Positions 1 to 33,168 of a stretch of 33,168 bases of DNA are shown piece by piece. The translations under genes were made by a program, and so were the position numbers. This DNA comes from a bacterium (GTDB lineage: Bacteria; UBA9089; CG2-30-40-21; SBAY01): contig JBFLYA010000014.1 of NCBI GenBank assembly GCA_040757115.1, positions 1 through 33,168 on the forward strand, read 5' to 3'. Within the stretch, counting starts at the first letter, position 1. Every line of letters starts with the position of its first letter. Below the pieces are notes generated by a model. That model ran no database searches and was not told where the DNA came from. It saw only the letters and a program-made list of their open reading frames with translations.

Positions 1-36
1 CAGTCCCCCGCCGTCAACTGCAACGCAGGGTTAGAC
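1..36 (+). other. right half of a possible integron attC site at the window edge
   Basis: The first 36 bases end in GTTAGAC (30-36), which fits the integron R' core consensus GTTRRRY, and the bases before it (CAACTGCAACGCAG) resemble the 3' half of many attC sites. The matching left half would lie outside the window, so the fold cannot be tested here. A second and complete attC-like site lies at 491-554. If both are real, the DNA between them has the size of one gene cassette. Confidence 0.3.
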
Positions 37-138
37 AAAAGCTTTGATTCGCTGTCTTTTCCTTTTTCTCTGCCTCACCGAATTATTGTGCATTCCACAT
101 TCACGGTTTGACCCTAAAATATCTCCTAAAATATCTCC

Positions 139-224
139 TTTTTATTTTCTCACACAAAGCCACAAAGAACACAAAGGTTTATTGTTTTATTCAATTCCTT
201 TGTGACTTTGTGTCTCTGTGTGAT
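139..224. repeat. inverted pair of CACAAAG/CTTTGTG repeat arms
   Basis: The left arm (about 149-176) reads CACACAAAGCCACAAAGAAC and the right arm (about 198-224) reads back as its approximate complement (CCTTTGTGACTTTGTGTCTC). This is one of many short-period inverted repeats filling the gene-free DNA of this window. No coding potential is visible. Confidence 0.6.
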
Positions 225-303
225 TATTTTTATTAGTCTAACAAGTTATTATACACTTTTGTTATATTTTATCACAACCCCATCAGAAAAGTCAAGAAAA
301 AAA

Positions 304-332
304 TTGACAAATCGTAATTGGTTTTGTATAAT
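304..332 (+). promoter_or_regulatory. fully consensus sigma-70 promoter
   Basis: TTGACA (304-309) and TATAAT (327-332) are separated by exactly 17 nt, so both hexamers and the spacer match consensus. An AAGGAG box follows at 371-376 and an ATG at 387. The only reading frame it serves is a 21-codon fragment, so the promoter has outlived its gene or now drives a truncated product. Confidence 0.75.
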
Positions 333-386
333 CTAAATGGCTAAGTATTACTTTTGGTATGATATCAAGAAAGGAGTGAATTCTGC

Positions 387-452
387 ATGATTAATATACC
401 AACAGATATTTTTGCCCAATATAGTTCGATACTGGCTAAAAGAGGGGATTAG
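387..452 (+). pseudogene. N-terminal fragment of a tyrosine recombinase (integron-type integrase), truncated
   Basis: The frame starts at an ATG 10 nt after AAGGAG and gives 21 residues beginning MINIPTDIFAQYSSIL before a TAG stop. From memory, many integron-type and phage-type tyrosine recombinases open with a similar I-P-x-x-I-x-x-Q-Y pattern before the core-binding domain. Nothing after the stop continues the family in any frame I could follow, so this is a stump. The consensus promoter at 304-332 and the attC-like site at 491-554 support a decayed integron. It could instead be an unrelated short peptide gene. Confidence 0.4.
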
Positions 453-490
453 GATCTTCTCATCCATTTTACTCTTTTCCTTTCAATTGC

Positions 491-554
491 GTATAACACG
501 ATAAAACTCACCTGCCCGAGCGAAGCGAGGGTCAGGTGTAGCGATTGGTTAGAC
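491..554. other. attC-like integron recombination site
   Basis: The 64-bp segment begins GTATAAC and ends GTTAGAC, near-complementary 7-mers resembling the R'' and R' boxes. Inside is an imperfect hairpin: CACCTG (509-514) pairs with CAGGTG (533-538) around a GC-GAA-GC core with unpaired GA/GA and one extra T. Length, end boxes and extrahelical bases all suit attC, where the folded single strand is the substrate of IntI. The left box deviates from RYYYAAC at its third base. Orientation cannot be decided by eye. Confidence 0.5.
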
Positions 555-592
555 TGTTTTTTACCACGAAGAGCACGAAGGTCACGAAGATT

Positions 593-652
593 TTACAAGA
601 CAAATCTTTTTATGCCTTCTTTCAACCTTTCTACATTGAAATTTATTAACAT
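593..652 (-). pseudogene. C-terminal relic of a GxxExxY-family protein
   Basis: On the minus strand these 20 codons read MLINFNVERLKEGIKRFVL then TAA. From memory this is the typical C-terminus of the GxxExxY family, small nuclease-like proteins of unproven function. Only the last 19 residues remain. The relic is followed by the ACGAAG-type repeat (about 561-590), exactly as in a second, longer relic at 12775-12915. The gene is dead here. Confidence 0.65.
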
Positions 653-715
653 ATAGCGGTTATTAACTGGAAGTTTACATAGGATAATACCCATAAATAA
701 GGCATGAGAATAATC

Positions 716-777
716 GTTCCGTTAGGAACATAATATCGGTAGGAATAGATAGACAAATCAATCAGTTCCGTAGGAAC
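716..777. repeat. two REP-like palindromes
   Basis: GTTCCGTTAGGAAC (716-729) and GTTCCGTAGGAAC (765-777) are 5-bp-stem palindromes followed by similar tails (ATAATATCGGTAG and GATATATTGGTAG). They stand just before a Y1-transposase relic, the arrangement known for REP sequences and their RAYT transposases. Confidence 0.55.
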
Positions 778-783
778 GATATA

Positions 784-918
784 TTGGTAGAAAATTTATG
801 GAAAGATGAATTATACAAATACATCATGGGTATTATCAAGAACAATCAACATAACCCGTTGGTGATAAACGGAGTGCCAGACCATGTTCATGTATTGGTA
901 AGCGTTCAGGTGGTGTAA
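784..918 (+). pseudogene. Y1 (HUH) transposase relic, IS200/REP-associated type
   Basis: The frame reads LVENLWKDELYKYIMGIIKN and then, after a short gap, INGVPDHVHVLVS. This matches the middle of Y1_Tnp/REP-associated transposases, including the HUH metal-binding pair (HVH within DHVHVL) and the preceding GIIKN helix. The N-terminus and the catalytic-tyrosine half are absent. The frame runs into an inserted GTAAGCGTTCAG-ended element at 898 and stops at 916-918. The adjacent REP palindromes strengthen the call. Confidence 0.65.
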
Positions 919-1134
919 CAAAAGGAGATGTGGAGATTAAGGAGATAGGGAGATATTATTAAAAAAATTGAAATTAATAGAAACTAATAGAAATTTATGG
1001 AAATTTGTTGTTTTCCACAATCAATTTCTACCTATTTCTATAAATTTCAATCTATTTCTATTATCTTATCTCCATATCACTCTTATCTCCTTATCCCCTT
1101 TCTTACACTTTTGATATATAGCCTGAACGGTTAC
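898..1134. mobile_element. MITE-like element with GTAA...TTCAG ends, copy 1
   Basis: The element starts GTAAGCGTTCAGG and ends CCTGAACGGTTAC, which are inverted repeats with one mismatch. Its interior is a long imperfect inverted repeat, with AGGAGAT and AATAGAAA words answered by ATCTCC and TTTCTATT. No transposase is present. A near-identical copy lies at 27024-27259 and a cut copy at 32956-33028. IS66-family insertion sequences have ends beginning GTAA, so this is probably a non-autonomous IS66-type derivative. It sits inside the Y1-transposase relic. Confidence 0.7.
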
Positions 1135-1238
1135 ATTTGCTTTACATATTCGATATTAGTAATAGTTTTAGGTAGTTTCTTACAGAATAAAGCAACCTCT
1201 TGAGCAAATTGATAAGTTCTTTCTTCTAAATCATATTG

Positions 1239-1398
1239 TTTGGAATTTTGAATTTTGGTCATTGGAATTTATTTGTATTTTGGAATTTGTGATTTGGAAT
1301 TTTGCCACTCACTCCGCTCTCCTGCAATCTCTAATCTCCCGTTTATAGTTTATCCTTGCTTACCTCATCTTGTTACCCAACTTGTGGGTAACGATAAG
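1239..1398 (+). repeat. 160-bp dispersed repeat, copy 1
   Basis: This segment recurs in the same orientation at 21462-21621 with scattered substitutions. It opens with TTTGGAA-type short-period words and closes with TTACCCAACTTGTGGGTAA, a palindrome whose counterpart in copy 2 has one change per arm region. It can be read as a protein in one frame, but both copies change freely at all codon positions, so I treat it as non-coding. Confidence 0.7.
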
Positions 1399-1526
1399 AC
1401 TCCCGCCAGCGGGGGACAACGGCCAATCAATCACTTGAATGGCGACAGAGCACTAGTATACAATAATCTATTTTATAAGTCAAGTTAAATTTTTAGTTTT
1501 CAGGAAGAATCACCTGACAATCGTTG

Positions 1527-1573
1527 ATAGTTGATAGTTTATTATAGACCATAAACTATAAACGATAAACTCT
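1527..1573. repeat. heptamer-type hairpin immediately after cbiE
   Basis: GTTGATA and TTTATAG-type words form an inverted pair: ATAGTTTAT answers ATAAACTAT around an 8-nt loop. It lies directly downstream of the cbiE stop, so on the minus strand a transcript would fold here. There is no clear U-tract, so intrinsic termination is only possible. Confidence 0.5.
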
Positions 1574-2230
1574 TCAAGAAATGATGATAACTATATTTGG
1601 CTCTGCAAAGGATACCTTTAATAGTTCTTCTGGAGAGCCTTTGATAATTCTTTCATCCACCGCCCCGAGTTTTTCACAAACATAGATAACCAGTGGGCAA
1701 TGAACAGTAAGCAGTGAGCACTTTAAAATTTCGGCTATCTTTGATGGTGTATTGTTCCTATCAGTCAGAACAGCTATCTTGTGGTGATGTTGAAGCAGGG
1801 ATGGAAGGTCGCTTATGGTGTATGGTTTGCCTTTCTTTGGGTCAGGCTCACCATGGAGGCTGAGCAAAAGGGCATCATCCCATGTCTCTTTTATCCTTGA
1901 AAAAGCAATCTGGATAGCGGATAAATCCGGAATTACCTCGATAGTATCCCTTCCGAGTTCTTCCATTGCCCTTCTCCCAATCCCAAAAAACATTGGGTCT
2001 CCAGAAGCAAGCACAGTTACATCACAATTCTGACACTTGATATAATCAAGCATCTCATCCATATTATTAATTACCCTGATATTATCCCTAATTGCTTCAA
2101 ACTCTTCGTATCCTTTGAATATCTCAAAGAGTCTATTTGTGGCAAGGATAACCTTTGAATTAAGAGTAATCTCCTTTGCCCTTTTATCAAAAGGTCTATA
2201 GCCAATGCCGATAAGATAGACTTTCTTCAT
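1574..2230 (-). CDS. cbiE: precorrin-6Y/cobalt-precorrin-7 C5-methyltransferase subunit CbiE
   Basis: 218-residue SAM-dependent tetrapyrrole methyltransferase acting late in corrin ring synthesis; CbiE adds the C5 methyl group. The N-terminal KKVYLIGIG strand, the LASGDPMFFGIGRR motif and the IPDLSAIQIAF and SLHGEP segments are family hallmarks. I start it at the ATG at 2230, which overlaps the cobF stop as ATGA; a longer frame to 2266 would lie inside cobF and adds nothing family-like. No CbiT (C15-methylation/decarboxylation) domain is fused, and no cbiT is in the window, so that activity must be encoded elsewhere. It is the last gene of the cobN-cobF-cbiE run and ends at a repeat hairpin. 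Confidence 0.93.
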   Translation of the reverse strand: MKKVYLIGIGYRPFDKRAKEITLNSKVILATNRLFEIFKGYEEFEAIRDNIRVINNMDEMLDYIKCQNCDVTVLASGDPMFFGIGRRAMEELGRDTIEVIPDLSAIQIAFSRIKETWDDALLLSLHGEPDPKKGKPYTISDLPSLLQHHHKIAVLTDRNNTPSKIAEILKCSLLTVHCPLVIYVCEKLGAVDERIIKGSPEELLKVSFAEPNIVIIIS

Positions 2231-2982
2231 TTTGCCTTCCTCAAAATATAAGTATCCATCATCCAACCCCGCCTCCTTTTTGCCGCTTTTCTTATCGTTT
2301 TAATCTTCTCAATGACTTCGTTTAACCTCCCTGAAACAAGTATCTCTTCCTTATTCCCCAGATAGCCGCCCCAATAGATATCAAGTTCCTCGTCCTTAAA
2401 ACGGTTAAAGGTAGCATAAGAATCTAATAAGACCGCAGTGTTATTAATCTCATTTGCTTGGTATTCCTTCAACCTTCTGCCGGTGGTAATAACAATATTT
2501 TCACCTATCCGATTGAGTGGGATTTTATGTTTTGCGGTTAGTATCTGAACAGAAGTTATCCCGGGGATGACCTCATACTCAAAATCTACAATCCCTTGTT
2601 TAAGAATATCTTGCAGTATCTCTAAATGACCATCATAGAGGCTCGGGTCACCCCAGACGAGAAATGCCCCAATCTGTCCATCTGCCATATTGTTAATCAA
2701 TTTTGTGATAATCTCTGCCTTTTGGACCCGCCACTTCTTAACCCCCTCTTCATATCTGCCGCTTTTTTTTCTCTTAGGAATCTCTGCGACCACAACTCGA
2801 TAACTTTTTTCATCAAGGTATCTTTTTAATATTTCCATCCTTGCTAAAGCAAGCTCATCCTCTTTTTCACCTTCTTTTTCAAGGATAAAGAAGACATCCA
2901 CTTTTTTCATTGTATCAATTGCCTGAATGGTCAGGTAATCAGGGTTACCTGGTCCAATACCGATAAGATATATTTTTTTCAT
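2227..2982 (-). CDS. cobF: precorrin-6A synthase (deacetylating) CobF-like methyltransferase
   Basis: 251 residues of the tetrapyrrole methylase fold. CobF methylates C1 and releases the C20-derived acetyl group, turning precorrin-5 into precorrin-6A in the oxygen-dependent cobalamin route. Supporting motifs are IYLIGIGPGNPDYLTIQA, GAFLVWGDPSLYD, YEVIPGITSVQ, IPLNRIGENIVITTGRR and the C-terminal GWMMDTYILR. The ATG at 2982 follows an AAGGA box by 8 nt and removes 12 upstream residues encoded in repeat DNA. It overlaps cbiE by 4 nt. CobF belongs to the aerobic pathway, which is odd beside the anaerobe-like oxidoreductase genes. Confidence 0.9.
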   Translation of the reverse strand: MKKIYLIGIGPGNPDYLTIQAIDTMKKVDVFFILEKEGEKEDELALARMEILKRYLDEKSYRVVVAEIPKRKKSGRYEEGVKKWRVQKAEIITKLINNMADGQIGAFLVWGDPSLYDGHLEILQDILKQGIVDFEYEVIPGITSVQILTAKHKIPLNRIGENIVITTGRRLKEYQANEINNTAVLLDSYATFNRFKDEELDIYWGGYLGNKEEILVSGRLNEVIEKIKTIRKAAKRRRGWMMDTYILRKAK

Positions 2983-3139
2983 CTTTTCGTTCCTTGTAAC
3001 TTTATTATATTTCACCACAGAGACGCAGAGAGCGCGGAGAGTAAGATTTCCTCTTCTAAACCTAAAACCATTCTTCTCATTCCATGTTTTAGCACATACT
3101 TTAAAATCCTAAATTCCAAATTCTACATTGGAATTTATT
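2983..3139. other. gene-free repeat DNA upstream of cobF
   Basis: Contains a CACAGAGACGCAGAG-type arm (about 3014-3030). Its inverted partner lies at about 3597-3625, on the far side of the GGTGGTGTCT element, so that element appears to have landed inside an older inverted repeat. The last 8 bases (AATTTATT, 3132-3139) are the left target duplication of the element. I see no promoter that I trust. Confidence 0.5.
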
Positions 3140-3560
3140 GGTGGTGTCTTAATCTAGCATAAAGGTTAAAATAGTGTATAGGGTTCTGCAAAATAGGATT
3201 TGAGGGAGACAACAAATAAATATCAAATATAAATATCAAAATGCAAAATTACAAATCAAATTTCAAAAAGGACGGGACGGTTCCTTTTATCGTTTTTCCT
3301 ATGATTTTTGTTGGAAATTGGAAATTAGAAATTGGGCTTTTGTCTCTCTCCCTAATTTCCAATTTCAATCCGCAATCTTTCAAACAAAAGTGAACCGTCC
3401 CAAAAGGATTTCTATTTTAACGCTGAAAGGAAAGAGATAATTTTACATTTTGATATGTAATTTTTATATTTGCTTTTTGCATTTTGCTCTTTGGAGGAAA
3501 TCCCTTTTGGACACCAAATCTGCATAGATTTCACTATTAGAGTTATTTTCAGACACCACC
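3140..3560. mobile_element. GGTGGTGTCT-ended element with 8-bp target duplication, copy 1
   Basis: Perfect 10-bp inverted ends (GGTGGTGTCT at 3140-3149, AGACACCACC at 3551-3560) are flanked by a perfect direct repeat AATTTATT (3132-3139 and 3561-3568), which proves transposition. The interior matches the element at 22760-23262 in inverted orientation. It keeps the first about 11 codons (from the ATG at 3241) and the last about 10 codons (SILTLKGKR, stop near 3440) of a four-helix-bundle gene. The middle is replaced by a nested 128-bp element. No transposase is visible. Confidence 0.85.
3274..3401. mobile_element. nested GGGACGGTTC-ended mini-element
   Basis: The ends are GGGACGGTTC (3274-3283) and GAACCGTCCC (3392-3401), perfect 10-bp inverted repeats. 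The flanks are AAAAGGAC and AAAAGGAT, a probable 8-bp target duplication with one change. The interior holds inverted GGAAATTGGAAATT-like words. It sits in the coding remnant of the larger element, so it arrived later. No gene. Confidence 0.65.
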
Positions 3561-3636
3561 AATTTATTTATCCACGGATTAATTCATTTATATTCATCTT
3601 CTCTGCGTTCTCTGTGCCTCTGCGGTAAATAGTTGT

Positions 3637-6600
3637 TTAAATTTTCCTTCTAAATCCCAGGGCAATCAACCCAATAAATATGAGGAAGCCAGCAATGAAT
3701 AAATACGGAATTGGGGCAGATGAGATACCGTCTGCCGTCTTCACTTCCTCCATCTCATACCCTTCAACCTGTGCCAGAGGTGCTATCTTTTTTGCCTTAT
3801 CACCAGGGGCTATAGTTTTTTGTTTGGTCTCTGACCTCTGACTTCTGTCCTCTGCCTTCTGCCTTCTGCCTTCTGCCCTCTGCCTTCTGCCCTCTGACAT
3901 CTGACTCTGTGCCTTCATAAACCCTTGCATCTGAACCTTTGAGCCAGGCACAGACATTAGCACCTGGCGGGTAAACTGTGTCAGCAAGGGATTGTTGCAG
4001 GTATGGTCACAGCAGGCAAGACCAACCTCCTGGACGCTCCGGGCATATTCCAGGGCAAGGGTTTCTATTATTTCTTTCTCTGGTTTCCAGTATTTCTTTC
4101 GCACACATTCAAGCATCCTGGCGACAACAGATTGATATGCCCACATATTTTTTGAACTGCGAAACATATCCTTTATTCCCAGTTCGTTTCTATCCAGGAT
4201 GTATGTTTCATACATCTCATTCCATTTAGCCGCATCTATCGCCTCTGGCACGGTTACCTGCCAACCCCAGAGGTATTCGACGACCTTATCTATAAATCGA
4301 GACCCGGCATAGCCCTCGTTCATCATTGCCTTAATCCATTCAGGGTTCAGATACCTTGCACGCATTTCTCGTCCCATAAATTTTTCAAGGGTTTCCTGTT
4401 TTGGTTGACGGGGATTGGACATATTGGTTACATAAACCTCTGGTGTTTTCCCATCAATGGAACGGATTGCCATTGCCGTGCCACCAAGATATTGGAAAAA
4501 GTCGTCATTATCAAGCGTGGCATAGACATTGCCCGAGATGCTGTGCACCGCTACTTTTGTTCCGGAAAGGGCATTCTTAAACAGCAGAAGGCTTATATCC
4601 TCATCCAGCTCCTCCGGTCTGTTACCTTGTTCTATCTTAGTTCCCCAGAACCCCTGTCCATAGAGATGGCTCATCCGCATCAGATAGACATCAGCTACCT
4701 GTTTTTCGTTATCCCAGGTGTTGGATAAAGGAATAAGATTAGATAAGTTTGTTCCGTAAGCACCAGAAGGCACGGTAAAAAGCCGCACCGATGCCAGCCG
4801 TTCTGCCATATCCTCAGAAATGCCTTTTTCCATAAGTATCTTCTTTGCCTTAAGGATATTTAGCCGAATGATGTTGTCCGTCTCATCCTGCTGCTTTGCC
4901 AGGGATACGGCTTTATCCAGCAAATCCATAAGGTTGGAGAACAGGTCACGGTAGAGCCCTGAGGGAACAATAGTCACATCAATTCTTGCCCGACCAAGCT
5001 CATACGCTGGTATTGGTTCAACCCCGACTACCTCCTTTCGCTCATTCCATTTTGGTTTTATGCCCATCAAATACATAATCTGCGATTCCATCACCCCTTC
5101 ATGACGGATGGTTTCTATCCCCCAAAGATTGAAGGTGAGCTTATCCGGATATTTGCCATGCCGATTTTTATACCCATCAATAAGTTCCTTTGCCAATTTC
5201 ACTCCCATCTCGTAGGTGGTTTTGCTGGGTATCCTCCTCGGGTCAAATGAATAGAAGTTCTTGCCTGTGGGCAGTGAATCAGGATTACGAATGGGGTCAT
5301 TGCCCTGACCAGCCGGGATATATCTGCCTGAAAGTGCGGCGATGAAAGAATCAAGCTCCCTTTGTGCTGATTGGATTATCCTCTGCTCGTAATCAGCGAG
5401 TCTCTGGGCAGAAGATTCTGTGCCCAATATTGCTTCAGCCGTAGTCCTGATGTATCTTTCCTCTGGGGCACGGCCAAAGGTATGCATACCAAAAGGTGTC
5501 TGCTTCTCCCCAATATCCTGGAGGTAATGCTCCACCTCCTCAACATCTTCTTCTGTTTTGACTTCGGCAATCTTAAGGTCAGTCAATAACCCAATCCGTC
5601 GGGCAAGGTTATTAATCTCTGCAAGTTTTGTTTCAGCCAAAGACAGACTTTTCTCCCTTGCCACATTGTAATCATTAATCAAGCCTGTTAGCTCTCTCAG
5701 TTCTTTATTCAGCCTCGCCTTATCAAATGGTGGGGTCAAATGGTCAATGATGACCGCCATTCCCCTTCGTTTTGCCTGTAACCCTTCGCCAACATCATCA
5801 ACGATATACGGATAGATATTTGGCAGATGCTGGATTAATGCCTCTGGTGGGTCGTTTTCGGTAAATCCAACCTCTTTGCCCGATAACCACTCATGGGTGC
5901 TGTGTTTGCCGATATGTGCCACTGCATCTGCCGAAAAAACCTTTTTGAGCCACAAATAAAAGGCAACATATTGGTGATGTGGACTAAGGGTAACACTGTG
6001 ATAGAGTTTTTTGACATCCTGCTCCCAACCGCGTGAGGGTTGCGGCATAAAAAGGATATTCCCATACTTCACCGCCGGGATAACAATGTATTTCTTTCCT
6101 CGGTCATCTGTCCATGTCATAATCTTGCTATCCTCTGGCCGTCCCCAGTCTCTGAGCATAGCCGTGGCCATCCCTTGCGGCAGTTCTTCAAACCATTGTT
6201 TGTAGAGGTTCATTGGAATAAGCACTGGTTTGCCTGTTCTCACCAACCTATCCAATTCCCCTGGCGCCCAATTGCCAATATTCCTGCCGTAAGTAAGAAT
6301 ATCATTGAAGAGCATCTCCTTCTTAATTTCCCCGGTCCCAAAATCATATCCTTCTATCTTCATTCGCTGTAATATCTCCCACAGGCTTTCTGGCAGGACA
6401 TTGAGATACGATGCCCCAACATTTTGCTTGCCCGGGGGATAGTTATAATAGATGATGGCAATCCTTTTGTCCCTGTTGGGTTTATCCTGCAAATTTATCC
6501 ATCCCTTTACACGGTCAATGAGTCGCTCAACCCGTTCAGGGATTGGTCGCTCTTCGATGTATTCAATTCCATTTTCAACCATCCTTTCCCTTGAAGCAAT

Positions 6601-7599
6601 AACCGTGGGCTGGCTAATTCCAGCCATCTCCGGACCCGCAATCTGCCAGGAACGCTCAAAGATATTAAGTCCAACTGCAGATGCCTCCCATTCTTCTTTC
6701 GATTGGGTGTAAAGGGGAATGGCATTAATCACTGGCACATTGAGTCTGGTGAGTAAAGGGATAACGACTTCTGGCTTGATCCCTAATTTCATACTATGAG
6801 CTACGAGGCAATGTATCCTGCTCTTGCCTTCTTCATCAAAGAAAAACCGCTCAATGGGAATTTCGGGTGGATAGCCATAAACAGGAAGAACGCTAAACCC
6901 TTCCTGCTCTAAAGATTCAATCACACTATCCACGGTCAAAAGATTACCTGAGTCAAAATTGCTTTTGTAAAAAAGAACCCCAACCCATTTATCACCATTC
7001 GGCTGGTAGGATTTTAAGAACTCATTCAGATTTGCCACCACCCGTCTCTCTTTTCTAAGATAGATGCCAGACTGAGGAATTGGAGATGGCTCTTTCCATG
7101 GTAGTTTAAGCCCAAAATCACGGCTCAAGACAAAAAGCAACATATTCCTGATATTCTCAAAACCATTCTCCTTGTAGTATGCATTAATCTGTTCATCGTC
7201 GATGATTCCCATATCCTGATGCTCTTTGCTATAAATTCCTCCAAAACCATAAACCTTACCGCCATTTTTTACGACCTGTTTAATGTAAGGCTTTGCCAGT
7301 TCCACAACCTGACGGTCCATAATCCGAAGAAGAAAGACAACCTTTGAATCTGCAATCTCTTCCGCGGTTTTGAGTCTATTCTTAATAGAATATGAGGTAT
7401 AGACCTTGAAGGCAACTTTTCCCGAAAGATGTGGATATTCTTTTTGTATGGATTTGACTGTGTCGAGGGCGAGCTTTGAATGGGTATCGCCAGGCATCAG
7501 GCTAATCGTTAAAGGTTGTGCCTGTCCAGAAGACAGAGGACAGAAGACAGAGCACAGAATAATACAAAACATACATATTCTATCAATGGTTTTTATCAT
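3637..7599 (-). CDS. cobN: CobN/HmuS-like chelatase large subunit, exported and membrane-anchored
   Basis: 1320 residues covering the whole CobN/BchH chelatase fold: domains start near residue 30, and the C-terminal third carries conserved runs such as FNLWGIETIRHEGVMESQI, PSGLYRDLFSNLM and PSGAYGTNLSNLI. CobN is the large subunit of the ATP-dependent cobaltochelatase that inserts cobalt into hydrogenobyrinate a,c-diamide. Here residues 1-26 look like a signal peptide, and residues about 1298-1316 form a membrane helix followed by FRRKI, so the body should face the periplasm. That layout is unlike cytosolic CobN and recalls the anchored HmuS branch tied to haem metal removal. cobF and cbiE downstream favour a corrin role. 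Repeat DNA encodes the signal core and a linker at about 1235-1260. An AAGGTG box precedes the ATG. Confidence 0.85.
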   Translation of the reverse strand: MIKTIDRICMFCIILCSVFCPLSSGQAQPLTISLMPGDTHSKLALDTVKSIQKEYPHLSGKVAFKVYTSYSIKNRLKTAEEIADSKVVFLLRIMDRQVVELAKPYIKQVVKNGGKVYGFGGIYSKEHQDMGIIDDEQINAYYKENGFENIRNMLLFVLSRDFGLKLPWKEPSPIPQSGIYLRKERRVVANLNEFLKSYQPNGDKWVGVLFYKSNFDSGNLLTVDSVIESLEQEGFSVLPVYGYPPEIPIERFFFDEEGKSRIHCLVAHSMKLGIKPEVVIPLLTRLNVPVINAIPLYTQSKEEWEASAVGLNIFERSWQIAGPEMAGISQPTVIASRERMVENGIEYIEERPIPERVERLIDRVKGWINLQDKPNRDKRIAIIYYNYPPGKQNVGASYLNVLPESLWEILQRMKIEGYDFGTGEIKKEMLFNDILTYGRNIGNWAPGELDRLVRTGKPVLIPMNLYKQWFEELPQGMATAMLRDWGRPEDSKIMTWTDDRGKKYIVIPAVKYGNILFMPQPSRGWEQDVKKLYHSVTLSPHHQYVAFYLWLKKVFSADAVAHIGKHSTHEWLSGKEVGFTENDPPEALIQHLPNIYPYIVDDVGEGLQAKRRGMAVIIDHLTPPFDKARLNKELRELTGLINDYNVAREKSLSLAETKLAEINNLARRIGLLTDLKIAEVKTEEDVEEVEHYLQDIGEKQTPFGMHTFGRAPEERYIRTTAEAILGTESSAQRLADYEQRIIQSAQRELDSFIAALSGRYIPAGQGNDPIRNPDSLPTGKNFYSFDPRRIPSKTTYEMGVKLAKELIDGYKNRHGKYPDKLTFNLWGIETIRHEGVMESQIMYLMGIKPKWNERKEVVGVEPIPAYELGRARIDVTIVPSGLYRDLFSNLMDLLDKAVSLAKQQDETDNIIRLNILKAKKILMEKGISEDMAERLASVRLFTVPSGAYGTNLSNLIPLSNTWDNEKQVADVYLMRMSHLYGQGFWGTKIEQGNRPEELDEDISLLLFKNALSGTKVAVHSISGNVYATLDNDDFFQYLGGTAMAIRSIDGKTPEVYVTNMSNPRQPKQETLEKFMGREMRARYLNPEWIKAMMNEGYAGSRFIDKVVEYLWGWQVTVPEAIDAAKWNEMYETYILDRNELGIKDMFRSSKNMWAYQSVVARMLECVRKKYWKPEKEIIETLALEYARSVQEVGLACCDHTCNNPLLTQFTRQVLMSVPGSKVQMQGFMKAQSQMSEGRRQRAEGRRQKAEDRSQRSETKQKTIAPGDKAKKIAPLAQVEGYEMEEVKTADGISSAPIPYLFIAGFLIFIGLIALGFRRKI
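3828..3908. repeat. in-frame heptamer array inside cobN
   Basis: About eleven tandem 7-nt words of the type CTTCTGC/CTCTGAC. Read on the coding strand they give a 7-residue period (EGRRQRA, EGRRQKA, EDRSQRS), because three heptamers make 21 nt. The segment forms a charged linker just before the C-terminal anchor. Confidence 0.85.
7527..7557. repeat. heptamer array encoding the signal-peptide core of the CobN-like protein
   Basis: GACAGAG/GACAGAA words on the plus strand, the same word family as at 3828-3908 but in opposite orientation relative to the gene. On the coding strand they read as the hydrophobic stretch LCSVFCPLSS of the signal peptide. Confidence 0.8.
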
Positions 7600-7887
7600 T
7601 TCTACACCTTACCTTCTAAAAAATCGGGGTTCGGAACTCGGGACTCGGGGTTCGGGACTCGGGAATAAAAGAATCCCCGACCCCCGAAATCGGAACCCCG
7701 AGTGCCCGAATCCCGATTTTCATCATCCTTGTGAGCCGTAAGACTAAATGAGGGTCTCTCCCTATTTTATCCGTGCTAATCCGTGTTAATATGTAGTAGG
7801 TGGTAGGTGGGATGTGGGATGTATGCTTTCCCACCTACCACCTTCCATCTACTACCTACCATCAGTGGCTGAATAGTTACTTTATTT
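7600..7887. repeat. gene-free spacer of heptamer arrays between vorB and cobN
   Basis: From 7622 to about 7713 it consists of CGGGACT/CGGGGTT heptamers followed by their inverted partner (CCCCGAC, CCCGAGT). At about 7715-7740 is a degenerate member of the hairpin repeat seen five times at 15843-16510 (TTTTCATCATCCTTGTGAG). From 7796 to 7862 GTAGGTG heptamers face CCACCTA words, another inverted pair. A GTAACTATTCAG element end (read on the minus strand) lies near 7871-7882. No gene, and no promoter I would defend. Confidence 0.7.
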
Positions 7888-7940
7888 CTATGTCTTCTCT
7901 GTTCCTCTGCGTCTCTGCGGTAAATTACCCCCTGAACGGT
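7877..7940. mobile_element. fragment of a GTAA-ended element fused to the vorB 3' end
   Basis: On the minus strand it reads CAACCGTTCAGG, a short spacer, then CGCAGAGACGCAGAGG and on to GAAATAAA. The same series, starting from an intact GTAACCGTTCA end, occurs at 19763-19830. The first base of the end has changed and the far end is missing. The vorB stop codon lies inside it. Confidence 0.7.
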
Positions 7941-8976
7941 TGAAGATTTCCAATAACTGAAGATAAACCTCTTTTGGTGTGATAAATACCCCGCCGGGTT
8001 TGCCATAAAAGTGGACAGGTATTTTGCCTTCGACGGCTAATTTCACATCCTCAACCATTTGTCCTAAATTCAACTCAACCACTAAAAAAGATTCTGGAGT
8101 GGTTTGTTGGATAACTTGTGTGGGAAATGGGTAGAGGGTAATTGGTCTAATCAGACCGGCTTTTATTCCTTGTTTGCGGACTCGGTTTATTGCCTCTTTG
8201 CAAATTCTGGCGACCACTCCAAAGGCAACAACGATTATTTGGGCATCTTCAATTTCATAAGTTTCATAATCTACTTCTTTTTGCATCTCTTGATATTTTT
8301 GGTGTAGTTTCCAATTATGAGCCTCTAAATTTTTAGGGTCAATATATAGTGATTTGATGGTATTTGGTGGTCTATTTTTTGCCCCGGTTAAAGTCCAGGT
8401 TTTAGGTGGGAGGTTAACCTTTTTAATTGGTTTTAATTCAACTGGTTCAATCATTTGTCCTAATAATCCATCGGTTAAAATCATTGTTGGATTACGGTAT
8501 TTATCCGCTAAATCAAATGCCTTTTGAGTTAAATCAACTGCTGACTGAATAGAATCCGGGGCTAAAACAATCAAGTGATAATCTCCATGTCCGCCGCCTT
8601 TGGTTGCTTGAAAGTAATCGGATTGAGACGGTGCAATATTTCCCAGTCCAGGTCCTCCACGAGAGACATTGACAATCACTCCTGGCAATTCACATCCCGC
8701 CATATATGAGAGACATTCTTGTTTCAGGCTAATACCCGGGCTTGAGGAAGAGGTCATTGCACGAGCACCGGTGCACGCCGCACCAAAAACCATATTTATT
8801 GCCGCTATTTCACTCTCTGCCTGTAAAAATACCTTGCCTTCCTGTGGTAGCCTTTTCGCCATATGGGCGATTAATTCATTTTGTGGGGTAATGGGATAAC
8901 CAAAGTAACATTCACATCCAGCTAATATCGCCGCCTCAGCGATGGCTTCATTCCCGGTCATTAATATCTTACTCAT
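7888..8976 (-). CDS. vorB: 2-oxoacid:ferredoxin oxidoreductase alpha subunit (VorB/KorA type)
   Basis: 362 residues. The alpha subunit of 2-oxoisovalerate- or 2-oxoglutarate-type ferredoxin oxidoreductases, which make acyl-CoA, CO2 and reduced ferredoxin from 2-oxoacids without oxygen. The N-terminal GNEAIAEAAILAGCECYFGYPITPQNEL, the SEIAAINMVFGAACTGARAMTSSSSPG region and the GGPGLG loop match the family; domain II occupies about 240-345. It overlaps vorD by 4 nt (ATGA). The last 17 codons (NRSGG...GTEKT) come from a mobile repeat, and the beta (TPP-binding) and gamma genes that normally follow are missing. The exact substrate cannot be read from this subunit. Confidence 0.9.
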   Translation of the reverse strand: MSKILMTGNEAIAEAAILAGCECYFGYPITPQNELIAHMAKRLPQEGKVFLQAESEIAAINMVFGAACTGARAMTSSSSPGISLKQECLSYMAGCELPGVIVNVSRGGPGLGNIAPSQSDYFQATKGGGHGDYHLIVLAPDSIQSAVDLTQKAFDLADKYRNPTMILTDGLLGQMIEPVELKPIKKVNLPPKTWTLTGAKNRPPNTIKSLYIDPKNLEAHNWKLHQKYQEMQKEVDYETYEIEDAQIIVVAFGVVARICKEAINRVRKQGIKAGLIRPITLYPFPTQVIQQTTPESFLVVELNLGQMVEDVKLAVEGKIPVHFYGKPGGVFITPKEVYLQLLEIFNRSGGNLPQRRRGTEKT

Positions 8977-9176
8977 TTATACACCTCAATGGCTATATCC
9001 GGACAGATAATAGCACATAATTTACACCCATTACATTTATCAGAAGGGATAAAATATGCTGGATGAAGACCTGCCTGGTTTAATTCATCACTCATCGCAA
9101 TTAAATTATGCGGGCATACTGTTGTGCATAACTCACAACCTTTACATCTGTTACTATCAATTATTATTTTACCCAT
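8973..9176 (-). CDS. vorD: 2-oxoacid:ferredoxin oxidoreductase ferredoxin-like delta subunit
   Basis: 67-residue double [4Fe-4S] protein: cluster I ligands C11, C14, C17 and C21 and cluster II ligands C48, C51, C54 and C58, each followed by proline. It passes electrons from the catalytic subunits to ferredoxin. It precedes vorB with a 4-nt overlap, the standard delta-alpha order of these operons. An AAAGG box lies upstream of the ATG. A stand-alone ferredoxin is less likely because of the coupling to vorB. Confidence 0.92.
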   Translation of the reverse strand: MGKIIIDSNRCKGCELCTTVCPHNLIAMSDELNQAGLHPAYFIPSDKCNGCKLCAIICPDIAIEVYK

Positions 9177-9228
9177 TGATTTTGCCTTTGGGGGTCAGAC
9201 TTTTCTAATTTCCAGTTTCCAATTAATT

Positions 9229-9386
9229 GTAAGCGTTCAGCCATCAGGTATCAGCAATCAGTTAACATCCAGGAAATCAGGATAGTAACAAATCCTACAA
9301 TTTTGCGTAAAGGGTGTCTATGTGTCTGGTAGTCTATGTAACCCAGACACTTAGACACCCAGATACCAGACTACCTGAACGGTTAC
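9229..9386. mobile_element. GTAA-ended element with 8-bp target duplication
   Basis: It starts GTAAGCGTTCAG and ends CTGAACGGTTAC, flanked on both sides by AATTAATT (9221-9228 and 9387-9394). Eight-base duplications and GTAA ends both agree with IS66-type transposition. The interior is an inverted pair of GTGTCTA/AGACAC short-period words. The stop codon of the deacetylase gene (9389-9391) lies in the right-hand duplication. No gene inside. Confidence 0.75.
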
Positions 9387-9388
9387 AA

Positions 9389-10390
9389 TTAATTTACCAG
9401 ACAAGATGCTGGCACGACCTCAATCCCATACTCTTTTAATTTAGGCACCATTTCTACTAATGCCTCTGCCGTCGCGTCTTTAATCGCATGTCCTATGCCA
9501 ATTGCATACCCCTTCTGCTTAGCTCGATAAATAAGTTCATTTATTTGCTCTTTCACATATTCTGTATCGTTAATATTATCTAAGAAAACAGTGCGTTGAT
9601 TGGTCGGGACACCTTTTCTTTTTGCCAATTTATATGCCACAGACCGACCAGTCGTTACACTATCAATAAAGTAAAGATTTTTTGTTTTAACCTTGTCTAA
9701 GACATAAGTCATTGTTACCTCATCTGCCGTGGCTTTAGAACCCATATGGTTATTTATCCCTACAACATGAGGGATGTCATTTATTGCCCCCTCAAGATTT
9801 CTTGCTATCTCTTCTTGAGACATACCAATCAGAACAGCATATTTATAGGGCTTCATATTGTGGCCAGCTTCGCATAATTTATCCTCTTTGGTCATCCTTG
9901 AATTACCACAATTTTCCATTGGCATATGGAGCATTACTTCCATCCCTTTTTCATAACACTGATTAGCAATTTGTCTTGAATATTTTAGTCCTGGCAAAAT
10001 ACTGAAGGTTAAAGGAGCCTGTATGCCAAGTAACTTTTTTGCACAGCCATTCAGACTATATCCGGCATCATCAAGAATAATGGCTATTTTCGCTGTTCCT
10101 GTGCCTTTCCAGGCTCTTTTATCAACCAGAGAAGAATAATAAGGCAAAATTTTTTTTGTCCCTTCAGTTTTTTTTTCTTCTTTAGGTTTTGGGATTCTCG
10201 GCTTTTCAACCACTTTTTCCAGTTCTTTTTCTTCTAATCTTTTGGTTTCTTCTAACGCCATCCCTATCTCTTCTGAAGTTGGAATCTCCTTAGGAATCTG
10301 AAGATACGCTAATGCCATAGTAAAACCAAAGAAAGAGATACTTACGGCTAAAACTGTGATTATGCTGATGAGAAGACTATCTTTTTTCAT
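9389..10390 (-). CDS. divergent polysaccharide deacetylase family protein (DUF610/YibQ-like)
   Basis: 333 residues: an N-terminal membrane helix (about 8-29), a charged proline/lysine/glutamate linker to about 95, then the catalytic-type domain with KIAIILDDAGYS (DDAG at 107-110), LTFSILPG, HMPME (155-159) and INNHMGS (213-218). This places it in the divergent polysaccharide deacetylase group, anchored and facing the cell envelope, where it probably trims or remodels a wall or surface glycan. The substrate is unknown. It is translationally coupled to rplY by a 4-nt overlap with AGAGGA 6 nt before its ATG. It occupies the place where many spoVG-glmU-prs-ctc clusters carry pth. Confidence 0.85.
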   Translation of the reverse strand: MKKDSLLISIITVLAVSISFFGFTMALAYLQIPKEIPTSEEIGMALEETKRLEEKELEKVVEKPRIPKPKEEKKTEGTKKILPYYSSLVDKRAWKGTGTAKIAIILDDAGYSLNGCAKKLLGIQAPLTFSILPGLKYSRQIANQCYEKGMEVMLHMPMENCGNSRMTKEDKLCEAGHNMKPYKYAVLIGMSQEEIARNLEGAINDIPHVVGINNHMGSKATADEVTMTYVLDKVKTKNLYFIDSVTTGRSVAYKLAKRKGVPTNQRTVFLDNINDTEYVKEQINELIYRAKQKGYAIGIGHAIKDATAEALVEMVPKLKEYGIEVVPASCLVN

Positions 10391-11016
10391 TCCAATTCCT
10401 CTTTCTTCTTTTCTCTGATTACTTCTGGTTCTGCCACTGCTTCTTCTTTTACTACTTCTACTTCTTCTTTAGGTGTGGAAATAGATAATACGATTGCCTC
10501 CGGGTCGGCTTTAAGTTCAATCCCTTTTTCTACAACTAAATCTTTCACATAAACTACTGCCCCTAATTCTAAATTAGTGACATCTACCGGAATGTTGTTT
10601 GGGATTTGTGTTGGGAGAGTGCTAATCTCTATATCCCACATAATTTGTTCTAAAATACCACCTTCTTGTACCCCTTTGGCACTCCCAATTATTTCTATTG
10701 GCACCCTGATGGTTAATTTTTCTTTTAATGATATTCTCAAAAAATCAGCATGCAATAAAAGATTTTTAAAGGGATGGTTTTGCCTTTCTTTTAAAATCAC
10801 CGTTTCTGTCGAAGCAGGTAATTTCAGGTTGATAAGCACATTTGCCCCTCCTTTATGGAGAATATGAATTAAATCTGCTGATTTAAACTCTATTGGAGTA
10901 ACTTCTTTTTTGCCTCCATAAACCACTCCCGGAACAAATCCTTTCTCTCTTAATCGACGACAATATTCTTTGCCTGACTCGCTTCTTGTGGTCGCTTCTA
11001 ATAGTACCTTTTCCAT
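10387..11016 (-). CDS. rplY: ribosomal protein bL25, long Ctc form
   Basis: 209 residues. bL25 binds 5S rRNA in the large subunit; the long form adds a C-terminal beta domain and is called Ctc (TL5 in Thermus). Residues 1-95 give the L25 fold (ATTRSESGKEYCRRLREKGFVPGVVYGG), and 96-185 the second domain (VPIEIIGSAKGVQEGGILEQ). The tail (about 185-209) is acidic and lysine-rich. It follows prs, as in Firmicutes. A GGGGG box stands 11 nt from the ATG, which is rather far. Confidence 0.96.
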   Translation of the reverse strand: MEKVLLEATTRSESGKEYCRRLREKGFVPGVVYGGKKEVTPIEFKSADLIHILHKGGANVLINLKLPASTETVILKERQNHPFKNLLLHADFLRISLKEKLTIRVPIEIIGSAKGVQEGGILEQIMWDIEISTLPTQIPNNIPVDVTNLELGAVVYVKDLVVEKGIELKADPEAIVLSISTPKEEVEVVKEEAVAEPEVIREKKKEELE

Positions 11017-11067
11017 TTTTTTAAATACCCCCTTCTTATTTGTTAATTAGTTAAATAGTTACCAACA

Positions 11068-12015
11068 TTAAATAAATAAAGAGCTAACTGAGGATTCTTG
11101 ATGAGTTCTTGTTATTGCCTCACCTAAGAGTTTCGCTACAGAGAGCACTGTAATTTTATTAGTTTTTTCTGCTTTTTCTCTCAGAGGGATAGTATTGGTT
11201 ACCACCACCTCTTTAATCGGTGAATTATTAATTCGTTCAATTGCTGGGCCAGATAATACTGGATGAGTAGCACAGGCATATATATCTAATGCCCCCTTTT
11301 GTTTCAAGGCATTAGTTGCCTCGGTTAATGTGCCAGCGGTATCAATTATATCATCGAGGATAATTAAATTTTTATCCTCAACCTCACCAATAACATTCAT
11401 TACCTCAGCCTTATTTTTGGTTTGGCGTCGTTTATCAATAATAGCAATAGAGGCATTGAGTTTACTGGCAAGTGCTCGTACTCGCTCGACCCCACCAGGG
11501 TCAGGAGAAACTAAAACTAAATCTTTTATCTCCTTTTTCTTGAAATATTCGACGATGACTGGTGTGGCAAATAAATTATCAACAGGTATGTCAAAAAAAC
11601 CCTGTATCTGTCCAACATGAAGGTCAACGGTCAAAACCCTATCTGTGCCCGCAACGACAATGAGATTTGCAACTAACTTAGAACTAATTGGCACCCGTGG
11701 TTGAACCTTTCTATCCTGACGAGCATAGCCATAGTAAGGTATGACCGCAGTAATCCGTTTTGCCGATGACCGACTAAAGGCATCAATCATTATTAAAAGT
11801 TCCATTATATTTTGATTTCCTGGTGGAGAGGTAGGCTGAATAACAAAAACATCCTTTCCTCGAACATTTTCATTGATATGAACACAGGTCTCTCCATCGG
11901 CAAATGAACTTACTTCTATATCTCCAACAGGTATTTGCAAATAATCACATATTTCTCTGGCTAATTCTGGATTAGCATTCCCAGAAAATACTTGCATATC
12001 GTTAATTTGTGACAT
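11068..12015 (-). CDS. prs: ribose-phosphate pyrophosphokinase (PRPP synthase)
   Basis: 315 residues, the normal length for class I PRPP synthases. It converts ribose 5-phosphate and ATP to PRPP for purine, pyrimidine, histidine and NAD synthesis. Visible signatures are PYYGYARQDRK (about 93-103), the divalent-cation motif DLHVGQIQGFF (131-141) and the PRPP loop DDIIDTAGT (221-229). Its 5' end overlaps glmU by 14 nt, so the two are co-translated. The only oddity is the short serine-rich C-terminus (HQESSVSSLFI). Confidence 0.97.
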   Translation of the reverse strand: MSQINDMQVFSGNANPELAREICDYLQIPVGDIEVSSFADGETCVHINENVRGKDVFVIQPTSPPGNQNIMELLIMIDAFSRSSAKRITAVIPYYGYARQDRKVQPRVPISSKLVANLIVVAGTDRVLTVDLHVGQIQGFFDIPVDNLFATPVIVEYFKKKEIKDLVLVSPDPGGVERVRALASKLNASIAIIDKRRQTKNKAEVMNVIGEVEDKNLIILDDIIDTAGTLTEATNALKQKGALDIYACATHPVLSGPAIERINNSPIKEVVVTNTIPLREKAEKTNKITVLSVAKLLGEAITRTHQESSVSSLFI

Positions 12016-12754
12016 TAGTTGCCTCCTTTATAATCTCTTCCACCCTTTTCAAGTCATCCTGTGTATTTATCCCTATTACCTCGATTGGGTCAGGTATTTG
12101 AAGGGTTATTATTTTTTCTCCCTGTTTTTTTAGAATTCCAACAACATCAGTTAGATAATATTCGCCTTGTTTATTATCCGCCGTTATCTTTTTTAGGGCA
12201 GAAAATAAATCCTTACTTTTAAAACAATAAGTTCCTGTATTAATTAAGTTAATTGCCTTTTCCTGCTCTGTAGCATCCTTTTCCTCAATAATTTCACATA
12301 CATTACCAGAGGCATCTGTTATTATTCTGCCATATCCAGTTGGGTCATCTATGGTTGTTGTAAGGATTGTTACTGTTGCATTAGATTGTTGATGAGTTTG
12401 AATTAACCTTTCAAGAGTGCTACTTTTTAGTAAAGGAGTATCTCCGCAAAGGACTAAGATATTCCCTTCAAAATCAGACAATATCTTTTCTGTTTGAGCA
12501 ACAGCATGTCCTGTCCCGAGTAACTCTTCTTGAACAACTATCTCTACCTTTTTATTTTTAACTAATTGGGCTACTTTTTCTTTTTGATGTCCAACAACAA
12601 TAATAATTCTTGCCGATAAAAAAAAGGAAAGAGTGTCCAGGACATATTCTATCATTGGCTTATGGCACAGTTTATGAAGCACCTTCGCCAAATCAGATTT
12701 CATCCTCTTTCCTAATCCTGCGGCTAAAATAATTATAGCAATTCTATTTCCCAT
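12002..12754 (-). CDS. glmU: GlmU-type UDP-GlcNAc pyrophosphorylase, single domain
   Basis: 250 residues of the nucleotidyltransferase fold only. The signature LAAGLGKRM (10-18) followed by AKVLHKL, the QEELLGTGHAV loop, LCGDTPLL (magnesium site) and the YYLTD segment identify the uridylyltransferase half of GlmU, which makes UDP-GlcNAc for peptidoglycan. The C-terminal left-handed beta-helix acetyltransferase domain of the usual about 450-residue enzyme is absent. The gene ends cleanly into prs, so this is not a frameshift. GlcN-1-P acetylation must come from elsewhere. Two signature positions differ from the usual GTRM and PKVLH. Confidence 0.88.
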   Translation of the reverse strand: MGNRIAIIILAAGLGKRMKSDLAKVLHKLCHKPMIEYVLDTLSFFLSARIIIVVGHQKEKVAQLVKNKKVEIVVQEELLGTGHAVAQTEKILSDFEGNILVLCGDTPLLKSSTLERLIQTHQQSNATVTILTTTIDDPTGYGRIITDASGNVCEIIEEKDATEQEKAINLINTGTYCFKSKDLFSALKKITADNKQGEYYLTDVVGILKKQGEKIITLQIPDPIEVIGINTQDDLKRVEEIIKEATNVTN

Positions 12755-12770
12755 GAATTCTTTCTTTCGA

Positions 12771-12955
12771 GTAACTATTCACCACGAAGAGCACGAAGGG
12801 CAGGGAGATTGGACAAGACAAATCTTTTTATGCCTTCTTTCAATCTTTCCACATTGAAATTTATCAATACACCAACTTTGATATTTGCTAACTTTATTAG
12901 ATAATTCATCAAATTTTACTTCGTGCTCTCCGTGCCCTTCGTGGTGAATAGTTAC
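12771..12955. mobile_element. GTAACTATTCACC-ended element carrying a GxxExxY relic
   Basis: The ends are GTAACTATTCACCACGAAG and its inverted form, at least 19 bp each, with ACGAAG-type words continuing inward. The interior is the GxxExxY relic at 12775-12915. The GTAA terminus ties it to the other GTAA-ended elements in this window. No target duplication is visible. It lies between glmU and tRNA-Gln. Confidence 0.7.
12775..12915 (-). pseudogene. GxxExxY-family C-terminal relic
   Basis: About 46 codons in one frame on the minus strand: NLMNYLIKLANIKVGVLINF, then NVERLKEGIKRFVL, then a tail (SNLPALRALRGE) encoded by the repeat arm. The LNYL-x-x-x-x-I-K-V-G-x-L-I-N-F pattern is the C-terminal half of GxxExxY proteins. 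The N-terminal half with the name-giving motif is gone. The natural stop after RFVL has been lost, so the frame runs into the repeat. Confidence 0.7.
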
Positions 12956-12967
12956 GCATTTTTTAGG

Positions 12968-13040
12968 CTGGGGTGGAAGGACTCGAACCTCCGAATGCGG
13001 GAGCCAAAGTCCCGTGCCTTACCAACTTGGCGACACCCCA
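12968..13040 (-). tRNA. tRNA-Gln (anticodon UUG)
   Basis: Reading the minus strand, the acceptor stem TGGGGTG pairs with CACCCCA. The D arm is GCC...GGC, the anticodon arm CGGGA-CTTTGGC-TCCCG has TTG at 34-36, and the T arm GGAGG-TTCGAGT-CCTTC (one G-T pair) is canonical. The discriminator is G and CCA is not encoded (GCC then T). It lies between spoVG and glmU in the same direction and is probably on their transcript. Confidence 0.96.
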
Positions 13041-13113
13041 ATTAACAAAAAGTCAAGGTCGCGGTTAAGAAACACAGCAAAAAAACTCTCTTTTTCCTTA
13101 ACCTATCTCTTTA

Positions 13114-13365
13114 TTATGCCTGCTGGTATGCTTCTAATACCTTGTCTTGCAGTGTTTGTCTAAATTCAGCGCTAATTGGATGGGCAATATCTTTTAATGC
13201 CCCATCTTTTGTCAGTCTATTAGGCATAGCGATAAACATTTCCTCTTGCCCCTGAATGACTTTAATGTTATGCACCACAAATACATCGTCAAATGTTACT
13301 GATACCCACGCCTTTAATTTCGAGTCATTCTCTATTCGTTTAACCCGAATGTTAGTAATTTCCAT
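13114..13365 (-). CDS. spoVG: SpoVG family RNA/DNA-binding regulator
   Basis: 83 residues, near full family length, with the family pattern MEITNIRVKRI...LKAWVSVTFDDVFVVHNIKVI and the FIAMPNR motif. SpoVG binds nucleic acids and controls division, envelope or virulence genes in Firmicutes, Borrelia and others; it does not imply sporulation. AGAGGTGA precedes the ATG by a few bases. It stands between ispE and glmU as in Bacillus, apart from the tRNA. Confidence 0.96.
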   Translation of the reverse strand: MEITNIRVKRIENDSKLKAWVSVTFDDVFVVHNIKVIQGQEEMFIAMPNRLTKDGALKDIAHPISAEFRQTLQDKVLEAYQQA

Positions 13366-13380
13366 TGATTCACCTCTTTA

Positions 13381-13545
13381 AGAGTAGTCAGTAGTCAGTA
13401 GTTAGTAGTCAGTAAAGAATAGTGCTAAGTCAAAATTATTTTTTGTAAGATGCCTCAACCTTAACCTGATAGTACCCATGAATTCAATCTTGAAGAGGCA
13501 ATAGTTATTTCCCTTTACTGACTACTGACTACTGACTACTGTTTA
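13381..13545. repeat. inverted GTAGTCA heptamer pair between ispE and spoVG
   Basis: GTAGTCA words (13385-13412) face TGACTAC words (about 13518-13541), leaving about 100 bp of unrelated DNA as the loop. The loop contains GATGCCTCAACC and, further on, GAAGAGGCAATAG, which may pair weakly. I see no convincing promoter for spoVG here, so it is probably read through from ispE. Confidence 0.65.
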
Positions 13546-13549
13546 CTGT

Positions 13550-14392
13550 TTATTGCATATTTTTTGTCACAAAGATTATCTCATCACCCCCCTTTAATTT
13601 ATCATAGATGTTAACTGCCTCTAACTGTGTTTTAACAATTCCAAAAATACTTGACCCACTACCTGACATAAGCGCTCCCAGAGCACCGAGATTAATGAGT
13701 TTTTCTTTTAATTTTTTAATCACCGGATATTGCAGGAGCACAATTTCTTCTAATGTATTGTAAAGCAAATTTGAAATTTGTTCTATATTACCTTCTTTAA
13801 CGACATCTAATATTATTTTACTCTTTATTGGCTCATTTGTCAACATAAAATTTACATTTTCATATACTTTAGCCGTAGAAATTTTTATTTTAGGCCAGAT
13901 TATAATCACCCAGAATTGTGGTAAAGGAGGTAGAGGAGTAAGGGTTGTCCCAATTCCTGTTGCATAAGATAATCCTTGGTTAATGATAAAGAAAGGGACA
14001 TCTGCCCCCAATTTAGAAGATAGGAGAATCATCTCGGTTTGACTCAATCCCAATGACCACAATTTATTCAAGCCAATTAATGTTGTTCCTGCATCAGAAC
14101 TGCCTCCACCTAAACCCGCTCCAATCGGGATATTTTTTTCAATCTTTATTTTTACTCCTTTTTTGACCTCTAATTCTTGTTTTAAAAGATTAGCCGCTTT
14201 ATAGGCTAAGTTTTCTACACCAGGAACCTCTGGACATTCTAACTCAATTCCGTCATCCTTGCTTTCTAAAATGATGGTATCGTATAATTCGACTTTTTGC
14301 AAGATAGTTTCTAATTCATGGTAACCATCCTGTCTTTTAGCGATGACATTTAAAAATAAATTTATCTTTGCGGGGGCTAATAGTTTTATCAT
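13550..14392 (-). CDS. ispE: 4-diphosphocytidyl-2-C-methyl-D-erythritol kinase
   Basis: 280 residues, GHMP kinase fold. It phosphorylates CDP-methylerythritol in the MEP isoprenoid pathway, feeding undecaprenyl phosphate synthesis among others. Motifs are PAKINLFLNV (7-16), the ATP loop IGAGLGGGSSDAG (90-102) and the C-terminal MSGSGSSIFGI loop. It starts 1 nt after the rodA stop, so it is the distal end of the shape operon and at the same time the head of the spoVG-glmU-prs group. The last few codons border an inverted repeat. Confidence 0.96.
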   Translation of the reverse strand: MIKLLAPAKINLFLNVIAKRQDGYHELETILQKVELYDTIILESKDDGIELECPEVPGVENLAYKAANLLKQELEVKKGVKIKIEKNIPIGAGLGGGSSDAGTTLIGLNKLWSLGLSQTEMILLSSKLGADVPFFIINQGLSYATGIGTTLTPLPPLPQFWVIIIWPKIKISTAKVYENVNFMLTNEPIKSKIILDVVKEGNIEQISNLLYNTLEEIVLLQYPVIKKLKEKLINLGALGALMSGSGSSIFGIVKTQLEAVNIYDKLKGGDEIIFVTKNMQ

Positions 14393-14393
14393 T

Positions 14394-15713
14394 TTATAAC
14401 ATATATCTTCTTAATCTAATATTTAAAAGTATGCCTAAAGAAACCATAGTGATACAGAGTGAAGAGCCACCATAACTTACCAGAGGTAAGGTTAGACCGG
14501 TTACCGGCATTATACTCAGAGATATACCAACATTCATAAAGACCTGGACAGCAATCATAGTAATTATCCCCGAGGCTAATAAACAACCAAAATTATCCCT
14601 TGAAGAAAAGGCAATATAAATACCGCGGTAGATAATAATTAAAAAGAGCAATAAAGTAGTAATTACCCCGATAAATCCTAATTCTTCCCCAATAACTGAG
14701 AAGATGAAATCAGATTGACGCTCAGGTAAAAAACCCAGTTGACTTTGTGTCCCTCGAAAAATTCCTTTACCCAGTAGTCTACCGGAGCCTATGGCGATTT
14801 TAGATTGAATAATATTATACCCGGCGCTTAAAGGGTCAATCCCGGGGTCAATAAATACCACAAGTCGTTTTCTTTGATAATCCTTTAAAAAACCATTGGC
14901 AACTAACGAAACAAGAAGGCTGATACTGATGATTCCTAGTATTAACCCAAATTTATTAAAGGTAATACTCCTTCTAAATAATTTTGTCATATAATATATG
15001 GTTACTGTAAGTCCCGATAGACAAAGTAAAGAGATTAAAGTATGTTTAAATGAACTAATAGACCGATATAGAAAATGGATAACAGGTATTTTATGAACTA
15101 TCTGAAGTTGTTCCCAGCTTAAAAATAGGGTAAAAACCATAATTAAAATACTTATCGAGGTCAATGAAACTAAATAGATTGGTTTAGCCCCTGTGATGTA
15201 AAACATAACTAATACTACCGGGAAAAAAACTAATGTAGTTCCCACATCAGGCTGCATCAGAATAAGAAATATCGGTAAGGCAACTAATCCTATTGGATAG
15301 ATAAATTCTTCAATCGAGGTTAATCCTTCTCGTTTAGTCGAAAGGTATTCAGCCAGGATAATAATCGTGGCTAATTTAGCGAATTCTGCGGGTTGAAATG
15401 AAAAAGGACCTATAACTACCCAACTTCTTGCACAACGAATCAAAGGACCTCCCACCAATACAAATATTAATAAAACTATCACCAGAATATACAATATTCG
15501 CGAGTATTTACCTAATAGTTGATAATCAAATGAAACGGCAGCGGTTAACCCCAAAAGTCCTATTCCAAACCACATTGTTTGTTTGAGCCATAAGAAATTA
15601 GAGTCTGAGGATTGAGTAGCACTGTAAATCATAAGTATCCCCAGACAGACAATTAAAATCACACAACTAAAGATAATGTAATCAAACCCTTTTTTTAGAC
15701 TAAAATTAAGCAT
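14394..15713 (-). CDS. rodA: RodA peptidoglycan glycosyltransferase (SEDS family)
   Basis: 439 residues with about ten to eleven membrane helices. RodA polymerises lipid II in the elongasome together with PBP2. The SEDS signatures are present: FQPAEFAKLATIIILAEYL, the large outer loop with IIQSKIAIGSGRLLGKG and GTQSQLGFLPERQSDFIF, and VTGLTLPLVSYGGSS near the end. An extra pair of helices around residues 170-270 makes it longer than E. coli RodA (370). AGGAG stands 4 nt before the ATG. An 865-bp repeat block separates it from mrdA. Confidence 0.96.
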   Translation of the reverse strand: MLNFSLKKGFDYIIFSCVILIVCLGILMIYSATQSSDSNFLWLKQTMWFGIGLLGLTAAVSFDYQLLGKYSRILYILVIVLLIFVLVGGPLIRCARSWVVIGPFSFQPAEFAKLATIIILAEYLSTKREGLTSIEEFIYPIGLVALPIFLILMQPDVGTTLVFFPVVLVMFYITGAKPIYLVSLTSISILIMVFTLFLSWEQLQIVHKIPVIHFLYRSISSFKHTLISLLCLSGLTVTIYYMTKLFRRSITFNKFGLILGIISISLLVSLVANGFLKDYQRKRLVVFIDPGIDPLSAGYNIIQSKIAIGSGRLLGKGIFRGTQSQLGFLPERQSDFIFSVIGEELGFIGVITTLLLFLIIIYRGIYIAFSSRDNFGCLLASGIITMIAVQVFMNVGISLSIMPVTGLTLPLVSYGGSSLCITMVSLGILLNIRLRRYML

Positions 15714-15723
15714 AGTTCTCCTG

Positions 15724-15780
15724 AAACTCGGGACTCGGGACTCGGGACTCGGGACTCGGGATTCGGGACTCGGGATTCGG
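15724..15780. repeat. CGGGACT heptamer array upstream of rodA
   Basis: About eight tandem CGGGACT/CGGGATT words begin 11 bp upstream of the rodA start codon, just outside its Shine-Dalgarno box. A short copy recurs at about 16094-16118 and a degenerate one at 7622-7713. Confidence 0.85.
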
Positions 15781-15842
15781 GAAGAAAGAAACTCTCAGCA
15801 ATTCCCCCTTAATAAAGGGGGTTAGGGGGTTGTCCTTCTCCC

Positions 15843-15893
15843 ATTTTCATTGCCCTTTGTGAGCCTTGGCTCATGTCCGTTTCCCCTGAAAAT
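15843..15893. repeat. covarying hairpin repeat H1
   Basis: Outer ATTTTCA...TGAAAAT and inner stem TGAGCC-TT-GGCTCA, with flanks CCTTTG and TGTCCGTTTCCCC. First of five copies. Confidence 0.8.
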
Positions 15894-15932
15894 GTCTGTA
15901 AGTTATTGTAATTGCTTGACTTAGAAAACCAC

Positions 15933-15984
15933 ATTTTCATCGTCATTTGTGAGTCGCAGACTCATGACCGTTTCCCCTGAAAAT
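15933..15984. repeat. covarying hairpin repeat H2
   Basis: Same outer ATTTTCA...TGAAAAT, inner stem TGAGTC-GCA-GACTCA. Compared with H1 the last two stem positions change on both sides, so pairing is kept. Confidence 0.8.
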
Positions 15985-16180
15985 AGGAAGTAGAAAGTAG
16001 AGAGTAGAAAGTAGAAAGTAAAGAAAACATCACTCCTCCCGCTTATCTCCTTACCTCCCACCTTCTATCTCCTACCACTATTTCCCCTGAAAATCGGGAC
16101 TCGGGACTCGGGATTCGGGAAGAAAGAAACTCTCATCAATTCTCCCTTAATAAAGGGGGTTAGGGGGTTGTCCTTCTCCC

Positions 16181-16231
16181 ATTTTCATTGCCCTTTGTGA
16201 GCCTTGGCTCATGTCCGTTTCCCCTGAAAAT
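16181..16231. repeat. covarying hairpin repeat H3
   Basis: Identical stem to H1 (TGAGCC-TT-GGCTCA); it is the duplicate of H1 in the second unit. Confidence 0.8.
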
Positions 16232-16308
16232 AAGGAAGTAGAAAGTAGAGAGTAGAAAGTAGAAAGTAAGGAAAGACAAGCCTCTTCTTTCTCTCTCTAC
16301 CCTCTACT

Positions 16309-16360
16309 ATTTTCATCGTCATTTGTGAGTCGCAGACTCATGACCGTTTCCCCTGAAAAT
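16309..16360. repeat. covarying hairpin repeat H4
   Basis: Identical stem to H2 (TGAGTC-GCA-GACTCA); it is the duplicate of H2 in the second unit. Confidence 0.8.
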
Positions 16361-16456
16361 AGGAAGTAGAAAGTAGAGAGTAGGAAGTAGAAAGTAAAGA
16401 AAAGATCACTCCTCACGCTTATCTCCTTACCTCCCACCTTCTATCTCCTATCTACT

Positions 16457-16510
16457 ATTTTCATCTTCGTTTGTGCCCAGTCCCTGTGGGCATGAGCGTT
16501 TCTCCTTTTT
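16457..16510. repeat. covarying hairpin repeat H5, divergent stem
   Basis: ATTTTCATCTTCGTTTG is followed by stem TGCCCA-GTCCCTG-TGGGCA and then TGAGCGTTTCTCC. Four of the six stem pairs differ from H1 and H2 yet all still pair. The outer right arm (TGAAAAT) is lost. It is the copy nearest the mrdA 3' end. Confidence 0.75.
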
Positions 16511-16578
16511 AAAGAAGGTTGAGTCACGGAAGGAGAAGTAATTTTTCTCTGCCGATTTCTTTCTTAACCCTTAACCGC

Positions 16579-18360
16579 TCAACTTTCTTTAAATATCGAC
16601 CAATCCATTTGTTCTAAAATTCTTCTTGCGACTGGAACTGCTTCTATACCTCCTTTACCTCCATGTTCGACAAGAACGGCGATAACTACTTTCGGGTCAT
16701 CCACCGGGGCAAAGCAAACAAAGAGGGCATGGTCTTCCCCGGTAGGATTTTGCACCGTTCCTGTTTTACCACCTATTCTTAAATAAGGTAAATAAGCCTT
16801 TTGACCTGTTCCTTTAGCCACGACATCCTCTAATCCTTTGAATACTACTTTTTGAGTCTGATTTGATAAAGGAATAATCCTTTTTACCCAGGGATTAAAT
16901 ATCTTTATATTTCCAGAAGAATCTATCATTTGTTTAGCTATTCTTGGTGTAATGATCTTGCCACCATTTACAATTGCACTTAAAGCACAGGCCAATTGTA
17001 GTGGTGTGCTTAAAATATATCCCTGACCGATACTCAAATTAACTGTTTCTCCCCAATACCATGATTCTTTAAATTTTTCTTCTTTCCATCTTCGAGTAGG
17101 AACTAATCCACTTGCTTCAGCAGGCAAATCAATGCCTGTTTTCTCTCCTAATCCTACTTGCTGGGCAAATTTTGAGATTTTATTTATCCCCAATTTAATC
17201 CCAACTTGATAGAAAAAGATATTACAGGAATGAGCAAGTGCATCCATAACATCTACAGAGCCATGTTTTTCTTTTTGGAAACAAATAAACCTTTTATTCC
17301 CTAACCAGTATATTCCCCCACAAGAATATCTTGTGCCCTCGTTTATAATTTCATCTTCTAATGCCGCGGTCGCCACGATAATTTTAAATACGGACCCGGG
17401 GGAATATTGTGCTTGAATTACCCGATTAAGTAATGGATATTGTTTATCAGAAAATATCTGTTTAGCCTGAGTAGAAGTCATATGCCCTAAGAACATATTT
17501 GGGTCAAAACCTGGCTTGCTAACTATAGATAATATTTCACCATTATTAGGATTCATCACGACTACTGCCCCGGATTTCTCACCAAGAGCCTCATTGGCTA
17601 TTTCTTGTAACCGCTTATCAATGGTCAAAATTAGATTATTACCAGGGATTGGTTCCATATTACCTAAAACCTGTAATTGTCTTCCACGAACATCGACTTC
17701 AATTTGTTTCCCACCATTTTTGCCTCTTAAAGAAAGGTCATAATATCCTTCAATCCCTGATTTCCCAATTAAATCACCATATTTATATCCATCATTGTAT
17801 TTATGGATAAGTTCTTCTTTACTAATTTCACCAATATATCCTAAGAGATGACTACAAATGGGACCATAGGTATAATATCGTTTTTGATTAACTTGAATCA
17901 TAATACCTGGTAGTTCGGTTGTTCGTTCAGCGACTTTAGTCAGGATTTCACGGTCTACATCAGCAACGATTACCGTGGGTTCAAAAGGCTTATTTTTTTT
18001 CGCCTGAATCTTCTCCATCACCTCTTTTAGATTAATTTCTACTATTTCTTTTAACTTGATTAGTGTTTGTTCTATTTCATTTTTGTTCAAGCCAAGTTGA
18101 ATGATGGCAATGTCAAATGAAGGTATATCTTGGGCTAATATCTTCCCATTGCAGTCATAAATCATTCCTCTTGAAGCAGTAATTGGTATTAACCGAATAC
18201 GGTTATTTTCCGAGACCTTTTGATAATAATTTCCTTTTATTATCTGTAAATAGATTGCTTTAACAATTAATATGGCAAAAGCGATTATAATAATTGTAGT
18301 TAATCGAACAAGTCTTTGCCGTAATCTTTCTAATTCAGATTCAGTCGGTTCAATATGCAT
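16579..18360 (-). CDS. mrdA: penicillin-binding protein 2 (elongasome transpeptidase)
   Basis: 593 residues, class B PBP. One membrane helix (about 19-40), a pedestal/dimerisation domain to about 235, then the transpeptidase with SxxK at S323-K326, SCN at 378-380 and KTG at 532-534. All three catalytic motifs are intact. It cross-links side-wall peptidoglycan in partnership with RodA. Its ATG overlaps the mreD stop by 1 nt (TAATG), with AGGAG 7 nt upstream inside mreD. The C-terminus is short (ILEQMDWSIFKES). Confidence 0.96.
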   Translation of the reverse strand: MHIEPTESELERLRQRLVRLTTIIIIAFAILIVKAIYLQIIKGNYYQKVSENNRIRLIPITASRGMIYDCNGKILAQDIPSFDIAIIQLGLNKNEIEQTLIKLKEIVEINLKEVMEKIQAKKNKPFEPTVIVADVDREILTKVAERTTELPGIMIQVNQKRYYTYGPICSHLLGYIGEISKEELIHKYNDGYKYGDLIGKSGIEGYYDLSLRGKNGGKQIEVDVRGRQLQVLGNMEPIPGNNLILTIDKRLQEIANEALGEKSGAVVVMNPNNGEILSIVSKPGFDPNMFLGHMTSTQAKQIFSDKQYPLLNRVIQAQYSPGSVFKIIVATAALEDEIINEGTRYSCGGIYWLGNKRFICFQKEKHGSVDVMDALAHSCNIFFYQVGIKLGINKISKFAQQVGLGEKTGIDLPAEASGLVPTRRWKEEKFKESWYWGETVNLSIGQGYILSTPLQLACALSAIVNGGKIITPRIAKQMIDSSGNIKIFNPWVKRIIPLSNQTQKVVFKGLEDVVAKGTGQKAYLPYLRIGGKTGTVQNPTGEDHALFVCFAPVDDPKVVIAVLVEHGGKGGIEAVPVARRILEQMDWSIFKES

Positions 18361-18833
18361 TATTCTTCTCCTGATTTTGTTTTGTGGATTATCGGGTAAA
18401 TAAGAATCCCCAGAATGGTATTATAAATGGCAATAAAAAAAACTCTATTCAGTGAGGAAATTCCAGGGGAAATAATGAATATAGATTGAATGGCAAAGAT
18501 TAATAAATTCTGGATGAGTGTAAATATAAAAATAGATAAAGAAATAGAAATCAAATTTTCTTTATGGATTTTTTTTATACTACTTACTGATAATCCAATA
18601 ATCAGTTTTGTAAAGGTATTAATTCCCTGATTAATACCTGAAAGACTATCCTGTAATATCCCGGCGATAAATCCTATTATTCCTGCCTCAAATGATGAGT
18701 GTTTAAAGGCAAAAAAGATTATTATAATCAGGAGTAAATCTGGTTTTATTTCACAAATAGTTAAGACATCTGCGTAGACTGTTTGTCCAACTAAACATAG
18801 AATAATTATTCCAATCCACATTACCCAATACAC
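18360..18833 (-). CDS. mreD: rod shape-determining protein MreD
   Basis: 157 residues, five or so membrane helices with almost no loops. The position between mreC and mrdA and the motif DSLSGINQGINTFTKLIIGL match MreD (compare D-x-L-s-x-x-x-G-x-x in the family). The most likely start is GTG at 18833, which has AAGGA 9 nt upstream; an in-frame ATG at 18821 is the alternative. It links MreC to the RodA/PBP2 machinery in the membrane. Confidence 0.92.
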   Translation of the reverse strand: MYWVMWIGIIILCLVGQTVYADVLTICEIKPDLLLIIIIFFAFKHSSFEAGIIGFIAGILQDSLSGINQGINTFTKLIIGLSVSSIKKIHKENLISISLSIFIFTLIQNLLIFAIQSIFIISPGISSLNRVFFIAIYNTILGILIYPIIHKTKSGEE

Positions 18834-18886
18834 TTAACCATTTCCTTTACCATTGGTTGTTTTATTTGTTAAATAATTCTTCTCCT

Positions 18887-19735
18887 CTATTTTTTTAAAG
18901 TGGGTTTAGATATTTCTTTACTTACAATTACCAATACTTCTTCTAATTTAGAGAATTTAATCGCCGGAAGAATATCCACTTCACGAAACAAACCACGGTC
19001 TTTTAATCCAACATAGACTACATATCCTACAAATAATCCTTTTGGAAAAACCCCACCATCTCCTGAAGTAACCACAATATCATTTTTAACCACATCCGCA
19101 TCATAAGGTAAGAATTTTAATTTACAAAATCTATAGTTATCCCCTTCAATAATTCCTTTTTCATTAGAGCGGAGGATTTGTGTGCCAATCATACTATTTT
19201 GGTCATTCAGAAGTAAAACTGAAGCCGAATGATTTTCTACTCCAATGACTCTTCCCACTAATCCTTCTTTTCCATCTTGATAAGTAACTACTGGCGCAAG
19301 TTTATAAATCCCATCCTTTTTCCCTTTATCAATGATGACCGTGTTGGTCCAATTACTTGGGTCGTAACTAATGACCCTTGCCGCTATAGTTTCATAAGGA
19401 AGCCTGCATTTATAGTCTAATAGTTTTTTTAATCTTTTATTTTCATTTAATGCAGATTGCCATTCTTTGCGTTCTGAGGCAAAATATCTCTCTTTTTCTC
19501 TAAGTCTTTGATTTTCATTTCGTATTGATTGAAGTTCTTTAATCGTAGAGAAAAAGTCTTTTGTAGAAAATTTTATTTCTGCCCCCAGAAGTTGAAAAGG
19601 AAGCAGGATATTCATAATTCCTCGTTTTAAATATCCTGTGGATAAGGATGTATGACTAGCCATTAAAATAATAGAAATAGATAGTAAAACAATAATAACA
19701 TTTGTTTTCGCATGTTTCCATAAGAAACCAGTCAT
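18887..19735 (-). CDS. mreC: rod shape-determining protein MreC
   Basis: 282 residues: a membrane helix near 12-29, a coiled coil about 58-105 (KELQSIRNENQRLREKE), then the two beta-barrel domain with ARVISYDPSNWTNTVIIDKG and VVTSGDGGVFPKGLFVG. MreC is the periplasmic scaffold of the elongasome. I start it at the ATG at 19735, which has GAGGA 8 nt upstream. The frame stays open to 19816, but those 27 residues are translated repeat DNA of the adjacent mobile element. Confidence 0.95.
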   Translation of the reverse strand: MTGFLWKHAKTNVIIVLLSISIILMASHTSLSTGYLKRGIMNILLPFQLLGAEIKFSTKDFFSTIKELQSIRNENQRLREKERYFASERKEWQSALNENKRLKKLLDYKCRLPYETIAARVISYDPSNWTNTVIIDKGKKDGIYKLAPVVTYQDGKEGLVGRVIGVENHSASVLLLNDQNSMIGTQILRSNEKGIIEGDNYRFCKLKFLPYDADVVKNDIVVTSGDGGVFPKGLFVGYVVYVGLKDRGLFREVDILPAIKFSKLEEVLVIVSKEISKPTLKK

Positions 19736-19762
19736 TTTTAGTATCCTCTTCTTTGAAAATTG

Positions 19763-20007
19763 GTAACCGTTCAAGTGGTAATTTACCGCAGAGACGCAGA
19801 GGAACAGAGAAGACATAGAAATAAATCACATCACATAAAAGATTATTGATGCAGACATTGAAATACTTATGACCTGCTTGCCGAATGTTCAGCAAGCACA
19901 CCAGATTTGTTAATCCATCCCTGATGAAAATCAGGGATGTTAAACGTTTCGTCCATAGATTTTATTTTTTTTCTCTGCGTCTCTGTGTCTCTGCGGTGAA
20001 CAGTTAC
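19763..20007. mobile_element. GTAA-ended element between mreB and mreC
   Basis: It starts GTAACCGTTCA and ends TGAACAGTTAC. GCAGAGACGCAGAGG-type arms stand at both ends. Inside are a GCTTGC/GCAAGC stem and a perfect 10-bp hairpin, CATCCCTGAT-GAAA-ATCAGGGATG (19916-19939). Left arm and interior match the fragment at the vorB 3' end. It has no transposase and no visible target duplication, and it interrupts the otherwise compact mre operon. Confidence 0.7.
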
Positions 20008-20039
20008 ATACACTCAGAAATCCAAAATCGAAATTTTTT

Positions 20040-21119
20040 TCAGGAACCTTCTTCTTCTGTTCCTGTTCTAAAAGTAGTGCTCCACCTCATCCCTCCTTTT
20101 TTACGAGCCATATGTAAATTTTTCAACTCATCTAAATATCTACCTGTTCCAATAACGACGCATCTCAGTGGGTCATCCGCTAAGATAACTGGTAATCTTG
20201 TTTCTTGAGAAAGTAACCTATCTAACTCGCGTAACAAGGCACCGCCACCAGATAAAACTATACCGCGGTCAACAATATCTGATGCTAATTCTGGCGGTGT
20301 TTCCTCTAATGCTGTTTTAACTACTTCGACAATAAAACTGATAGGTTCTTTTAATGCCTCTCGGACTTCTTCTGATGTAATTCTAAGTGTTCTTGGTAGG
20401 CCAGTCATCGTATCTCGGCCTTTTATTTCCATTGATTGTTCTTCTGGTAATGGATATGCGGAGCCAATTTTAATCTTCAGCTCTTCAGCGGTGCGTTCGC
20501 CAATCAGGAGTGAATGGGTTTTTTTCGTATATTGAACGAGTGCTTCATCCATTTCATTGCCAGCAATCCGAATGGATTTACTTACCACCATCCCCCCTAA
20601 GGAAATGACTGCTACCTCTGTTGTGCCACCACCTATATCAACAATCATATTTCCTGCTGGTTCATAAACTTGAATATTAGAGCCGATAGCGGCGGCCATA
20701 GGTTCTTCAATGAGATAAACCTCTCTTGCTCCTGCTTGTTCTGCGGCTTCACGCACTGCCCTTCTTTCTACCTCAGTTATTCCAGATGGAACACCAATTA
20801 CAATTCTCGGTCTAACCAATGCCCGTCGATTATGGACTTTGGTAATAAAATGACGAATCATTCGCTCCGTAATCTCAAAATCAGCAATTACACCATCTTT
20901 CAAGGGTCTGATGGCAATAATATCTCCTGGTGTCCGTCCTAACATCCGTTTAGCTTCTTCTCCCACGGCTAAAACGGCTCTTGATTCTCGCTCTATAGCT
21001 ACGACTGACGGTTCACAAAGAACAATACCTTCACCCCTAACATGCACCAGAGTATTGGCTGTCCCTAAATCTATCCCAATATCATTAGAAAATAAACCAA
21101 ATAAAGAATTCAGTAACAT
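20040..21119 (-). CDS. mreB: rod shape-determining protein MreB
   Basis: 359 residues, bacterial actin. Phosphate 1 motif [20 protein letters not shown], the [18 protein letters not shown] connector, phosphate 2 motif [18 protein letters not shown] and adenosine motif [14 protein letters not shown] are all complete. It forms membrane-bound filaments that orient the elongasome. AGGGGG stands 6 nt from the ATG. The C-terminal about 15 residues ([16 protein letters not shown]) are longer than usual and abut repeat DNA. Likely transcribed from the promoter at 21679-21707. Confidence 0.97.
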
Positions 21120-21461
21120 TGTTTACCCCCTTTTTATCCTTATCCTTACCCACATCTTTTACTGGACAGATTAGATAGAAATTCCAAATTTCAAGCACCA
21201 AATTCCAAATAAATTCCAAAGACCAAATTCCAAAGTTCATTCTTTCTGTTGGATGCAAGATGAATTCCGCAGATTTTCAAGATTTTAAACATATTAGCCA
21301 CAGATGAACACGGATTTTTTTGTTGTAAGGATAGAGTTTGTTTCTGTCGGGGCCGGGAATCAAATAAAATGCGATGAATAACCGCGTTAATGCCTGTGTG
21401 GCTGAATTATTTAATTTTTTTATTATCCTGATAATCTGCGAAAATCTGTGTCCTATTATGG
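21120..21461. other. long gene-free leader of mreB with old repeat DNA
   Basis: Contains TTCCAAA-type short-period words (21180-21240), facing TTTGGAA words in the 160-bp repeat beyond 21462, and dispersed-repeat phrases such as CAGATTTTCAAGATTTT and CCACAGATGAACACGG. No frame or RNA structure stands out. Confidence 0.5.
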
Positions 21462-21621
21462 TTTGGAATTTTGAATTTTGGTCATTGGAATTTATTTGTA
21501 TTTTGGAATTTGTGATTTGGAACTTTGCAACTCACTCCGCTCTCCTGCAATCTCTAATCTCCCATTCATAATTTATCCTTGCTTACCTCATTTTGTTACC
21601 CAATTTGTGGGTAAGGATAAG
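21462..21621 (+). repeat. 160-bp dispersed repeat, copy 2
   Basis: Same orientation and almost the same text as 1239-1398, again closing with a TTACCCAATTTGTGGGTAA palindrome. It lies in the 5' leader of the mre transcript. Confidence 0.7.
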
Positions 21622-21678
21622 CTTTTTATCAGAAGTCAGAAGTTTTTCCTCCCCTGTTTTCTGTCCTCTATCTTAAAT

Positions 21679-21707
21679 ACTATACCAAAAATAGTTTTAA
21701 TTGTCAA
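21679..21707 (-). promoter_or_regulatory. sigma-70-type promoter, probably for mreBCD
   Basis: On the minus strand TTGACA (21707-21702) and TATAGT (21684-21679) are 17 nt apart. It lies just after the TPR gene and about 560 nt upstream of the mreB ATG, so the leader would be long and include the 160-bp repeat. Confidence 0.6.
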
Positions 21708-21716
21708 TAAAATCTT

Positions 21717-22649
21717 TTATCTTTTTTTTAAATTATTTAGTTCTTCTTTTGCCTCTTTATTAGCAGGATTTATTTTTAAAACAGTTTTCAACTCCTTTTC
21801 TGCCGAGGCAATGTCTCCTTGATTTTTATGAATCTTCCCTAATTTATAATGGGCTATCTCTGAACTGCGGTTTAATTTAAGTATTGCTTTATATTCATCT
21901 TTCGCATGCTCCATCAAATCCTGTTGATAATAGAGTTCAGCCATCACTGTCCGAATTTTAATACTAATAGCCTTATCCAAATTTGGTATATTAACCGCAT
22001 TACGAAATGCAGATAAAGCATTATTAGGCATTCCCTTTACTTTATATACCCAGCCAATATTATACCAGGCAGAAACATCATCAGGATTAAGTGTTTTAGC
22101 CTGCGTATATTCCTCAATAGCATCATTATACAACCCTTTTTTGAAGTAAATATGTCCTAAATAAATATGTGTTTCTGGAGTTTCAAATTTCCCTTTTAAT
22201 GATTTTTTTAATGCAGATTGAGCTTGCTCGTAATAATCTTTTCCCTTTGCGTATCTACTTAACTTAAAATATGCTATCCCACATTGATAATGAACTTGAG
22301 GTGAGATTTTCTCCTCTTTTTCATCTAATTTAATTGCATTTTGATAATATTTAAGGCTATTTTCAAGTAAAATCGCTACTTCTTTTTCATTTCCCTTGAG
22401 TTCTTCCTCCAGTGCCTTATGATAATAACACTCTCCCAATGAAATATATGCCTCGATATTAGCCGGGTCTTTTTCTAATATCTTTTTGTATTTTAAAGAT
22501 ATATCTTGTTTGGGAGTATAAGTCTTACTTATCCCTAAAAATATAAGGCTGATGAAAATAAGAAGTAAGATTATTTTTATAATAAAATTAGGTCTTTTGT
22601 CTTTACCTCGATATATACTTTTTTTACGGACCGGGCTATATACTTTCAT
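21717..22649 (-). CDS. membrane-anchored TPR protein
   Basis: 310 residues: a basic N-terminus, one membrane helix (22-40), then tetratricopeptide repeats from about residue 50 to the end (for example PANIEAYISLGECYYHKALE, PETHIYLGHIYFKKGLYNDA and DDVSAWYNIGWVYKVKGMPN). It is probably an envelope scaffold or assembly factor with its repeats outside the membrane; the partner is unknown. The ATG at 22649 has AGGAG 6 nt upstream. The frame remains open to 22829, but those 60 residues are translated mobile-element DNA. It lies upstream of mreB and may share an envelope role. Confidence 0.85.
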   Translation of the reverse strand: MKVYSPVRKKSIYRGKDKRPNFIIKIILLLIFISLIFLGISKTYTPKQDISLKYKKILEKDPANIEAYISLGECYYHKALEEELKGNEKEVAILLENSLKYYQNAIKLDEKEEKISPQVHYQCGIAYFKLSRYAKGKDYYEQAQSALKKSLKGKFETPETHIYLGHIYFKKGLYNDAIEEYTQAKTLNPDDVSAWYNIGWVYKVKGMPNNALSAFRNAVNIPNLDKAISIKIRTVMAELYYQQDLMEHAKDEYKAILKLNRSSEIAHYKLGKIHKNQGDIASAEKELKTVLKINPANKEAKEELNNLKKR

Positions 22650-22759
22650 TGTTACTCCTTGATTGAGCCTGTGATTCAGACACTGGACATCAGACACAAG
22701 ACTATAGACTCTATTTATGGAGGAAATTAGTGACATTTGGGAAACCATCCTCAAAACTT

Positions 22760-23262
22760 GGTGGTGTCTGAAAATAACTCTAATAGTGAAATCTATGCAG
22801 ATTTGGTGTCCAAAAGGGATTTCCTCCAAAGAGCAAAATGCAAAACTCGTTTATAGTTTATGGTTTATAGTTTATAGTCTATAGTCCTTCAACTATCTAC
22901 TATCAACTATAAACTATCTTTGCCAAAGTTCAGTAAAATTATCTCTTTCCTTTCAGCGTTAAAATACTTGAAGCAAAGATATTACCAAATTCCTCCAACT
23001 CTTTGAGAAACCATACTACTTCCTATTGCTCACCAATTCTTCTTTGAGAGACACTATCCTTTGGCAACTTATCGATGAATTCTATAAGTCGCAGAGTAAA
23101 GTTATACAGTCTTTTCTTGAAGTCCTTTTTGAAATTTGATTTGTAATTTTGCATTTTGATATTTGATATTTTACAGGTCTAACTCTCAGTCATCTCTCCC
23201 AAATCCTATTTTGCAGAACCCTATACACTATTTTAACCTTTATGCTAGATTAAGACACCACC
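22760..23262. mobile_element. GGTGGTGTCT-ended element with 8-bp target duplication, copy 2
   Basis: The ends GGTGGTGTCT (22760-22769) and AGACACCACC (23253-23262) are flanked by perfect CAAAACTT duplications (22752-22759 and 23263-23270). It matches copy 1 (3140-3560) in inverted orientation, including the last about 60 bp at each end. It carries a decayed four-helix-bundle gene, and a TTTATAG heptamer inverted pair (22848-22915) has been added near one end. Confidence 0.88.
22939..23154 (-). pseudogene. four-helix-bundle (S23/IVP-type) protein relic inside the element
   Basis: From the ATG at 23154 the frame reads MQNYKSNFKKDFKKRLYNFT, then LRLIEFIDKLPKDSVSQRRIGEQ and a TAG (23023-23025). 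It continues in the same frame with WFLKELEEFGNIFASSILTL, then KGKR and TAA at 22939. These are the first and last helices of the four-helix-bundle/S23 family, from memory about 120 residues long; here only about 72 codons remain, so the central helices are deleted. The family is often found in rRNA intervening sequences or scattered in candidate-phylum genomes; its function is not established. Confidence 0.75.
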
Positions 23263-23454
23263 CAAAACTTCACTCCCTGAATTTTTCCTAAACCTTACCT
23301 ATGTCCGTGACAATGTCAGTGAAGAAACTCCTTCAACTCATCCAATACTTCCAACTCTTTCTACTCTTTCAACTCTTCCAGCAGAAGTATAGGCAGGTCT
23401 CCTCATCCTTCATTCTTCTGCAATTTCTGCCTACTTTAGTCTGAAGTCTGATGT

Positions 23455-24162
23455 CTATAGTCTACTGTCTGAATCACAGGCCCCTTGTAAGACAATTGTT
23501 AATTCACCCTTTGGTAGAGTTAAATTAAGTTTTTCAATCACTTCGCTTATCCTTCCTCGAAGGACTTCTTCAAATTTTTTTGTCAATTCTCGCATCACCG
23601 CCATTTGTCTATCTCCAAGAATTTCTAAGATATCATTTAGACTCTTGAGGATACGGTGCGGGGATTCAAAAAATACCACCACCCTTTTTTCTTCCTTTAA
23701 TTTTTTGAGAAGTCTTATGCGGTTTTTGTGAGTAGATGGCAAAAATCCTTCAAAGATAAAATGTTTTGTCGGAAAACCTGAAATGACTAATGCTGTAAGA
23801 ATAGCTGTTGGACCAGGAATCGGAACTATTCGTATTTTATTTTCTATTGCCTGACAGACTAAATCATACCCCGGGTCTGATACGCCAGGCATCCCGGCAT
23901 CCGAAACTAAAGCTATATCCCTACCTTTTTGTAATAAGTTAATGAGATACTTACCTTTTTTAAACTTGTTATGTTGATAGTAAGAGGTAATTTCAGTTTT
24001 GATTTGATAATGATTTAAAAGTTTTTTTGTAACCCTTGTATCTTCAGCGGCAATTAAATCTACCTCTCTGAGGACGCGCAATGCCCTTAAGGTAATATCT
24101 TCTATGTTTCCAATTGGAGTCCCACATAGATAAAGTGTTCCCACTGATACTTTTTTATCCAT
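23455..24162 (-). CDS. rsmI: 16S rRNA (cytidine-1402-2'-O)-methyltransferase
   Basis: 235 residues, tetrapyrrole-methylase fold acting on rRNA. It 2'-O-methylates C1402 in the decoding centre together with RsmH. Motifs are GTLYLCGTPIGNIEDITLRA, AAEDTRVTKKLL, LVSDAGMPGVSDPG, IPGPTAILTAL and FFESPHRI. It ends right after PKGELTIVLQGA; the final CDSDSRL and stop are encoded by a heptamer repeat. The usual 270-290-residue enzymes have a further C-terminal helical region, missing here. The catalytic fold looks complete, so activity is likely kept. Confidence 0.94.
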   Translation of the reverse strand: MDKKVSVGTLYLCGTPIGNIEDITLRALRVLREVDLIAAEDTRVTKKLLNHYQIKTEITSYYQHNKFKKGKYLINLLQKGRDIALVSDAGMPGVSDPGYDLVCQAIENKIRIVPIPGPTAILTALVISGFPTKHFIFEGFLPSTHKNRIRLLKKLKEEKRVVVFFESPHRILKSLNDILEILGDRQMAVMRELTKKFEEVLRGRISEVIEKLNLTLPKGELTIVLQGACDSDSRL

Positions 24163-24192
24163 AATTTTATCTATTAAATGATGATGTTGTTA

Positions 24193-24223
24193 ATTATATC
24201 ATAACTATACCTACCTTTGTCAA
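24193..24223 (-). promoter_or_regulatory. possible rsmI promoter
   Basis: On the minus strand TTGACA (24223-24218) and TATAAT (24198-24193) are perfect hexamers but 19 nt apart, two more than ideal. The rsmI ATG follows about 30 nt downstream with no strong Shine-Dalgarno box. Confidence 0.5.
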
Positions 24224-24304
24224 GAAACTTTTGCACGATAACAAAATATTATAGTAGTTATTAACGAAAATTTCTCATAGAACAGATATAGCAACAGGGT
24301 TGAT

Positions 24305-24358
24305 GGTTTATAGTTTATAGTTTATAGTTGATAGTTTCATAGACTATCAACTATCAAC
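24305..24358. repeat. TTTATAG/GTTGATA heptamer hairpin after tupC
   Basis: Three TTTATAG words lead into GTTGATAGT (24327-24335), which pairs perfectly with ACTATCAAC (24343-24351) across a 7-nt loop. It lies between the tupC stop and the rsmI promoter. There is no T-run after it on the minus strand, so I do not call it an intrinsic terminator. Confidence 0.7.
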
Positions 24359-24389
24359 AATACTAATGTGAACTTTTGGTTAATACTTA

Positions 24390-25466
24390 CTATGATTTAA
24401 TAGAAACAGGCAACAGATGAACAGAAGTGGCTTTAAATATTAAATAAACTTCAGAACCTGATTTTAGTTCCAGTGAAATTACTGATTGTTTTGTAACAAG
24501 AGAAGTTAGTGATAAATTATTGCAACTAACCTCAACGGAATAAATTGCGCCAATATTCTCAATTTTTTTAATTTCCCCTTTAAAGCAGTTGCGTGCTGAG
24601 GAAACAATGGGAGTTTTTGAAATTAAGATATCTTCAGGTCTTATAATTCCTGTCACCTTACCGGATAATATATTATTTACAACATTTATTTTTAAGCCAC
24701 CTGCCAGAAGATAAGTTTCTTCCCTTTCTTTTAAAATCTCACCTGAAAATATATTTTCTGAAAGTGAAAATTCAGCAATATCTACGGATAATGGAGTTTC
24801 AAAAATATCTTTACTATTTCCTTCCTGAACGATTTCTCCGTTTTTTAAAAAAAATATTTTATTAGCAAAATGTCTTGCTTGAAGTAAATTGTGAGTGGTA
24901 AGAATTATTGTTTTTTTTGATTGGACAAGTTCAAAAATAATCTCTTGAATCCTTTTTGTAGTTATTGGGTCTAAATTACTTGTTGGCTCATCAAGAAGGA
25001 ATAAATCAGGATTAACCATCAAAACTCTGGCAAGTTGTAATCTCTGTTTTTCTCCACCTGAAAGTTTTTTGGCATCTTTGTCTATTTTATCAGACAATCC
25101 AATCCTATGAATTATCTCTTCGATTTGAGGTTTTTCAATCTTTAATTTGCGATAATTCAAAGGATAAATAATATTCTGGTAAACAGTTCCTTCTAAAATA
25201 ATTGGATTCTGAAAGACAAAACCAATTTTTCGTCGGCAATTCAATTTATCTCTTGAGGTAAATTTAGCCGAAGAATCTCCGTTATAAAATATCTCTCCTG
25301 AAGTAGGTTTATCAAGAAGTCCGATTATTCTTAAAAACGTGGTTTTACCTGCACCATTTGGACCAATGAGGACATTTATATTTTCAGGTCCAAAATTTAA
25401 GTTTATATCTTTTAAGATATTTAATCTACCAATTTTTTTATTTAGGCTTTTTACTTTTATATTCAT
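24390..25466 (-). CDS. tupC: tungstate ABC transporter ATP-binding protein
   Basis: 358 residues. The nucleotide-binding domain has Walker A GPNGAGKT (35-42), Q-loop near Q86, signature LSGGEKQ (135-141) and Walker B LFLLDEP (155-161). Residues about 260-355 form a TOBE-like oxyanion-binding domain (CFKGEIKKIENIGAIYSVEV), which in molybdate/tungstate transporters can sense the anion and inhibit transport. It overlaps tupB by 4 nt. The Tup assignment rests on TupA. Confidence 0.92.
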   Translation of the reverse strand: MNIKVKSLNKKIGRLNILKDINLNFGPENINVLIGPNGAGKTTFLRIIGLLDKPTSGEIFYNGDSSAKFTSRDKLNCRRKIGFVFQNPIILEGTVYQNIIYPLNYRKLKIEKPQIEEIIHRIGLSDKIDKDAKKLSGGEKQRLQLARVLMVNPDLFLLDEPTSNLDPITTKRIQEIIFELVQSKKTIILTTHNLLQARHFANKIFFLKNGEIVQEGNSKDIFETPLSVDIAEFSLSENIFSGEILKEREETYLLAGGLKINVVNNILSGKVTGIIRPEDILISKTPIVSSARNCFKGEIKKIENIGAIYSVEVSCNNLSLTSLVTKQSVISLELKSGSEVYLIFKATSVHLLPVSIKS

Positions 25467-26149
25467 TTTCCCTGTATTATTTGTAAAGGTATATTTATAA
25501 TTACGGCTATAAAAAGAAGCACAATACCTATGGCAATCCCTGTTTCAAAATTCCCTTTCATTGTCTCAAGTGCAATTGTTGTCGTCATAACTCTTGTCTC
25601 GCCTTTTATATTTCCGCCTACCATTAAAGTCATACCCGTTTCTCCAATAATTCTTGAAAAACCGGTAATTATAGCGGTCAGGAAGGCAAATTTTCCTTCT
25701 TTAATTAATGTTAAAGCCATCTGAGACCTGCTTGCACCCAGAGAGTAAGCAATATCTTTGACATCTTTAGCAATTCCTTTTAAGGCAGAAAGAGAGAGGG
25801 CACAAATTATTGGTGTGGCAAGGAGTGCCTGAGCAATTATTATGGCAGAGGGTGTGAAAAGTAAGCCAAATACACCAGCAGGTCCTTTTCTTGATAAAAA
25901 TATATAGACTAAAAGTCCAATCAATACTGCCGGGAGTGCAAGCCAGGTATTGATTATACCAACAAGGACTCTCTTGAATTTGAATTCTTTGATAGCAAAA
26001 TAGAGACCTATTGGTATTCCAAAAATTCCAGCAATAATAGTTGCACTTCCAGAAACTACTATTGAAAGAAGAACAATTTCAATTATCTCCTTTTTGGGAG
26101 GCAATAAAAGTAAAAATCCCTGTTTTATTCCTTCATATAGATATTCCAT
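25463..26149 (-). CDS. tupB: tungstate ABC transporter permease
   Basis: 228 residues, five or six membrane helices, with the ABC permease loop DIAYSLGASRSQMALTLIKE (EAA-type coupling helix) and SRIIGETGMTLMVGGNIKG. TupB is the membrane subunit that carries tungstate inward. It begins on the last base of the tupA stop (TAATG). Confidence 0.94.
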   Translation of the reverse strand: MEYLYEGIKQGFLLLLPPKKEIIEIVLLSIVVSGSATIIAGIFGIPIGLYFAIKEFKFKRVLVGIINTWLALPAVLIGLLVYIFLSRKGPAGVFGLLFTPSAIIIAQALLATPIICALSLSALKGIAKDVKDIAYSLGASRSQMALTLIKEGKFAFLTAIITGFSRIIGETGMTLMVGGNIKGETRVMTTTIALETMKGNFETGIAIGIVLLFIAVIINIPLQIIQGK

Positions 26150-26979
26150 TAGAATTTCACCACATCAGGAAAATAAAGTGGTTCTCCAAATTTTTTAATC
26201 CCAAAATTTTTAATAATTTTTTGCCCCTCATAACTTCTTATAAAATCTGCAAATTTTTGGGCTAACTTAAAATTTACCCGGGGAAATTTTGTTGGAGAAA
26301 CAACGATTACTGAATACGGGTTATAAAGTATGGAGTCACCTTCAACAAGTATTTCAAGCACATCAATCTCTTTTTTATGAGATAGCCAGGTGGCGCGGTC
26401 AACAAGGCAATATGCATTTTTCTCCTGGGCAATTCTTAAAGTCATCTCCATTCCTGTGCCACTTTCAATATAAAAGTCTCCAGATGGTTTTATATTTAAT
26501 TGTTTCCATATATTTAATTCTTTTTTATGTGTCCCTGAATCATCTCCGCGTGAAACAAAAGGTGTTTTTGATTGATATATTTTTTTAAATGAATTTAATG
26601 CCTTATCCTCTTTTATTCCAGCCGGGTCATTTTTAGGGCCTACAATTAAGAAATCATTATGCATCACATCAAGTCTTTTTATACCATAACCATCCTGGAC
26701 AAATTGTTCCTCTGACACCCTATCGTGAACTAAAAGCACATCAGCATTTCCATCCTTAGCAAGACGAATTGCCTGTCCTGTGCCAACGGCAATTACCTTA
26801 ACAGAACAATCATATTTTTTCTCAAATGCAGGAATTAGCACATCAAATAGACCCGAGTCCAGTGTGGATGTTGTTGAAGTAAGAATAAGTTTTTGTTTTG
26901 CAAAAGATTGATTATTAAATACAACTAAACTAAAAAACATAAACAAGAAACTAATTGAATGAAAGGTTTTAGGATTCAT
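26149..26979 (-). CDS. tupA: tungstate-binding protein TupA
   Basis: 276 residues with a signal peptide (about 1-27, SFA cleavage). Motifs TTSTLDSG (36-43), VGTGQA (65-70), DVLLVH (80-85), HNDFLIVGPKNDPAGI and RGDDSGTH (144-151) are those of TupA rather than ModA or WtpA. It captures tungstate outside the membrane with high affinity. Tungsten in anaerobes typically serves aldehyde:ferredoxin oxidoreductases and some formate dehydrogenases, which fits the ferredoxin enzymes at 7888-9176. AGGAAG stands 8 nt from the ATG. I see no regulator or Mo/W riboswitch upstream; the upstream DNA is a mobile element. Confidence 0.95.
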   Translation of the reverse strand: MNPKTFHSISFLFMFFSLVVFNNQSFAKQKLILTSTTSTLDSGLFDVLIPAFEKKYDCSVKVIAVGTGQAIRLAKDGNADVLLVHDRVSEEQFVQDGYGIKRLDVMHNDFLIVGPKNDPAGIKEDKALNSFKKIYQSKTPFVSRGDDSGTHKKELNIWKQLNIKPSGDFYIESGTGMEMTLRIAQEKNAYCLVDRATWLSHKKEIDVLEILVEGDSILYNPYSVIVVSPTKFPRVNFKLAQKFADFIRSYEGQKIIKNFGIKKFGEPLYFPDVVKF

Positions 26980-27023
26980 ATTGTTAACTTCCTGATTTCT
27001 GCAATAATGATGTTGTTATTTTT

Positions 27024-27259
27024 GTAACCGTTCAGGTGGTGTAACAAAAGGAGATGTGGAGATTAAGGAGATAGGGAGATATTATAAAAAAATTGAAATT
27101 AATAGAAACTAATAGAAATTTATGGAAATTTGTTGTTTTCCACAATCAATTTCTACCTATTTCTATAAATTTCAATCTATTTCTATTATCTTATCTCCAT
27201 ATCACTCTTATCTCCTTATCCCCTTTCTTACACTTTTGATATATAGCCTGAACGGTTAC
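27024..27259. mobile_element. MITE-like element with GTAA ends, copy 2
   Basis: GTAACCGTTCAGG...CCTGAACGGTTAC with perfect inverted ends and an interior nearly identical to 898-1134. It lies 45 bp upstream of tupA, between it and the end of the TPR-ATPase gene. No target duplication is evident. Confidence 0.75.
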
Positions 27260-27483
27260 TGTAAAATGAAAATGTATAACTGAAAGGTAATGAGTCTTGC
27301 GAAGGACTAAAATTTCCCATTTTTCATTTCCTATTTTACATTTTACATTTATTTTTCCTTTGCGTCTCTGCGATGAATTAGTCTAATCGCACAGGTTGCA
27401 ATCTTTCATTCTTCTGCAATTTCTGCCCGCTTTAGTCTGATGTCTGAATTACAGTTTCATCAAAATGGAAATGGGAAGAAAGA
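27260..27483. other. gene-free repeat DNA after the three-gene operon
   Basis: TGTAAAATGAAAATG (27260-27274) faces CATTTTTCATTTCC and ATTTTACATTTTACA (27319-27350), an inverted pair. GCGTCTCTGCGATGAATTAG and a stretch shared with 23410-23450 (CATTCTTCTGCAATTTCTGC) follow. No terminator-like hairpin with a T-run is visible behind the operon. Confidence 0.5.
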
Positions 27484-30400
27484 TTATGCTTTTAGAAGAT
27501 TTAGGCACTTCTGATACCAGGGATGCTCTCTGGGAAGGGTCTTCTCAAAGATGCTTAATGCCAGATTAAATAACTTAATCGCCTCCTCCTTCTTCCCTGT
27601 ATCACGATAAGCAATTCCTAAGTTCATCTGGCATAAGGCATAATCTGGATGGTTCTGCATCTGGTTATCTTCATATATCCTTATTGCCTTCTGATATGCC
27701 TCTATTGCCCGCTCATAGTCTAATTTGTTCCGATAAGCCTCCCCTAAGTTCATCTGGCATAAGGCATAGTCAGGATGGTTCTGCATCCTGTTCTGCTCAT
27801 ATATCCTTATTGCCTTCTGATATGCCTCTATTGCCCGCTCATAGTCTAATTTGTTCTGATAAGCCTCCCCTAAGTTCATCTGGCATAAGGCATAGTCTGG
27901 ATGGTTCTGCATCTGGTTATCTTCATATATCCTTATTGCCATCTTAAATGCCTCTATTGCCCGCTCATAGTCTAATTTGGCATCATAAGCAAGTCCTAAG
28001 TTCATCTGGCAGCCGGCATATTCAGGATGGTTCTGCATCTGGTTGGCAGAATAAATCTTAATCGCCTCTTGATATGCCTCAATTGCCCGCTCATAGTCTA
28101 ATTTCTCCCAATAAGCAGTCCCTAAGTTCACCTGGCATTTGGCATAGTCTGGATGGTTCTGCATCTGGTTATCTCCATATATCCTTATTGCCTTCTGATA
28201 CGCCTCTATTGCCCAGTCATAGTTTAATTTGCCAGCATAAGCATTCCCTAAGCTCATCTGGCATAAGGCATAGAATGGATGGTTCTGCATCTGGTTTGCA
28301 GAATAAATCTTAATCGCCTCTTGAAATGCCTCAATTGCCCGGTCATAGTCTAATTTGCCATCATAAGCAATCCCTAAGTTCATCTGGCATAAGGCATAGT
28401 CTGGATGGTTCTGCATCTGGTTATCTTCATATATCCTTATTGCCATCTTAAATGCCTCTATTGCCCGCTCATAGTCTAATTCCTTAGCATAAGCAATCCC
28501 CAGTCTCTGCAGTTCATCAGGAGATATTGGCTCTTGAGGTAATTCTTTCTTTTCTTTTTCTTCCTTAAAAGGCAATATTTGTTTTATAATCTCTGTGATA
28601 ATTTCTCTTACCTCTTTGGTTTGGCGATTGATAATGTCCTCATTGGGTGTTTCTAAATACCCGGCAATTATCCTTAAGGGAAAGAGAAAGGCTACTTTAT
28701 CCTTTATCTCAGATACCTCAAGGGTATCAATGAAATATAGGACACTCTGAGGTCTATTTTCTTTTAAAATCTCAATAAGAAGCTGAACAAGGAGACGCTC
28801 AAAGCCTACCTCCTCTTCCTTGATTTTATTCTTATCCAGGATAATTCTGATTTTAATGAGTTTATTTATATATTCTTTCATCCTTTTAAGATTCTCTTTA
28901 AGGGCTAAATCAAGGGTTGCATCCACATAGAATCTAAGTAATAGTGCCAGGCTTGATTTAATCTCTAATCCCTCTTTTTCTAAAAGTGCCAGGTCAGTAA
29001 TCTTTTCCAGGCAGGTTAGTGTCTCTTCATACCGACCAAGTAAATTCAATACTGACACTTTATTTATCAAGGATTGAATATCTTGCGGGTCTTTCTCTAT
29101 CGCTTTATTAAAGCAATTAAGGGCTTGTGCATAATCACCAAACCTGAGAAATGCCTTTCCCCTACCAGCCCAGAGGGAGGGAATATCTGGATATTGGAAG
29201 ACTGCCTGGTTATAATATTCTAATGCATCTTTGTCCCAGGCTATCTTTAATAGCCTTTCTCCCTTATCTACTATCTCTTTTATCTTCCTCTTTTTTACCT
29301 CTTTGAGATAGCTCAGGTGCACCTCAATCAAGTTTCTCTTTTGAAAAGAATCCACATTTTTACATTCCTCTTCCATATTTTCTATCTCTAAATCAAGTTC
29401 TGGGAGTGAATACCAGAGGCTGATGAACCTTAAAAGCCATTCAAACCTCTTTCTCTGAGTAGTAGATGAGCGCATCTGATACCATATTCTAAATAACTGT
29501 TCTACGACATCATAATAGAATGTGCCTCTTTTTTTCCCTTTTTGCACAGGTTTAAGGTATCCATCATCCACTAATACCTTGATCACAGCGGTTGTCTTAT
29601 TGAGGGGGAACCTCAAGAGTTTTGCAATGTATGAAGGAGAGATACCTTCTTCCATATCAGTAATATCTATCTTAGAAAAGCCTGCCATAATCTGGCGTTT
29701 TTGGGGAGATAATGCCTCCATCTTTGCCTTAAAATATGGGGTCATTTCACTGATAAGTTTATCAAAGGCATCTTCTACCGCGGGGAGTTTACCCGCAGTA
29801 AGTATCTGGAATAGAAAGAGGAGTAAGCGCGGATTCCCACCTGTCAAATGATAGATAGACTTAATCCTCTGTTCATAGGCAGCAAAAGAGGTAAGTATTT
29901 CCTGGTGCTCAATAGCGGTTGCCCAATTTTTAATAAAGATAAGACCTTGCTCAACAGGTAGCTCAACTAAATTTATCCTTTGAAAAAGGTGGTATAAGGG
30001 AGCCTTATAATCGATGACCTCTTTGAATACAGTAGCGGCACTACCAATAAGTAGCAGGATACCTTCATCCATAAGGAATGTCCGTAGCCTCTTTAAGGAT
30101 AAGGAATCCATAAACCCTGAACTAAGGATCTGGTCAATATTATCTACCAAAAGTAGTATCTTCCTTTTATTATTAGTGGTGAACCTTTCAAGAGAGGCGA
30201 TAATCTCATCCACTAACTTGCGGTCATCCTTTTCATCCTTAATTCTTGCTTCAATCCCATTCATCCAATCAGGAAGGCTACCTAACTCATCTCTTATCTC
30301 CTCAACGAGCCGTTCAAAGAAACCCCGTAAATTAACCACAGTATACTCCTCTTCTGCAAATTGGAGAGGGAGCCATTGTTGCGGAGACTCTTCCTTTATC

Positions 30401-30597
30401 CTGAAGTAGAGCATCCTTAAGAGATGTGTTTTCCCAATTCCCCTTGGACCAGTAATAAGATAATGTTGTAGGTTCTTGTAGTCAGATTGGGCTTTGATAT
30501 TAGATACCATCTCTTCAAACAATTCTTCCCTGCCCGTAAATGTGGCTTTGAGCTCATCATATTTATAATTTAGTGGGTCATAAGGGTATATCTTCAT
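27484..30597 (-). CDS. large ATPase with winged-helix and TPR repeats (STAND/MNS-like)
   Basis: 1037 residues. ATPase: Walker A GPRGIGKT (50-57), Walker B LLLVDNID (148-155), a sensor-like LLLIGSAA (181-188) and GGNPR (253-257), a pattern of the archaeal-ATPase/MNS clade related to STAND switches. A winged-helix-like segment follows at about 300-375 (SPSYIAKLLRFPLNKTTAVI). Then come ordinary TPRs at about 455-535, a helical stretch, and eight C-terminal 42-residue TPRs, of which seven are nearly identical (27622-28503). This architecture suits a nucleotide-dependent switch that reads a protein ligand through its repeats. The ATG at 30597 overlaps the upstream stop (ATGA) and has GGAG 8 nt upstream. 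Function unknown; sensor or effector-controller is inference. Confidence 0.85.
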   Translation of the reverse strand: MKIYPYDPLNYKYDELKATFTGREELFEEMVSNIKAQSDYKNLQHYLITGPRGIGKTHLLRMLYFRIKEESPQQWLPLQFAEEEYTVVNLRGFFERLVEEIRDELGSLPDWMNGIEARIKDEKDDRKLVDEIIASLERFTTNNKRKILLLVDNIDQILSSGFMDSLSLKRLRTFLMDEGILLLIGSAATVFKEVIDYKAPLYHLFQRINLVELPVEQGLIFIKNWATAIEHQEILTSFAAYEQRIKSIYHLTGGNPRLLLFLFQILTAGKLPAVEDAFDKLISEMTPYFKAKMEALSPQKRQIMAGFSKIDITDMEEGISPSYIAKLLRFPLNKTTAVIKVLVDDGYLKPVQKGKKRGTFYYDVVEQLFRIWYQMRSSTTQRKRFEWLLRFISLWYSLPELDLEIENMEEECKNVDSFQKRNLIEVHLSYLKEVKKRKIKEIVDKGERLLKIAWDKDALEYYNQAVFQYPDIPSLWAGRGKAFLRFGDYAQALNCFNKAIEKDPQDIQSLINKVSVLNLLGRYEETLTCLEKITDLALLEKEGLEIKSSLALLLRFYVDATLDLALKENLKRMKEYINKLIKIRIILDKNKIKEEEVGFERLLVQLLIEILKENRPQSVLYFIDTLEVSEIKDKVAFLFPLRIIAGYLETPNEDIINRQTKEVREIITEIIKQILPFKEEKEKKELPQEPISPDELQRLGIAYAKELDYERAIEAFKMAIRIYEDNQMQNHPDYALCQMNLGIAYDGKLDYDRAIEAFQEAIKIYSANQMQNHPFYALCQMSLGNAYAGKLNYDWAIEAYQKAIRIYGDNQMQNHPDYAKCQVNLGTAYWEKLDYERAIEAYQEAIKIYSANQMQNHPEYAGCQMNLGLAYDAKLDYERAIEAFKMAIRIYEDNQMQNHPDYALCQMNLGEAYQNKLDYERAIEAYQKAIRIYEQNRMQNHPDYALCQMNLGEAYRNKLDYERAIEAYQKAIRIYEDNQMQNHPDYALCQMNLGIAYRDTGKKEEAIKLFNLALSIFEKTLPREHPWYQKCLNLLKA
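27622..28503 (-). repeat. seven tandem 126-bp TPR-coding repeats
   Basis: Each unit encodes 42 residues: LG-x-AY-x-x-KLDYERAIEAYQ and then KAIRIYEDNQMQNHPDYALC, ending QMN. Unit boundaries fall every 126 bp from 28503 downward. Long stretches are identical at DNA level between units, including silent positions; the residue after LG, the two after AY and a few inner sites differ. An eighth, diverged unit ends the protein (27484-27621). Confidence 0.95.
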
Positions 30598-32063
30598 TGC
30601 CTTCTCCACCAATCTTTAAGTATTTTGCAGAAAAAGGAATATTTGCCCTCATTATCCTTTTCAACATAGAACTCATCTGATAGATAGGTAAGTATTTCTC
30701 TGAAATCTTCTTTATCTTCCTTGCCTGAATACTCCTTATACCATTCAAATAATTGGCTTTCAGAGACCTTATCCTCAAGGGAAAGGCGTTTTAAAAGACC
30801 AGCTAAGAAGATATATGGATGAGATTGTAATCTCTGGAAGAAGTAAAAGAAGTATTGTTTGTAGTCTGGACCCAATATCTTCTCCTGATATATCCTTTTA
30901 ATCTCTTCTGGTGTTATCTTTTCTTTGACCTCACAAAGAAGCATCTGGATAAAGTAAGGGACACCTTGTCCAACCAGGTTAAAGACCTCTTCTTTGACCT
31001 CATCTTTAATCCTTATCTTCTTTGAAAGAAGGAGTTCATCAATAAATCTTAATGCCTCATCTTTTGAAAGGGGTGGTATCTTAACCTCTATAAAGTCATT
31101 AAAAAACCTATCAAGTGAGTGAGATTTAAGGTATTGATTAAGGCAGACAGAACTTGCGATAAGGAAACGAAGTTTATTCTTCTTCCTTTGCTCAAAGAAC
31201 CATTCAGCAAAGGAGGAAGCCTCTTCTTTTTTAAAATTCTCCATCATATAGATAAATTCATCGAATAGCAATAGGAAATAACTATGGTTGGGAATCCTTT
31301 CAAGGAGCTTTCCCAGGAAATCTTCACCCATTTTTTGCCAGGTGTTATCCTTTACCATCTCCTCAATCTGCATTTTTAAAGAAAGGTTATCCATGCCACT
31401 GGGATTATACATTTCTATTATCTCCTCAAATCCTCTATTTTTTTCTTGTGTGCAGAAGCGAGCTATCATCTCTGCCACAAATCCTTTTGGGTGGTGGATA
31501 TGTTGTAGTTCTAAATGAAGTGTCTGCCAGGCAGGCTTTGGGTGGTCATAGAGGTAATACATACAAGAGGTTTTGCCAAATCGCCGTGGAGCGCTTAAAA
31601 AGATATTTTCAGTCTTAAGCTTTTCCCATAAACCTTCAATAAATTCTTCGCGATTGTAGAAATTATCCCCTCGCACTACTGCCCCAACAATGTTGTTCGG
31701 ATAGATATACCGCTTACCCTGCTTTAGGCTCAAGAGATGTTTCTTAAACAGGTATTCTTTAATCTTTCCGGAGCTGGCATTGTAAAATTCCTCCTCAAAA
31801 AGGCAATGCACCTCTTCCTTAGTCAACCCATACTCATAAAAAGGGAATTGAAGGAAGCTATAGACAGGAACATTCTCCATTTTCATATCCCCGCCAAATA
31901 CCTCTTTGATGAGTGCATTTACCCCTTTAAAGAGGGCTTCAAATCCAAAAGGGTCTTTTATAGATTCTATACCCAGAAAGAGAGGATAAATCTTTTTTTC
32001 GGTTGGAGATTCAATAAGGACTAAAAACCCACCTTTATCTAAAAAATTATCCATTTTTTTCAT
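30594..32063 (-). CDS. AAA-type ATPase with a novel N-terminal domain
   Basis: 489 residues. Residues 1-130 form a domain I do not recognise (begins near FLVLIESPTEKKIYPLFLG). The ATPase has GDNFYNREEFIEGLWEKL, Walker A SAPRRFGKTS (157-166), Walker B LLLFDEF (264-270) and an SSVCLNQYL sensor region, like the archaeal ATPase/ORC-Cdc6-related families. Residues about 385-489 look helical and winged-helix-like. It is coupled to both neighbours by ATGA overlaps. The ATG at 32063 lies only 1 nt after AGGAGG; a second ATG at 32054 has 10 nt and may be the real start. Function unknown; probably a partner of the larger ATPase. Confidence 0.8.
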   Translation of the reverse strand: MKKMDNFLDKGGFLVLIESPTEKKIYPLFLGIESIKDPFGFEALFKGVNALIKEVFGGDMKMENVPVYSFLQFPFYEYGLTKEEVHCLFEEEFYNASSGKIKEYLFKKHLLSLKQGKRYIYPNNIVGAVVRGDNFYNREEFIEGLWEKLKTENIFLSAPRRFGKTSCMYYLYDHPKPAWQTLHLELQHIHHPKGFVAEMIARFCTQEKNRGFEEIIEMYNPSGMDNLSLKMQIEEMVKDNTWQKMGEDFLGKLLERIPNHSYFLLLFDEFIYMMENFKKEEASSFAEWFFEQRKKNKLRFLIASSVCLNQYLKSHSLDRFFNDFIEVKIPPLSKDEALRFIDELLLSKKIRIKDEVKEEVFNLVGQGVPYFIQMLLCEVKEKITPEEIKRIYQEKILGPDYKQYFFYFFQRLQSHPYIFLAGLLKRLSLEDKVSESQLFEWYKEYSGKEDKEDFREILTYLSDEFYVEKDNEGKYSFFCKILKDWWRRQ

Positions 32064-32770
32064 TCCTCCTCGTGTAATATCTTTTTGCGAAGATAATCAA
32101 AGAATTCGTCAGCAATATAAAGCAATTCACTCATTGCACCCATTTTTATCCTATCCTTTTTATCTATCTCTTTTCCAATCCTAATCTTTTCATAGATAAG
32201 ATTATGGTCTTTCTTATCCCATGCCTCCTGAAGCATAGTCATAATCTGTAGTTCTACCTTTCGTTTGGTCTGATTAAGGGTTGACTCCAGGATAAAATGG
32301 TATGCCCGATGGGGTCTATCCCTTTCCATAAAGACATAATCCGTTTCTTCAACAATTCTACAGATTCCTTTTATGACCTCATTATCTCTTATAGAGTTGG
32401 CTATCTCAGATATATCAGAGAGATAATTACAGACTATTCTCATTCTGGCAATATCCTCCATCTCTTCGGCAAAATTATCTTGATTATACTTATTTGGGTG
32501 TTGAATAATCTTTTCTACAATCCGTCTTGGGGATTTTATATCCTCTTTACCTTGAATAACCCGAGCAAATTCCCTGTTTTCTTTTTCGCGGTATTTTTTA
32601 TTCAGCGTATTGATGATATCTTCTATTGCAGGCTTAACAGCCCCCAGGATAGATTTATTGAGTTGTATTTGCTCTTTAATGTCCTCCTCCCACTTTTCTG
32701 ATGAAGGGAAATTTGTGTTTATGAATTCCTGGAAACATTTTTCATCTACAGGTTGCTTGTTGTGTTTCAT
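32060..32770 (-). CDS. RelA/SpoT-type nucleotidyltransferase domain protein
   Basis: 236 residues, about the size of small alarmone synthetases; no HD hydrolase, TGS or ACT domain. By-eye alignment to the synthetase domain: KSPRRIVEKI (79-88) for the ATP-binding region, DIARMRIV (106-113) for the magnesium-binding D-x-x-x-x-R strand, RPHRAYHFI (152-160) for the GYRSLH region, VELQIMT (172-178) for E-x-Q-x-R-T, and AWDKKDH (183-189) for W-x-x-x-x-H. Differences: the nucleobase-stacking Tyr is His154, and the Arg of Q-x-R-T is Met177. It may therefore make another product or modify another target. The ATG at 32770 has AAGGA 8 nt upstream; a longer frame to 32875 is leader DNA. First gene of the operon. 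Confidence 0.82.
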   Translation of the reverse strand: MKHNKQPVDEKCFQEFINTNFPSSEKWEEDIKEQIQLNKSILGAVKPAIEDIINTLNKKYREKENREFARVIQGKEDIKSPRRIVEKIIQHPNKYNQDNFAEEMEDIARMRIVCNYLSDISEIANSIRDNEVIKGICRIVEETDYVFMERDRPHRAYHFILESTLNQTKRKVELQIMTMLQEAWDKKDHNLIYEKIRIGKEIDKKDRIKMGAMSELLYIADEFFDYLRKKILHEEE

Positions 32771-32784
32771 CGTTGCATTCCTTT

Positions 32785-32847
32785 GGTGTCTATATGTCCT
32801 GCTATCTGGAGGTCTATGTAGTTCAGGCAGATAGACATTCAGGCACC
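32785..32847. repeat. leader hairpin of the three-gene operon
   Basis: GGTGTCTATATGTCCTGC faces GCAGATAGACATTCAGGCACC-like text: GGTG pairs with CACC and CTATCTG with CAGATAG, with mismatches. It lies between the transcription start and the Shine-Dalgarno box, so the RNA would carry a hairpin about 15 nt upstream of the ATG. Its words recur in the element at 9229-9386, so it may be another short-period repeat rather than a dedicated regulator. Confidence 0.5.
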
Positions 32848-32866
32848 AGGTTACTGAAGAGTTAAA

Positions 32867-32892
32867 ATTGCACAATAATTTTATTGCACAAT
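32867..32892 (-). promoter_or_regulatory. tandem operator-like boxes
   Basis: ATTGCACAAT occurs at 32867-32876 and 32883-32892, 16 nt apart, each an ATTG-NN-CAAT palindrome followed by A/T-rich DNA. They overlap the expected transcription start just downstream of the -10 box, the classic place for repressor sites. No repressor gene is in view; one of the operon proteins could bind here. Confidence 0.5.
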
Positions 32893-32895
32893 ATA

Positions 32896-32924
32896 TTTAT
32901 AGCATAACATATCTATTTTGTCAA
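32896..32924 (-). promoter_or_regulatory. sigma-70 promoter of the RelA/SpoT-ATPase operon
   Basis: On the minus strand TTGACA (32924-32919) and TATAAA (32901-32896) are exactly 17 nt apart. Transcription should begin near 32889, giving a leader of about 120 nt before the ATG at 32770. Confidence 0.75.
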
Positions 32925-32955
32925 GAGGCTGACCGAGAATTTTTTAAAAATATTG

Positions 32956-33028
32956 GTAAGCGTTCAGGTGGTGTAACAAAAGGAGATGTGGAGATTAAGG
33001 AGATAGGGAGATATTATTAAAAAAATTG
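32956..33028. mobile_element. MITE-like element with GTAA ends, copy 3, interrupted
   Basis: GTAAGCGTTCAGG and the next 60 bp match 898-970. The match stops abruptly at 33028, where another element beginning GTAACTATTCACC is inserted. Confidence 0.7.
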
Positions 33029-33136
33029 GTAACTATTCACCATTCACCATTCACAATTCACCATTCACAATTTCTTCCCTAAATTTCCTTAATAATGGTG
33101 AATGGTGAATTGTCAATTGTGAATTGTGAATTATCA
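33029..33136. repeat. nested GTAACTATTCACC element of ATTCACC heptamers
   Basis: ATTCACC/ATTCACA words (33036-33071) face GGTGAAT/TGTGAAT words (about 33096-33131). The left end equals the end of the element at 12771. The right end is not recognisable before the window stops. No gene is present from here to 33168. Confidence 0.65.
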
Positions 33137-33168
33137 CTCTTCACGGTGTCAAGCAAACCTGGCCCAAG

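Follow-up and report, generated by a model that had tools for sequence, protein, structure and literature searches.

The window analysed here is a 33,168-nucleotide stretch of a bacterial genome that carries, on its reverse strand, a long gene for a relative of CobN. Heptamer arrays lie within this gene and upstream of it. The features discussed below are as follows.

3637..7599, reverse strand: CobN/Mg-chelatase-H-like protein of 1320 aa with signal peptide and C-terminal anchor (PF02514; HmuS, 9d26)
4045..7182, reverse strand: CobN-type core, residues about 140-1185, not repeat-derived (Pfam and PDB alignments)
7519..7599, reverse strand: putative signal peptide, residues 1-27, with MIKTIDR n-region, hydrophobic core and an inferred GQA|Q cleavage-like site (translation, hydropathy, homologues)
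7527..7559, reverse strand: heptamer array TCTGTCY encoding signal-peptide residues 14-24 (TRF period 7/14, score up to 59)
3830..3916, reverse strand: heptamer array CAGARGG encoding a charged linker, residues about 1227-1256 (TRF 3829-3916, period 7/14/21, score up to 109)
3652..3717, reverse strand: predicted C-terminal membrane anchor, residues about 1295-1316, followed by RRKI (21 homologues, hydropathy 2.4, predicted helix)
4606..4644 (approximate), reverse strand: loop after HLYGQGFW, array-free in the window copy
7624..7664, reverse strand: heptamer array (TCCCGAG)n of the 5' leader, with its end 24 nt upstream of the start codon (TRF)
7675..7720, no strand assigned: inverted-repeat partner of the leader array (I6 and I18)

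The PF02514 CobN-Mg_chel profile matches the reading frame over its whole length (1043 bits against a cut-off of 24.5), and every NCBIfam match, those to the equivalogs for CobN and BchH included, falls under its cut-off (e.g. TIGR02257, 636 against 822; TIGR02025, 631 against 829). By sequence, the closest relative in the PDB is HmuS (9d26_A, E 2.6e-143), with CobN (9uk9) behind it. The neighbours of the window copy are CobF, CbiE and a VorB-like gene; an hmu-type operon (TonB receptor, MotA/ExbB, DUF2149, DUF2162) is absent around it. Relatives of the gene lie in operons with genes for a TonB receptor, TonB, DUF2162, MotA/ExbB and DUF2149, which fits an envelope protein. A second copy is present in the same genome (paralogue C270, L016). 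We did not find the gene in the congeneric genome G001, where a search for the empty site with flanking DNA returned mostly dispersed-repeat matches and no clear orthologous place.

A sequence-only reading of this locus placed GACAGAG-type words in the hydrophobic core of the signal peptide and the same words, in opposite orientation, in a charged linker before the anchor. Both placements are borne out. The period-7/14 array at 7527-7559 (94% matches at period 14 by TRF) codes for residues 14-24 of the signal peptide MIKTIDRICMFCIILCSVFCPLSSGQAQ, in which hydropathy peaks at 1.91 over residues 4-22. At the other end, the array at 3830-3916 codes for MKAQSQMSEGRRQRAEGRRQKAEDRSQRS in the charged linker of the protein, the EGRRQKAEGRRQ linker. 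In the linker, 57% of bases match the base seven positions on; windows taken elsewhere in the gene average 26% (sd 4%) and reach at most 43%. The two arrays are inverted partners, with 88% complementarity over 32 nt between 3830-3861 and 7527-7558. The literal word GACAGAG occurs 3 times in the window against an expectation of 2.3, which is no excess over chance, though the arrays do exceed chance. The helix of the anchor that follows the linker is predicted with a pLDDT of about 96.

We considered a translation start downstream of the N-terminal array and rejected it: PLTISL, which lies between the array and the next Met, aligns with conserved homologue residues, and an SD-like AAGGTG precedes the upstream ATG. 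The proposal that orientation decides between a hydrophobic and a charged peptide stands to the extent that both readings are seen, but this property follows from one strand being pyrimidine-rich and the other purine-rich. Nor is the opposite orientation of the two arrays significant in itself, as it has a probability of about 50% and the genome-wide counts are 173 forward and 162 reverse. The arrays in the CobN-like gene lack the flanks common to most intergenic TCTGCC arrays, and the idea that they are whole copies of a dispersed element is thus not supported.

Short heptamer arrays with a wide variety of units abound throughout the genome: 1.87 Mb of sequence contains 470 arrays, with 95 units, and a Markov null gives 2. 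Outside ORFs of at least 150 aa lie 380 of the 470, though such ORFs make up 78% of the sample. The TCTGCC family has 335 matches to a 20-mer (at most 3 mismatches) genome-wide, against 0 for a reversed control. In-gene arrays mostly read as charged peptide; 10 of 11 in-ORF TCTG-type arrays read the charged strand, and the sole hydrophobic reading is the signal peptide described here. A hydrophobic reading is found in 14% of internal and 65% of N-terminal arrays (Fisher p 5.5e-5), a contrast inflated by several N-terminal arrays that belong to 5' leaders and were read in frame although they precede the true start. Period 7 occurs in 4 of the 236 signal-peptide-like N-termini of the sample; array-built signal peptides are therefore uncommon, and a genome-wide excess of heptamers in signal peptides is at most weakly indicated. 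A PorV-like family has array-built signal peptides in three members (C6, C44a, G001) and array-free ones in two (C147, C44b).

The sequence-only reading further proposed that repeat DNA may have created the export signal and the tether; on that account, a cytoplasmic CobN would have become exported and anchored. The arrays do sit exactly at the signal core and the linker, and the residues at both sites can be ascribed to heptamer repeat DNA: the own-genome paralogue, which is without either array, and the homologues carry different, mostly non-matching residues there, so these segments are not simply ancient conserved coding sequence. Creation is another matter. A signal peptide that ends just upstream of a conserved (L/M)xGD motif is present in every complete homologue with an identity of about 53% or higher; these come from Nitrospirota, Nitrospinota, a Verrucomicrobiia MAG and other sources. 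An APIPYLFxxGFLxF anchor, which is not encoded by repeats, is common to 21 of 21 aligned C-termini. Homologues of several phyla thus have both elements at the same places, some of them array-free, and the operons of relatives fit an envelope protein. Given a signal peptide and an identical anchor in these homologues, the repeats made neither export nor tethering, and we regard their creation by repeat DNA as highly improbable. The sequences indicate instead that the anchor is ancestral and that the signal peptide predates the overwriting of its core.

Relatives carry other heptamers at the same sites (AGAGTCC, GTCGGCA, CACTCAT, AGCAGTC, TTTTCAC), and the loop after HLYGQGFW is heptamer-filled in Nitrospirota homologues and in the own-genome paralogue. 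Of the 21 family rows, 8 have their strongest period-7 window in the linker, which makes up 3% of the length, and 5 have it in the N-terminal stretch, which makes up 4.5%, while at other tested periods (4-15, not multiples of 7) the linker is strongest in 0-3 of 21 rows; the rows are mutually related, and counts across them overstate independence. Segments that vary in these alignments are the linker, one loop of the CobN-type core and the residues preceding the signal-peptide core, and they are filled by different heptamers in different lineages.

It is possible, though unlikely, that selection on this copy is relaxed, and that arrays pile up in a diverging or decaying paralogue because its ends no longer matter. 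Its branch in the family tree is long (0.30), its catalytic motif reads HIGKHST where homologues have HIGTHGT, and it lies outside the family operon, is missing from the G001 search and has a second copy in the genome. However, the 1320-codon frame is intact and the anchor is conserved. Moreover, heptamers also occupy these sites in intact, operon-borne homologues of other phyla, so decay need not be invoked.

Array length was compared between the genome of the window (G000, a 462-contig assembly) and G001. Among 21 changed intergenic arrays, 18 differ by multiples of 7 and only 2 of these by multiples of 21, although the comparison may in some cases have paired separate copies of a single dispersed element. 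Four in-gene arrays could be compared; three have the same length, and one TCTGCC array differs by exactly 21 nt, the sole indel in its gene. A three-unit rule for genes thus stands on one event. Whole-unit change between arrays would also be expected of a phase-variable switch, in which slippage of the linker array by 1-2 units toggles between anchored and truncated protein and slippage of the N-terminal array turns the whole protein on or off. In simulations, adding or removing 7 or 14 nt cut the protein short, either ahead of the anchor at 1260-1268 aa or at 27-34 aa. If such a switch operated, one population would hold anchored, truncated (released or destroyed) and absent forms of the chelatase. 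Another copy, L041, has its linker and anchor in different frames, but a large deletion and other stops mark it as a decayed gene and not a natural frame-switched copy. The degenerate units of the arrays would lower slippage. In addition, the linkers of five Nitrospirota and Nitrospinota homologues all hold exactly five AGAGTCC-type units, and the PorV signal array is constant in length across species. We consider a switch improbable. Collapse or misjoining of repeats in the metagenome assembly is highly improbable, although arrays are hard to assemble and G000 is fragmented. The 3.96-kb gene stays in frame through both arrays, other phyla have arrays at the same sites in genomes that were assembled independently, and other in-gene arrays agree between G000 and G001.

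The reading we favour, with a probability of roughly 0.8, is that an old exported, membrane-tethered CobN-like chelatase has had its tolerant edges invaded by heptamer repeat DNA. The TCTGCC-type unit is free of stops on both strands, which would permit read-through in all frames. One strand would give a hydrophobic peptide tolerated by the signal-peptide core and the other a charged peptide tolerated by the linker, and selection would clear arrays unsuited to their place. Arrays in genes may change by whole units, with mainly three-unit (21-nt) changes surviving because other unit changes shift the frame. In short, the repeats would have rewritten a signal core and lengthened a linker that were both already there, inventing neither export nor tethering. 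This would be a route into conserved genes for repeat DNA whose unit length is not a multiple of three, in which stop-free heptamers persist where the hydrophobic strand suits a signal peptide or the charged strand suits a linker. Within one protein family, the same small set of loops has been filled by different heptamers in different bacterial phyla, and the family may serve as a natural laboratory for the origin of new protein segments from noncoding repeats and for frame keeping.

The protein can be compared with HmuS, a heme de-chelatase of the CobN/ChlH fold with predicted membrane anchoring by helices at both ends (PMC12583661, PDB 9d26). It shares this fold and has relatives in an hmu-like operon. 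By sequence and prediction it carries an N-terminal hydrophobic segment, read here as a cleavable signal, and a C-terminal anchor, which may correspond to the two end helices of HmuS. Two residue-level features rule out HmuS identity. The methionine-rich insertion of HmuS (domain IV, residues 780-898) has no counterpart in the alignment, the Met-richest 120-residue window (10 Met) being located elsewhere; and His-1209 of HmuS, in LSLDHxxEFMGG, is not present, as the protein reads TLDNDDFFQYLGG and most homologues have Asn.

Among repeat systems, Borg elements have genome-wide, fast-evolving tandem repeats, some of them in ORFs, often of extracellular or membrane proteins, where they form low-complexity or disordered regions (PMC9879509). 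The arrays described here are alike in being genome-wide and fast-evolving and in forming low-complexity regions in some ORFs, often those of extracellular or membrane proteins. In-ORF units of Borgs, however, have lengths divisible by three, whereas the unit here is 7 nt, so the peptide repeats every 7 residues (21 nt) and the frame would be shifted by most changes in unit number; arrays here also form a signal-peptide core. TAACTGA direct repeats of Beggiatoaceae, cyanobacteria and some Bacteroidetes (PMC4679880) are likewise dispersed heptamers, patchy across phyla, with many just upstream of start codons, but that system has one fixed heptamer, while one genome sample here has 95 units and some arrays in conserved genes. 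Xanthomonas and Nostoc have GGGAATC/GGGGATT heptamers (PMC4692102), which form G-quadruplexes and are essentially of a single unit type; the units here are diverse, and nothing implies a quadruplex in the TCTGCC family. Finally, a survey of frameshifting protein tandem repeats compared reference and frameshifted sequences in 50 proteomes (PMC12871928). As in those repeats, a frameshift here can change hydrophobicity and membrane regions; unlike that survey, the present case is one gene family colonised by different heptamers at the same sites.

The CobN-like gene does carry heptamer arrays inside both ends, as the sequence-only reading held, with coordinates correct to within about ten bases. 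Both belong to one heptamer family, TCTGCC, and the period-7 signal of the linker array rises above the gene background: 57% of linker bases match the base seven positions further along, versus 26% for the gene (maximum 43%). GACAGAG itself, as a literal word, shows no enrichment within the window.

3637-7599, minus strand: ORF for the CobN/Mg-chelatase-H-like protein, 1320 aa (PF02514, 1043 bits)
7527-7559, minus strand: heptamer array, TCTGTCY on the coding strand, encoding residues 14-24 of the signal peptide MIKTIDRICMFCIILCSVFCPLSSGQAQ
3830-3916, minus strand: heptamer array, CAGARGG on the coding strand, encoding the linker MKAQSQMSEGRRQRAEGRRQKAEDRSQRS, upstream of the C-terminal membrane helix

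The arrays face opposite ways and read as hydrophobic and charged, respectively, but neither property carries the significance once attached to it. Family matches across the genome are evenly oriented (173 versus 162), so opposite facing is a coin toss, and the contrasting readings follow from how the genetic code treats pyrimidine-rich and purine-rich sequence. An inverted heptamer pair (TCCCGAG) also makes up the gene's leader (7624-7720), immediately before the SD/ATG.

We aligned the protein with twenty related proteins (21 rows). The signal peptide ends just before a conserved (L/M)xGD motif in every complete homologue, and a C-terminal anchor around APIPYLFxxGFLxFxGLI is common to all. 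Since homologues share both, neither was created by repeats, and on this alignment the proposal that repeat DNA gave rise to the export signal and tether fails. We consider it probable, at roughly 0.8, that heptamers instead repeatedly overwrote tolerant stretches of a protein whose export and tethering are ancestral. The source of this overwriting would be a genome-wide flood of stop-free heptamers.

Variation is found in the linker between GFMKA and EGYEM, in the signal-peptide core and in the stretch leading up to it. Whether close homologues have other residues at these places was raised with the original proposal, and they do: linker and core differ, with other heptamers in other lineages. 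Linker units are AGAGTCC-type in five Nitrospirota/Nitrospinota genomes (always five units), GTCGGCA and AGCAGTC in the relatives G010 and G006, AGAAGAC or AGAGGAC in loci L035 and L038, and CACTCAT in L046. Signal peptides contain TTTTCAC in G004 and TTCTGCC-like units in G003 and G006; in G010, a purine-rich array supplies the charged n-region and a pyrimidine-rich one the hydrophobic core. The loop after HLYGQGFW is a third heptamer site, filled in Nitrospirota. The second copy in the window's own genome (L016) has two different heptamers in this loop and none arrayed at the signal-peptide and linker sites. Of the 21 rows, 8 have the gene's strongest period-7 window in the linker and 5 have it in the N-terminal stretch, regions that make up 3% and 4.5% of gene length; for control periods of 4-15, excluding multiples of 7, the linker holds the strongest window in 0-3 rows. 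Dispersed repeats of other kinds also precede the signal-peptide core in Nitrospirota/Nitrospinota homologues L031, L034 and L035 (SRESGNPEKNWIPCQARND-type) and in L044 (FAQRPH-type).

The genome assembly (4.3 Mb, 462 contigs) holds 335 matches to a TCTGCC-family 20-mer with at most 3 mismatches; the reversed control gives 0. A 1.87-Mb sample contains 470 heptameric arrays, built from 95 different units (Markov-1 null, 2 arrays); 380 of the 470 lie outside ORFs of at least 150 aa, which occupy 78% of the sample. TCTGCC arrays are common in this genome. Long flanks are shared by most of the intergenic ones but are missing from its in-gene arrays. In G010, the CobN-like gene is the sole location of a GTCGGCA array, suggesting that the array arose and expanded locally.

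Other repeats accompany these arrays. In the sample, 59 of 159 neighbouring array pairs within 250 nt of each other consist of inverted partners, compared with 4.6% of random pairs. (TTACCAN)n arrays lie directly upstream of an SD and start codon (e.g. L138:5379-5419, L105:621-647, L093:17127-17208) in a single orientation (27 sense to 0 antisense in the sample, 7 to 0 in the congeneric genome G001), and have the look of a leader element present genome-wide. A hairpin element of about 100 nt, GAAAATAG...(TTTCTAC)n...CTATTTTCAGGAG, is also dispersed in the genome. Its arms are heptameric and it ends in an SD-like sequence of its own; it occurs at L108:10884-11125, as three tandem copies spaced 104 nt, and at dozens of other sample sites. 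Downstream of the CobN-like gene, 3128-3566 is an intergenic mosaic of dispersed repeats, of which a 148-150-bp piece recurs at more than ten other genome places at 98-100% identity and once in G001. The window also holds 126/252-nt tandem repeats (27606-28500, about 7 copies, within ORF 27484-30612) and recurring tandem-repeat blocks at 922-1100, 27048-27225 and 32980-33013, an apparent dispersed element.

Within ORFs, 10 of 11 sampled TCTG-type arrays are read on the charged strand; the sole hydrophobic reading is the CobN-like signal peptide. Across all units, hydrophobic readings make up 14% of internal and 65% of N-terminal arrays (Fisher p 5.5e-5), but several of the latter are 5' leaders that lie ahead of the true start and in frame with it. 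Array-built signal peptides are uncommon overall: period 7 marks 4 of the 236 signal-peptide-like N-termini sampled, and convincing cases besides the CobN-like gene are a PorV-like protein (L143) and an exported protein in L145. The L143 array recurs in copies on contig C44 and in G001, and two own-genome paralogues have array-free signal peptides. Array-built and array-free versions coexist in this family (L143:10469-11413, L208, L209, L164, L210), whose genes are otherwise similar; the array-built version resembles an arm of the dispersed hairpin element.

Arrays would change by adding or dropping whole units, and within genes chiefly three-unit changes would persist. At a test locus with ~96% DNA identity to G001, exactly 21 nt separate the two versions of an in-gene TCTGCC array, and the gene has no other indel; the other three of four in-gene arrays compared are equal in length. 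Between genes, 21 of 47 cleanly comparable arrays differ, although some pairs may be copies of one dispersed element; 18 of the 21 differ by multiples of 7, just 2 of those 18 by multiples of 21. This pattern fits whole-unit change with three-unit survival in genes. Simulated one- or two-unit changes shorten the CobN-like protein to 1260-1268 aa, with loss of the anchor, or to 27-34 aa, and unit gain or loss could therefore act as a switch on paper. Frequent switching, however, sits poorly with Nitrospirota/Nitrospinota linkers fixed at five units and with the constant PorV array.

Among solved structures, the protein's closest relative is HmuS, a heme de-chelatase (9d26, E 2.6e-143). Identity with HmuS was rejected by residue: the methionine-rich insertion is absent and Asn occupies the His-1209 position (PMC12583661). 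Relatives lie in hmu-like operons (TonB receptor, TonB, DUF2162, MotA/ExbB and DUF2149 genes, then CbiQ). The window copy is not part of an operon of this kind, occupies a long branch of the family tree, was not found in G001 and has HIGKHST in place of HIGTHGT (5880-5920, near residue 565; HIGKHSTHEW versus (H/N)(I/V)GTHGTHEW in every aligned homologue covering the site). Relaxed selection may therefore have helped arrays settle in it. Structure prediction for the C-terminal 159 residues gives, with moderate confidence, a helix across the array-coded stretch; a disordered segment follows, and after it comes a membrane helix predicted with confidence (pLDDT about 96).

Overwriting by heptamers can be compared with known repeat systems. 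Borg repeats make disordered regions, but from units divisible by three (PMC9879509), whereas units here are 7 nt. Other heptamer repeats have been described mainly as intergenic (PMC4679880, PMC4692102); here, some lie inside genes.
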